The notes under the pieces were generated by a model that had not been told where the DNA came from, ran no database searches, and saw only the letters and a program-made list of their open reading frames with translations. Position numbers and translations under genes: made by a program. 64,000 nt of DNA from Rhizophagus irregularis (taxonomy: Eukaryota > Glomeromycota > Glomeromycetes > Glomerales > Glomeraceae): NCBI RefSeq assembly GCF_026210795.1, contig NC_089447.1, positions 3,102,501 through 3,166,500 on the forward strand. Reading direction: 5' to 3'. How positions within the stretch are numbered: position 1 is the first letter of the stretch; every line of letters begins with the position of its first letter. This document shows, piece by piece, positions 1 through 64,000 of this stretch.

Positions 1-329
1 AAAAAAATTGCGATGGGAAAAATTTTTTAACTACTGTGCAAGTTTGAACACAGTGATGCATTTTTGCATAAATACAACTAGTTTTATCATGCTTAACTCA
101 TATTTAGCTAAAAGGTTATGATTACCAAGTGTTTGATTAAATGAAAATGATTATATGATTGTCACTAATACAATAATAGTAAGTGCATGACGTATGTGAT
201 GATCATAAATTCAGGTGATTTGTAAAAAAAAAATTTATATTAAAAATCATCACAATTAGTGTTCATTTATAAAACAAGGCTATTCCTAATAAAGTTAAGG
301 AAGAAAATCTTTTTTTATTTGCAAAAAAA
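1..329. other. A+T-rich spacer
   Basis: No coding frame, RNA gene or repeat boundary could be supported here. It is A/T-rich spacer with several poly-A runs. Confidence 0.5.
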
Positions 330-655
330 AGAAAAAAGACTGATTGGTCATAAAAAGACTGCGGTTCTTAAAAAGACTAATGGTCTTATTATATGTGATA
401 CGAAGGCAGAAGGCTAACGATTAACATTTAAGACGGACCGGTCTGTCCTTTTATGGTGTAGGACCATAGGACCACGATCTTCTAGAACTGATGACCATCC
501 TTACTGCAATTTGACCTGACAGATTAGGTGACCTAACGGGTTGATTTAAAATATTCAGATCAAGTCATCAAATTCATGACCTGATACAGGTCAGGTCAGT
601 GCTAATCGGTACCTGACTTGACATGTTAACCTGACATATATTTGAGTCAAATAAA
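330..655. repeat. short-motif repeat cluster (AAAAAGACTG and GACCTGA motifs)
   Basis: Two clusters of degenerate short motifs sit side by side. AAAAAGACTG-like copies occur at about 335-400, with an inverted GACGGACCGGTCTGTC at about 433. From about 510 to 640 GACCTGA/TCAGGTC copies occur in both orientations. This resembles the motif-satellite MITEs elsewhere in the window, but I found no clean ends or target duplication, so boundaries are approximate. Confidence 0.4.
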
Positions 656-695
656 TTAAAAAATACTGAAACTAATAATAATTCCAGTGTTTTTA

Positions 696-994
696 CAGGA
701 CCCCGGATATCTCCAAAACAGGTCATAAGTCACACTTTCGGCAGATTGGCCCATTTTTCAGGGGCTCAAAAAATCGTTTTTTGTAAATATCTCGGCATCC
801 AGTGGTCCAATTTTGATGAACTTTTTTTTAAATTGTAGAGCTAAATGAGGGCTACAAAATAAAAAAAAGTTCATTAAAATTGAATTACTGGATGCTGAGA
901 TATTTACAAAAAACGATTTTTTGAGTTTCAGCAAAAAGGGGTGTTTTTGGCCAAAAGTCCATTATGACTTTTATATTAGATATCCGGGGTCCTG
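696..994. mobile_element. CAGGACCCC-family MITE, 299 bp
   Basis: The ends are CAGGACCCCGGATATC and its inverse GATATCCGGGGTCCTG. The element is flanked by a perfect 6-bp duplication TTTTTA (690-695 and 995-1000). It lies inside a unit of the 60-bp tandem array, and removing the element plus one duplication restores a normal array unit. The interior is a large palindrome around 770-925 containing CTCGGCATCCAGTGG. There is no coding capacity, so it is non-autonomous. Confidence 0.75.
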
Positions 995-1465
995 TTTTTA
1001 CATGTAAAATCAAAAAAAATGCCAAAACTAATAGTTTTGGCAGTTTTATATGTAAAATCAAAAAAAAAAATGCCAAAACTAACAATTCTGGCATTTTTAC
1101 ATGTACAATAAAAAAAAATGCTAAAACTATCAGTTTTGGCATTTTTACATATAAAATCAAAAAAATGCTAAAACTATCAGTTTTGGTGTTTTTATATATA
1201 AAATAAAAAAAAAAATGCCAGAACTAATAATTTTAGCATTTTTACATATAAAATTGAAAAAAAATGCTGAAACTAATGGTTTTAGTATTTTTATACTTTG
1301 GAGTAAAGCTAATTTCTTATTAAGGAGTCTTTCAGTATAAAATTAAAAAGAAAAATGCTGAAACTAATAATTCTGGTGTTTTTACATGTAAAATCAAAAA
1401 AAAAATATGCTAAAACTAACAGTTTCAGCATTTTTACATGTAAAATCAAAAAAAATATGCCAGAA

Positions 1466-2595
1466 CAGGATCTCGAAGAATACATATACAACTCAGATCT
1501 AAATCCAAAATTTTAATATAACTTTATATGCCTAATTTTATTAGAAGCTTTATACAAAATCATCACATAAATTCAAATTTTATTATAAATTATACAATTA
1601 TAAATTTGAGTTTATATAAAAAAAAAATTTTTAAAGAAAAATTTCAAATAAATTTTATTGAAAACATTATTAAAAATTATTTAAAAATTCTAACAAATAC
1701 TTAAAAAATTTCTTAAAAAAAAATTATTAAAAAATAACTTAAATAAAATTTTTAAACAAAATTGCATGTTAAAATTTTAAATACCTTATAGATATTGATG
1801 CCCAATATGTATAATATAGTAAGTTTTATGCAAAAATTTGAGTGTATACTACAAAATAAAAGAAAATACATTTTGTTATATATCTCACCACCCAGTGATC
1901 GTAAAAAGATGAAACACAGCTCGTTGGATTCGTCTTGACAAGACGAATCGAATGGTAGTAGTTTCGTGTTTCTAGGTGTGATAGATGTTGAGCTATACCA
2001 CACATTGGCACTTTGTATTTTCGTCCACTATGCATTTTTACATTTTATCACATAACTCGGCATCTATCATACCTAGAAATATGAAACTACCACCATTCGA
2101 CTCGTCATATTGAGACGAATCTAATAAGCTGTGTTTAGTTTCTCTACAATCACTGGATGCCGAGATAGGTAATAAAATGTATTTTTTTTTTAATTTTGTA
2201 AATGAATTTTAAAAAAATTTCTTCATTTTTATAAAAAAAATGTCTTTAAACGAACCCTTAAAAACTTCTCAAACAAAAAACAATTTCTACTAAAAAATAT
2301 TTCAAGTGTTTTTTAAAACAAATAAAAAAACTCTTTATTAAAATATATTTTAAAAATTTCTTAAACAAAAAATAAAAAAAAAACTAAAAAAAATTTTAAA
2401 CGTACAAAAAATTCTAATATCCGTTATACAAAATGAAAATCTTACTTATAGTAAAAATCATTATTGTTATACAACTGACTTTTTGTGTAACTGCTATTTG
2501 GTTATACAATTTTGAACATATGACTTATTAAGAAATTACATAATAAGTTTATACAAAATTGGATATCAGTATTATATGTATTCTTTGAGGTTCTG
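1466..2595. mobile_element. CAGGACCCC-family element, 1130 bp
   Basis: The left end is CAGGATCTCGAAGAATACAT and the right end is the inverse of CAGAACCTCAAAGAATACAT. It is flanked by a perfect 6-bp duplication CCAGAA (1460-1465 and 2596-2601) inside the 60-bp array. The interior is A/T-rich, has no transposase, and contains the nested palindromic element at 1868-2184. The end sequence and 6-bp duplication tie it to the elements at 696, 25139 and 32727. Confidence 0.7.
1868..2184. mobile_element. palindromic element with the GATTCGTC module
   Basis: The arms begin AATACATTTTGTTATATATC on the left and end in the inverse of AATACATTTTATTACCTATC. Inside each arm are CCAGTGATCG / CAATCACTGG and the self-complementary GATTCGTCTTGACAAGACGA. 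No coding potential is seen. The same internal module recurs at about 3.1, 3.45, 5.6, 16.4-16.8, 17.3, 18.0, 53.2-53.8 and 54.5 kb. Confidence 0.6.
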
Positions 2596-2949
2596 CCAGA
2601 ACTAATTATTCTGGTACTTTTACATGTAAAATCGAAAAAAAATACCAAAACTATCAGTTTGGGCATTTTTATATGTAAAATCAAAAAAGAAAAATACCAG
2701 AACTAATGATTTCAGTATTTTTACATGTAAAATCAAAAAAATGCTAAAATTATTAGTTTCAGTGTTTTTACATGTAAAATCAAAAAGAAAAATGCTGGCA
2801 CTAATAATCCAGTATTTTTACATGTAAAATCAAAAAAAATGCCAAACTATCAGTTTCAGCATTTTTACATGTAAAATCAAAAGGAAAAACGCTAAAACAA
2901 ATAGTTTCAGCATTTTATATATAAAAACAAAAAGTAAAAAATGTTACAA

Positions 2950-3097
2950 ACCGTTTTTTTACTTGAAATATTTAATTAAAACTCTGAACGATTTGAGCTA
3001 AACTGGGAAACTGATCCAAAACTGGCTCAAAATTCAGTTTAGTTCAGTTCAGGTATTAGAACTAAAAAACTGGCAGTTCGATTCAGTTTAATCTAAT
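2950..3097. repeat. TTCAGTT-type short-motif cluster
   Basis: Degenerate copies of motifs such as GTTTAGTTCAG and AACTGG occur on both strands. This is the same style of motif satellite found in the MITEs below. No ends or target duplication were identified. Confidence 0.35.
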
Positions 3098-3400
3098 TTT
3101 TTATAAAAATGCGAAAAATCAAATAGCTATCCATCTAGAAGTTAAGCCATATATCATTGGATTTGTTTCAACAAGACATATCGAATGGTGGTAAGATCAC
3201 ATCTTTAGTATTGATAGATCATAAGTTAACACACACTAAATGATTTATAAATAATTGGAATTAGCAAGCTATCTATTAATGCTAGAGATATGATCTTAGC
3301 ACCATTCGATACATCTCAGTGAGATGAATCTAATGAATATAAATTTGTCCATATACAACCACTGGATGGCGAATAATGTTAAGTTTCGCATTTTTTTAAA
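3098..3400. mobile_element. palindromic element with the GATTCGTC-type module
   Basis: The arms AAAAATGCGAAA and TTTCGCATTTTTTT bound a palindrome of about 300 bp. Each arm carries CATTGGATTTG / CTAATGAATA, CATTCGAT and a copy of ATCCAGTGG. It is non-coding. The target duplication is not clear in the A/T-rich flanks. Confidence 0.5.
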
Positions 3401-3439
3401 ATTTTTAAATGTTAAAAATTAAAAATTCTGATATATAAT

Positions 3440-3807
3440 TTATTTTTCGTCCAATAATCATATAAATATGAATTAGGACTCATTGGATTTATCTCAATGA
3501 GACAAGTCAAATGGTAGTAAGATTAAGGTTGCTTGCTAAAACCTAGGGGTTTAGACAAGATGGCGTTTCGCCAAAAAGTGAAATTCTGCCGAAACTATAT
3601 TAAAGTTATATTAAAAAACTGGTGAAACTTTGGATAAAGGCGAAACTGCTGAAACTTATTATAAATGCCGAAACTGCCAAAACTCTGCCGAAACTATAAT
3701 AAATCTATAGTAAAATTTTGATAAAACTAATCATAGGATTTTGAAGAGGTTTAGACAAGCAACCTTAAGTAAGATCACGTCTCTAGCATCAATAAATAGC
3801 TTGCTAA
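3440..3807. mobile_element. truncated palindromic-module element interrupted by a hAT-type MITE
   Basis: Only one half of the palindromic module is present (CATTGGATTTATCTCAATGA, then ATGGTAGTAAGAT). It is split at 3524-3767 by a MITE and ends where the element at 3808 begins. The two halves join perfectly across the 8-bp duplication AGTAAGAT. Confidence 0.5.
3524..3767. mobile_element. hAT-type MITE, 244 bp, TIR TAAGGTTGCTTGC
   Basis: The terminal inverted repeat is TAAGGTTGCTTGC / GCAAGCAACCTTA, flanked by a perfect 8-bp duplication AGTAAGAT (3516-3523 and 3768-3775). The interior is built of repeated TGCCGAAACT motifs. A second copy with its own 8-bp duplication is at 38738-38958. An 8-bp duplication suggests a hAT-type mobiliser; no coding frame is present. 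Confidence 0.8.
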
Positions 3808-5180
3808 TAGAACCCCGCTTACTTCTAATAAAGGTCTCTGGGCAAAATTTCAGATTTACTAGTAATTTTACCAACCTTTCTTATCTCATAATTTTACCAT
3901 ATATATAGTAACCTTTTAAAATTAGATTAAATTTTACCTTAAATTTTCAGAGACCTAAATTTTTTAAATATTAAATAAACAAAATATTTTATAATAATTA
4001 CAATAAATTTTAAAAATTTTTTATTTTTACTAAGTTTAATTCTTATTCTTTAAGATAAATAACTTTTATTAGTAAAAAAAGTTACTTTGAATTACAAAAA
4101 TACTATAAAAAAATCTTAAAGATACACATCTTTAACTTTACTTTGAAACTATTATTCACTTACTTTCTTTAAAAATATCTAATTAATTTTTTTTAAAAAA
4201 AAATAAATTCGTAATTGGTATTATTATGAAAAAATGCTCATACCCTACAATTATTAATCCAACTGCTATGAAAATATTTATCTAAATATTTTCGACCTTG
4301 CCGAACAACTTTACTTAAGCATGAAAAAATAATTTCATTTGATCAAAGTGCTCAAATTACACCCTAAAATCACTGATTAGGAAAATAAAAAAAATTAAAA
4401 GTGCAAAAATTGCTCGTATTCTGTAAATATTAAACTGATTCTTATGAAAATTAATATTCAGGTAGTTTCAACTTCGCCGAACAATATTACTTAAGCTTAA
4501 AAAAGTGATTTCATTTGACTAAAATGCCAAATTACGCTCCAAATTTAATAAACAAAAAATGTAAATTTTAAGTTAATATTAAAATAAAAAAATACTCGTA
4601 TTCAACAAATATTATGCCAACTGCTATAAAAATTCAAATATAAGTAGTTCGACCTTACTAAACAACTTTCTTAGATAGTAAAATATGATTTGATTTAACT
4701 AAAGTACTGAAATTAAATTCTGAAGTTGCTAATTGCTGTACGAATTTTTATATTTTAAAAGCTAATTTTTATAATAATTTTAAAAAGATAGTGCTAATGC
4801 AAATAAAACTACAAATATAAAATAGTTTTTACAAGTATAAAAAAGAGAATAAATTTTTTATTTTGAGAAAAAATTATAAAACGTATATTACCAAATATTG
4901 TAATAATTGTTGTACAATATTTCAGATTAGTATATATAAGGTAAATATTAAATTTTATATACAATTTTACTTTATTATTTACTGAAACATTTGTAAACTT
5001 ATATTTGATTTTACTTTATAAAACCAGAAACCTATTTTAACTTTACCTTACATATCCAGAAACTTTTGTTTGTTATATATATAATTTTATCTTTATTTAT
5101 TAAGAGACCTAAAATTTTTTTTTAATATAAATTTTACCTTATATTTTCAGAGACCCCTATTAGAAATAAGCAGAGTCCTG
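3808..5180. mobile_element. degenerate CAGGACCCC-like element
   Basis: The left end TAGAACCCCGCTTACTTCTA and the inverse of the right end CAGGACTCTGCTTATTTCTA match, followed on both sides by AATARRGGTCTCTG. No convincing target duplication remains. Inside, from about 4200 to 4750, are three copies of a roughly 175-bp repeat (key string CGACCTTGCCGAACAACTTT). The same repeat occurs inside the elements at 25139 and 32727, which supports family membership. Confidence 0.5.
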
Positions 5181-5204
5181 TTAGAACCCGTTTGTTAAAG
5201 TAAA

Positions 5205-6200
5205 GAAAATTTAATTAAAAAAAATCTTACCGAAAACTTGTATCCAAAGAGCTCTGAAAGAACTACCTAAAAAAAGAAAGTAACAAGCTATTAACCATTT
5301 ATTAAAATAACCCAATTAAAGAAAAAAAAGAATTTACTGAAATATTATGTTCAGAATGACTAAAGAATTGCCTAAAAAATAAAAGAAATTAACTGTTACA
5401 AACCAATTATTAAAAAGTGAAGTAAATAAATATCAAAACTTACCAGAATATCACCTCCAAAGAAATTTCAGTTAAAGTTCCACAGGTCGAAAAGTGAAAA
5501 ATTAGGCACCAATCGGTCACCAATTAGGTAGCTGATTGGTACCTGATTGGTGACCGATTGGTGCCTGATTGGCATTTTCGCCAAATACTGTTACCAATCA
5601 GGCAGTTTGCTAACTTTTGATCCAGTGATCAGAAAAGGATGAAATATAGCTCATTGGAATCGTCTCAACATGAAGAATCTAATGGTAGTAAAATCTTATT
5701 TCTAGGATTAATATTTGATGAGAAATTAAGTAAAATATAAAAATAAAAATATATCATTTATATTTTATTTAATTTTTTATTAACTATTAATCCTAGAGAT
5801 GCGATTTTACTACTATTAGATTCGTCATGTTGAGACGATTCCAATGAGTTATATTTCATTCTTTTCTGATCACTGGATCAAAAGTTAGCAAACTGACTGA
5901 TTGGTGACTGATTGATACCTGATTTTTCACTTTTCGACCTGTGTTCAGTTTTGTGAACAAGCCAGTGTTCTATAAAAAAAAACAATGTGAAAGAAACATT
6001 AGATCGTTTCTTAACTTTAAAATATTAATAAAGTTTTCTTTCTCCCATTTTTTACTTTAATAAACAAGTCTGGTTTCATGTTAAAGCCAACGTTCTACAA
6101 AAAAAAATAATGAAAAAGAAATGTTAATTTATTTCTTAAATTTAAAAAAAAGGATAAAATTTAAAAAAAAAATTTTAAAAAAATAAGTAAGTTTCGAAAT
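5205..6200 (-). other. mini-exon/intron tandem array 1
   Basis: Read on the minus strand, this stretch alternates short unique segments with complete intron signals. Donors GTAAGATTT, GTAAGTTTTG and GTAAAAAATG are followed downstream by acceptors TTTTTTAG, TTTTTTTAG, TTTTTTGTAG and TTTTTATAG. Candidate exons are about 28-40 nt. Units are diverged and no continuous reading frame links the candidate exons. The array is interrupted at 5481-5943 by a MITE. It could be a decayed multi-exon gene or a satellite mimicking one. The same plan is clearer at 27.3, 34.4 and 45.1 kb. Confidence 0.45.
5481..5943. mobile_element. TIR MITE, 463 bp, CACAGGTCG ends, 3-bp duplication TTC
   Basis: The ends are CACAGGTCGAAAAGTGAAAA and its inverse, flanked by TTC on both sides (5478-5480 and 5944-5946). 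Subterminal regions repeat ACCAATC/GATTGGT many times in both orientations. The centre is the palindromic GATTCGTC-type module. A second copy at 17889-18403 has TTA on both sides, so a 3-bp target duplication is supported twice. CACTA/EnSpm and PIF/Harbinger elements make 2-3-bp duplications; the superfamily is not settled. Confidence 0.75.
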
Positions 6201-6224
6201 GAAACTTACATTACTTCTAAGAAA

Positions 6225-6350
6225 AAGAGGCGTGAGAAAAGGAGAATGAAAAGGGAAGGGAAGGACAAAAGGGAAAGGGAGTGATAAAGGGAAAGGGAAG
6301 AACGAAAGGGAAAGGAAGGGATAATAGGGGAAAGGAAGAATAAAGAGAAA
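6225..6350. repeat. polypurine minisatellite (GGGAAAGG-like)
   Basis: About 120 bases are almost exclusively purines on the plus strand, built of degenerate GGGAAAGG and GGAAGGGA units. This is the most G-rich stretch of an otherwise A/T-rich region. Confidence 0.7.
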
Positions 6351-7410
6351 AGTTTAAAAAAAGATTGTCCTTTTTTAAACTTTTAATATGCGTAATGCAA
6401 TATGTGACGTTTAATTAGTGCACTATTCGACCAATGTCTAATTGTAGATTATAGTCAAATTTTTTCCTATAAATTATTTTTATAAATTTATTCACCCATT
6501 TGATAAATATTAAATTATCATTATTTAATGCTGCACATCATGATAAAAATCTTATTGATGATGTTCATTAATGTTAAATATTACATGTCTATTTAAAATA
6601 ATGAATATTATAATATACATGACCTACAAAAATATACATATAATAAACATTTTTCCCATAACTTCCTGATAATAGATCTTACTTCTATAATGATCATTAG
6701 TAAAAAATATTATATTACATTGATGAATATAATTTGATCAGATTATTTTTCCATAATTGACTTTAAGAATATACTTAGGTGAAGGTATATAAATTTGGTA
6801 TGACTACTGATATTTTAGACAATCATCTTTTACATCTTTTAAATGGAATCAATACCACTTTTTTATATGCATTTTTTAGGAATTTTCAAATTAGGTATCT
6901 GATTTAATTTGTTAACATTTAAAAAAACATGTTGTTATTTTTTTTTTAATGAAAAATCTTCATTTTTAATATTTTAATAATTATTTATATATATATTATA
7001 TTTTTATTAAAATTAAATTGCATTTTTAGTTATAATTGCAAAATTTATTTTTTTTAATTTAATGAAAATACTATAAATATTTGTATAATTTAATATAATG
7101 ATATGTTTGAAAGATTTGTATCTAATATTAAACTAAAAAACTATTTTTAAATTAAGTTTCTAATTGTTAAATTAGGAGTTTATAAATGTAAGCTATAGTA
7201 CGTGAAAAAAATAATTATAATAAAAATTATATGTTAAAAATCTTTAATAATTCCTGCAATATACATCTGTTCAGCAATAATTTTACTTGATTACACAGTA
7301 AACATATTTATATAATAATCATTTTTTTGTTTACATACTATTTATGATTAGTTATGCTTTATTTATAACAATATGAATTATGGAATTTTATGCAATATTA
7401 TACAAAGGTA
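6351..7410. other. A+T-rich spacer, no gene seen
   Basis: No coding frame, TIR pair or tandem repeat could be supported. The sequence is mostly A/T homopolymer-rich. Confidence 0.5.
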
Positions 7411-7419
7411 GCTACATTA

Positions 7420-7700
7420 TGGGAAAATGGTCTCTATCCTATAAAAAATTTGTGGACCATACTGAAAAGGTATGTAAAAAGACAGGTTAATAAGCTGATA
7501 GTAAAAAAAAAAATTAATTACATTAGATATTTTCCAGAATATAATTTGAAAAGAATGGAAAAGAATTGAACTGGAAATTTTTATTAATTTAATTAAAAGT
7601 ATGTCATTAAGATTATAGCAAATAATTAAGGGTAATGGTAATAAGATAAATTATTAATTAAGCTTAGTCAAATTTTTTCACAGTGTAATAAAGCATATAT
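7420..7700 (+). pseudogene. Tc1/mariner transposase C-terminal remnant
   Basis: A plus-strand frame starting near 7425 reads LYPIKNLWTILKRYVKRQV. This matches the DLNPIENLW-ILKR stretch that carries the third catalytic residue of Tc1 transposases. Here the catalytic Glu is replaced by Lys (PIKNLW). Downstream pieces resemble the usual NL-SM--R--II-NKG tail but are interrupted by stops. It is a different, older copy from the element at 7991. Its TIRs were not found. Confidence 0.6.
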
Positions 7701-7860
7701 GTTTAAATTTTTATAAATGTTCAATAAATATTTGTTACATAATGAACAAAAATATTATTATAATTATTTTTTTCATGCACTGTATATATAATATATACTT
7801 TGAATTGATTTTATTTTTATTTTTATCTTAACATAAAAGCAAAATACTATATAAGTACTA

Positions 7861-7977
7861 TATACTTCCAAAATTAAGCACCTCCTTTTGACCGTAATGC
7901 TAGCCAGGAACAGCATAACGTAGGCTAAAATTAAAATTTTCATAATCCTGGCCAGGTGCTTATTTTCGGGAATACTT
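7861..7977. repeat. small inverted repeat with AAGCACC arms
   Basis: TATACTTCCAAAATTAAGCA on the left is the inverse of TGCTTATTTTCGGGAATACT on the right, with a short spacer containing GCTAGCCAGG / CCTGGCCAGG. It is probably a tiny MITE. Related AAATAAGC strings occur at about 13.28 kb and 55.2 kb. Confidence 0.4.
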
Positions 7978-7990
7978 AATATCAGAAGTA

Positions 7991-9308
7991 CAGTAGGCGA
8001 TCAAAAGTATACAGACATTTTGATTTGCCAAAATTATGCCGATCATTACACAATGACATAATATAAACAATACGTCATTTAACGCTTAATATCATAATAA
8101 AAAACACCACAGTGTTTTTTTTTTAGTAAACATTCACCAAATATGAGGCCACTCACCCCAAAACCCGATATGCAATTATTTATGGTTATAATTGTGGTCA
8201 ATCGGGTCGTATGATTGCAGAAAAATTGGGGTGTAGTAAAACTGCCGTTTATGATATACTTAAACGTTTTTGTGAAACTGGCTCTTTCACACCAAAAAAA
8301 AAATCAGGTCGGCCGCCACTCTTTAACTCACCAACGCGACAAGAACTCAAAGCTTTTGTTCAAGAAAATGGTGAAAATCATTGACTTTGTTCAAAAAAGA
8401 TTGCAACTGTTTGGACAGCTCGTAAAAAGCAACCTGCTTCTGCAAGTACCATACACCGTAACCTTAGAAAGGTTGGACTTCGTGCCTGTATTCCCTGTCG
8501 CAAACCTGCAATGACAGAAACACATCGTTAGGCTCGCCTTGAATGGGCTCTTGCTCACAGAAATTGGACAACAAGAAAATGGAGAAGTGTGTTTTTTTCT
8601 GATGAAAGCACTTTTACCCAGTTTCAACAAGGTCGTCAGGGAAAGGTTTGGCGTGAACCAGGAGAAAGATTGAATCCTGATTGTGTTGCAGTTACCGTAA
8701 AACACAGCCCTAGCAGAATGTTTTGGGGTTGTTTCTCCTGGCGTGGACTTGGACCAATTGTTCCGTTAAAAGGTTCAGTTACAGGTAAAACTCATGCTAA
8801 AATTATTCAAGATTATGTCATACCTACTTTGGATGAGCATTTTCCATGTGGTAATGGAATTTTCCAAGAGGATAATGCTCCGCCACATCATTCAAAAGTT
8901 GCTATGGCCGCCCGTGAAGATGCGAAAATTGTAGTGCTTCAATGGCCAGCACAAAGCCCCGACTTGAACCCTATTGAGAATATGTGGGCAGAAATGAAAG
9001 CAATGGTGCGTCATCGTGATCCACCACCATCTAATATTCAAATGCTTGAGAAGTATGTTAAAGATGCATGGGACGATATTCCTCCAGAATATTTTAAAAA
9101 ATTAATTGACAGCATGCCGCGCAGAATTGAAGCAGTTATTGTTGCAAATGGATATAATATTAATTATTAATATATAATTTTTTTTTACATATAATTAATA
9201 AAGGACAATCAGATTAATATATTTACTTAATAATTTTTATTTTTATTATATTATTTTATTATGAAATTTTTATTTTAAAAATGTCCGTATACTTTTGATC
9301 GCCTACTG
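7991..9308 (+). mobile_element. Tc1/mariner element, 1318 bp, with 31-bp TIRs
   Basis: The ends are CAGTAGGCGATCAAAAGTAT plus ACAGACATTTT on the left. The right end matches in inverse with one mismatch in 31 bases. TA flanks both sides (7989-7990 and 9309-9310), the standard target for this superfamily. The length and single central transposase gene fit an autonomous Tc1 element, but the gene is inactivated. Confidence 0.92.
8143..9170 (+). pseudogene. Tc1/mariner DD34E transposase, inactivated
   Basis: This gene would cut and paste the surrounding TIR element in the nucleus. After ATG at 8143 a one-base frameshift near 8163 moves into the main frame, which shows the helix-turn-helix region (MIAEKLGCSKTAVYDILKRF) and the linker SGRPPL. 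The catalytic domain has FSDEST (first Asp), EDNAPPHHSK (second Asp) and QSPDLNPIENMW (Glu), with 34 residues between the last two, the Tc1-type DD34E spacing. Two in-frame stops interrupt it: TGA at 8382 where Arg is expected and TAG at 8529 where Gln is expected. Both are C-to-T changes. From 8589 to the TAA at 9170 the frame is uninterrupted, so inactivation is recent. About 340 residues would be normal for the family. Confidence 0.92.
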
Positions 9309-9734
9309 TATATGGTAGATCAATTTCTAAATTCAAATGCGAACAAGATTAGCAAATCACGTAGGGAGAAAAAAATTTGGATTTCCCACGTGAAAATAAA
9401 CTGTGTACTTCACGAGAGTCAAAAATTTTTAAATTTTATATTATTTAACTCGGACCAGATTATTAATAGTTAAAAAAATTTATCAAGTCCTAAAAATAAA
9501 ATCAATACTCGTTTTTTATTTATAAAATTTTTTATTTATTATGCCAATACTTTGTGTGAAGATAAAAAAATTATATACATAATTATCATGCATCATCTAA
9601 GTGCGGAAATAACAGATTGAAACTTATTAAATTATGGGGGCCAATATAACTAAGATATTACTATGTTTAAGCGAAATTTAAGAACAAAAAATTATACGAC
9701 AAAGAAAACGTCAATGAGAAGAATACATGGCATC
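9309..9734. other. A+T-rich spacer
   Basis: No supported feature lies between the Tc1 element and the GCCGAA motif cluster. Confidence 0.45.
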
Positions 9735-10240
9735 ATGGCATCCGCCGAAGTCCATCTCATCGAAACCCAGAAATTTCGCCGAAGAATGTTTCACCGAAGT
9801 GCCATTTTGCCGAAATACCATTTCCCCGAATGGACATTTCCCCGAATGGCCATTTCCCCGAATGGCCATTTACCGGAATGCCATTTTGCCGAAGGACATT
9901 TCGCTGAAGCCATTTCGGAAAAAGGACATTTCGCTGAAGATATGGAATTTTTTAATTTCCTCTTCTTTTTCAGAAGACAATCGGATTATTTACACATTGT
10001 AGGTCACGTTTGTTTAATTTTTTTTTTATTAAAGAAAAATTAATTTTATTCTGTCTTACAGTAAGTTCAAAAAAGCTAACAAATTCGTCGTATTCATTCA
10101 TCAATTTCCGAAATATTTTTTTTTTCTTTGTATCGAATTGTTAATGATTAAGGAAATATGTTAATCACGGCGAGGTGTCTTTCGGTGAAATATCCCTTCA
10201 GCGAAACCTTCCTTCGGCGAGATGAATTCGAAACGTACCG
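9735..10240. repeat. GCCGAA short-motif inverted repeat cluster
   Basis: From 9735 to about 9945 a 15-20-bp motif of the type ATTTCGCCGAA / ATTTCCCCGAATGGCC is repeated about a dozen times. The inverse motif (TTCGGCGA, TTCAGCGAAA) recurs at 10165-10235. The two arms with an A/T-rich centre resemble the motif-satellite MITEs at 15.3, 30.9, 45 and 57.8 kb. No target duplication was identified. Open frames through it (9663-10043) merely translate the repeat. Confidence 0.55.
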
Positions 10241-11387
10241 TAACCCCTTTTGAATTTAATTTGTCGTATTTATAATTAAAAGATAGATATTTTCGAAATA
10301 AGTGTTATAAAGATTTTTCTTTGAATCAGTCTTCATTTATTTTTGAATAAGCCTCGAAATTTAAATATCAATTTATTAATTGTTAGATTTCAAAATAGAC
10401 TTTTTTTTAAAAAAGTATAAATTCAAAACACTACTACATTATAATTAATGTGACTTTTCTATTTTAACAATAAATATTATTTGTTTATTTTGTTATATCT
10501 GATACAAGCCACCAGTTATATAATTTACTTTATTGGGTTTATTTGCTTATCAATTTTTAATTCTATTTTTATAAAACAAATTTACAAATTGCTGCGCAAA
10601 CAAATCAATTTACATAATATGAAATAATTGTTACGCCATTTTTAAAATTGCATTACGTTTTACTAATAATGTAACTAGTTAAGGCATAATGCTGGCTAAA
10701 ATTATAAATGTAATTCTGGCTGATTAGCATTTCCGCCCTGACGATTAATACTTTTAAGTTGTTAATCCTTAATTTTCACATGATTCATAATGTAGAACCT
10801 TTAGAGACAAGAATTCAAAGATATATTAGAAATGTAGTTAAATCAATTCACATGAATTTATCTAAATATTTCGTAATAAAGCGTGTGTATAACATATATC
10901 AACAGGAATTGTGCATTATATTGATAAGCCCTTCTTATTGTTGAAAGGAATATCAATTAAAAAAAAAGTCTTCCATTAAGAGTGGATTATTGGCACATGT
11001 TTTTAACAATTATTTATCGAGCCCCCATCAGTAAAAATAAAGGTTGATTCACATGAAACCCTTTTTTAGAGGAAATAAAAATAGCTTACTTTCAATGACG
11101 TAAATGATTGCCTTTGTCACGAGATAACATTATTATAATTACTTTTATATCTATTTTGTGAAAACAAATATTATGCACATATTGCATATAATCATATAAT
11201 TAAATATATCCAATATTATTTATTGTATAATGACTATTATAGTAATTATAAAAAAAAATTTAAATCTGAATTTTTCTCCTACATTTAAACAAAACCAAAA
11301 CTTATTCTCTTTCTTGTTCGTAAATTCTTATAATAAAACTTTTTTTTTAAAAAAAATAATCTCGTTTTTTTTTTCTTTACTTCAAAG
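10241..11387. other. intergenic region upstream of the 11388 gene
   Basis: The region is A/T-rich without a supported gene; the short frame at 10759-10944 has no ATG at its start and biased composition. A pyrimidine run immediately precedes the ATG at 11388, so a 5'-UTR or a 5'-UTR intron acceptor could be present. Confidence 0.4.
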
Positions 11388-12101
11388 ATGGAATTTTATA
11401 AAACATATCACTTTGACACAAAAGGTCAACGAATATCCTCTGCAGCTTACCTTCGAGAATTATTATATTCCATGTTTACTATGCTTCAGCAGACGAGAGC
11501 ACCATACGTTCCTCATCCTACGCCAAAATTTTCGTCAAAACCTAACGTAAGTCAAAGAGACTCTATTGCTTTTCAAATACTTCTTACTTGGCAAGAATTT
11601 CATGAAAAACTTATACAAAGTTTGGAAAAAGAGAATATTTCTTCATGGACAAGAGAAGAATTATTAATATGGTGGAACATGACAAGGTTTCTTCACGCAT
11701 GTTTAATGGAATTCGCATCTAAAAATGGGTGGGGAACTACCTTTAAATATAATGAAAACCCGGAAAATCTTTATAAACAGTATAAAAATTGTGAAAATAC
11801 GTTTAGAACAGATACATATTATGCAAGTTCAATTCATCCGAGTTATAATGAATTATTTGGCGGTTTAAGTCCTTGTATCTTGGAGAATGTTAAGGGTCAT
11901 TTACCAGTGATAGAGGGAAAGGTGTTATTAAATTCTCAACATGATTTTAATTATTTATTTGGCATTGAAGAAAGTTCCCTTGATAATGGAACTAAAGTAT
12001 CTCAGGAGAATCTTGAAGTTGAAAAGTTAAGAAAATTAGTTAAGATGGTACAAGATCATATTCAACCACTGAAAAAGATTTTATTACGAAATTTTTCTTA
12101 A
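11388..12101 (+). CDS. unrecognised 237-residue protein, intact single exon
   Basis: One of the few intact single-exon frames in the window, 237 codons from ATG to TAA. I do not recognise a family. The protein is soluble-looking, with no signal peptide or membrane segment. It is rich in aromatic residues (WTREELLIWWN, EFASKNGWGTTFKYNENP) and its C-terminus is charged, probably alpha-helical (EVEKLRKLVKMVQDHIQPLK). The ATG at 11388 was chosen because the protein reads naturally from MEFYKTYHFDTKGQ; an overlapping frame at 11230-11550 is low-complexity. There is no repeat character and no premature stop, unlike the transposon genes around it, so it may be a functional host gene. The upstream pyrimidine tract ending CTTCAAAG could be a splice acceptor, so an upstream exon cannot be excluded. 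Confidence 0.7.
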   Translation: MEFYKTYHFDTKGQRISSAAYLRELLYSMFTMLQQTRAPYVPHPTPKFSSKPNVSQRDSIAFQILLTWQEFHEKLIQSLEKENISSWTREELLIWWNMTRFLHACLMEFASKNGWGTTFKYNENPENLYKQYKNCENTFRTDTYYASSIHPSYNELFGGLSPCILENVKGHLPVIEGKVLLNSQHDFNYLFGIEESSLDNGTKVSQENLEVEKLRKLVKMVQDHIQPLKKILLRNFS

Positions 12102-13259
12102 TATGCATATAGACAACTACTTTCTTTTTTACATATTTTTTTTTATTATAAAAACAATTTTTTTTTTTTAAAAAAAAAGGGAAGGAATAGACGTAATTTC
12201 ACATCAATTTTTTTGGCGTAATAATGGCTAAAATTAGTTCAGTCAAATGATATGTCCGGTTAAAACATCGGCCGATGATAATCGTAATCCATATCAGTTT
12301 CCTTTTTTGTTATATTTTAATTATATACTCCGACAAAATGAACCACATAAAGAAGGATTCCCGAAAAATAGTTTTATTTCAAGAACATAACGTAATTTAT
12401 AATTTATGGATTTGATCGTGGCTTCGTGGCGTAATTATTGCATACTTTCATGGACTTTATCCCAATTGTTTCCACATTGATTCCAAATAAAATTTAAACA
12501 AAGAAAAAAATTCTAACAGAAAAATATTCACTATTGTACATTAACTTTTAATTTGACAAAGAATAGTAACTTAATTACAATTGTACATTGATTCCAAATT
12601 TAACAATTTTAATTTTTAAACAAAGAATTAGGAATTGAAACGCCATATTAACTATTTTAGCAAATGTCATCATACAATAATTCCTTGTTCCACAAAAAAA
12701 AATAATAATAATTTTTATTTATTTGTTGTTTTTGGGCTTCAGCCAAGCCATCAGGAGTTATTTCTAATTGGGAAATTTGCCGTAATTAAGATGAGTCCAG
12801 ATTTGCAAAGTCCAGATTTGCAAAGGGTCCATTTCCAAAAAAAAAGTCATAAATTCTTTATAATGTCCAGACCTTATTTTCCGATGCTGAGCACATAGTG
12901 CCAAGTGTGAAGGCTTTTCCCGAACTGAATGAAAAACTTTGATAATGTCAATTCCTAACTAATATTTTTTTATATTTATCAGTTTTATATGAATATGCTG
13001 TGAAATTTAAACATATGCAAATCAAAACGCAAACCCAGGAAAGTTGAAAGCATTTCAATAAAAATTATCAGAAGCAATGCATGGAACAATTCTTATTAAT
13101 ATCACACCGCAGGTGATTTTCACCGCATCAGCATTAGAAAATATTAATGGGCAGAGTTTCATGCCATTTTTAATTCTGCCCAAAATTCTATCCTAATTCT
13201 GGTAAGGTGATAATGATATTTAGTAACACTATTTTTTAATATTCCTTAAAAAAAAATGA
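12102..13259. other. intergenic region
   Basis: Downstream of the 11388 gene. A/T-rich with no supported gene; the frame at 12635-12898 begins without convincing coding character. Poly-A and poly-T runs at about 12140-12180 may lie in the 3'-UTR. Confidence 0.4.
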
Positions 13260-15206
13260 ATTACCATATTTACCAAAAATAAGCAAGTACCAAAAATAAG
13301 CAACTTGTAAAATTTATTGACAACCACAATATAATAAATGTAATATAATTGAAAATAAAAAAATTATGCTATTCTGACATTAAAATCAATGAAGGGAATG
13401 CCCTATTCTGTTATTAAAAGTATTATTATCCTAATTACTTTAATCATTAGTTTTATTGATTACCAATTTCTTAATTTCTAATGTTATAATCTATATTAAT
13501 ACTAATTTTTCACTTTTCAATTTCTGATTATAATAACCTTTATACAATTAGATGATTATAAAATAATGATTTAGTACAGCTTAATGAAAAAAAAAGTAGA
13601 TTTTGAACAATATATTTGTATCCAAAAATAAGCAACTTTATAATAAAAAAAGGTTGGCAAAGATGGTAAAAATTTTTTAATAATATAAAAAGCTAAAGTA
13701 AATAAGTAATAAATTTTTTTATTAATATTTATAGAAATCATATATTGTAAAAGTATTAAAAGTATTAGGTGTTAAAAGGTACTAATAATTAATTATTCTA
13801 TTAAAAAATCTAAAAAGATGATATGTAAAGCAATAAAATTTAAATTAGTAAAAAAAGAACTACTTTTATAAATAAAAATAATAGTGCAATATATAAATTG
13901 CTAATTCAGTAGCTAATCTATTTAGATAAGTTTTTTATATTTTTCATCTTTTTTATTAATTTGGCTAAAATTAAAAAAATTTTATTAAAAGTAAAATATT
14001 TAAATTTTAAAGTTTTGCTAATTTGCTTTTTGGGTTAAATAACTTAAGTTAAATTACCCTTCTAAAATTTATATTTTACATCAATAATTTTTTTTTAAAA
14101 AAAAATTATTTGTATTATTATTCATTTTACTTTGTATAGATTTTATTTATTTGAATATTATAGAATATAATGACCAAGTTATTTTACATTTTTGATAATA
14201 ATAATAAATTTTTATATCTTTACATTTTTTTAATTATATAAAATCTATTAATAAGTTAAATTACCCAGATTAAATCACTCTAGGTTAAATTAATCTTATA
14301 TTAAATTTATTAAATTATAAAAAAAGATATTTAATTACTTCATAAATTACTGATCACTAAAGGTAATCATTATTATATAGTAAATATTTTTTATATAAAT
14401 TTATATCAAATGGGCTCATTAGTTCAAAATTAACTCAAATTTATGCAAAAAATAATTCAAATTTAAGCCAATTTAAAGCCAATTATATATGGATAAGTCT
14501 ATTTAGTACAAATTTATACAAAAACTATTTATTGGATTATTAATTAGAATTATCAATTTTTACTGGCATTATATTTTTTTTAATACTGGTTAATTATTAT
14601 AATTTCAGTTACTAGTAATTATCACCTTCTGGTAATAATTAAAAAATTCTTTAATTTTATTTCAATTAAAATTATCAAATGCATTTTCTTTATCAATTAT
14701 ATAATACTTATTATTTATTTTATCAAAATTTATATAATGATCTATATATTTTGTATCTATAAATTCTTTTAATATAAAATAGTACATAAAATATTTATGC
14801 TTATATTTATTTTTTAAAATATTTAATATTAATTGTATATAAGTTAATATATATATTTAATTATTAAATTTATATATAAAAAAATATTCTATAATTTCAT
14901 ATATATCTATAAATTTATAAGCAATTTTGTCTATTATATACCTTATTTAATATATATATAAAAATAATAATAATAAATTATAATAATAATAAATATTTAA
15001 TTACTTATCTAAATACAATAAGTATTTTTTGATCATTTATTTATATATTATTTATTTTTATTTAATATTTTTAATCTCTTATATTTTATATTATCAAAAT
15101 TAAAATTTTAAAAAATGCAATTAATTAATTAATATCATAATGAATTTAAATTAAATAATATTATTAATATTATATTTGAATCCTGTAATCACAAGATATT
15201 AAAGAT
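13260..15206. other. long A+T-rich gene desert
   Basis: About 2 kb of very A/T-rich DNA with no coding frame. CAAAAATAAGCAA occurs at about 13275, 13295 and 13622. From about 14750 onward it is nearly pure A/T with TATATA runs. Confidence 0.55.
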
Positions 15207-15256
15207 ACTTTACTAAAAATGGACAATTTTTTGAAATATTTATATAGACCTAAATA

Positions 15257-15722
15257 TAGTGCTCCAAAACGAGTCGAGTTGACTCGTGAGTTGGTCGAGT
15301 CGAGTCGAGTCGAGTCGAGTTGAAAATTACAATCAAATCAAATCAAATCGATTCGAGTCGAGTTAATGATTTAATAAAATCGAGTCGAGTCGAGTTAAGC
15401 CGAATTAAACATAATTCCGGCCAAATTTATGGAATTTCCTTTTTTGGAAATTATGTTACACAAATTCCGAGACGAAAAATTTTTGAAAATTACAAAAATG
15501 GAATTTTGTGGAACGGCTATCGCCAGAAAAGGAAATGATCGGCATAGCCGAATTAAAATCACGTGATTTAATTCGACTCGACTCGATTCGGTTTGACGGG
15601 CCAACTCGACTCGAATCGAGTTGAGTTTATATTTTTATAATTTTAACTTGACTCGACTCGACTCGATTTAACTCAAGTCAAATCGAGTTTACATATAACT
15701 TGACTCAACTCAACTCGTTCGG
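15257..15722. mobile_element. hAT-type MITE with GTCGAG satellite arms
   Basis: It starts TAGTGCTCCAAAACGAGTCG, fitting the hAT terminal consensus TAGNG. It is followed by tandem CGAGT/GTCGA arrays, a core with TTCCTTTTTTGGAAAT, and inverted ACTCG arrays ending near 15722. The right terminus does not show the expected GGAGCACTA, so it is degraded. The related copy at 30869-31499 has both ends. Confidence 0.65.
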
Positions 15723-15978
15723 CTTTCAAAACAATTGTGCAATTATTTTGTAAAATTTTTAAAATATATCAAGATATATTTGAGGTATTTTTGAGATTAA
15801 AATATTAAAATAATATTAAAATTAATTATATTATATTAATTATAATAATAAAATAATAACAAAAACATTAAAAAATTATTGTGATATTATTTTGAGTTAT
15901 TTTTATAGACCTAGATACAATATACAGTCAACTTTCTTTATAGTCACACATTTGGGACAGTCTATATTTGGTGATTAT

Positions 15979-16279
15979 GTGCAAACAGTCTTATGACTTT
16001 ATCTTTTATTATAAATTTTAAACGAAAAGTACAATAATCAAATCGAACAATATTACAAAATATAGAAAATTAAACAAAAAATAAAAAAACTAGCTTCACG
16101 ATTCATACAAGTAAAGAAATCTAAACAAAATAAAATTAAGTAAAGAAAAACTAAACTATTACAGAAACGCATACCCCATCTTTACCCGAAGGCCAGTGTG
16201 AGTCAACTATTCAGCATGTCCTAAGATCCAATCCGTTACCAAAAAGAAATCCTAAGTAGAGGCTGAACTGTTAAGCGGC
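15979..16279 (-). mobile_element. 5'-truncated non-LTR retrotransposon (LINE) end, minus orientation
   Basis: A 301-bp insertion flanked by a perfect 15-bp duplication ATATTTGGTGATTAT (15964-15978 and 16280-16294). Copy 2 of the host element has the uninterrupted site at about 53050. The inserted sequence is the inverse of 17056-17340, so both come from the same source. They share a terminal string ending TTTGCAC, while the opposite end is variable. That pattern, with a long target duplication, fits target-primed reverse transcription of a LINE 3' end. No reverse transcriptase is present. Confidence 0.78.
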
Positions 16280-16921
16280 ATATTTGGTGATTATAAAGAG
16301 ATGTGACTATATAAAAAATTTCTTATATTTGTATATCATAATTCTGGCCAAAAATTAACATAATTTTAGCCAAAATTATACTTAAAACTTTATTGTATCG
16401 TAACTTCGCCAATATTAATCGTAGAGAGATGATCTTACCGCCATTCGATTCGTCTTGATGAGACGGTTCTAATGGTATAAAATACGTCGAAATCCAATCA
16501 CTAGATTAATTTCTGAAATTAAAAAAATATTAATGGTTTTTGTGTAATAACTCTGTCAATATTGATCCTAGAAAGACGATCTTACTACCATTCGATTCGT
16601 CTTGATGAGATGAATCTAATGGTATAAGATACATCGAAATCCAATCACTAGATCAATTTCCGAAATTAAAAAATATTAAATGGTTTTTAAGTAATAACTC
16701 CGTCAATATTGATCACAGAGAGATGAGCTTACCACCATTCGATTCATCTCGATGAGGCGATTCCAACGAGCTATAAATCGTCTTTTTACAATCACTAGGT
16801 ACCGAGAAATCTAGCAAAATGTTAAATGGTGCAGTAAACGTAAATCAAGAAATATTATAATGCCGATGTTTAACATTTTGTTGAATAACTCGTCAACTAG
16901 TGATCGGAAAAGGATAAAACT

Positions 16922-17340
16922 GCCCATTTTCAAATTCTCTTTTATTACTACCTCCTCAAAAAATCACAACTCTTCTTTGGCGACAGTTTCTCAGGATTCC
17001 TGGATTTTTTGGATATCCTCTTCTATAATTCAGGATGGATCATGAATCTCGCACCTGGATTTTCTGCGCCGCTTAACAGTTCAACCTCTTAGGATTTCTT
17101 TCTGGTAACGGACTGGATTTTTGGATGTTGGATAGTTGACTTACACTGGCCTTCGGGTAAAGTTGGGGTATGCGATTCTGTAATAGTCTAGTTTTTCTTT
17201 GCTTTAATATTATTTTAGTTTAGATTTCTTTGCTTGTATGAGTCGTGAAGCTACTCTTTTTATTTTTTATAATATTGTTCGATTGAATTTTCGAAAGTTA
17301 AAATATAAATAAAAGATTAAGTCATAAGACTATTTGCACA
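16922..17340 (+). mobile_element. 5'-truncated LINE end, plus orientation
   Basis: A 419-bp insertion flanked by the 16-bp duplication GGAAAAGGATAAAACT (16906-16921 and 17341-17356); it extends to 19 bp with one mismatch. Copy 2 of the host element at about 53690 lacks the insertion. The last 285 bp match the minus-oriented insertion 1 kb away and end in the same AAGACTATTTGCACA. The 5' part (16925-17055) is extra sequence, so this is a longer copy of the same family. Confidence 0.78.
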
Positions 17341-17888
17341 GGAAAAGGATAAAACTACCACCATTTAATTCGTCTCAGTGAGACGATCCTAACAAGCTAT
17401 GATACATTTTTGTACGATTATTAGATGCCAAGTTATTTAATATATTCTTTATATAACTGTGATTATAAACGGTTCTTTTTAATATAAGATTTTTGAGGAT
17501 AGGTGTGATAGTGACCATAGATAGATTGTGACTATATAGGATAGTTTTTAATAATAAAGTGTTTTGAACATTCAACTGGTGTGACTATATAGTAGAATGT
17601 GACTATAACGGGAGTGACTATAGAGGGAGTTGACTGTAATTACAAAATAATAACAAAAATATAATAAAAACATTTTGATGTATTAAATGTATTTTTGTGG
17701 TATTTTAAAATTATTACAAAATCATTTCAAAAAATTGGCCATTTTTAGTAAAGTAGAACTTTTATAGCTAAGATAATCTGTTACTAAATAAAGTCTACCT
17801 ATGGAGTCAAATAATCACTCAATAGTACATATATGAGGTACTGCCAGTATGACAAGTGGTTTGTAGTTTAATTATTTTAGAGTAGTTA

Positions 17889-18403
17889 CACAGGTTGAAA
17901 AGTGAATAATCAGGCATCAATTAGTTACCAATCAGGTAACTGATTGGTGACTGATTGGCATTTTCGCTAAATACTGTCACCAATTAGACAGTTTGCTAAC
18001 TTTTGATCCAGTGATCAGAAAAGGATGAAATATAGCTCATTGGAATTGTCTCAACAAGGCGAATCTAATAGTAGTAAAATCGCATTTCTAGGATTAATAC
18101 TTGATGAGAAATTAAGTAAAATATAAAAATAAAAATATATCATTTATATTTTATTTAATTTTTTATTAACTATTAATCCTAGAAATGCGATTTTACTACC
18201 ATTAGATTCGTCTTGTCAAGACGATTCCAATGAATTATATTTCATCCTTTTCTGATCACTGGATCAAAAATTAGCAAACTGCCTGATTGGTAACAATATT
18301 TGGCAAAAATTCCAATCAGTCACCAATCGGTCACCAATCAGCTACCTGATTGGTAACTGATTGGTGATTGATTGATGCTTGATTTTTCACTTTTTGACTT
18401 GTG
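17889..18403. mobile_element. CACAGGT-end MITE, copy 2, 3-bp duplication TTA
   Basis: CACAGGTTGAAAAGTGAATA at the left is the inverse of the right end, with TTA on both sides (17886-17888 and 18404-18406). It has the same ACCAATC-rich subterminal arrays and palindromic centre as 5481-5943, and its central A/T core is almost identical. Confidence 0.75.
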
Positions 18404-18844
18404 TTATTAGGAAATTTTACTTAATATATATTTTCTTAATTTTTTTTACTTTAATAAAACTGCAAATGCATTGCAAAAAAAATTATTAATATTAGGTTAA
18501 ACAAATTAAATTTTTTATTTTTTATTTTTAAAATCACATATTTCGATACAAGCGTAGATTTTTTTTTATTTTTTATATATATATATAAATCAATTTTATT
18601 GGTCCAAATTATTTCTATTTGTACAATAAAATGGGATGTACAATATATTTATAAAGTTATTGAATGTTTTGTAATCTTTCTATTTAATTGTTAATAAAAA
18701 CATGCAAAAAAAATGTAATAAAACCACATTCTACATGATTATTATAATACATTAAGGTTCTTATTACTGAAGATATCAAATATACCTAATGTAACTTTTG
18801 CTAGTTTTTCGTTAAATTCTTTTCAACTTTTATTATATAAAAGT

Positions 18845-19330
18845 CTATTATTTGAGACATCTGTAATACTGTCTATGAAATTCAAAACGAAGGAATCACA
18901 ATTATCTCTAACAAGGTCTGGAGCAGTTATTTTTATACGCTCCGCCAGATCCTATGGGATCACAATATTAATATAATACTCTTTGCTGAAAGTGAACTAT
19001 GGTAATACAAAATACTATTTGCTAAATTACTCACCATAAAAAAGTTATATGCTTCTACTTCCAAAGTTTTCACCATTTCTGAATCTGCATAAATCACTTG
19101 ACTAGCAAGTGGGATGTGCCATGATAAGTCTGAAGCACTTTTTTTCTTTAAATATTTACAAAAGTAGTAAGCATACAGAGCTTTACTATTTTTAAGATTA
19201 GTTTTCAACACATGCAAGTTTGTCTTGATTTCATTTTTAATGAGTGGTTTTTTCTATTTTGATTCTTTGATATTCTTAAAATTACTTACACTTTTGTATG
19301 CATCATCAAACTAACGCAAAAGCCTTATAT
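18845..19330 (-). pseudogene. unrecognised decayed coding fragment
   Basis: Minus-strand frames between about 19330 and 18845 have coding-like composition. One piece runs from MHVLKTNLKNSKALYAYYF through ADSEMVKTLEVEAYNFFM (19217-18960). A second, in another frame near 18850-18950, includes DLAERIKITAPDLVRDNCDS. Stops and frame changes separate them. I cannot assign a family. It may be the remnant of a transposon gene or of an expanded host family. Confidence 0.35.
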
Positions 19331-19763
19331 TAGTACTAATGTAGTTAATCTTTTTGATATTAGAATCATGTATGCAGCGCATATCCATCAATATATTTCA
19401 AGTAAATTATCAACTATATGTGGCCTGCATACAATTGACAATGTACATGAATGCTATATTTTTTTCTTCATAAACTATAACTAAGCTCCAACTCCCATGT
19501 GTCTAAAGAATTAATATGTCTGATTAAACCTGTACTTATATGGCTATGGGTACTCATTTAATTTGGTTATAACATATGTACAGATCTTAACTCTAACTCC
19601 AATTTTTGAGACGCAACCCCATGATGACAGTCAACAATTGACACTGCAGTAACACACTGGTAATACTACATCCAAGCATTTTATTGGTTTTAAATTTAAC
19701 TTAATCAGAATTTTTTTTCACACGCAAATAATATTGTATGCGTTTTATTCATTATTTTTGCAA

Positions 19764-21987
19764 ATGGCTGACCAAGAAATACATAACTAACCTTTTAATC
19801 CAGTTATTCAGTTTAAACAAAAGGGACGTAGTTCTCATATAGAATTATAAAAGAAGGCGTCTATCCTAGTAAATCATCACTGGCATATACTCTCCGTCCT
19901 AATAAATATCGGATTCCAAATGACTATATAGTAGAAACAACTTGGGGTAGAAGCAAAAATCAGTGTACTGTTCAGTGTTCTATTAGTTATATTGAAAATA
20001 AACCAGTTTTTTAAATCCAATTTGGGCAATATTTTGAATATGAAGTTTCTTCAGCTAAATCAGCTATCAATGCTGCAAATTTATTTCATGAAGTATGTTA
20101 TTTTGGATATTAATAATTAGTTTTCTATTTATTTTTTTATTTTTTTTAATTTTACTAATTTTTTTTTATTATTTTAGAAATACACTTTTTATGAAGGAAC
20201 TAAAACATCAGGCATTTATTTGTTTGGCCTCCATCTTAAAACATTAGATACAGTAAGAGAAAGAAATGACATGCAGGTATGTTAAAGCAAGTTAATCAAT
20301 GTGGCAATTCAATCCTTACAAAGCGAACTACAAATATTGGAAAACAAATGTTAATTGAATTCAATGAAAAAGCGCCAAAACTTTACAATTCAGAAGATAT
20401 ACCAGTATTGGAAAGTATCAGTTATTCTGTCAAAAAGCATACTTTTGATGTCAACTATAGGGATGGAGACAGAGCTAAAAAGAAACAAAAAAATGAATCA
20501 ATGATTAGGGTGTTAGACGAAAGAAATATTTCACGAGATACTTATCGATATTTGTGTGCTATAGAGTTCAACCTACCTCGTGAAGGGGCAATAGCCAAAG
20601 AACGCTAAAAAATAAATGAGAAAATGGCCCAACTTATACCAATATCAATAATGGATGTGAATACTGAAACTCAAGTAAATCAATCTGAAGAGGTGGATAT
20701 AGATGATGAACTTATAGTGCAAGAGGTAGTAGGTGCAGTTAGTAAAGGTGGCTATAGAAACGTTAAAGATATTTTGCAATATCTAATTCCTAATCTTGTT
20801 CAAAAAAAAAATTTTAAATCCATATGAGCCAATAATTCATCTTTGGATTTTTGAGGACGGGAGAAATGTTAGAAAAAAAGTCAAACATGTGATGATAACT
20901 ATAGCTATTTTAGATGATAAACATACCTTAAATCAACCGAATTACCATTATACAACTGTACTTTATCCTGGCTGTGAAGACTATGAATCTTTATTAAATA
21001 TAACAGCTCCACTTTATCGTGATTTAAAAAATTTAAAAGATCAGGGATTATTAATTAATAATATAAAATGGAATTTTCAATTATATTTCTCATTTAATTG
21101 GAAATTCTTAGCAATTTGTTTAGGTTTTAATGGTGTTCACAGTAAGAATTTCTGTCCCTGGTGTACAATCAGCAAATCACAACAAGGAGATCTATTTAAA
21201 AAATGGAATATTAATAAAGAAATGGGTAAATTAGTTGAAAAAAGTAATTATTATAAAGGTCATTCACGAAAACCACTTTTTGATATGATACCTCTTGATC
21301 ACTGAATTCCTGATGAATTACATATAATGCTTCGAATTACTGATCGATTATAGAGTCTTGGTATAGCAGAGTTAATGGAATATGGTTTATTCAACGATTT
21401 TGCACAAAAAATTATCATAAAAGAAATGGAAAGAATCAAAGTCAAATTTCAATTTTGGCAGAATCAAGATTCTAAAGCTTGGAATTACACTTCTTTGATA
21501 AGGAATGATAAACTTAAGGCATTGCAGTTCTTTGATTTATCAATAATTCTTTCAAAAACACATGCTGATATGATATGAAACCTATGGAATAAATTCTATG
21601 AGCTTTATATTAAAATGAAAGATCCTTTAACAAATGCTGAAGAGTTTCAAAATGATGCCAAAAATTGGCTTACTTTGTTTTTAACACCTTCCGAAGGCAT
21701 TCCAAACACTCAAGGATTTAAAAAAGGCCTGTACCAACCCGATAATATAACACCTTACATTCATGTATTGGTCTATCACATCTCTGAATTTATAATGATT
21801 CATCAGAAATGGGGATTAAAGTCGTTTTCCTGTAGTGGTGTTGAAAAAAAAAATCATGAGCATGTATCTTATTTTTTTCGTAAGACATTAAAAGATGGTG
21901 GAAAAAAAAATCTCAATCATCAGCAATCATTGAGATTTTACAACACAAAAATCGAACCCTCTTCTATAATCATAACAACACCCCTTT
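19764..21987 (+). pseudogene. DDE-like transposase-family gene, multiply disrupted
   Basis: Reading frames from ATG at 19764 to the stop after 21984 assemble one long protein broken by frameshifts and stops. Exon 1 ends at 20092. A clear intron with donor GTATGT, branch TTACTAAT and acceptor ATTTTAG occupies 20093-20177. Conserved-looking blocks are ETTWGRSKNQCTVQCS, IQFGQYFEYEVSSA, GTKTSGIYLFGLHL, HLWIFEDGRN, FCPWCTISKSQQGDL, DELHIMLRITDRL and SGVEKKNHEHVSYFF. The Asp of EDGRN, the Asp of DELH and the Glu of EKKNH are plausible as an RNase H-fold triad, but that is inference. Stops at 21303 (TGA) and 21352 (TAG) replace Trp, and 21576 (TGA) replaces Arg; a frameshift lies in the A-run near 20805. 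The 3' end is 62 bp from, and convergent with, the C2H2 gene. Confidence 0.65.
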
Positions 21988-22049
21988 AAACTACCCAAAA
22001 CCTTAAAAAATTCATGTCAAATTAAAGTAATTATTTTTTATTATTACTT

Positions 22050-22721
22050 TTATTGAATCATAGCCTGGCTGTTATAAAAATGGAAATAAATATGATCTGC
22101 TTGAGTAAAATTACCATTAAAATCAATATTCTTTTGTTTTTTCCATTTCACCACTAACTGTCCACGTTCATATTTTAGTTTACGTGACTTTTTTGTTATT
22201 TCAAAAGTTGATGCGGCTTGTGCAATGGGATTTTTCTCATTTTCAATATTATTATCATCATCACAAAGTACGACATAAGTACACTGCTGTTGATCATAAT
22301 ATTTGACTCCCCATGATTGCATTTCTAAAATATTAGCCAATACTTAATTTGATAAATCACCACGAAATATACACTTATAAATACTTTTTGTAGTAGAATA
22401 ATAATGTATGTAATTTTTGAATACTGCAAAAAATTGGCTTTCAGTAGCAGGTACTGAAACTGTTTGTTTTCCTAATCGTTTGTAACCTCTCGGTAATCGC
22501 TTATGAATGTAATGAACTAAAATATCTTTAAATTGCTGTACAGTATTTTGTGGCAAAACGTCAAGGTCTGAACGTAAATCATTGTATTTTGTAACAGTAT
22601 TAAGATGTCTTGTTAACCCTCCTTTATTTTTAAAAGCTTTCCCACATATATTACACTCAAATCTTGAACTAACAGTTACTGAAGGCGAAAAAATAGTACC
22701 AGAAACAATAGATTGACTCAT
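22050..22721 (-). pseudogene. C2H2-finger protein gene with one premature stop
   Basis: The minus-strand frame begins MSQSIVSGTIFSPS and soon shows a single zinc-finger-like segment FECNICGKAFKNKGGLTRHL. It has the Cys pair and first His, but the usual second His is absent (HLNTVTKYN follows). The next part (LPQNTVQQFKDILVHYIHKR, FFAVFKNYIHYY) is a conserved-looking helical region. An in-frame TAA at 22341-22343, where Gln would be a one-base change, splits 125 codons from the final 96. It lies tail-to-tail with the DDE-like gene. A paired transposase plus DNA-binding partner in one transposon is plausible but unproven. The stop could instead mark the true end. Confidence 0.6.
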
Positions 22722-23619
22722 GTTATTTAAAATATGAAAATAAAATGCATGTATTAACTATAGTTTAAAGGAAATTATGCTCAGCACAGCTCATATAAAA
22801 CACTTTTGCAGAGATGGGTTTTGTAGAAGGGAGATGGGTTTGACGTGACAGTTGTTAATAATTTTTTTTTTCAGGTGCTTTTTTGTATGAACATCAAGTG
22901 ATCGACATATGGATGTAGTGTAATGGTTACAAGATCACATGTATTTTAATAAGTAATTTGGGGTCTTAATTTAGGTCCAATTCCAATAATCAGCTGATAT
23001 GAAAATATCATTATGCGCAATCATCATTTGGAATTATAAATCTGATAAATAATAGTAATAATTACTAACCTTCAAGGAAATATCAACGAATTTCAGATAT
23101 TTTTCCAAAGTTTGATCATAATTTTTTTTTACTACTATAATTGCCTAATGAATTATTTCTTTTAACTTATTTTTTGGATATCATGTATCATCTTCTATTA
23201 GTTGAAAAATAACAGAAAATGCGGTAATATAATCTAAGGGTACTGGTCAGAATAGTCCATTTTGGCAAAATTTTAAATTGCTGAATGTTAGACGAAATTT
23301 GGTCTGACCTTAGCTGATTAGTACTAAAAAAATCGGCAACTAATTTTATAAACGATTTGCACTGTAACGCCTGCCACTTGTCAACAAATCGATCAGTAAA
23401 ATTGGCAACAAATTGGTAAAATTAAATTGATGATTGTTAATAAACCTAATAATTATTACCGATTTTTGTACATTTAGCTGATTTTAATTTTTATAATAAC
23501 AATTTATTGATTAAATTTTATTAATTCGTTTTATTAAAAATTGCATATTAAATTATTATCTATCTATCATTTATATATACCATTTACCATCCACCATCTA
23601 TCATCCACCTATAATCCTC
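22722..23619. other. A+T-rich intergenic region
   Basis: No supported gene. At 22795-22850 is a less A/T-rich patch with two GAGATGGGTTT strings. At 23250-23430 is a loose inverted repeat with GGTCAGAATAG / GGTCTGACC. CCATC/ACCAT-type motifs occur at 23570-23615. Confidence 0.4.
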
Positions 23620-23990
23620 ACCTAACCTGATAAAAGTCTGAAGAAAACTACTAAAAAAAAGAGAAAACGGCCAATAACTCATTTTTTAAATAAAAAAATT
23701 GGGTTTAAAAGAAATTTATCCGATCTGATAAAATCCGAAGGGGAAACTTACAAAAAAAGTAAAAAAATGGTTGGTTAACCATTTCTTTTAATAAAAAAAA
23801 TGAAGTTTCAAAAATTTTTTGAAACTTACCTGAAATATCGGTATCCACACTGGAACTGATTTTCTATAAAAAAAAATATAAAAAATCATTTTTTAGCTAA
23901 AAACGTTTTTTTAAGTAAGTTTCAAAAATCTATCGAAACATTACCTGGGAAAATGGTAGAACTGATTCCTTATAAAAGACAATAAAAAAA
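23620..23990 (-). other. mini-exon/intron tandem array 2
   Basis: On the minus strand there are short candidate exons flanked by intron signals. From high to low coordinate: an acceptor TTTTATAAG, a 24-nt segment and GTAATG; then TTTTTATAG, a segment of about 34 nt and GTAAGT; then further degenerate units ending near 23640 with TTTTTTTTAG and GTTAGG. The donor sits in a hairpin (AAGTTTCAAAAA / TTTTTGAAACTT). Candidate exons show no shared reading frame. The plan matches the arrays at 27.3, 34.4 and 45.1 kb with unrelated primary sequence. Confidence 0.45.
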
Positions 23991-24347
23991 AACGTTAATA
24001 CAGTACGCGTCACCTATACTCTACATCGATTTTACCCTTTTTTAAAATTTTATAACCCTTAAAATTCAAATGATATAAAAAATCTAAATCACAAATATGA
24101 AACTTTAAGACACAAAGAACAGTTGTTGTAGTTTACTTTTTTCCGATAACAAATCTGTCAATAGTTATAAAGTTTTGAAGTTAGGTCAATTTATTAGTAA
24201 AGCCAGAAATTCAGAATCATAATTTTGGCCAGAATTAGTTCAGATTTCGTAATTCTGGCCAAAATTAGTAAATCACGTGAAATGTTATGAAACACATTGC
24301 ATCTCTTTTTTTTTAATCGATTGCAAATTTTTTCTTTTTAAAACAAA

Positions 24348-25138
24348 ATGACACATTCATCAAAAAAACACCACATTGCTTTAACTAAATCTTGTACTGC
24401 CAATGGTATTTTTACTGCTGAAAATCATAATGAAACAAATTTTAAGAAAGAAATAAGAGAAATTGAAAATTTTTTAGAAAAAGATTGGGGTAATGATGAT
24501 GATAGTGAATGGGAAGAAGATATAGATCTAACGTTATCAGAAGCTAATTATAAAAGGCTTTTGGAATTAGAATTAATATGGAAGAAAGATGCTTACTTGG
24601 AAAAAAAAACACGTGGACCATATCTAACTGGATCAACTAAAAAATCTACATTTTATGATAATTATGGACCAAGTGGAAAATAGACTAAAGCTGCAGAGGG
24701 CACATCAAAATTAACGAGTTTTTTTCGCCCAAAAAATAAAGAAATAGAAATTCTTACAGAAGATGATGGATGGAATTTTAAAGGAGTTGAAATTAAAATT
24801 GAAGATTTAAAGGAAGAATTAAGAAGAGATCAATACAAAATGTCAGTAATTGAATATAATAAAAAAAGAGTAATATTTGAAATGTTAAAATGAATTAAAT
24901 TTAAAGAAAATGAAAAAGGATTAATAAAAGCAAGTGTTGAAGCTGCAGAATTAGTCTTTATTAAAAGTCGTTTATATAAAGCACGATGTATTAGAGTTTA
25001 GGCAAAATATTGGCTTCAATATTTTCAACTGCCATCAACCTTCCAAGGTAAACATCAAAAAATTATTCGATTAGTTGATGATGATGAAGATGTAGCAGCA
25101 AAATGTCAAGCCTGGATTCGTAGTCAGGGAGGACATAC
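24348..25138 (+). pseudogene. DDE transposase gene, 5' part (split by the 4.0-kb element)
   Basis: The frame opens MTHSSKKHHIALTKSC and continues in one phase to 25138. Features include an acidic stretch (DDDSEWEEDIDL), TRGPYLTGSTKKSTFYDNYG and SKLTSFFRPKN. Stops at 24681 (TAG), 24891 (TGA) and 24999 (TAG) sit where Trp, Arg and Trp would be expected. The frame runs to GGHT and is then cut by the element at 25139. The continuation at 29154 resumes in frame (HTTPKKFKEF) once the element and one 6-bp duplication are removed. The N-terminal half is likely a DNA-binding or multimerisation part of the transposase described at 29154. Confidence 0.75.
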
Positions 25139-25159
25139 AAGGACCCCGAACAATATATA

Positions 25160-25960
25160 CACAAGCCTACAATAAATTACCAGATTTCTCTAAAAATGCT
25201 TGGTAATTTTCACATTGCATAAAAATACATAAGTTTTTGATGAAATCACTCAATTTTTTTTTTATTTGAAAGATAATCCTTCGTAGATTTTATATTTTAA
25301 ATAAAAAAAATGTTTATAAGATATAAAAAAAATTATCTGATTATAAAATATGATAACTTTTTGAGGTTATTTTATATATTTATTTGCACATAGATAACTT
25401 TTAAAATTTCAAATATGTCAACCATTTTTATTTGCATTTTTAACAACTACAATTGATTATCTTTCAAATAAAAAAATAATTATTATAATCTGTTAAAATT
25501 TGACAGACTTGTATATATCTTAAAAAATGCCTATTTTACTATATTTTACTATTATTTTTCAAGTTTATTAGTAATTTTCAGTAAAATTGGCATTTTTCTA
25601 GATATACAAAAGTCTGTCAATTTTCAATAGATTTTAATAATTTTTTTTTTATTTGAAAGCTAATCAGTTGTAGTTTTTAAAAATGTAATTAAAATTGTTA
25701 TATAATTGACATTCTAAAACCTATCTATATAAATAAATATACAAAATAATTCTAAAAAAGGCTGTCATAATTAACAATTAGACAATTTTTTTCCATACTA
25801 TAAAATATCCTTTTTTTATTTAAAATTTAAAATCTACAATGGACTAGCTTTCAAATAAAAAAAAATCTGAACGATTTCATCAGAAATTTATAAACTTTTA
25901 TGCAATATGAAAATTACCAAGCATTTTTAAAGAAATCCGGTAATTTATTGTAGTCTTGTG
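25160..25960. mobile_element. 801-bp giant palindrome element, TA target
   Basis: CACAAGCCTACAATAAATTA at the left is the inverse of the right end (CACAAGACTACAATAAATTA), with TA on each side (25158-25159 and 25961-25962). Inverted similarity continues through most of the element to a centre near 25555. Paired strings include TGACAGACTTGTATATATCT / AGATATACAAAAGTCTGTCA and TATTTGAAAGATAATC. It could fold into a hairpin of several hundred base pairs. It lies entirely inside the 4.0-kb element. Confidence 0.75.
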
Positions 25961-26589
25961 TATAAAGGTAGGTTTTGAGTTTGCTTAACCAACATATAAA
26001 AATTTTTCCTATGTGAGATTTATTATTGCTTATTTGATAACATAATTTTTAAATAGTCAGATATAATTATGCGTAGCAGAGTATTAAATTATTAATAGTC
26101 AGATATATATTTGCGTAGCAGGATAGAATTTTTTAATATATATATATAATATAATATATATTTACATTTTCACATTAAAAAAATCTAATAAAATATGTAA
26201 ACAAAGTTATAAACATGTTTGTATAAAAAAAATTTACTATTTTTAATACAAAGAATAAGTTAATTGTATACGTAATACAGGAAACATTTTTAGATGTGAT
26301 CGTGTAACATGTTTTCGATAAAACAAATACGCGTCTGCATAACATTAAAATCATAAATCATATACGCGTCTGTGTAATATTTAAAAAATATATATTTAAA
26401 ATAAGAGCAAGAAAAATAAGTGTTTTTCTGTTTTTTTATAATTTTACACTATAAATTTTGTAATAATCAATAAAAGTTATTTCATTTTTACTTAGAAAAT
26501 TTTTTAAAAATATTTTTTTGACAAATTTTACAGTAAATTTTAAAAATAAAAATTCCGCGTATTGGTGGCGTTACAAAAAACATGAATAA

Positions 26590-26760
26590 ATCCATAAATA
26601 TCTATTCAATTATGAAAAAAATTTATATGTAAGTAGATTCGAACCTGCTGAACAACTTTACTTAAGAAGGTTTTGGATGTTTCCTTTGACTAAAGTGCCT
26701 AAATTACGCTCTGAAGTCACAGAACAGATATACGAAATATTAATAAGAAACATTTATAAG
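26590..26760. repeat. single copy of the roughly 175-bp TTCGACC-GAACAAC repeat
   Basis: AAGTAGATTCGAACCTGCTG followed by AACAACTTTACTTAAGAAGG and AATTACGCTCTGAAGT matches the tandem units at 4200-4750 and 33080-33560. All three locations are inside CAGGACCCC-type elements. Confidence 0.65.
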
Positions 26761-27269
26761 TTGTAATATTACAAAAAAATAATAATAGCTTTATCCATAC
26801 ATTATTTCAAAAATTTTTGTTTTTTTAGTTTTTTTTATATACATACTAGTATTCACCTGTTAACTACGTTAACAGTTAGAGGTAAATCTGCTTACAGTCT
26901 GTATAACAATTCTCTATATTTATAGTAATATGCACTTTTCAATCTTATTACTTAAAAATTCTTAAAAAAAAAAAAATATTTTTTATTTATTTCTTTGAGT
27001 TTTGCTAAAGATCACCAGTAGTGATTTTCACTAATAGTGAATTTTCACTATATGTAAATTTTATTGGTTAATTTTTTGCATTGTGACACAATTTTTATTT
27101 TTTAGTGACTTTGAACTATTTTTATTATGCTCTTTTATTTTTTTGCCTAAGAACACAAAGATCAATAAAAAACGCAAAAATTGAGGATAAGATCAAAGGT
27201 AATCACATCCCAAAGATAAAGAACACAAAGATCAATAAAAATGCAAAAATCAAAGATCAGATCAGAAAT

Positions 27270-27790
27270 GTTAGTAGTGTTCTCAAATCGAAAAAAAAAA
27301 CCAAAAAAGAAACAAAAAAACAAATGCAAATACTCACTTTAAAGCCAAAATCTGGAGTCCAAGTCCATCCCTAAAGAAAAAGAAAGAAAAGGAACATTAG
27401 TAGTGTTCCAAATCAAAAAAGAAAAAGAAACAACAAATAACACAAATACTCACTCCAAAACTGAAATCTTGAGTCCAGTAATATCCAAGTTCATTTCTAA
27501 AGAAAAAGAAAGGAAAAGGAACGTTAGTAGCGTTTCTAAATCAAAAAAACAAAAACAAACAAAAAACAATTGCAAATACTCGCCCAAAGCTGAAATCTGG
27601 TGTCCGGTAATATCCAAGTCCATTTCTAAAGAAAAAGAAAGGAAAATGAACGTTAGTAGTATTCCTAAATAAAAAAAAAAATAAATAAAAAATAACGTGA
27701 ATACTTACTTTAAGCCAAAAGCTGAAGTCCAAGTTCGTCTCTAAAGAAAAAAAAACAAAAGTTGCGCCATACAAAATCATAGCGTGATGC
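27270..27790 (-). other. mini-exon/intron tandem array 3
   Basis: About four minus-strand units of roughly 126 bp are present. Each has a mini-exon of about 30-43 nt (for example ATGAACTTGGATATTACTGG onward), donor GTGAGTATTTG or GTAAGTATTC, a long pyrimidine-rich intron, the branch string TACTAACGTTCC or TACTAATGTTCC inside a hairpin (GGAACATTACTAATGTTCC), and acceptor TTTCTTTTTCTTTAG. TACTAAC is the classical fungal branch consensus. One exon frame reads GYYWTQDFSFG-like peptides; a sibling reads TWTPDFGF-like. Upstream, a minus-strand ATG at 27792 could open a first exon (MHHAMILYG). Coding status is unknown. Confidence 0.6.
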
Positions 27791-27889
27791 AAGCTTTTTA
27801 AATTTTAAATTTATATAATTTATATATATGGTGTCGATCACCACTGGTGATCTTTCATAGTAAACCTTCGGTACTTTCTTACAGAACAA

Positions 27890-28570
27890 CGCTACGGGAT
27901 TCTTTTTTTTTTGTAGGTCAGTTTGGTAGGTTCGTTCAGTGTTCTTTTCGCTCTGAGATTCTTTTTTTTTTTTGTAGGTCGGTGTTCAGCATTCTTCTAT
28001 AGAATTTTCTTTTTTGTAGGTCAGTTCGGTATTCTCTTTCTTGTAGAATGACGCTCCAGGATTCTCTTTCTTGTAGGACGACGCCTTCAGGATTTTTCTC
28101 TTTTTTTGTAGGTCAGTATTCGATATTCTTCTATTGGGTTCGTAGGTTAAGTCATTTTCTCTTTCTTTTAATTTCCCTTTCGTTAGAGGATTCTAACCTC
28201 TTTTATTTTTTTTTTCTTTAGATCGGTCCTCTTTTCAGCATCGGATTTCAGGTAGATCTATAAAGCCCTCTTTCTTTCGTTTTCCTTTAGTTAGAGGTTG
28301 CTAACCTCTTTCATTTTTTTTTTTCTTTAGATTGGTCCTCTTTTCAGCATCAGATTCCGGGTAGGTCTATAAAGCCCTCTTTTTTTGTTTCCTTTAGTTA
28401 GGAGGTTGCTAACCTCTTTCATTTTTTTTCTTTAGGTTGGTCCTCTTTTTAACGCTAGATTCCAGGTAAGTCTTTCTTTGTTTTCGTTTGTTCCGTTTTG
28501 TTTTGTTTTGTTTCATTTTTCATACGTTTTAACCTTTACTCTCTCCATTTAGGTCTTAGCTCTTTAGCTC
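27890..28570 (+). other. mini-exon/intron tandem array 4 (opposite orientation)
   Basis: Three plus-strand units around 28200-28470 each contain acceptor TTTTTCTTTAG, a 30-nt segment (ATTGGTCCTCTTTTCAGCAT plus ten more), donor GTAGATCT / GTAGGTCT / GTAAGTCT, and a hairpin GAGGTTGCTAACCTC with the branch string GCTAAC. More degenerate acceptor-like repeats (TTTTTGTAGGTCAG, TTCTTGTAGGACGACG) precede them from 27890. The arrays at 27.3 and 28.2 kb run in opposite directions from a shared midpoint near 27.8 kb. Confidence 0.5.
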
Positions 28571-28914
28571 TAAGGTGCATCTTGTTTTCTTTTTTGTTTG
28601 TTTTGTTTCATTTTTTGTTCGTTCTAACCTCTACCCTCTCTATTTAGATCTCAGTTCTTTCGGCTCTTTGACCCTAAGGTGCATGTTTTTTTGTTTTTTA
28701 TTTCATTTTATTTGTGTTGCTTGTATTGTTTCATTTTTCATTCATTCTAACTTCTACTCTCTTTCCATTTTGTTGAAAAAAGGGAAAGGAAAAAAAACAA
28801 AAGTAAGAAAAATAAAAAAAAAAATAAAAAAATTAAACGCGTAACATTTTTATTAAGATCAATGCTATTGCATCATGTGTGTCCCGCACTGCGGTTGCAC
28901 AATTTGTAAATAGT

Positions 28915-28975
28915 TATTTATGTGAGTAGTCTAAACATAACGCCCACGTGATTGCAGTATTTTTTAAATATTAGA
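28915..28975. repeat. segment shared with 52445-52505
   Basis: TCTAAACATAACGCCCACGT followed by GATTGCAGTATTTTTTAA occurs here and at about 52460. Upstream partner strings are also shared: ACTAGTATTCACCTGTT at about 26845 and ACTAGTGTTCACCTGTT at about 52155. The two loci may thus be a long and a short member of one nested element family (about 26845-28975 and 52150-52505). Confidence 0.5.
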
Positions 28976-29153
28976 TTTTATATAAAAAATTATATATAAA
29001 TATATACATGTCATAAAATAAGTTGCTTAGCAGTGTAAAAAATTTATGGATTAGATAAAAGTTTGCTTAGCAGACATGAAAAATATCTGCTTATTGACCT
29101 TAGTAAATTTTGAATTTTTTATCTGACCTATATATATATTGTTTAGGGTCCTG

Positions 29154-29745
29154 ACATACAACACCAAAAAAGTTCAAAGAATTTATAGAACAAACTCTTT
29201 TACCTGAAACTGAAATTACTAAACAAAAAACTATTTCTGATTCTACTACAAAATGGTGGTTAAATGTATTAGGTTTTTTTCATCAATAACAAAGGCAAGG
29301 AGTATATTATGATGGACACGAAAGAGAAGATATAGTGAAATACCGAAAAATATTTCTAGAAGAAATGGATAAATATGAACCATATATGGCAAGTTATGAA
29401 AGAGAAACAATGGATAAAATCTTGCCAAATCTTCAAAATAGTGAAAAAGAACATATTTTGGTAACACATGATAAGTGCATTTTTTATTCTAATGATGGCA
29501 AGCGTGAAGTATGAGCAAAAATAGGTGAATTGCCATTATGAAAAAAAGGGAATGGTCGATCAATTATGGTAAGTGAATTTTTAACAGAAGTATGTGGACG
29601 GCTTAAACTAAATGCTCAAACAATTGAAAATTACCCTAATATTCCACAAGAAGCTTGCGTTTATTAGGATTACTTTTTAGCAAATACTGCAAGGATTGAG
29701 TTTCAAAATTCTGGTGGGAATAGTTGAAATATTTATGTGCCAGTG
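29154..29745 (+). pseudogene. DDE transposase gene, 3' part
   Basis: This continues the frame cut at 25138. It reads TPKKFKEFIEQTLLPETEIT, then VYYDGHEREDIVKYR, HILVTHDKCIFYSNDGKREV, KKGNGRSIMVSEFLTEVCGR. The YYDGHERED and VTHDKC-FYSNDGKR blocks are typical of a DDE-type transposase family widespread in fungal genomes; the Asp of THDKC is the likely first catalytic residue. Stops at 29287 (TAA), 29513 (TGA), 29539 (TGA), 29666 (TAG) and 29727 (TGA) inactivate it. At 29513 Trp and at 29539 Arg are expected. Similarity to the family fades after about 29700, before the remaining catalytic residues, so the gene is also truncated. Confidence 0.78.
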
Positions 29746-30868
29746 TGTGTTATAGTGATCAGGCTGTTCTGATAAATTATATTGTTATTTATTTATTTAC
29801 TAATACACTTTTATTCTTCCAGACATCCCAAAGCATATTTACAATATTAAGTAACTAATCTTTTGATTTTAAAAATAATTTAATGCAAGTACTTCGAGTT
29901 GGAAAGGCTCAGAAGTATCTGTTTGAATTTTAGAAGTACTGGTCGAAGGTTTACTGACAATAGTGATGAATTGTAGGGAGAAATAAAATGAAATAATAAT
30001 AATATCTCTCATCCACTTTCTACTATACATTTTCTGGTTTGAATTTAAAGCAAAAAAAGTAATATTAGTTCAAAATCAACACATCTATCCGGTTTTCTAT
30101 ACACTAGAGATCCGCCGTGATTGTAGCAAAACATGAATGTTCCTAGATCTTCGCTAACAATCCAATTTACTGATCATGAATTAAGATTTTACCCTAAATT
30201 GTCCTGCATTAGTATGCAGACCTCTAAATGATCAAAAAATATTAGCATACAGATTCCAGAGTAATCATACCAATTGTTCACACAAAAAAAATATTTGGTT
30301 GCGTCTCATCAAAACATTGCCTCCTCAGAGGAGAAAATTCTCATCTTGAAAAGATATTTCTTGAGACTGGTAAATTGAATTAGTTAAGTAATCATGTTTA
30401 CTATTCTCTTTGATTGGGCTAAAAGGTAATACACTAATAAATACAAAAGATGATGACTTTGTTCATAGTACATATTAAGTCTATCCTAGTATTTGCATCT
30501 ATTCTACCTTCTGCCCACTCTATTTCATAATATTAAAGAGATCCTCAAATCCTGAAATGAAAAGATACTAGTCAGGTATTAATTTACAGCTCTGAAGACG
30601 CTTCTTGCAAATGTATAGCAAAGTCTTATCTCCAGTATTTTTTTTTTACCAGCACTTCTTCACATTGCGATATGTTGTGAGTATGCTGGTCCTATTTGCC
30701 TGCCTTCTTGCAAACTCAAAACCAGGAAACAAGTAAGATCATTATTCCATTTCAGTTTGATTTATATTTTACTGGCCAAAGATCTGGAAAGAAAAATTTT
30801 GCTGGAAGTATTTATCAAATACTTTTGTAATTCTATTCCTTTAAAATCTTTTATGTAAATACCAGAAG
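29746..30868. other. region without recognisable feature
   Basis: Moderately A/T-rich, low-repeat sequence. I found no long coding frame, TIR pair or RNA gene. It may be the eroded end of the transposase element or single-copy spacer. Confidence 0.4.
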
Positions 30869-31499
30869 TAGAGCTCTGAAACAAGTCGAGTTGACTTACA
30901 AGTTAGTCAAGTTGAGTCAAGTCAAATCAAGTTGAAAATTACAATCAAATCGAATTGAGTTAAGTTGAGTTAATAATTTAATAAAATCGAGTCAAGTCGA
31001 ATTAAGTCAAATTAAACATAATTCCGGCCAAATTTATGGAATTTCCTTTTTGGAAATTATGTTACACAAAATCTGAGATGAAAATTTTTTGAAAATTACA
31101 AAAATGGAATTTTGTGAAATGGCGATTGATAACAATAACTATATTGGAGAAAGTTACTATGGAGACTCCAATTCAGAAGAAGAAACTCCCACTACCGCTG
31201 CTAAATGTGAATTTCATATTAATCAACAGCCAGTTATTGCAGTAATTGATAGTGGAGCTGCAGTTAGTATTATGACTACTGTAATAATAAAAATAAATAT
31301 TAAATAATGTTGTATAGCCGAAGAAAATTACATAATTTAATTTGCCTTAACTTGATTCGGTTTGATGGGCCAACTTAACTCGAATCAAGTCAAGTTTATA
31401 TTTTTTATAATTTTAACTCGACTCGACTTGATTTGATTTAACTTAAGTCGAATCAAGTTTACATATAACTTAACTTGACTTGATTTATTCAGAGCACTA
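30869..31499. mobile_element. hAT-type MITE with GTCGAG-like arms and captured insert
   Basis: It begins TAGAGCTCTGAAACAAGTCG and ends TTCAGAGCACTA. The flanks ACCAGAAG (30861-30868) and TCCAAAAG (31500-31507) agree at 6 of 8 positions. The arms are degenerate GTCGAG/GTCAAG arrays. The core matches 15410-15510 (TTCCTTTTTGGAAATTATGT, AATGGAATTTTGTG). The core is then replaced by about 190 bp encoding a retropepsin-like fragment before the inverted arms resume at about 31345. Confidence 0.75.
31124..31307 (+). pseudogene. retropepsin-like fragment inside a MITE
   Basis: The frame reads MAIDNNNYIGESYYGDSNSE and then CEFHINQQPVIAVIDSGAAV followed by SIMT. The string VIDSGA with flanking hydrophobic residues is the active-site signature of retroviral-type aspartic proteases as found in Ty3/gypsy retrotransposons. 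Only about 60 residues are present and the frame ends at 31307, so it cannot be an active protease by itself. The related MITE at 15257 has no such insert, which points to capture. An earlier ATG at 31089 lies in the MITE core. Confidence 0.7.
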
Positions 31500-32090
31500 T
31501 CCAAAAGAGTCTGAGATCTAAATATCCAGATTTTTACTGAAATCTGCTAAAATTTGTCAGACATGTATGAAGATATTTTTGGCCAAAGATTTGGAATATA
31601 TCAGAGATTTTGGGTTTTGCCAGAATTTATAATATTATTTTCTCACGTTTAAAAATAAGATCATATGGATCTTTTGCAATAGAAAGAAGGGTAACTGCCA
31701 GGAAAAACAAAATTTACATTTATATGCCAAATATGATCTTTATGCTCAAAAATAATATTAACTCAAAAAAAAATTTTCCCAGCCTTTTTTATTGCAAAAA
31801 GTCCATATGACAAGTTATGAGATTATAACGTCATACCATACTATTTATGCGTCAGTTTAAACTTTTTTTGGTTATTGTAAGGATGGTTTTGACTCATTTT
31901 TTATCATTTTAGTAATTTCAGTATATTCCTAAAAGAAAATTTATTATGCAAATTCCCAAAACAATATGTACTTAAAATGCAAAATTAAAATTCCAAAGTT
32001 CTTAAAAAAAGGTTTTTATTTTATTTTTTCAGCTTTCAGAATCATATTGCATTTTCCGTGTTAATATACCAATCACCTACAGAAGTTAAA
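31500..32090. other. upstream spacer of the split gene
   Basis: No independent gene supported. The short frame at 31610-31810 lacks coding character. This region presumably contains the promoter of the gene starting at 32091. Confidence 0.35.
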
Positions 32091-32726
32091 ATGTCCAAAA
32101 ATTCACCTGTAATAAGTTATTCGCATGAAGAACTTATAAACCTAGAAGATGCACTTGATCTAAATAGTATATCTGAATCCAAAACTCCTGATACTTCAAA
32201 ACCTGAAGTAAAAAATAATCTCAAAAGCTTCGCTGAAAATCTAGGTCTCAAATTTGCAAAAAAAGAAGATTTAAAGAAATTTTATGGTATATAAAAAATC
32301 TGTTCCAGCTTGATTGCATTTTTACTAATGCTAATGTATCCTTGTTTAGATTTCGCTGGCCCTGACTTCATTTGGCCATCTAAAATGAGTGAAAATGATC
32401 ACCTTGAAATTTTTGAATTCATTGTTGATCCCGAATGGGAAGATATTAGAATAGAGATCGCAATAAATGCTCTTACATATCATCGTCTAGTTGAATCTGG
32501 AGCTTTTAAAAATAAGCCAAAAGGATCATATGTGCTAATTGTTCATGGAGAAGTATTAAAGTATTATGAAAAAGATGTATCATCAGAAGACTACGAACAG
32601 CTTGAGAAAAAATATCCAGGGAAGTACTTTGCACCTATCACTAGAAAGATTGTTTTATTGCGCAGATTCTAAATGAGTGGCAAGTACATTTATAATTTAT
32701 ACACATTATGGCATTGGTGGATATTG
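32091..32726 (+). pseudogene. 5' part of a retropepsin-like host or retroelement gene, split by the 5.9-kb element
   Basis: Exon 1 runs from ATG 32091 (MSKNSPVISYSHEELINLED) to 32286. An intron at 32287-32349 (63 bp; donor GTATAT, branch TACTAATG, acceptor TTGTTTAG) joins in frame to give KKFYDFAGPDFIWPSKMS. Exon 2 continues through VDPEWEDIRIEIAINALTYH, GSYVLIVHGEVLKYYEKD, YPGKYFAPITRKIVLLRRF and meets a TAA at 32670. Coding-like sequence continues to the insertion point at 32726. The 3' part with an aspartic-protease-like motif is at 38959. I know this arrangement from repeated gene families in Rhizophagus but not its function. The start at 32091 is preferred over the upstream non-ATG frame start at 32058. 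Confidence 0.65.
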
Positions 32727-33079
32727 TAGGACCCCGGAAAATACTTATATAGGTAAAGTCCCAAAAATATTTTTTATTAGTAGCTCTAAGCATAGGTTTT
32801 TACTATGATCGCTAAGCATTGTTAATATCTAACTTTAAAAATTATATAAAAATAAGCAAATCAATCTTCTAACCTAATTAAATTTTTATTATAACACATA
32901 TAATTTATAAAATATATTTATTAATTAATATATTTTATTAAATCCAATTTTAAATATGTTGTGAAGCTAAACTAAACATAATATACAAGTAGATTAACAA
33001 TATTCAATTAATAAAGTTAATAAACAGTAAAAGAAAAATTTGAAATTAATACTATTATAAAAAATGTAAATTTCTCCAT

Positions 33080-33560
33080 AAGTATTATATTTACACCCAT
33101 AAAAATTAATATGTAGGTAGTTTCGACCTTGCTGAACAATTTTCAATTAATTTAGAAAGTCAATTTCATTTGACCAAAGAGGTGTAATTACGCTCTGAAG
33201 TTGTAAACAGAGAAATGAAAAATTCAGAAGTTAGTACCGTTATGAAAAATGCACTTTTCTCCATAAGTATTATACCCACACTCATGAAAATTAATATATA
33301 AGTAGTTTCGACCTTGCTGAACAACTTAATTTAGAAAGTCGATTTCATTTGACTGAAGTGGTGTAATTACGTTCTGAAGTTATAAACGAAAAAGTGAAAA
33401 TTTAAAAGTTATTTCTGTTAAAAAAAATATGCTTTTCTATATAAATATTATACTTAGCCTTATGAAAATTAAAATACAAGTAGATTTAACTTGCTGAACA
33501 ACAAACTTACTTAAGCATAAATGATAATTTGATATAACCAAAGTGGTGAGTAGTGAAATT
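33080..33560. repeat. tandem array of the roughly 175-190-bp repeat (3 units)
   Basis: Three units centred at about 33130, 33310 and 33490 share GTAGTTTCGACCTTGCTGAA, CATTTGAC-AAAGTGG and ATTACGCTCTGAAGT. The first two are about 190 bp apart and the next about 175. The same unit is at 4200-4750 and 26590-26760. Confidence 0.7.
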
Positions 33561-33942
33561 ATATTTTAAAGTAAAACATATTTATAGTAATTTTATTTAA
33601 TAAAATAAACATATATAATATAGTAATTTTATATTAAAATAATACATTGAGTTTAATAAAAATTAAAAAGATACTATTGACAGATAATTGAAAAAAAAAA
33701 ATGAAATTTCATCTTTGTTTATGTATTTATATAAAATTGTGAAATGTAGTACAAAATTAACACTCACCGTTAGTGAAAATAAAATAAAAATTAATTATAA
33801 ATTCAATATATAATATTTTAAAAAGTTATATAAATATGAAAAATAAGCAACTAAAAACTCTTAGTATTTTAAAATAATACTAAAAATATGCAATTTAATT
33901 ATCTTATATAGTATAAAATTTTCTTAAAATTAAGCATTTATC

Positions 33943-36900
33943 GGGAAATTTTTTGGGGAGCAGATCTGTGCAGATTTTCAGAAATTATATCTGCGCAGAT
34001 CTTATACCCTGGCGCAAAACATTAAAGGAAAAATCCAATAAAAAACTGCGCAGATTTTATAAATAACAAAGTTCTGCGCAGATTTTTAAATAAAAAACCT
34101 TTGAAATACCTCAGCAATTTTTTTCAGTAAAAATCTGCGTCACAATAATACAAATTAATTTATTGCATTAATTACTAATTTATTTATATAATCAAAATTA
34201 CTTTTTTATTATATATTAATAAGTTTACAAATACAATTGAAATCTATTACTAGTCATTGCTATTTATCATCTCTTTACTGCACATTTACATGTTGTTAAT
34301 GGTTTGGATATTGTTCCAGTTGGTTCGATTCTAACAAACAACAAAATAAAATAGAAAATCGGAGATGTTTGTTAGAAATAAGAAAATTATTTTGAAGTTA
34401 TTACTTTCAAAATTTTTGACACGAAATCTCAAGAACTAAAAAATAAAGTAAAATGGACGTTAGTAGAACGTTCGTTAAAGAATAATAAAAAAAAATTATA
34501 AAGAATTTTGAAGATATACCTTCAAATTCTTTCGTTCAGGAGCTAGAGAAAAAAACAACTGAAACATTAGTAAACGTTTCGCAAATTAAAAAACATGAAA
34601 GAATTTCGAAGGAATTTTACCTTCAAAATTCCATCCAGAAGCCATAAACCTGCAAAAAGTAAAAAGAAAACACAAACGAAACGTTAGTAAATGTTTCGTT
34701 AAATATTAAAAAAAAATTAATTTCAAAGGTAAATACCTTCGAAATCCTGAAAAAATCTCCAAGTCTGGTTCGTCTAAAGAAGCCCAGCGTCCCTATATAA
34801 AGAAGAAAGAACGTTAAAAACGTTTTTTGAAAAAAAAAATAAATTTTAAAGTTTCGCAACAAGAGTTGTGAAACTTATCATTTACCCATTTCGAAAACCT
34901 TGGAGTATCGAAACCTACAACAAAAAAGAAAAATGAAACGTTAGCTAACATTTCGTTTAAATAAAAACAAAAAAAATAGAATTTCAAAGGTTACCTTCGA
35001 AATTCTGTTCAGGAGCGTTCAGAGAGTCGTGTTCTTACAAAATACAAAAACGAACGTTAGAAAATGCTTCATTAAGTATAATTATTAAAAAAAAATTTTT
35101 TCGAAGGTTTTACTTTTGATATGGAAGACCGAACTCATTTTCGGCTTCCTTTATCTAAAAAAAATAAAATACGAACGTTAGTTAACGTTCGTTTAAATAA
35201 AAAAGAAAAAAAAATTTCAAAGGTTTTTGATATGGGAGCCCGGAATTCGTTTTTGGATTCCCTTGCCTAAAAAAAAAGTAATACGAATGTTAGTTAACGT
35301 TTGTTAATAAATTAAATAAAAAAAAATTTTTTTTACGAAGATTTTACCTTCGTATATGAAAACCTTTGTATGGGAGTTCAAGCTTTATCTAAAAAAAAAG
35401 GAAATATGAACGTTAGTTACGTTTGTCAATAAATTAAATAAAAAAAAATTTTTTTTTACGAAGATTTTACCTTCATATAGGAAAACCTTCGTATGGAAGT
35501 CCAAGTTTTCAGCTTTCTTTATCTAAAAAAAAGGAAACACGAACGTTAGTTACGTTCGTCAATAAATAAAAAAGAAAAAAAATTTTGAAGGTTTTACCTT
35601 TGATATAGGAGTCCAGAACTCATTTTTGGATTCCTTTGCCTAAAAAAAAAGAGATGAAATGTTAGAAACGTTTTGTCAATAAATTAATTAAAAAAAAATT
35701 AATTTTTGAAGGTTTGTTTTACCTTCGATATAGAAGTCCAGAACTTGTTTCAGCTTCCTTTACCTGAAAAAAAAGAAACGAAATGTTATAAACTGAACAT
35801 TTCGTTAATAAATTAATTAAAAGAAATAATTTGAAAGTTTTACCTTTAAACAGAACTTTCAAATAGGTCCGGAATATACCTTCAGCGTTCTGGACCTATA
35901 AAATACAAAAACGAACGTAATTAACATTTATTAAAGTTAAATTATAAAAAAAAAATATTTCGAAGATTTTTACCTTCAAAATAAATGTCCAGAGCCATTC
36001 TTCGGCTTCCAGGACTTATAAATATAAAAATGAACATTAATTAACGTTCGTTAAATAAAATATAAAAAAACAATTCGAAGGTAAAACCTTTACCTTCGAA
36101 ATAAGAGTCCAGAGCCATTTTTTGGCGTCAGGACCTATAAAATACAAAAATGAACGTAACTAACGTTTGTTAAAGTTAAATTATAAAAAAAAAATATTTC
36201 AAAGATTTTTACCTTTGAAATAAGAGTTCGGAGCCGTTCTTCGGCATCCAGGAACTAAAAACATGAAAAACGAACGTTAGCGACGTTCGTTAAACAAAAA
36301 TATAAAAAAAATTTGAAGGTAAAACCTTTACCTTCGAAATAAGAGTCCAGAGCTATTCTTTGGCATCCAGGACCTATAAAACATAAAAACGAACGTTAAT
36401 TAACGTTCGTTAAACAAAAATATAAAAAAAAAATTTAAAGATAAAACCTTTACCTTTGAAATAAGAGTCCAGAGCCATTTTTTGGCGTCAGAACCTATAA
36501 AATATAAAAACGAACGTAACTAACGTTCGTTAAAGTTAAATTATAAAAAAAAAATATTTCAAAGATTTTTACCTTTAAAATAAATGTTCGGAGCCGTTCT
36601 TCAGTGCCCAGGACCTAAAAATATGAAAAACAAACGTTAATTAACGTTCGTTGAAATAAAATTAAAAAAATATTTCGAAGGTAAACTTTACTTTCGAAAT
36701 AAACGTCTGGAGCCATTCTTTGGCATCCAGGACCTATAAAACGTAAAAACAAACGTTAATTAACGTTCATTGAAATAAAATTAAAAAATATATTTTGAAG
36801 GTTAACTTTACCTTCAAAATAAACGTCCAGAGCTGTTCTTTGGCATCCAGGACCTATAAAATACAAAAACGAACGTAACTAACGTTCGTTAAAGTTAAAT

Positions 36901-38539
36901 TATAAAAAAAAATATTTCGAAGATTTTTACCTTCAAAATAAACGTCTGGAGTCGTTCTTTGGCACCCAGAACCTAAAAACATGAAAAACGAACGTTAATT
37001 AACGTTCGTTGGAATAAAATTAAAAAATATTTCAAAGGTAAACTTTACCTTTGAAATAAACGTCCGGAGCCATTCTTTAGAATCCAGGACCTATAAAACG
37101 TAAAAACGAACGTTAATTAACGTTCATTAAAATAAAATTAAAAAATATATTCCGAAGGTTAACTTTACCATCGAAATAAACGTCTGGAGCCGTTCTTTGG
37201 CATCCAGGACCTATAAAACGTAAAAATGAACGTTAATTAATGTTCGTTAAAATAAAATTAAAAAAATATTTCGAAGGTAAACTTTACCTTCAAAATAAAC
37301 GTCCGGAGCTGTTCTTCGGCACCCAGGACCTAAAAACATGAAAAACGAACGTTAATTAACGTTTGTTGAAATAAAATTAAAAAAATATTTTGAAGGTAAA
37401 CTTTACCTTCGAAATAAATGTCCGGAGCCGTTCTTTGGCGCCCAGAACCTAAAAACATGAAAAATGAACGTTAGCGACGTTCATTAAACAAAAATATAAA
37501 AAAAATTTCGAAAATAAAGGTTTTACCTTTGAAATAAGAGTTAGGAGCCGTTCTTTGGCATCCAGGACAAGAAAATAATAAAACTGAATGTTGGATAACG
37601 TCCGGTAATAAAAAATATTAGTTTTGAAGTTTTACCTTCGAAATAGAGTCCAGAACTGGTACTTTCAGCGCTCTGGACTTACAAAAAAAAAATAAAACGA
37701 ACTTTAGCTAATGTTTTGTTAAATTTTTTTTTTTTAAAATGGAGTTCAGGACGTATCTTTTGTATTCTGGACTAATAAAACGAACATTTTCTAACGTTCG
37801 TTAAATAATATTAATATCAAAGTTTGAAATAGAGTACCTTCAGCGTTCTGTAAAATGTATTTTTTGAAGGAAATAAAGGAGTCCAATATCTTTTTAGTCC
37901 GAATCTTCTGCATATTGCAGATTATGTGCCAAATATTAGACGAATTTGCCTTAAAGACTCTGAACCTTGCAAATAAATTTTTTTTTTAAAAAAAAAAATT
38001 TCTCTGATAAGTTTCAAAGATTAAAAAACTATAATAGAAATATTTTTTCTTTGGAATCTTTAACAGATTATTTCCTAAATGGTGTTGTAAAAAAAATTAT
38101 TTCACAAAGTTTTTTCTTTAGTAATAAGTGTTGTAGAAAAATTATTTTTTAAAGTCTTGTAAATTTTTTTTTTTTAAAGAGTATTGTAGAAAAAATCATT
38201 TAGGTATTAAATCAAGTTAGAGTTAATTAAAGTTTAAATGATGAAATTGCAGATTGAACTGATATTTTAATAAAAAAAAAGCAAATATCTGCAAAATTGC
38301 AGACTTCCGCATAAATTTCACATAAAAAAAAGCAGAAATCTGCAAAATCGCAGACTTTCTGCAAAAATGCATACATAAAAAATCAGAAACATGCAAAATT
38401 GCAGATTATTGCATAACTTTATAAAAAATAAAAAGTGAAAATCTGCAAAATTGCAGACTTCCGCATAAATTCACAAAAAAAATGCAGAAATCTGCTAATT
38501 TTACAGATCTCCGCAGTTCTGCATCTTAAAAAATTTCCC
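33943..38539. mobile_element. nested TIR element with TCTGC satellite arms around the mini-exon array
   Basis: GGGAAATTTTTTGGGGAGCA at the left pairs with the right end AAAAAATTTCCC (inverse). Left arm 33955-34140 repeats CTGCGCAGATTTT. Right arm 38270-38520 repeats ATCTGCAAAATTGCAGA. The tandem array sits between the arms. The layout TIR, motif satellite, mini-exon array, motif satellite, TIR is the same as in the element at 44962-46605. The target duplication is not resolved. Confidence 0.55.
34410..37860 (-). other. mini-exon/intron tandem array 5 (about 29 units of about 119 bp)
   Basis: Read on the minus strand, each unit has acceptor TTTTACGTTTTATAG, a mini-exon of about 42 nt (GTCCTGGATGCCAAAGAACG onward, ending TTTCGAAG), donor GTAAAG, an A/T-rich intron, and a hairpin GAACGTTAATTAACGTTC containing the branch-like TTAAC. 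Older units at the 34.4-35.4 kb side have TACTAAC or ACTAACG there. The donor is also in a hairpin (TTCGAAGGTAAAGTTTACCT). Exon length is often 42, a multiple of three. Two frames give SWMPKNGSGRLFRR-like or VLDAKERLRTFISK-like peptides, but individual units carry stops or 1-nt length changes, so a single long coding frame is not maintained. Confidence 0.65.
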
Positions 38540-38737
38540 AATGTTATAAAATTCTTACATCATAAAACTTTTCTATGTTGGCTAAGCACCTTGGTACCTT
38601 ACATATATAAGCATTTTCTGGGGTCCTGATATTATTTGGATATGTTTTATAATAAGAATGATATCTGCCAATGACCTACTAAAAATGGGTATTCTTTTAC
38701 CAAAATGAATATGTTAGGTACACATCTGTATTCAAGA

Positions 38738-38958
38738 TAAGGTTGCTTGCTGAAACCTTCTTAATAACTGCTGAAACCTATACGGAAAATGCCGAAACTA
38801 TATTAAATCATATTAAAAATCCTGCCGAAACTTTGCGAAATGCCGAAACCCCCATTTGCCGAAACTGCCGAAACCCTGCCAAAACTATAGTAAACATATA
38901 GTAAAATCTTGCCAAAATTTATCGCAGGATTTTGGAGAGGTTTTGGCAAGCAACCTTA
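38738..38958. mobile_element. hAT-type MITE, 221 bp, second copy of the TAAGGTTGCTTGC family
   Basis: TAAGGTTGCTTGC / GCAAGCAACCTTA ends are flanked by a perfect 8-bp duplication ATTCAAGA (38730-38737 and 38959-38966). The interior has TGCCGAAACT repeats like the copy at 3524. It interrupts the 3' part of the retropepsin-like gene. Confidence 0.85.
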
Positions 38959-39171
38959 ATTCAAGACACATTAAATATTTATAATGAAGCAAGAATGGCA
39001 GGTACTAATAATGGATGGCATTTGGTTATAGATACAGAAGCTGAAAAAACCACTATACCATTCTTTTTAAGGCAAAGATTACAAAACTCTCACGATGGTT
39101 GGTGGTTAGAATATGAAATGGCAGATGGATATGGGAAAGATTTAAGAATTTATCAGGCCTCAAGGCCATAA
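38959..39171 (+). pseudogene. 3' part of the split gene: retropepsin-like domain
   Basis: The frame reads IQDTLNIYNEARMAGTNNGW, then LVIDTEAEKTTIPFFLRQRL and ends YGKDLRIYQASRP. LVIDT-AEKT-IP fits the active-site loop of a retropepsin-like aspartic protease, where DTG would be usual; here Gly is replaced by Glu, which should abolish proteolysis. The apparent upstream start at 38932 lies in the MITE and is not real. Sequence 38629-38737 between the two insertions belongs to the same gene but its frame is broken. With the 5' part at 32091 this was one gene hit by two transposons. Confidence 0.65.
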
Positions 39172-39259
39172 TTAGTCTGTCTTGATGACAGAACTAACTG
39201 GTTAAACTGAATACGAACTCAATCAATTTACTCATAGCAAAAGACTACATCAGGAAATT

Positions 39260-39640
39260 TTATAGCGTAAAAAATTGCGTAAGTTTACGATTTTGTAAGT
39301 TTATGAAAGTTTATGGCATAATATTTCAAAAAATTTCAAAATATTATGTAAGTTTACAATTTCATAAGATTTATGTGATATTATGGTTAAAATATTACAC
39401 AAGTTTCAATATCGTAAGATTTATGCAATATTACGGTCAAAATATTCTGCAAATTTACAAAACTGTAAACCTGCGTAATATTATGGTTGAAATATTTTGA
39501 AAATTTACAAAACTGTAAACCTGCGTAATATTACGGTTAAAATATTTTAAAAATTTATGAGACTGTAAACCTGCGTAATATTATGGTTAAAATATTTCAA
39601 AAATTTACGAGATTGTAAACCTGTATAATATTACTATTCA
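39260..39640. repeat. 50-bp tandem repeat
   Basis: About seven units share CTGTAAACCTGCGTAATATT then GGTTAAAATATTTT and AAATTTAC. Spacing between CTGCGTAATA copies at 39471, 39521 and 39571 is exactly 50. Earlier units from 39260 are more diverged. It lies just downstream of the retropepsin-like gene end. Confidence 0.8.
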
Positions 39641-40700
39641 ATTGTTAAAGCTGCGTATGCAGTAGAATATATACAAGGGCATGTGATACTATTGAATAAT
39701 CAAAAATAATATAAACACCTTTTCTTTTATATAAACACCTTTTTTTTTAAGTTTGGGAAAGCAAATTTATTTTTATTTACGAATTTTTTATTATTTACAA
39801 TTTTTATGTTAAAAATTAAAGTAAATTCTAATTTTTATTATAACTTAATAAAAAAATACACATTTGATACTTGTTCGCTACTATTTTATAAAATAGTACC
39901 CAAGCTGTATGACGTGGACGTCAGTATCAGTCATAGTCCAAAAAAAATGTGAGTTTCCAGCCGATATTTGATACAGACTGGGCCTAGCTACTCACTTAAT
40001 AAATAATAAAAAAATAAAATAATTATCTTTTACAATACGTAAGTAAGTTTCTTCTTGTCCTACGATCATCACACGTGACTAAAATTTATCAAATTTATCA
40101 AACATATGTGCCGATTTTTGGAATTAGTCTAAATTAAGATTTTTATAAAAATTTAATATTTTAGTAAGATTAACATTACACAAATCTAAATTAAATATGT
40201 GTTACATATTTACGTAACTCAGATTTAATAAAAAATAAAAAAAAATTTTTTAATCAATATTCAAAATAACCACTTCTTTTTCCCCATCACTGCCCATCAC
40301 TTTTCCATCATTTTTCTATTCACTTTTATTAAATATGACAAAAAAGTTTATAAGCAAATATAGCAGTTATTTTTAAGTGATAAGTAAAAGAAAAAACTTA
40401 ATATTTTATATACATAAATAAGACATATTTTTTCATAATTTTTAGCTTTAATTTATTGTTTTTTCTTTGTAAAAAATACATGCAAATAAAAAATAATTAT
40501 GATGTAAAATAGTTGTAAAATGAATAATAAGATATTCTTTTTTTTCAAAATAACTAATTATATATTTGTTTTTTATCTTTTAAAATTATTTTATTAGATT
40601 TATTCTACTAAAATCCTTAAATGGCAAATAAAATCTTTTAAATAAAGTAAAAGAATTTGGAATTCTCTTATGAAAGCATTTTTTGGTAAAAAATAAAATT
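39641..40700. other. A+T-rich spacer
   Basis: No supported gene or repeat. A less A/T-rich patch at 39895-40110 (GTATGACGTGGACGTCAGTA) contains a short palindrome but no recognisable feature. Confidence 0.4.
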
Positions 40701-40714
40701 TTCAGATCAGACTT

Positions 40715-41390
40715 TATGCAGGTGACAAAATCGTGCATTATTATTCCTGGAGATATGCTAACGTCATCATTTTACATTCATTTGAAAGCTGAGAATTTGC
40801 TCTATCATAAGAATCAAAGATCAGGAAAATTGGATCACTGGATGAGGCGTAATTAACGATCAAAGTCAAATCAAATTTAAAAATTAAAAATAAATATATT
40901 AGACGTAATTATTCACAATCCAGTGATTCAATTCATTCGATTTTAGGCTTATTAGATAGACCTCAATTTTCTCTTTCAAATGAATATAATTTCATTCATG
41001 TAGCTTGCATCTACAGGTATTTAATAATTTTTTTTATATTAGATTTTATCAAACTTATAAAATTTTATATTAATAATATAATTGATGATTCCTAAACATC
41101 TACATATATTAAACGAATTATTTTAAATTTATTTTAAAGATAAAAGTTGGCATCACCTTAGGGAGCAAAGATCATTCAAATTGAACTACATGTGAAGTAA
41201 TTAATGATCAAATTTAGATAAAATTCAATAAATATACTGAACATGATTACTGAACAACTAGTGATTCAATTCACTTGATTTTAGATTCATTAGATAGATC
41301 TCGATTTTCTCTTTCAAATGAATGTAAATTTATTTGTATAGCTTATTTCTACGAAGAATTATCAATGATTTTGTCATGAGAGTTATATTT
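40715..41390. repeat. two adjacent palindromic elements
   Basis: The first (about 40715-41030) has arms CATTCATTTGAAAGCTGAGA and TTTCTCTTTCAAATGAATAT around GATCACTGGAT / ATCCAGTGATTC. The second (about 41130-41390) is a diverged copy with CTAGTGATTCAATTCAC and CGATTTTCTCTTTCAAATGA. Both are non-coding, probably MITEs. The ATCCAGTGAT string links them to the palindromic module seen elsewhere. Confidence 0.5.
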
Positions 41391-41619
41391 GATCTTTTAA
41401 ATTTTAATGATATCTTATATTAAAAAAAAATTAAAACTTATATAATTAATTAGTTTTTTATGCATTATCTACTATAAATTTATTATTCTTATATAAATGA
41501 TAATTTATATTTGCTTTAATAAAATTATTTTTGTATAAAAAAATTAGATTTCAAGGATCGGCCCATATGATTTAAAACATGAACGTAAATATTAATTATA
41601 AATTTTATTATAGTATAAT

Positions 41620-42058
41620 TACCCAGCCTCTCCCAAAATCTCGTTCTAAATTCACAATAATATCTTTGGCCAGTACGCGTCTACAACCACCGCTCAGGGT
41701 TACCATTACGATAAAGGACATAGTTCTAAATATCAAAATCAGTTTGAATATTCGATAAATACATTTAATTTATATAAATGTAATTTTATTTATTTACTTA
41801 CATAGTAATCCCTGACGAGGTTCCTCCACTTTTGGCTGCACTGTTACCCAGAAACCTTCGTTTAAAATATTCTATCTATTCTAATTCAATTAAATGAATT
41901 GGTTAATTTAAATTTAAATTCTTTCTTAAAGAAATTATAGATATTAGTCATATGAACCTATTGGCAACAAAGTCCCAAAAACTATGGCGGCTTCTACCAT
42001 TAATATCATGATAGGCACGGTTTCTATCTTGGCGTATATCAACAAGTTCATCCATCAT
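41620..42058 (-). pseudogene. Myb/SANT-like DNA-binding gene, decayed
   Basis: The minus-strand ATG at 42058 opens MMDELVDIRQDRNRAYHDIN followed by GRSRHSFWDFVANR. This resembles the first helices of Myb/SANT-like proteins expanded in Glomeromycotina (L-ELR--R---Y----S---FW--VA). After a probable intron, the next exon reads TKVSG-stop-QCSQKWRNLVRDYY, the QC-KW-NL--DY motif of the third helix. A clean intron (41726-41801; GTAAGT to ATTTAG) joins in frame to NYVLYRNGNPERWL-stop-T and RTGQRYYCEFRTRFWERLGN. Premature stops precede QC and follow ERWL, so it is inactive. The assignment rests on motif order alone. Confidence 0.55.
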
Positions 42059-42577
42059 AGCTCAGTTCTAATGGACGTTATAGTGGGAACGACGTGAATG
42101 TGTGTGGCAAGGTATTATTAGATTAAATTTGATTTTTATAATTTGATTTTGGGATGAGTAAAAATTTAAAAGAAAGTCGTAAAATGCCACTTTAAATAAA
42201 ATTTGAACAATACCTCTTTGGTTTGATTTTATTTCTCGTTTCAATTAAAATTTAATTTAATAGACTTTTCATCATTTAACATATTAATTAAATCTCATGT
42301 GGATATGGATTATCTAAATATAAATATCATGATTATCGCAGTTTTTGAATTAGTGTGATCAGGTGATTTGTTGATCAATTAAAATTATCTCACCGAAAAC
42401 ACTGAAAATCACCAAAAACAAAATTTTTTGAGCGATTATTGGCCAAATTATCTGTGTTTCACTAGTTCTGATCATTTCCCTAATTTAGTATTGATAATTT
42501 TAATAGATTTTAATAATGAACACTACGCGAAAAAAGAAGTTGAAATAAATTTCGCGTTTATTATAAAAATTATTCAA
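42059..42577. other. intergenic region between divergent genes
   Basis: Lies between the minus-strand Myb/SANT-like remnant and the plus-strand Cys-rich/SAM gene, so it should contain both promoters. An open frame extends upstream of 42578 to 42428 without an ATG and is not counted as coding. Confidence 0.35.
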
Positions 42578-44239
42578 ATGACAGAACTTAATTGCAAATA
42601 CCTTCTAGGCATATGTTATTCATGTCAAAAATGCTTATATTGTTTTAAGCTTTCACAGCAAGAGCCATGTAAATGTGATAAAAATAAACAACCAAAAAGA
42701 ACTAAATATCCAAAACGCAGACAACAAATATATCAACGAACTTATAAACCAGATTCATTATTTCCAAAAGCAAATAAATATCTGTTTGATGCCAATGACA
42801 AGTTTGGTTATAACAGTAACTTTGAAGAACCATTTTCTTATACCTTTTGTAGTACTTGTAATAGCCAAATTCAATGGTATAGAAATGCTGACAAAAAAGT
42901 CCAACAAATTCAAATAAAACAAAATGATAATAAAGTTACTCCAAGTGATTTATCAAATGAAAAAGAAGTTGAGAACATTGATAAAAAAGAAAATCATCAA
43001 ATATTCTCTTTGGTAAGTAGTGATACTGAAGAGGAAGATGATGTTGATGATATCGAAGTTGATAATGATGAAGATAGTGATCTTGAAGAATTGAAAGTGC
43101 AGATAATTGTTAAAAGTAAAAATATAAAAGCATCTATAGCAAAAACTCTGAATATTGAACCTGCCAGCTATGAAAATATTATGGAAAAAATAAATTCAGT
43201 AGTTCAAAAGACTTTGAGGAAAAAAGTCATATCAAAAGATTATATTGTATCATATAAAGCAGTAAATGCACGTGAACCTTCAAATGAACTTGAAGATGAG
43301 TCAGATTTTCAAGAATTTATTGGTGAATACAAAAGAGTAGTTATAGCTAGCAAAAAATGTCAATGATAGTAATGGTAAGAGATAAGTTGACAAAGAAAAA
43401 AAAATTACACAAGGTAAAGTTTTTTTATGCAATATATTGTGTAATATACAAACAAATTTTTAATGTTTATAATTATTTTAGAGTTCTGATGAAAGTGGAT
43501 TTTCTTCTGCTGAAGAATTACAGGGTAGAAAGAAGAAAAAATCACGTGCCATTCGTGAAGATGACTTAACAAAAGAAGAAAAAACAAGATCTGAAGTAAT
43601 TTCTACTTTATGTGAGATGTATAAATGTAATATACATACAACGCCATGTTTTATTCAGGATGATCGGCATTTGCAGCTCAATCCTGCTAGATTACAACTT
43701 TGGGCACAAGAAATAGTAAGTTTTTCAACATAAATATCATTTATTTATATAAATTCAAATAAAAATTTATAATTTTTATTTAGATAAATAAAGGAGCTAC
43801 CTACGAAGTACTTCTATCTTATCCAATATTTGATGCAAAATCAAGTGTATCTGTCAACAAGAATAATTTGACAACTCAAACACAAGTAAGTCAAACAGTA
43901 CCTGCTACTCCTACTCCTATTATTATCCAATTACCATCCCAACTTTATCCCAATTCTACTCAAAAACAGTCAACATCATGTAATTCTAATAATACAAATA
44001 GTAATATTCATTTAGCATCACCAAATACATTACCTTCAATTGGTGATTTTCTCAATAGCTTAGATCAAAAACATAATTGTAATGTATACTCTAACTTTGA
44101 GAATGCTTTTCTTGAAGAGGAAATCACTGTAAATGTTATCAGAGATTTATCAGATGATCAATTAAGAAAATTAGGAGTAGTAAAAATTGTGTGGCAGAAA
44201 AATATCAAACAAGCAGCTCAACGATTTGAAATATATTAG
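42578..44239 (+). CDS. Cys-rich and SAM-domain protein, three exons, one suspected frameshift
   Basis: Exon 1 (42578-43413) begins MTELNCKYLLGICYSCQKCL with a Cys-rich, probably zinc-binding segment (CYSCQKCLYC, CKCDK, later FCSTCNSQ). A long acidic linker (SSDTEEEDDVDD) follows. Introns 43414-43481 (GTAAAG to ATTTTAG) and 43716-43783 (GTAAGT to ATTTAG) are well formed. Exon 2 starts SSDESGFSSAEEL. Exon 3 starts INKGATYEVLLSYP and ends with a C-terminal helical domain (LPSIGDFLNSLDQKHNCNVY, then LSDDQLRKLGVVKI) that fits a SAM domain, usually a protein-interaction module. Exon 1 needs a one-base shift near 43357 (ASKK into MSMIVMVRD); otherwise the frame is clean. The family is expanded in arbuscular mycorrhizal fungi; its function is not established. 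It converges with the transposase gene ending at 44332. Confidence 0.75.
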
Positions 44240-44961
44240 AATATTGATATTTTTCTATAAATTGAAGTTGTACATTTTATTTTTCTAATAAATTGACTTT
44301 CTAAATAATATTTTTCTAAAAACTAATTTTTCTAAACATAAATTGATGCTTCAAAATATGATTTTGCCATTTGGGGTGTTATTTGACTACATGCAACTAA
44401 TAATGCATATACGGGATCATCACAAGTTTTCATAAAATCATAATTATTTCTAATCTATGATTTGATAGTTGAAAATGCAGTCTCAATGGGTTAAAGTCAG
44501 AAGAATAAGGTGGAAAAAAAACAATATGACATTCTAATCCCTTCAATAAAGCCACTAAGTCATTATTATGATGGATTTTTGCATTATCCATTACAATAAC
44601 ACTGTTATCTCCTAGATATGGATTCATTATTGGGACCTAAAATAGCAATAAATTTGTCAATTACAATATAAAAAATAAAATCATTGTAATTGGTGTAATT
44701 ATTACTTACTACTTGATCAAGAACAAAATCAACAAATTTTTTTTTATCACAAGATCCTTCAAATATATCAATAGCAACAAATCCTTCCATTGTAAGTGCA
44801 AGTAGAATGGTATATCGTTTTTCTCATACAAAAACTACTTTTTTTTGAGCACGTGTATTTCTGGGCGAATATCCATATAATCGAAATAAACTTCTTTCAT
44901 CTTTAGCGCTTTCATCAATGAAAATAAGTTGATTTTGAGTGTAATGTTCACCAATTGTAGC

Positions 44962-46605
44962 TAGTGCTTCTAACAGATCGGTTCAGACCGGATTTAGCTT
45001 AAATCTGATCCGATTTGATTTTTATTTTAATAGATCTGATCTGATCTGAATCTGATCAGATCTGGTTCAATTTGATCCAAATCTGGTTCGGATCCATTTG
45101 AATCCGATTTGAATCTGATCCAAATCTGGTTCAGATCTGGTCCTTGTACTAAAAAAAGGAAAGGGAACGTTAATTACGTTCCTTAAAGTAAAAAAAATAA
45201 AAATAAAAATAAAAAAACGAACTTACCATAGTTTGTTCTTTTAAATCCTGGTCGTTCAGCTTCGTCTCGCGTCCAGGTTTCCTAAAAATAAAAGAAAGGG
45301 AACGTTAATTACGTTCCCTTAAGTAAAAATAAAAAAAAAACCTAAAAAAAAGAAACGAACTTACCATAGTTCGTTCTTTTAAATCCTGGTCGTTAACGTC
45401 TTAACGACTTCGTTCGTCCAGGTTTCCTAAAAAAAAAGAAAGAGAACGTTAATTACGTTCCCTTAAGTAAAAATAAAAAAAAAACTTAAAAAAAGAAACG
45501 AACTTACCATAGTTCGTTCTTTTTTAAATCCTGGTCGTTAATGGCTTCGTCCACGTCCAGGTTTCCTAAAAAAAGAAAGGGAACGTTAATTACGTTCCCT
45601 TAAGTAAATTAAAAAAAAAAACTTAAAAAAAGAAACGAACTTACCATAGTTCGTTCTTTTTTAAATCCTGGTCGTTAATGGCTTCGTCCACGTCCAGGTT
45701 TCCTAAAAAAAGAAAGGGAACGTTAATTACGTTCCCTTAAGTAAATTAAAAAAAAACTTAAAAAAAGAAATGAACTTACCATAGTTCATTCTTTTTTTAA
45801 ATCCTGGTCGTTAACGACTTCGTCCACGTTCAGGTTTCCTAAAAAAAAAGAAAGGGAACGTTAATTACGTTCCCTTAAGTAAAAATAAAAAAAAAACTTA
45901 AAAAAAGAAACGAACTTACCATAGTTCGTTCTTTTTAAATCCTGGTCGTTAATGGCTTCGTCCACGTCCAGGTTTCCTAAAAAAGAAAGGGAACGTTAAT
46001 TACGTTCCCTTAAGTAAAAATAAAAAAACTTAAAAAAAGAAACGAACTTACCATAGTTCGTTCTTTTTTTAAATTTTCGTTAATGGCTTCGTCCACGTCC
46101 AGGTTTCCTAAAAAAAGAAAGGGAACGTTAATTACGTTCCCTTAAGTAAAAATAAAAAAAAAACTTAAAAAAGAACGAACTCACCATAGATTCGTTCTTT
46201 TTTTTTTAAATCCTGGTCGTTAGGCTTCATTCGTTTAGGCTTCCTAATAAAAAAGAAGGGAACCGTTAATTAAGTTCCCTCAAGTAAAAATAACAAAAAA
46301 AAAGAAACGAACTTACCTAGTTCGTTCTTTTAAATCTTGGTCGTCCAGCGTCCGTTCGTCCAGGAAAGGGTTTTTAAAAAAAAAATGAATTTTTTTAAAA
46401 AATTTAAAAAAAAAATCTGATCCGAAATCTGTTCAGATCGGATCAGATTTTCTCGTGTTTGATCTGATCCGATCTGAATCTGATCGGATCAGATTTTTTT
46501 TAAATCCGATCTGATCTACGGATCAAAATTTTGAAAACCGAACCGATCTGACTCGGATCAAATCTGCGGATCCCAGATCAGATCGGATTTTTTTTGGAGC
46601 ACTAA
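44962..46605. mobile_element. hAT-type element, 1644 bp, GATCTGAT arms around a mini-exon array
   Basis: The ends are TAGTGCTTC / GGAGCACTA, matching the hAT TAGNG terminus. A perfect 8-bp duplication ATTGTAGC flanks it (44954-44961 and 46606-46613) inside exon 2 of the transposase gene. The arms (44975-45140 and 46418-46590) are dense arrays of GATCTGATC/GATCCGATT motifs in both orientations. The centre is the mini-exon array. No transposase is present, so it depends on a hAT enzyme supplied elsewhere. Confidence 0.88.
45150..46380 (-). other. mini-exon/intron tandem array 6 (about 9 units of about 137 bp)
   Basis: On the minus strand, each unit has acceptor TTCTTTTTTTAG, a mini-exon of about 58-62 nt (GAAACCTGGACGTGGACGAA onward, ending GAACGAACTATG), donor GTAAGTTCG, and an intron with the hairpin GGGAACGTAATTAACGTTCC holding the branch-like TTAACG. 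The donor is in a second hairpin (ACGAACTATGGTAAGTTCGT). The exon itself has inverted CCTGG / CCAGG ends. One frame of the 58-nt form is open (NLDVDEAINDQDLKKNEL), but 58 is not a multiple of three and the 62-nt form has stops in every frame. Units are highly uniform, so the array is young or homogenised. Confidence 0.65.
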
Positions 46606-47098
46606 TTGTAGCTAAATAATATGCTCGTACAATTTCATTTCTTTCTAGTGCTGCTTTTTGTAACTTCATATAAAAAAAAATATTTTTTTAAGATAACTAA
46701 TAAATTGCATCAATTATTTACAACATATTATAAATCATAATGTTTACCTTTTTTCGTGTAATTCCTAAATATTGAAGTGACCTCCAAAGAGTTGCAATAG
46801 ACGCTCTTTTCCCTGTTAGGCATTCCATTTCATATACTAATTCGTCTAAATACCAGTCTATCTTTTTTCCAACAAGACTTCTGAGTAAAGTTATATCTCT
46901 TCTGCTAAATAGTTTTCTTCGGTCAGGAATACCTTTGAAAGGATTTGTAACACATGCCCAACGGTTATATCTCTTTTTTATCTTATTTATAACGCCTTTA
47001 CTCAAACGCAATGTATTGGCAATATTCACAGTTGACAAACCATCAGCATGAAGGTAAATTATACGCCAGTATAAATCTTCACTGAATTCTTGAGACAT

Positions 47099-48017
47099 AG
47101 TTGAGTTTACCTGTGAAAAATAAAAACTTTTATTACACGTTATATTTGTAATTGTTTTGGGAATTGTGAATCTCCAGAGTCAAATTAGGAATCAGTTTAT
47201 ATGCTACTAGCAAAATGAACGTGACCACGATAAAAAATTATAATGAAAATGATACAACAGTGGCTTAGTATCACGTAGATCAAATAAAATTTATGATTTT
47301 ATATGTGTATGTGATAGTTATTTTTGTAATTTCAAAATCAACATTTTTATTTAAATAGCAAAAATGCGGCCAATCATACTAATTCGAAAATGACGATAAA
47401 TCAAAAAATAAAAAAAATCTTAGTTTGATTTCAGTTTCATTTCAATTAAAAATAATTGAAAATCATGTACATGTTTAATTCGTGATTTGCCGATCAGTAA
47501 CATAAAATTCTCAGTGTAACGTGGGCAAAAATTTTGCCGATCACTAATTAATTCTGGAAAATTACGGAAATTAGCCAATAAGTAACACAAATTTATATGC
47601 AATTTTCAGCCACTTCCTTTTTGTAAATACGTCACCATAACCACATGTTTCAATCAAAATGACTTTTCGATAATTTTGTTTTTTAATTTCAAAAAGTTTA
47701 TTAGTGGACAATGTCAGATTGTTGCCTCTAATATATAGGCTCTTTCATAATTTCGATCTTTACAATTCTAATATTTGTTCAAATTTTGGGGTTATATTTT
47801 AATAAACTTGTTCTAATAATAAAGAAAAAGATAAAAAAGTCATATTTTGTTTATTTTTGGCGAATTTTTATTGAAATTTCTGAAAGTCAAACGCAAATTT
47901 CATATTATCAAAAAAGGTATTTTTCATTGTAGCAAAACTATTGGTTGTCTGAGATAACCAATTTTAAAATGTAAAATTTATTACAATCTTTTATTCGCAA
48001 TTTATTTATCAATGCAT
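47099..48017. other. intergenic region
   Basis: No supported gene; the minus-strand frame 47420-47602 is not convincing. It lies upstream of the transposase gene (start 47098) and downstream of the large minus-strand gene ending at 48018. Confidence 0.4.
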
Positions 48018-51000
48018 TTATTCTTCTAAAAACCGTTCTGCATGTTCTTTTTTCGATAAACTTGAATATCTAGTAATCCAATTTTCTATCATTTTTAGAG
48101 AAGGTATTACTTCAGTTGTAATTTCGCCATTCTCTGCCATTTCTTTCAACCCATCCAGCATATCCTTTGCAGTGTATCGGTCACTAGGATCACGTTGTCC
48201 AACCATAAAAAAGTGAGTTAACGCCGTTACTACTTCTTTTACTAGTCTTTTTCCACTGCCTTTTTTACCATATTTCTGATTGCATTTAAGTGCCCATCCA
48301 AGTTGTAGGTGAAATATTTGATTCCTATTATATTTTGAAAGTTTTTGAGCATTTGATCAATTATTTTACATAATAAAACCAATTTTTACTCACTCATCTA
48401 TATCTGTTTTTGAGAAATCTTCTCTTGATTCTTCACCAATTTGTGATTCTTCTCCTATTTCTTGCTTCAACAAATTCACTAATTCACCTCGTCCCATACC
48501 AATATCAAAATGAATATTTCTTCTGTTCAATTCATCTTTTAATTTATCAACTGTCCATCTTCTTAAATCCCAATGATTAGTATTTGTCACTACCAAATGA
48601 AAATTGTTCAAATGAATCATACAATAAGTGTGATCTATTAAATTGAAACGCCATTAATGCCATTGAAAAAATAAGCTTGCCTGAAGCTCGATATATTGGC
48701 ATTGTCCATTTTAAAAAAGCCTTGGAATGTTCACCCACCATTGGTTCAGGCTGTACAAGTTCTGTTTTAGTAAATTTACTCACAGAAAAAGTCATCATTT
48801 CTCCAAAATTGGGAAGGTCGCGTGCACAAATATATCCAGCTAAGGGACCCTCCGTTGGCCAAGACCATTCAAACCAATTAGAAATTCCTGGTATGGTTTT
48901 AACATTACTTTGACTCCTTTGATCACGATTAGGTTTCAAGTAAGCTATTGCTGTACCACTTAAACCATCTAATGCCTTTTCAATATCTTCACCAGTAGTT
49001 AAATCAAACCCTAATCGAACATATCTCTTAATAGCATGTGAGATCTTAGATTGATTGAATTAAAAGAGATGAGAATTGCTCGAATGAATATATTTGTCAA
49101 AAAAAGCAAAGTAAATATGATTATTACTTGTGCATGGTGACTATCAATTGAGGTTTTAGCTTCGCCTGCCTCTAAAAAACACCACTTTTTACATTCAATA
49201 TTATACCATTCTGCCCATTTTGAAACCAATGCCATTGTTTCTGAACAATGGTAGTGTGGGCCATTATCACTCATTACGATAACCCATTTTGACTTTGGAT
49301 CGAGTAAGGTAAATACTGCATCAAAGGATGAAGCAGTAAACCATGCGTCCTGTCTATTATCATTTGACCAATGGTCAAATGCTTGAATTTCTAATTCGTT
49401 GCTTTCTTGATTTTTAGAATATACCAAAACAGTATGCAGTGCCCATCCACGTTTTGCATAGAAGTCTTGTTTTGTTTCTCGAATTCGTTTTGGTAGTATT
49501 CGCATCTTATAGTCCACCACAATAAGAATACCATCGTTATTAAGTTGCAAAAGATTTGCATTGAATTGACTGTTCAAATACCCTTTTCTTGTTAGGTGCG
49601 CAAGGTAGTATTCTAGCATTTCCTGAAATTCTCTCAATGTTTCTTGTTGTTCATCTCCAAGTAATAATCGCAATTCCTCAAATAAATTGAAGATTTCGTT
49701 ACATTCAACACACTCTGATATATTATCCTCATTACAATTACCAAATGCAAATGGTAGGCAATGATTAATACAAGGGTCATGCGATACTTTTCCATCACAT
49801 GTCACATGTAAGTGTTTTGGATAATCACGTTTGAGAAATCGTTTAGAATTTTCAATACTTTTAAGTAAACGCGTCTAATTTACAATTTTGTTATTAGTTT
49901 TGAATATTTATAATTATAGAAACAAAAATTGGACGGAATAATACCTGTAGTTCTTGATTTTCAATATTTTGTATAATTAGATTCGCCAAATCCTTAAATA
50001 CATCATATCCATATGTACTACAAGTACTACAAAGTCCGCCCAAATCCTCTTGATATACAAATGGTCCATTTCTCAATCTTTCCAAAAATGCTGATCTCTT
50101 CATTCCTTCAGGGTACAATTTGTGAAATTTTTCCCAAAGAGCTTCTTTCTGATCACTAAGGTATTTTAATGGCAACCCTGTTTTGGCATCGACCTTGTAA
50201 GAACTTAAATTCACATTTTCTTTACTGCTCATGAACCATTCGAATTGATCTTCATGCTCTTGAGGCATAATTTTTTTTCGCATTGGTGGCTTAGGTGCAG
50301 CTGGACATCCATGGCCAAATATACGTCCATGTATTTTTGCATTGTGAATTGTATGTGAAGAAACCTACAAAAGATAATGAATTAACTAGCGAAAAATTTA
50401 TTCAAAGGTAATTATAAAATAATTACATGAAGTCTGGTTTGTAATTCCTTTATAAGGAAACTTATCTGCAATTATTGAAAGTATTCTTTGTTTTCCATTA
50501 GCGCCACGTTTATTTAAACTCAAACTATGCTCAAAACTTTCCCAGAATACTTCTGTAGCATTGAACATATTACTTGGTATTGTTCGTAAAAAACCATTTT
50601 GATAAAGCATATTTATCATTGCTTTATCTGATTCAGGATCAGATGATCGCGTCCAAAATTCATACTATAATAATTGGTAAGAAAATTTATTAGTTGAACA
50701 TTATTTTTTATTTATAATAGAACAAAATTTAACATGTGCCGTTCATCACAGAATTTATATCACGATATACCACCATCATTAGTTATTACCATCACCACCA
50801 GATTCGTGAAATATTAATGCGAGATTTTTGCTATTGAAAGTAATAAATTTGTTTAAAAGCTTACCTCCGATTCTTCTTTATCAAATGGTGTTATATTGAT
50901 ACATCCTGTAGCACGTAACATCGCCCGCCATGCTCTCATTTCTCTTTCTGAGAAAATATAACCATTTGGATATAACGAAGCTAATTGACTATGTAATTCA

Positions 51001-51876
51001 ATTATTGGACAATTATTTTCTTTCCATTCCCGAAATAATAAATACCAATCAACTTGACTACATGTTCTTTTTTGTAAATGATATCTGAATATTTGCTCCA
51101 TTTTTGAATAATCGTGCCATTCATTATAAAAACATACAAATTTTTTCAATTGTTCTAGTTTTTTTTTTACGTTAGAATTATCTAAGCCAAATAAAGTCTC
51201 GCCTAACCATTCTTTTAACATGCCCATTTTTTTCCACACACTATTAGGATCTGATCCATGAAATTCTTCAGATAGTTGGTTTTCTTTGTAAATATAAATG
51301 GAACTTTCATTCTCATTGACAGTTTGGAAAAATAATGCACGTTCTTTAGACCTGGTATAGATAAAGGATGATGCGAATCCACTTCCAACTCCTTTGTTTG
51401 TTGACGCGCCAATTGAATGTATTGTTATATTGATCTTTTGCATATTTATTGAAAAAGGTAGAAAGGACAAGTCCGATACAATTTCACTTAGAATGTCATT
51501 GTCATCCATACCCATTACCAATGTTCCAGAAAAGCGCGTTTCAGTTTGAAATATTTTTTTATAGAGGTTTGAAATAGCACTAGTAGGGTCATTTTCAACT
51601 TCTTCATTAGATTCAGATAAAGATTCACAAAAAAATCCCGGTAACAAATTGTTATGTTTATTTCCTTGAACTATTCGAATAATAAAAGGTCTGTTTTTCA
51701 GCTCAACCTGCGTTTTCATACCAATTCGAAAAGGGATAGTATTGTTCTACTTTCATTCCGTTCTCCCGTAACGATCTAACATGCCACCAGTTTCTTAAAA
51801 AAGGCCCAAAGTGTAAGTCGGGAATAATTATACCAGTAGCAATCAATGTTACTGAAGGTTTCCACCGTTTTGACAT
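48018..51876 (-). CDS. large RNase H-like plus SAP-domain protein gene, six exons, probable frameshifts
   Basis: The minus-strand ATG at 51876 (MSKRWKPSVTLIATGIIIPD) starts a gene of a type I recall as repeated in Rhizophagus-like genomes. Introns with good signals are 50665-50864, 50365-50426, 49875-49944, 49045-49127 and 48325-48393. Exon 4 holds CINHCLPFAFGNC, ILIVVDYKMRILPKRIRETK, WVIVMSDNGPHYH and LEAGEAKTSIDSHHAQ. Asp of VDYKM, Asp of SDNG and Glu of LEAGE could form an integrase-like DDE triad (inference). Exon 5 ends with a SAP-like motif (WTVDKLKDELNRRNIHFD), a DNA-binding helix pair. Exon 6 ends KKEHAERFLEE. Frame changes appear needed near 51736, 50440 and 48645, so it may be a recent pseudogene or contain sequencing errors. 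A transposase or a domesticated derivative are both possible. Confidence 0.68.
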
Positions 51877-52013
51877 GTTTAAACAGTTTGTTATAATATT
51901 TAATAACGCGTTGTCAGATTGTTACAAGTATACTCGTTCAAATATATTGATTATCCCCGCCTTGATTATTACATGCATATATGATCAACATCCCGTGATT
52001 GGCGAATCACGAA

Positions 52014-52580
52014 TTAATTATTTTAAATATAAATATCAATATATCATATTTAAAAATAAAACAATTTATTATTAGCACATTCTATTGAATTTTAAATATT
52101 TCACATACATTTCTTAAAAAAATCAATTTTTTTTTAATCAATTTAATTAAAAACTAGTGTTCACCTGTTGTCTACAACAACAGTTAATATGTAATTCCGG
52201 CCAGAATTAAAAGATCTGCAAAGAATTTCCTTTTTTGGAAATTTGAGCAACACAATTTTTTAATTTCTCTGAAAAGTAACAGAAGACAAAATTTCCTTTT
52301 TTGAAAATTTGTGTAACCAACAATTCCTTTTATGGAATCCTGCGTAACTCAAAATTTCAGTTTTTCGCCAGAAATAAAATTTCCTTTTTTGGTCTTGTGT
52401 AACATTGGCGACGAATAGGAGTAGGGTTACACAATTCAAATGACTTATTTATATGGTTAATCTAAACATAACGCCCACGTGATTGCAGTGTTTTTTAATA
52501 TATAGAAGATAATTGAAAATCATGAATTATTTTAAATATAAATATCAATATATTATATTTAAAAATAAAACAATTATATT
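52014..52580. repeat. direct duplication flanking a degenerate element
   Basis: ATTATTTTAAATATAAATAT followed by CAATATAT-ATATTTAAAAATAAAACAATT occurs at 52014-52070 and again at 52522-52575. Between them (52150-52505) is a segment sharing both ends with the 26845-28975 region. Within it, short copies of AATTTCCTTTTTTGGAAATT and TGTGTAAC repeat three or four times, as in the cores of the GTCGAG MITEs. Confidence 0.55.
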
Positions 52581-53019
52581 CTGATTAAATAATTCGCGTA
52601 TATTTCTTAAAAAAATCATAAAAAAAATCTTGTACGTCGTACATGCAATTACTAAATATCATCCCTTTGTGATAAATAAAAAATTACGCAACACAAATTC
52701 AACACAAATTCAACACAAATTTATCAAATTTAACAAAATTTGGCCAAAATTAATAATTTTTTACCAGAATTATCAACACAAATTAAACACAAATTGAACA
52801 TAAATTTCAGTCACGATTTATTTATATCAACACCCGCGTTGTTAATAATTAAATAAATAAATCTGCGATATGGAAAACGTGACTATAAATTCTTTTAAGG
52901 ATATAATTTTATTAAAATAAATCAAAACTCCTATATCAAGTGACTAAAAAATATATTTATTTACGAAATATTCATTTTGTTTATCAAATCGGGGTACTAT
53001 GTGAATGACACCATATATA
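52581..53019. other. A+T-rich spacer
   Basis: CAACACAAATT repeats about four times near 52695-52790. No gene is supported. Confidence 0.4.
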
Positions 53020-54165
53020 CAGTCAACTTTCTTTATAGTCACACATTTGGGACAGTCCATATTTGGTGATTATAAAGAGATGTGACTATATAAAAAATTT
53101 CTTATATTTGTATATCATAATTCTGGCCAAAAATTAACATAATTTTAGCCAAAATTATACTTAAAACTTTATTGTATCGTAACTTCGCCAATATTAATCG
53201 TAGAGAGATGATCTTACCGCCATTCGATTCGTCTTGATGAGACAGTTCTAATGGTATAAAATACGTCGAAATCCAATCACTAGATTAATTTCTGAAATTA
53301 AAAAAATATTAATGGTTTTTGTGTAATAACTCTGTCAATATTGATCCTAGAAAGACGATCTTACTACCATTCGATTCGTCTTGATGAGATGAATCTAATG
53401 GTATAAGATACATCGAAATCCAATCACTAGATCAATTTCCGAAATTAAAAAATATTAAATGGTTTTTAAGTAGTAACTCCGTCAATATTGATCACAGAGA
53501 GATGAGCTTACCACCATTCGATTCGTCTTGATGAGGCGATTCCAACGAGCTATTAATCGTCTTTTTACAATCACTAGGTACCGAGAAATTTAGCAAAATG
53601 TTAAATGGCGCAGTAAACGTAAATTAAGAAATATAATAATGCTGATGCTTAACATTTTGTTGAATAACTCATCAGCAAGTGATCGCAAAAGGATAAAACT
53701 ACCACCATTCGATTCATCTCAGTGAGAAGATTCTAACAAGCTATGATACATCTTTGTACGATTATTAAATGCCAAGTTATTTAATATATTCTTTATATAA
53801 CTGTGATTATAAACTATACATGCCACCCAAATTATTTTAGACTGCCGTAATTATAAGTAAAATCCCAAATTCAATTATGGCATCCCAAATTATTTTGGCA
53901 CTTTACATAGTAAATTATATATAAACCGAATGAATTATGGCATCCCAAATTATAATTATGGCATCCCAAAATAATTTGGGCAGCATGTATATTATAAACG
54001 GTTCTTTTTAATATAAGATTTTTGAGGATAGGTGTGATAGTGACTATAGATAGATAGTGACTATATAGGATAGTTTTTAATAATAAAGTGTTTTGAACAT
54101 TCAACTGGTGTGACTATATAGTAGAATGTGATTATAACGGGAGTGACTATAGAGGGAGTTGACTG
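53020..54165. mobile_element. CAGTCAAC TA-target element, copy 2
   Basis: Flanked by TA (53018-53019 and 54166-54167) with ends as in copy 1. Over shared parts it is nearly identical to 15925-17636, including the module copies. It lacks both LINE insertions but has its own 177-bp insertion at 53815-53991. The high identity suggests recent transposition or duplication. Confidence 0.8.
53815..53991. mobile_element. 177-bp MITE, TATACATGC ends, 8-bp duplication
   Basis: The ends TATACATGCCACCCAAATTA and the inverse of TATACATGCTGCCCAAATTA are flanked by a perfect 8-bp duplication TTATAAAC (53807-53814 and 53992-53999). Copy 1 of the host element shows the empty site at about 17459. The interior repeats ATGGCATCCCAAATTAT. 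A related fragment is at 54168-54285. Confidence 0.82.
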
Positions 54166-54167
54166 TA

Positions 54168-54285
54168 TATATAATTTACTATGTAAAGTGCCAAAATAAT
54201 TTGGGATGTCATCATAATTAAATTTTGGGATTTTACTTATAATTACGGACGCCCAAAATAATTTGGGTGACATATATATTGTATT
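54168..54285. repeat. fragment related to the TATACATGC MITE
   Basis: Inverse of much of 53815-53920: shared strings include ACTATGTAAAGTGCCAAAAT and ACTTATAATTACGG, with ends GCCCAAAATAATTTGGGTGA. It abuts the right end of copy 2 of the CAGTCAAC element, which may have inserted beside or into it. Confidence 0.6.
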
Positions 54286-54464
54286 CATTCTGAATATAAA
54301 GGTTTATGAAATTTGACATTTAAAATTTTAAATTTATTTGATATAATATTATATAATACAAATTTTTTTAAAAAATTAACTTTATTAATAAACAAGTATT
54401 AGTATAAAGGATGTATATTATTGAAGAATTTAAAGTGCAACTATATTAAAACTCCAAATGATTC

Positions 54465-54785
54465 AATTCAGTTCCATTTTTCAGTTTTTTTCTAATTGGT
54501 CAAAATCTATTTTGCACAATAATTTACCATCTAGTGATTATAAAAAGCTAATCAATAGCTTGTTGGAATCATTTTATTAAGACAGTTCAAATGGTACCAA
54601 AATCATCTTTTTAGTAATAATATATGAAAAGTTATTTTTGCCAATTTTTCATATCATTCGAACTGTCTTAACGAAATGATTCCAATGAGTTATTGATCAG
54701 TTTTTTATGATCACTGAATAGTAAGTTATTGCACAAAATGGATTCTGATCAATCAGAAAAAATTAAAAAATGAATCTAAACTGAA
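54465..54785. mobile_element. palindromic MITE with the module (GGAATCAT variant)
   Basis: The arms TTCAGTTCCATTTTTCAGTT on the left and TTAAAAAATGAATCTAAACT on the right are inverse relatives. Inside are ATCTAGTGATTATAAAAAGC / TTTTTTATGATCACTGAATA and TTGGAATCATTTTATTAAGA with its inverse. Same architecture as the palindromic elements at 1.87 and 3.1 kb. Confidence 0.55.
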
Positions 54786-54829
54786 ATGTTTAAAGCTTTA
54801 AACTGTATACATTTGGTAATAATATTAAA

Positions 54830-55150
54830 AATTCCTGATATCGCTACTTATTTTAGAGAATATAAACATTTCAAAAAACAATCTGCAGAAACTCTTTTGA
54901 TACAAATTAGTGAATTCTATCTTATACAAATTACCATATGATTTTCAAATAATAGTTGGTGGAGAATATATAAACTTACCTCCTTATATATAATTACTTG
55001 CAAAAAAACTAGTTTCTATTGTTCCTCATGCAGTTAACTGTGAGTAAATTTGGTCAATTTGTAGATAAATGACTGAAAAAAAAAAGGATATGATTATCAG
55101 TAGAAAATTTAGCAAAAGTTTATTTGTATTACATTATTAATAATACTATA
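54830..55150 (+). pseudogene. hAT transposase C-terminal (dimerisation) remnant
   Basis: The plus-strand frame reads PDIATYFREYKHFKKQSAET, then GGEYINLPPYI, LAKKLVSIVPHAVNCE-stop-IWSIC. After a frameshift in an A-run comes LSVENLAKVYLYYIINN. The pattern P-A-CE--WS-----K-RNRLSVENLAK is characteristic of the hAT C-terminal dimerisation region as seen in Glomeromycotina copies. Stops and a frameshift inactivate it. It is the only hAT-type enzyme trace here, while several hAT-type MITEs with 8-bp duplications are present. Confidence 0.62.
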
Positions 55151-56236
55151 AAATCCCAAATATAAGTAACCTTTTTTTGTTATAGGAGTGCTTAAATTTA
55201 TATATTTGGTATATTGTAATATTGGCCAAAATTATCATAGTATTGGTAAAGTGTACTTACTTTTGGGTAATATAAAAATCTGGGAGTGCTTATATTCGGA
55301 GATACTTATATTCAGAACTTTACAGTAATTCAATAAATTTAAATTAATTAATTATAGTAAAAATTGAATAACTGATAAAATTTGTGCCACTTTAAATAAT
55401 GCTCATCATCATTTTAAAAAATATGAAATTAATAAATATAATGGAAGAAATAACCATAACATGTTCATTTAATGATAATAAGTAAGTTTCACTTCAAGAA
55501 TTAGAGATTTCAAAAGTATTTGATTTGGGATTAAATATTTGGAAATAATACAGTGATGAATAAATAATTGGAAATTAATGATGAGTTTAATAAATTTATT
55601 TAGAAATCAGAATTCAAAAAAAAATGCATTTCTGAAATTACTACTATATTTTGTATATATTAAAATCTAAAGAATTTTAAGAGGTTTCAGTTTTGATACC
55701 CATGTTTAGCTAAGATCAGGGTAAGCATTCAATTTCTTAAAATATTTCCTCTATATATACTTCTAAAAAATCCTAATAATTCTGCAGAACTAAAGATAAT
55801 ATAAGCAGTTTACAATCATTAGAAAAAATAATACCAAATGTATTATTTTAAGGATTATTCAAAAAAATAAAGTTTTCTGTGATTATTTAATAGCCCAAGA
55901 TTTTATATAAAAGTGACTTCAGAGTTGATAGATGAAGATGATATTCAAGTTATTAATAAAAATTAGAAGCTTACAACTGATATGATAATAGAAGTTGTGC
56001 TTGCTTATTCATTTCTAAAAGTGAGTATTGAAAGGAAAAAACATTACTTAGGTTAAATAAAAAGAGATTTTGTGTTACCATTCATATAAGAAAAAGTTTA
56101 AAGAAAATGTTTAAGAAATTATTGCCAAAAATAATGTTTCAGATCAGATGGCAAGGAAACAATTATTCCAGGATATGATAATAAAGCATCTTTCTGAAAT
56201 AACATTGGAAACTTTATGTAAAAGAATTCAAAGGGC
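55151..56236. other. A+T-rich spacer with a small AGTGCTTA repeat
   Basis: At 55165-55320, strings such as GGAGTGCTTAAAT, GTACTTACTTTTGGG and GGAGTGCTTATATTCGG form a diverged inverted repeat, related to 7861-7977. The rest has no supported feature. Confidence 0.4.
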
Positions 56237-56238
56237 TA

Positions 56239-56490
56239 CAGTCAACTCTCTATAAATGCACCTCCCTTGGGACCAGGTATAAGAGTGCATTTAAAGAGGA
56301 TGTGCATTTATAGAATACATATAAATCTATATGATATTAATCTAAAATTAAGGTAATACAAAAATTTTATAAGTAAACTATATAATAAAATTTTTTGCAT
56401 TTACAGAATATATATATATATAAACCATGCATTTAGCATTAAGGCCCAGGGTGTGCATTTATAGAGGGTGCATTTATAGAGAGTTGACTG
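56239..56490. mobile_element. 252-bp Tc1/mariner-type MITE (CAGTCAACTCTCTATAA)
   Basis: The left end is CAGTCAACTCTCTATAAATG and the right end is its inverse, with TA on both sides (56237-56238 and 56491-56492). TGCATTTATAGA-type strings repeat subterminally. The first ten terminal bases equal those of the 15925 and 53020 elements, so they probably share a mobilising enzyme. Confidence 0.8.
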
Positions 56491-57785
56491 TATAAAGATT
56501 TACATACAAACTATTTTAAAAAGATAGAAGTAGATAGAATTAAGAATATCAAGTTTTACCTGTTATAGCATAGATTCTATTTCAAAGTTTACTATTAAGC
56601 CTCAAATCCAAATTATTCTGGATGCAAAAATATAGAAAAAGTGAGACCTAAAGTCCCATTTGAGAAAAGTCAAGGGCCTGTCCAAAAAAAATTACCAGAT
56701 GCCAGGATACTACATCTCAAGCTTCAAAAACCAATCAGGATTCTTCAGGCCCGGTCTCTTGCAAATTACATATTAAAAAAATTTATAAAAAATACTATAA
56801 TTTAGAAAAATAGTATATGTATAATATCAGATGATTCAATTTTAATGAAAATGATATTTATTAAGATCCCGGTTTATTTAACAGCAGCTTTTAATATATT
56901 GTATATGAGTATAAATATAGAGATTTCAGCATACTCTTAACAACAGTTGAAAAAAATTTTAAATTCTCTTTCTAAGACTATTGTCAAATATTTTACCCTT
57001 CACCAAACTTTATAATCTTTTTAATGCATATTAAAATCTTGAATAGAAAAAAAAAAATACTGTACTTTTCAAAAATTTTCCTACGCATTATTTACTCATC
57101 AAAAATAAATGAACGTGAATATTAGAACTACTATTGAATTGGTGGTTATTTCCAAAATGTTTCTCCTATCATTTATCATCTCATCTTTTATTTTTTACTC
57201 TACATTGATGTCGAATTCATTCTCATTGTCAAACGTTAAAAAAAAAAAAAAAGATTTAACAATAATGAATAAGCTATTTCATTTTCTTTCAGACTTTTGT
57301 TCTTATCTCTGGCACCTTTGGAAGCGTCTCTCAATTCAACTCCAATACCATATGTATTGGGTTGTACGTATTCTCCAAATGTCATACAAGATCAATTCTG
57401 TAATCCTTTCTTCACGTGCTTCAATTCATAATATATATAGAGTATAGACTCATTCTGATGCTTATATAGTTACTTCTAATGTCTGTCTCAGCTTGTCGCA
57501 AATCCTTTTTTATCTGTAGTGTGGGCTGAAACACAGACCGTAATTTTATCTGCTTGCCGGAATTATATATGTACTAAATATCACATGACAGATTATTTGA
57601 TTATTTGAACAATGATTGTTGTGCTATATTACTGATTGAGTTTTGAGAGATATGAATGAAAAGAAGTGACAAAAAAAAAGGTCTAGATGATATATAAATA
57701 ATTATAACCTTTTTAATGTGCTGTTATTGTCGAATTACAAAACAATTAAAACAATTCCACCAATAAAATTATCGGTTGATACATA
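56491..57785. other. spacer with a possible minus-strand coding fragment
   Basis: On the minus strand near 57400-57270 a short frame reads MTFGEYVQPNTYGIGVELRD and then ASKGARDKNKSLKEN, with coding-like composition but no recognised family. The overlapping plus-strand frame (57109-57447) is hydrophobic and low-complexity. I cannot decide whether either is real. The remaining sequence is A/T-rich. Confidence 0.3.
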
Positions 57786-57793
57786 GTCGAACG

Positions 57794-58091
57794 TAGTGCT
57801 ACGATCCGTAATCCGGTCAATTCGGATTGATCCGTTCATCCGAATTGAAATCGGATATCCGTATCCGATTATTTTTGACGGATTGATCCGATTTTTAATT
57901 CTGACCAGCATTATAGTTAGCTTGGGCCAGTACTAAAAGTTTAGGCAGAGCTAACTCTCGTTCAATTTCGCCCAAAATTACAATTTCGGCCAGAATTAAG
58001 ATTAGTTTGACGATCCGGATTGAATCCGGATGTGCTAATGAGCATCCGAATTCAATCCGGATGGTCTTTTAGAATTCGGATCGTACCTCTA
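57794..58091. mobile_element. 298-bp hAT-type MITE with ATCCGGAT arms
   Basis: TAGTGCTACGATCCG at the left and the inverse of TAGAGGTACGATCCG at the right are flanked by a perfect 8-bp duplication GTCGAACG (57786-57793 and 58092-58099). The arms are arrays of ATCCGGAT / ATTCGGATTGATCCG motifs. A non-repetitive core of about 110 bp separates them. Confidence 0.88.
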
Positions 58092-58199
58092 GTCGAACGA
58101 ACTTGTTTGTACCAAAAACAACCAAAGTTTCACAGAATTGTGAAAAGAAAGAAGAATACAGTGTATTGTTTGGCAAACCGATTTTTTTATAATTAATTG

Positions 58200-58493
58200 C
58201 ACTGGATATAACGAAATCACGTAATAAATTGTTATATACCGCATTTTAATATACCAGTTACATATTTAGTGTACCGAACTATCACGTGACTTTAATTCGT
58301 TACCGGAAAAATTATTTTCATTTGAATAGCTGCACATAAATTTCAAATAAAACATAGTGTTATGATATCATCCGAACTTTAAATATTATATCTGCTATAC
58401 CGAACAGTTCGGTATGTAATATGAATATCATATTTTGAATTCACCATATACCAAACCAAAACACTTGAAACGGCAGGTTCGTTATATCCAGTG
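58200..58493. mobile_element. 294-bp TIR element (CACTGGATATAACGAA)
   Basis: CACTGGATATAACGAA at 58200 is the exact inverse of TTCGTTATATCCAGTG at 58478-58493. The interior has TACCGAACTATC / GAACAGTTCGGTA and is non-coding. No clear target duplication was seen. Confidence 0.65.
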
Positions 58494-59278
58494 GCGACTT
58501 TATGTTACCAAGACGATATCTTCAGATGGTTCTTACTTCATCCGTGGAACATTTAAGAGTTAACGGGACCATTGTTTTCCCTTGGTTGTTATCCTATTTA
58601 TTATAATATAATGTTTTGTGGCAGCAAAATATTGATAAAATACAAAGTCAGTCAATTGGTCAAAATTTTTTCATTGCTGTAAAAATTACAACTTCTTAAA
58701 CTTCAATAAATATAAATATGGAAAATTTAAAAATAGTAATAATAATAAAAGAGAAGGAAAAGGAAATTAAAAAGAAACGTAAAAGTATTTTTACGAGTTG
58801 AAACTTCTTTTATTTGATGGAATAAATTAATTAATAGTGCATAATGCATCATACATGCATAAATTTTATTTCCACGTGAACAAAAGTTGATTTTAATAGT
58901 TAATAGGTTTATGTCATACAATAGACGATTTTTAGCGATTCTCGGCAAAAAGTTATTGATTTTATCGTATGTAGGCACTATCTTATATTTAAAAAAGATA
59001 ATTGTGTTTTATTATGTAAAACAACTTTACAAATTTCCATTAGGTGAAACTATATTTGGTAATAGACCTTCAAGGTCTAGCATATATTATTTATAATTTC
59101 TATCTTAAATTTTTTACTACAGTAATTATCGTCTTTTAATCAATAAAAAACAAAAGTAAACAAGGGTAAATAATAATTATTCATCGTATGAAAACCATAT
59201 TACTAATATTTTTTTTTTTTTTGCTGAATAAATGTCTAACCTAATAACCATCCATTATTTCTAACATATTTATTTGTT
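58494..59278. other. intergenic region downstream of the first methyltransferase gene
   Basis: A/T-rich with no supported gene. Open frames at 58727-59096 on both strands overlap and lack coding character. 3'-UTR signals of the 59279 gene would lie here. Confidence 0.4.
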
Positions 59279-60553
59279 TTATTGTGCTTTTTGGCACCAT
59301 ATTCTATATAGGTCACAATCAGGTGCAACACCAGATTCAATTTCATCTTTAGCATCTTTAAATAATTTTAAATATTCTTCTTGTGAAAGTTCCATAAATT
59401 TACACATAGTTTCAGGCATAGGGTCATTTAAAAAATATCCATCATGTACTTCCATATATGCTTGCCCAGCGTTTCCTCCTTTTTTAGTTCCTAATGATAC
59501 TGTGGCAATTTTATAATCTACATTTTTTACTGTTGGTGATGATTCAAGAATTTTGATTATTTCTTTAGAAATTCGAATTTTTACATTACGAGAATCGCTT
59601 AATGTGATTACTACAAGAGAAAAAAGGACAAATAAAATAAATAATTTAATCAGATAAAAAAAAAACATATATTTTTTTATTCGAGTAAATAAATTTCTTT
59701 GACTTACGTGCGTCATAAAATCTTGTAAGTATTGGTCCTGTATTTGTTGCTAGTTCAGGTTCAGTGAATTCTATATAACCACCCGGTTTACATACTCTAA
59801 AAAAATCAATAAATTTATAATAAATAAAAAGAAAATAAAAATTTCGCAAAACCATTTTTTTGGGGGGGAAATTTACCTTATTAATTCTTGTATAACAGAA
59901 TGCCATTCTTCAAAAGTAAATACACTTAACATATTCCCTTGATGAACGTAATCAAAAGTGTTGTCGCTGAAAGGAAGTCCTTTCAAAACATCTCCTTGTG
60001 TAAATTCTACATTATCAGGTTTAATCTAATGAAAAATATAATATATAATGTTAATTTCTTTTTGTTGCATTACATTAAAAAAGTTTCTCATATACTTACT
60101 TCTGTTGGATATATGGGAAATAAATCAAGTCCAAAGAATTTTGGAAATTTATGAACTGTCGCCAATTCCAATAACCAAGTGCCTGGACCGCATCTATCAT
60201 ATACATGAAAATAAAAAAGAATTATAATATTAAAATAAAATTATTTTTTAAAATAAAATTTTTATTAAAGTTTTATTATATTCTATTTACCCGACATCCA
60301 AGATTTTATAATCTTCTTGGGAGAATTTATGTTCAATTGGTGCACTGAAAATACTTTGAAAAAGATAACGTGCAAGAAAGTGTAATATAACCATTATATC
60401 GGTATCTTTTACATGATTTGGGAGATAATATTGGAGTTGTTTTTGTTCATTTTGACGATTATTGTTATTTTCCTTGGATTTTGATGATTTTGACGATGAA
60501 CCTCTCTTCATTTTGCGAGTTTTATTTAATGTTGAAAGGATACTATTTCCCAT
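59279..60553 (-). CDS. SAM-dependent methyltransferase, five exons, intact (copy 1)
   Basis: Exons on the minus strand: 60553-60291, 60193-60100, 60025-59877, 59796-59708, 59610-59279. They splice in frame to 308 residues. All four introns (97, 74, 80, 97 bp) have GTAAGT/GTAAAT donors and an AG acceptor. The protein starts MGNSILSTLNKTRKMKRGSS (basic, Ser-rich leader), then the class I methyltransferase fold: ILDVGCGPGTWLLELA (SAM-binding motif I), FFGLDLFPIYP, VEFTQGDVLKGLPFSDNTFD and LIRVCKPGGYIEFTEPEL. The C-terminal region (GQAYMEVHDGYFLNDPMPET) is family-specific. MGNS could be an N-myristoylation signal. The substrate is unknown; the nearest family known to me is the fungal TAM/LaeA-like methyltransferases. 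Start chosen because copy 2 aligns from the same MGN. Confidence 0.9.
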
Positions 60554-61436
60554 TGTTTTTTTTGTCGATTACTTATAATTTTTTTTTTTAAAAAAAAATC
60601 ATCATATATATATATAAAATGATCATATATCATATATATAAATATATAAATAATTATGATCGTCGTATGATATTATTATATATATTTATTTATATTTATA
60701 AATTATATATATTATATATATCTGATATGCATATAAATAATATACTGTATGGTTATATATTTGAAAATCTGACCGGGTCTAGGTTTTTATTTTTTATTGA
60801 TGTACAAAGTCGCTAAGCAATTACCGATCAGACCGTGCGACGAGTTACTCTTTACGAAATGATCATGTAAATGGTCATGTAATAGTCATACACCTCATTT
60901 TAAATTCTAATTTTTCTAATTTTGTCGCTAATATCCGATAAGTAAAAAAATTTTTTTATTGGCTAAAAGCTATCCCCGATATACCCAACCAAAAAAAAAG
61001 TAGTGAAACGGTTCCGTTCGTTTGTTTGTATTACGAATTAATTATTCATCAAAAAATCTTATCTTTATAAAATTTCGGGAACAAAATTTAATTCCTATTG
61101 ATCGAAAGAAAATCCGGGATTTTGTGGTTCGATTTTTTTTTTTTTTGGAGAATCAAATAACTGGCCGAATATGGACAGTACAAAATACTGAATATTTGAT
61201 TGTAATATAATAAATATAATTTATATATAATATAATTTATTAAAAAATTAAAAAAATTACAGTCACCAGGATATTGAATTTTTAAAATTTAAAATTTTTT
61301 AAGTAATAATATAATCATAATAAGAATCTAGCTCTAGAGTTTTTTTTTTTAATCTACAAAAAACGAAAATTTTTTCTTAAATTATAAACACCGAGATCAT
61401 CATTAAAAAAAAAAAATCGTGAGAACCTTTTTTATC
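60554..61436. other. spacer between tandem methyltransferase genes
   Basis: Holds the promoter of copy 1 (near 60554-60800) and the 3' end region of copy 2. It is largely TATATA-rich at 60600-60760. No repeat boundary or gene is supported. Confidence 0.45.
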
Positions 61437-62613
61437 TTATATCTTTTGACACCATATTCTATATATTTCACAATTAGGCGCAAAAGTTTCATTAACTTCT
61501 TTTTTAGCTTCTTTAAATAATTTTAAATATCCTTCTTTTGTAGTCCCCATGAATTTACACAAAGTTTCAGGCATAGGGTCATTTAGAAAATATCCATCAT
61601 GTATATCCATGTACGCTTGTCCTGCGTTTCCTCCTTTTTTAGCGCCTAACGTTACTGTAGATATTTTATAATCTACATTTCTCACTGTTGATAATGATAC
61701 TAGAGTTTTGATTATTTCATTAGAAATTCGAATTTTTACATTACGAGAATCACTTAATGTAACCACTACAGGAGGGAAAAAAAGAAAACAAATAAATTAA
61801 TTAAATTTAAAATATTTTAAGAATTTCTTTTCTTTTTTTTTTAACTTACATGCATCATAGAACCTTGAAAGTACTGGCCCTGTTTTTACTGCCAATTCTG
61901 GTTCTGAGAACTCTATATAACCACCTGGTTTACATACTCTGATTTTCGAAAAGAATAAAAAAGTAAATAAAAAGAAGTAAAATCTTTGAAATTTTATTTA
62001 AGAAACTTTACCTAATTAATTCTTGTATAACAAAAAACCATTCTTCTATTGTAAAGACACTTAACATATTCGCTTGATGAACGTAGTCAAACGTATTATC
62101 ATCATAAGGAAGTGTGTTCAAAACATCTCCTTGTCTAAATTCCACATTACTTGGTTTAATCTAATGATTAATTAATTATATGTTAATGTCACAAACTTTG
62201 CTAATTGTTTTTTTTTAGTATTCATTACTTACTTCTTTTGGGAATATAGGAAACAAGTCGATCCCAAAGAACCTTGCTGAACTATAAGTTGCTGCTAAAT
62301 CAAGTAACCAAGTTCCTGGTCCGCATCTTTAATATAATAAAATTAGAATAATGAAATAAATAATAAAAAAGAAAAAAAAAAATTATTTAATTTACCCAAC
62401 ATCTAAAACTTTACATTCATTAAGCAAACTATTTTCAATTGGTGAACTAAACAAATTTTGGAAAAGGTAACACTCGAGAAAATGAAAAATGACCATTATA
62501 TCTGTATCCTTTACAAAATTTGGAAAAAAATATTTTAATGGTTCTTTTTCCATTTTTTTTATTTCACGTCTCGAATGACTTTTCTTTTTGTTGTTCGAAA
62601 ATATATTCCCCAT
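61437..62613 (-). CDS. SAM-dependent methyltransferase, five exons, intact (copy 2)
   Basis: Exons: 62613-62396, 62326-62233, 62160-62012, 61938-61850, 61765-61437, giving 292 residues with no disruption. Internal exons 2, 3 and 4 are 94, 149 and 89 nt, identical to copy 1, and intron phases are the same. This is a tandem duplication with the exon structure retained. The leader is shorter and more basic (MGNIFSNNKKKSHSRREIKK). Motifs are CKVLDVGCGPGTWLL, KPSNVEFRQGDVL and VCKPGGYIEFSEPELA. The start of the protein and the C-terminus (GNAGQAYMDIHDGYFLNDPM) are conserved with copy 1. MGN may again be myristoylated. Divergence is greatest in the leader and in MGTTKEGYLKLFKEAKKEVN near the end. 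Confidence 0.9.
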
Positions 62614-64000
62614 TGTTAATAAAATTGTTTAGAAAAAAAAATAAAGTAAAATAAAATGAAATGAAATGAAATAAAATAAAATAATAAAATGTCGAAGGGG
62701 GAAATTTTAATATATTATGAGTATATATATGTAATTAATTTACTAATTATTTACCAATTAAAAAACTTACATGATGAATATAGTAAGTACGTTCAAAGAA
62801 AGAGACGATTTTAATTATTTTAATTAATTATCCTATGCTATACTATCCGCTATGTCAAAAAAAGTAAAATCATGTGAATCATGTGATACAGATTCTTTGG
62901 TAATGTATTACTAAGCATTTTTTTTTCTTTTTTATAATTATGCGTATGAATTGCTACGAAGTAGCAAATTTTTATTTCATGATAACTTTCTTTCCATTTT
63001 ACGAAATTTCGGATAAGCTTTATCCTATTAGCGGTGGTAACTCCGATATGACTAATGATCATTACTTTATTAATAAGCCATCTGGTTGTGCAAGTCGCTC
63101 ATCAATGGTCAATTACCTAAAACTTTACCTAATACATTTGAATCGAGAAATTGGGACCAAAAAATCCTGTTACATCCAAATATTCCGTGTGTGAACAAAA
63201 ACATACTTTTAAATGGAATAAAGGTGCATACTTAACCGGTTATATGTATTTCATAAACAGACGCAATGCCACAATTTAACCCTATTGTATTACACACGCG
63301 AACAAAGAAGGTAATCTTTATTACAAATGCCACAATCTAACCGTATCAGTACTGCATCTGTATCTGCTATAAATCTGGTCCCTTGTTTTTTTTAAAAAAT
63401 TCAGGTTTTAATTTTCCAGTTAATTAAATCATTTCCCAATTAGTTTTTGTATAATACATTTCTCGTCGTGTTATCCTTTATGAACGAATGTAATTTTTTT
63501 AAAAAAAAAAAATTGTAAAACAATTGTTACACCAGAAAAAAATATTTAATTCTATTAGATATTGAGGGCCCACAAATGCTTAATAATACCATTACTTTAT
63601 ACAGAAGATACAACGGAGAAACAAGTTTTTTTAACAATGATCTTCGTAAATCATGTCCTTTTTATTGATTACTATTAAATAATGATGTGCATCAATAGGG
63701 ACTCATCAAATCAACATCCAATCGTTTTAATAGGGCTTAAAGTATTGTTATACGAATTGATATTTTTTATTTGGAAAATTATTATTTATTAAATGTTTGC
63801 TTCGATAATATTTAGAACATAATTAACTGATAATTGCCTGAATCTAGAATCTATTCATGTTTCCTTTATGAACAGTATGCATGCTTAAGTAAATGTATGC
63901 TAAGTAAATGTATGCTAATTAAAACATTTGAGTTCGCTCCAAGTTTCATTTTATGAGAAACCAAAAATCTTAGTGTTCATAAATTATGTTATAACCACGC
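62614..64000. other. upstream region of copy 2 and terminal spacer
   Basis: ATAAAATAAAATGAAATG repeats at about 62640-62690 form a short A-rich microsatellite. No further gene is supported: frames at 62850-63194 overlap on opposite strands and look random. Confidence 0.4.

Follow-up and report, generated by a model that had tools for sequence, protein, structure and literature searches.

Arrays of mini-exons and introns inside a Plavaka-type DNA transposon of Rhizophagus irregularis

Plavaka elements are DNA transposons of the CACTA/CMC/EnSpm group (Pfam profile PF18759). They are reported to be prevalent in R. irregularis, whose genome is about half repetitive, with much of the repetitive part unclassified (10.1093/g3journal/jkae055). 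The words 'tandem', 'intron' and 'splic' do not occur in the main text of that report. Introner-like elements of fungi are described as having inverted repeats (PMC8469720), and introners are reported to insert singly into many host genes (PMC9860276); the main text of the latter source contains no occurrence of Rhizophagus or Glomero. SP7-like proteins are described as having a signal peptide and 6–11 protein repeats, with a single conserved intron lying ahead of the first repeat (PMC11333574). Cell-surface repeat proteins of these fungi were considered and set aside: they are reported to have one or two introns, unlike the array described here (PMC8786786). Literature searches, in which few subscription journals and preprints were covered, gave no title or abstract opening that describes arrays of this kind.

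The window is the whole stretch of DNA analysed, 64,000 nucleotides of R. irregularis (C19:3102501-3166500). It belongs to a genome of 146,748,485 bases in 32 contigs.

The carrier transposon

The array is the interior of a bounded transposon, and is neither a free-standing gene nor a satellite. The preliminary description had dealt with the array alone and did not recognize the element around it, the sharp ends of which are defined by inverted repeats and a target-site duplication (TSD). Homology among related copies stops abruptly at window positions 38543 and 33940, copy after copy.

33939..38543, minus strand: non-autonomous Plavaka-type DNA transposon, 4605 bp, delimited by homology limits, terminal inverted repeats (TIRs) and TSD
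38528..38543, minus strand: 5' TIR, CATTGGGAAATTTTTT, common form CATCGGGAAATTTTTT
33939..33954, minus strand: 3' TIR, AAAAAATTTCCCGATA, common form AAAAAATTTCCCGATG
38290..38543, minus strand: 5' end common to the window element and the Plavaka element L043, 89% over 255 aligned columns
33940..34108, minus strand: 3' end common to the window element and L043, 95% over 169 bp

By hand count among the matches listed, the carrier family is present at a minimum of 40 distinct genomic sites; 20 of these loci were fetched and, with the window copy, form the sample used below. With up to three mismatches, a 31-nt form of the 5' end has 68 genome-wide matches and a 34-nt form of the 3' end has 74, against zero for the control in each case. 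The window copy is flanked by a 2-bp TSD (AA/AA). Of the 20 fetched loci, 14 have both ends, as do the window copy, L042 and L043, making 17 two-ended elements. The other six fetched loci lack an end and fall outside the TSD count. In 15 of the 17, L042 and L043 among them, the same 2 bp stand on both sides; the exceptions are L011 and L012. A 3-bp TSD is found in none of the 17.

The ends of the carrier are also common to L042 and L043, both of which bear a transposase. Within L042 (C3:1643437-1649917), a six-frame search of the genome gives a match to the Plavaka profile, although its single open reading frames give no Plavaka Pfam match. L043 is the Plavaka element of C23, and PF18759 matches are also present between like ends, paired by eye, on C23, C6, C10, C8, C28 and C5. 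Between the shared ends, the window element and L043 have short scattered matches only. The TIRs of the window element are thus those of transposase-bearing elements, and its TSD has the 2 bp of its complete relatives. A transposase of its own is absent: the longest stop-free frame is 83 aa, which is the reason for the term non-autonomous. Because its ends are shared with complete Plavaka elements and the array lies inside, the window element is regarded as a non-autonomous Plavaka derivative. KDZ transposase was also found in the genome, but the carrier ends pointed to Plavaka. The 5' shared stretch overlaps 50-bp subterminal repeats, reported by TRF at 38272-38495. L043 itself has a 58-bp minisatellite at 6120-6741, palindromic by eye and without introns, and further reading frames on the opposite strand.

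Splice signals and mini-exons of the array

A minus-strand tandem array of about 29 units of about 119 bp had previously been placed at 34410..37860. The present analysis confirms it with limits at about 34331-37850; TRF gives a period of 119 with 14 copies at 35892-37568, and more diverged units extend to 34331.

34331..37850, minus strand: about 29 mini-exon/intron units, the exon most often 42 nt long and most introns within 74-93 nt
36573..37448, minus strand: most regular part, eight 42-nt mini-exons (GTCCTGG..CGAAG) with introns of 76-78 nt
34331..35033, minus strand: diverged 3'-most units, with two acceptors peculiar to the window copy among the aligned copies

On the minus strand, the order within a unit is mini-exon, GTAAA-type donor, AT-rich intron, hairpin, T-rich tract and YAG. 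The hairpin holds a branch-like motif, TTAAC or CTAAC. Donor slots were listed by hand, 29 in number, a further donor near 37735 being too degenerate for listing; GT is kept in 28 of the 29. The acceptor that follows the T-rich tract is [CT]AG in 26 of the 29 slots and AAG in two (36093 and 35113). The remaining slot, 37635, has none, the acceptor reported there by the script being a CAG within the hairpin. The earlier statement that each unit carries full splice signals is not confirmed, as some are broken. At the acceptors near 34544 and at 34331, AG is missing in nine of ten aligned sequences, the exception being the window copy.

Conservation was examined in the units of this family (family a) throughout the sample. 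Searching the window copy and the 20 loci with a profile yielded 417 units, which were scored without requiring splice sites. Of 350 units scorable at the donor, 340 (97%) have GT, in the form GTA or GTG, which ranks second among 44 informative dinucleotides; AG in the acceptor zone, present in 365 of 387 (94%), ranks third. The best-kept dinucleotide is the AG that closes the exon. Units are related by duplication, so that these ranks are not independent trials. When the sample is limited to 40 units with less than 80% likeness (mean identity 0.68), 31 of 32 keep GT and 32 of 34 keep AG, against a median dinucleotide of 0.66; two of 45 dinucleotides do better than GT and three better than AG. 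Among 22 units less than 75% alike, GT is kept in 16 of 17, with three of 45 dinucleotides better, and AG in 16 of 19, with nine better. The preliminary description had proposed judging GT and AG by their preservation relative to other bases, and in family a they prove to be among the best-kept dinucleotides. This pattern favours upkeep of the splice sites in family a. Retro-copies of spliced transcripts were sought in the genome by junction pattern: that of family a gave one match against two and one for the controls, and that of array family b (see below) gave none.

The mini-exons, on balance, do not appear to evolve as protein. In the window copy and its 20 relatives, 135 exons were measured: 85 are 42 nt long, 14 are 41 nt, 13 are 52 nt, six are 32 nt and 17 have other lengths. 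The exon-length pattern itself demanded GT and AG and is uninformative on their conservation. Lengths are multiples of 3 in 90 exons and not in 45; exon lengths thus vary modulo 3, a check proposed earlier for the units. The proposed comparison of dN and dS between units reveals no synonymous excess: relative to their consensus, the 85 exons of 42 nt have 186 synonymous and 457 nonsynonymous changes, where 208 and 428 are expected from the same kinds of change. CpG transitions make up 163 of these 643 changes. An in-frame stop occurs in seven of the 85 exons. Variable exon lengths and stops had already been held to oppose a simple long protein, and these counts bear that out. A single result leans towards coding: changes that create a stop in one step number zero against seven expected. 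In an alignment of the 3' part (the window copy and the nine of 20 loci with a match longer than 1200 bp), variation is 3.8% in exons, 2.8% in introns and 1.3% in the 3' end, the exon borders being set by hand and in some cases displaced by a few bases.

Gene models may be predicted ab initio. The joined translation of eight window exons, used as a query, found one R. irregularis protein, and a second search from that protein brought the total to five, query included. One of the five, OCT59_026838 (P0003; 144 aa, C6), maps letter for letter to a copy of the transposon at C6:5658000-5666000 (L016) through 11 mini-exons of 34, 41, 41, 42, 46, 42, 41, 28, 56, 29 and 32 nt, the script giving the first complete path. 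The model skips three units and uses as one acceptor an AAAG just beyond a lost acceptor. OCT59_026838 is thus a splice model through a transposon copy, and at least one annotated orphan gene is therefore transposon sequence. The other four proteins, with OCT59_028390 (C8) among the public entries, have no exact mapping to the window copy or the fetched loci. The predictions read the exon in two frames by eye (VLDAxxxLxTxISK and PGxQRxAPDVxFEG). Together with the lengths modulo 3 and the lack of synonymous excess, this gives no support to the splice-diversified gene suggested in the preliminary description. According to Manley et al. 2023 (PMC10234402), the annotation, to which the OCT59 tag probably belongs, was built in BRAKER from RNA reads together with Nanopore cDNA.

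Other intron-like arrays and their hairpins

Two further repeats in the window contain arrays of similar layout.

44962..46604, minus strand: second, unrelated carrier, a hAT-type element with a mini-exon/intron array of 137-bp period (family b)
26815..29006, no strand assigned: third dispersed repeat (family c), with intron-like arrays on both strands

The hallmarks of hAT elements are an 8-bp TSD and a TAGNG-type TIR. The array-b element in the window has the TIR TAGTGCTCC and the 8-bp TSD GCTACAAT, and 8-bp TSDs are also seen in L032 (GTTTAAAC) and L033 (TATAAATA); it is assigned to hAT from its TSD and TIR. The element interrupts, and is oriented like, a reading frame resembling a transposase, which we take to be of Tc1 type from the motif IDESAKDERS. 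The arrays of repeat c lie, by eye, at about 27160-27750 on the minus strand and about 27880-28770 on the plus strand. Elsewhere in the window, a 48-bp minisatellite at 995-1466 and 2594-2933 reads as a palindrome with CTAAC in the loop (TGCCAAAACTAACAGTTTTGGCA) and has no clear acceptor by eye, and two distant arrays (16401-16760 and 53180-53535) have a nearly identical 147-bp unit.

Families b, c and c' have most of their splice sites, which show no clear advantage in conservation over other dinucleotides. The donor of family b is kept in 51 of 54 units (23 dinucleotides better) and the acceptor in 55 of 61 (28 of 57 better); its six acceptor misses, TTTTAAAA, are taken as the stretch before the first exon. 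In family c, the donor is kept in 13 of 16, below the median, with 27 of 48 dinucleotides better, and the acceptor in 15 of 15, tied with 17 others. Donor and acceptor of family c' are each kept in 15 of 16, with 19 of 56 dinucleotides better.

A scan for arrays of 60-200 bp covered 253 kb, namely the window and L011-L040, most of these loci having been selected because they contain a, b or c. One unit per cluster was compared with 100 shuffles of itself. An ordered intron signal matched by fewer than 5% of the shuffles is present in eight of 23 clusters, where about one is expected by chance. Family a accounts for two of the eight (L011 and L022), and of the passing clusters only L019, L025 (4891-5266) and L033 were met unsought. 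The main consensus unit of family a is matched by 9% of its own shuffles. The arrays met by chance, at L033 3471-3910, L019 1-882 and L025 4891-5266, differ in sequence. The recurrence of candidate intron arrays in unlike repeats is well indicated within the 253 kb examined, and the hAT element and the other repeats suggest that such arrays may have arisen more than once.

Hairpins are common in these arrays but not required. In the window copy, the donor and branch windows are more stably folded than their shuffles, with mean z of -3.1 and -2.7, respectively (first 12 of 19 matched introns; 10 of 12 below -1.5 for each window). The same is true of families a and b and of one L025 intron. Family c (one intron) has the branch hairpin only, and c' is weak (one of three introns); in L019 (five introns) and L033 (two introns), folding against shuffles detects no donor or branch hairpins. 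Of the three hairpins per unit described earlier, those of donor and branch thus stand and that of the exon does not, as 59% of its cells are paired in family a against 61% in shuffles. The donor stem of family a is paired at 0.895 against at most 0.889 in shuffles, with nine double changes against at most eight. Compensatory change in the branch stem of family a was not found, and overall it is weak or absent. Conserved RNA folds were rejected as an account, the donor stem being only slightly above shuffles and the branch and exon stems not; a search for known RNA families gave only weak matches, four in number and none of them close to its gathering score.

Interpretation and comparison with known systems

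The best reading, to which we give a modest preference on sequence evidence, is that the array is cargo of a non-autonomous Plavaka transposon that passes as an intron-rich gene to the spliceosome. The proposed course is as follows. (i) The element would have retained the ends of a complete Plavaka without the transposase, its interior being a tandemly amplified exon–intron unit. (ii) The unit is a putative short spliceosomal intron, with GTAAA-type donor, branch in a hairpin, T-rich tract and YAG, between mini-exons of about 42 nt. (iii) The mini-exons probably encode no kept protein. (iv) A transcript across the element would be seen by the spliceosome as intron-rich pre-mRNA. (v) Passing for a gene may be a selected trait, the possible benefit being either less damage to host transcripts or a lower chance that intron-rich RNA is taken for foreign. 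Splicing can, by one idea, flag transposons to RNA interference. Full splicing would by estimate leave about 1.2 kb of mini-exons and both ends, and clean removal from host transcripts is therefore not expected. The idea of a satellite selected to be spliced out, raised in the preliminary description, survives in that the splice sites of family a are among its best-kept letters; the carrier is a transposon and not a satellite. More broadly, several unrelated families of non-autonomous transposons might have independently evolved arrays of working introns, a spliceosome-based disguise that could make up a large part of the 'unclassified' repeats; we offer this wider proposal tentatively and think it doubtful as it stands.

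Capture and tandem growth are nothing unusual in non-autonomous elements, and the array might be passive: a Plavaka would have captured an intron-bearing gene fragment, slippage and unequal exchange would have amplified one unit, and the splice sites would seem kept merely because the units are young, the array having no function. Freely drifting exons, the scarcity of compensatory change in hairpin stems and the unexceptional splice sites of families b, c and c' all agree with this account. It is harder to reconcile with GT and AG in family a, which stay near their full frequency even among non-redundant units, where the median dinucleotide falls to two thirds, and one capture is insufficient for unrelated arrays with the same order of donor, branch and acceptor in the hAT element and other repeats. 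We consider passive cargo possible, though not the probable explanation. That the run of AT-rich palindromes itself matters, through cruciforms or binding of transposase or chromatin, with incidental splice signals, is unlikely. The strong folding of donor and branch, seen in families a and b as well as in one L025 intron, speaks for such a role, as does the palindromic, intron-free minisatellite of L043. L019 and L033, however, have the intron signal without such hairpins, the acceptor AG is kept though it lies outside the donor and branch hairpins, and the T-tract and AG are confined, by eye, to one strand.

More improbable still is a real repeat-protein gene, for instance a secreted one, with one mini-exon per repeat. 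The commonest exon length (42 nt), a consensus open in one frame, the deficit of single-step stops and the five public predictions containing such repeats are what it would lead one to expect. It is opposed by the third of exon lengths that are not multiples of 3, by the synonymous and nonsynonymous counts and the stops, by exons that vary more than introns (within hand-set borders), by the use of two frames of the same exon and by the mobility of the copies.

If arrays of this kind are common, part of the unclassified repeats of R. irregularis would be explained and some orphan gene models, of which P0003 is one example, would be accounted for. Whether introns protect mobile DNA from silencing could also be tested directly, given the many copies that occur naturally in this fungus.

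Four described systems invite comparison. The maize elements Ds and dSpm are, like the window element, DNA transposons with splice sites, which are used when the elements lie inside genes; they have few such sites, near the ends, and are not known to hold an array of complete introns. The SP7-like effector family shares with the array the same fungus, paralogues across chromosomes and tandem repeats. The likeness in exon–intron layout suggested earlier is not borne out by the description of SP7-like proteins, which have 6–11 repeats and a single conserved intron upstream of these (PMC11333574); the array has a putative intron in each unit, and no protein conservation was found in it. Introners and introner-like elements resemble the array in that a mobile element has multiplied and spread spliceosomal introns, which in the array are putative. 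They are single insertions, whereas the window element holds dozens of introns in tandem, with mini-exons, within one TIR element; these introns are internal tandem units of a larger element and not single introns in a host exon. Plavaka elements are the closest relatives, with like ends, a 2-bp TSD and shared 5' and 3' stretches. The window element differs from them in having no transposase, and its interior is an exon–intron array.
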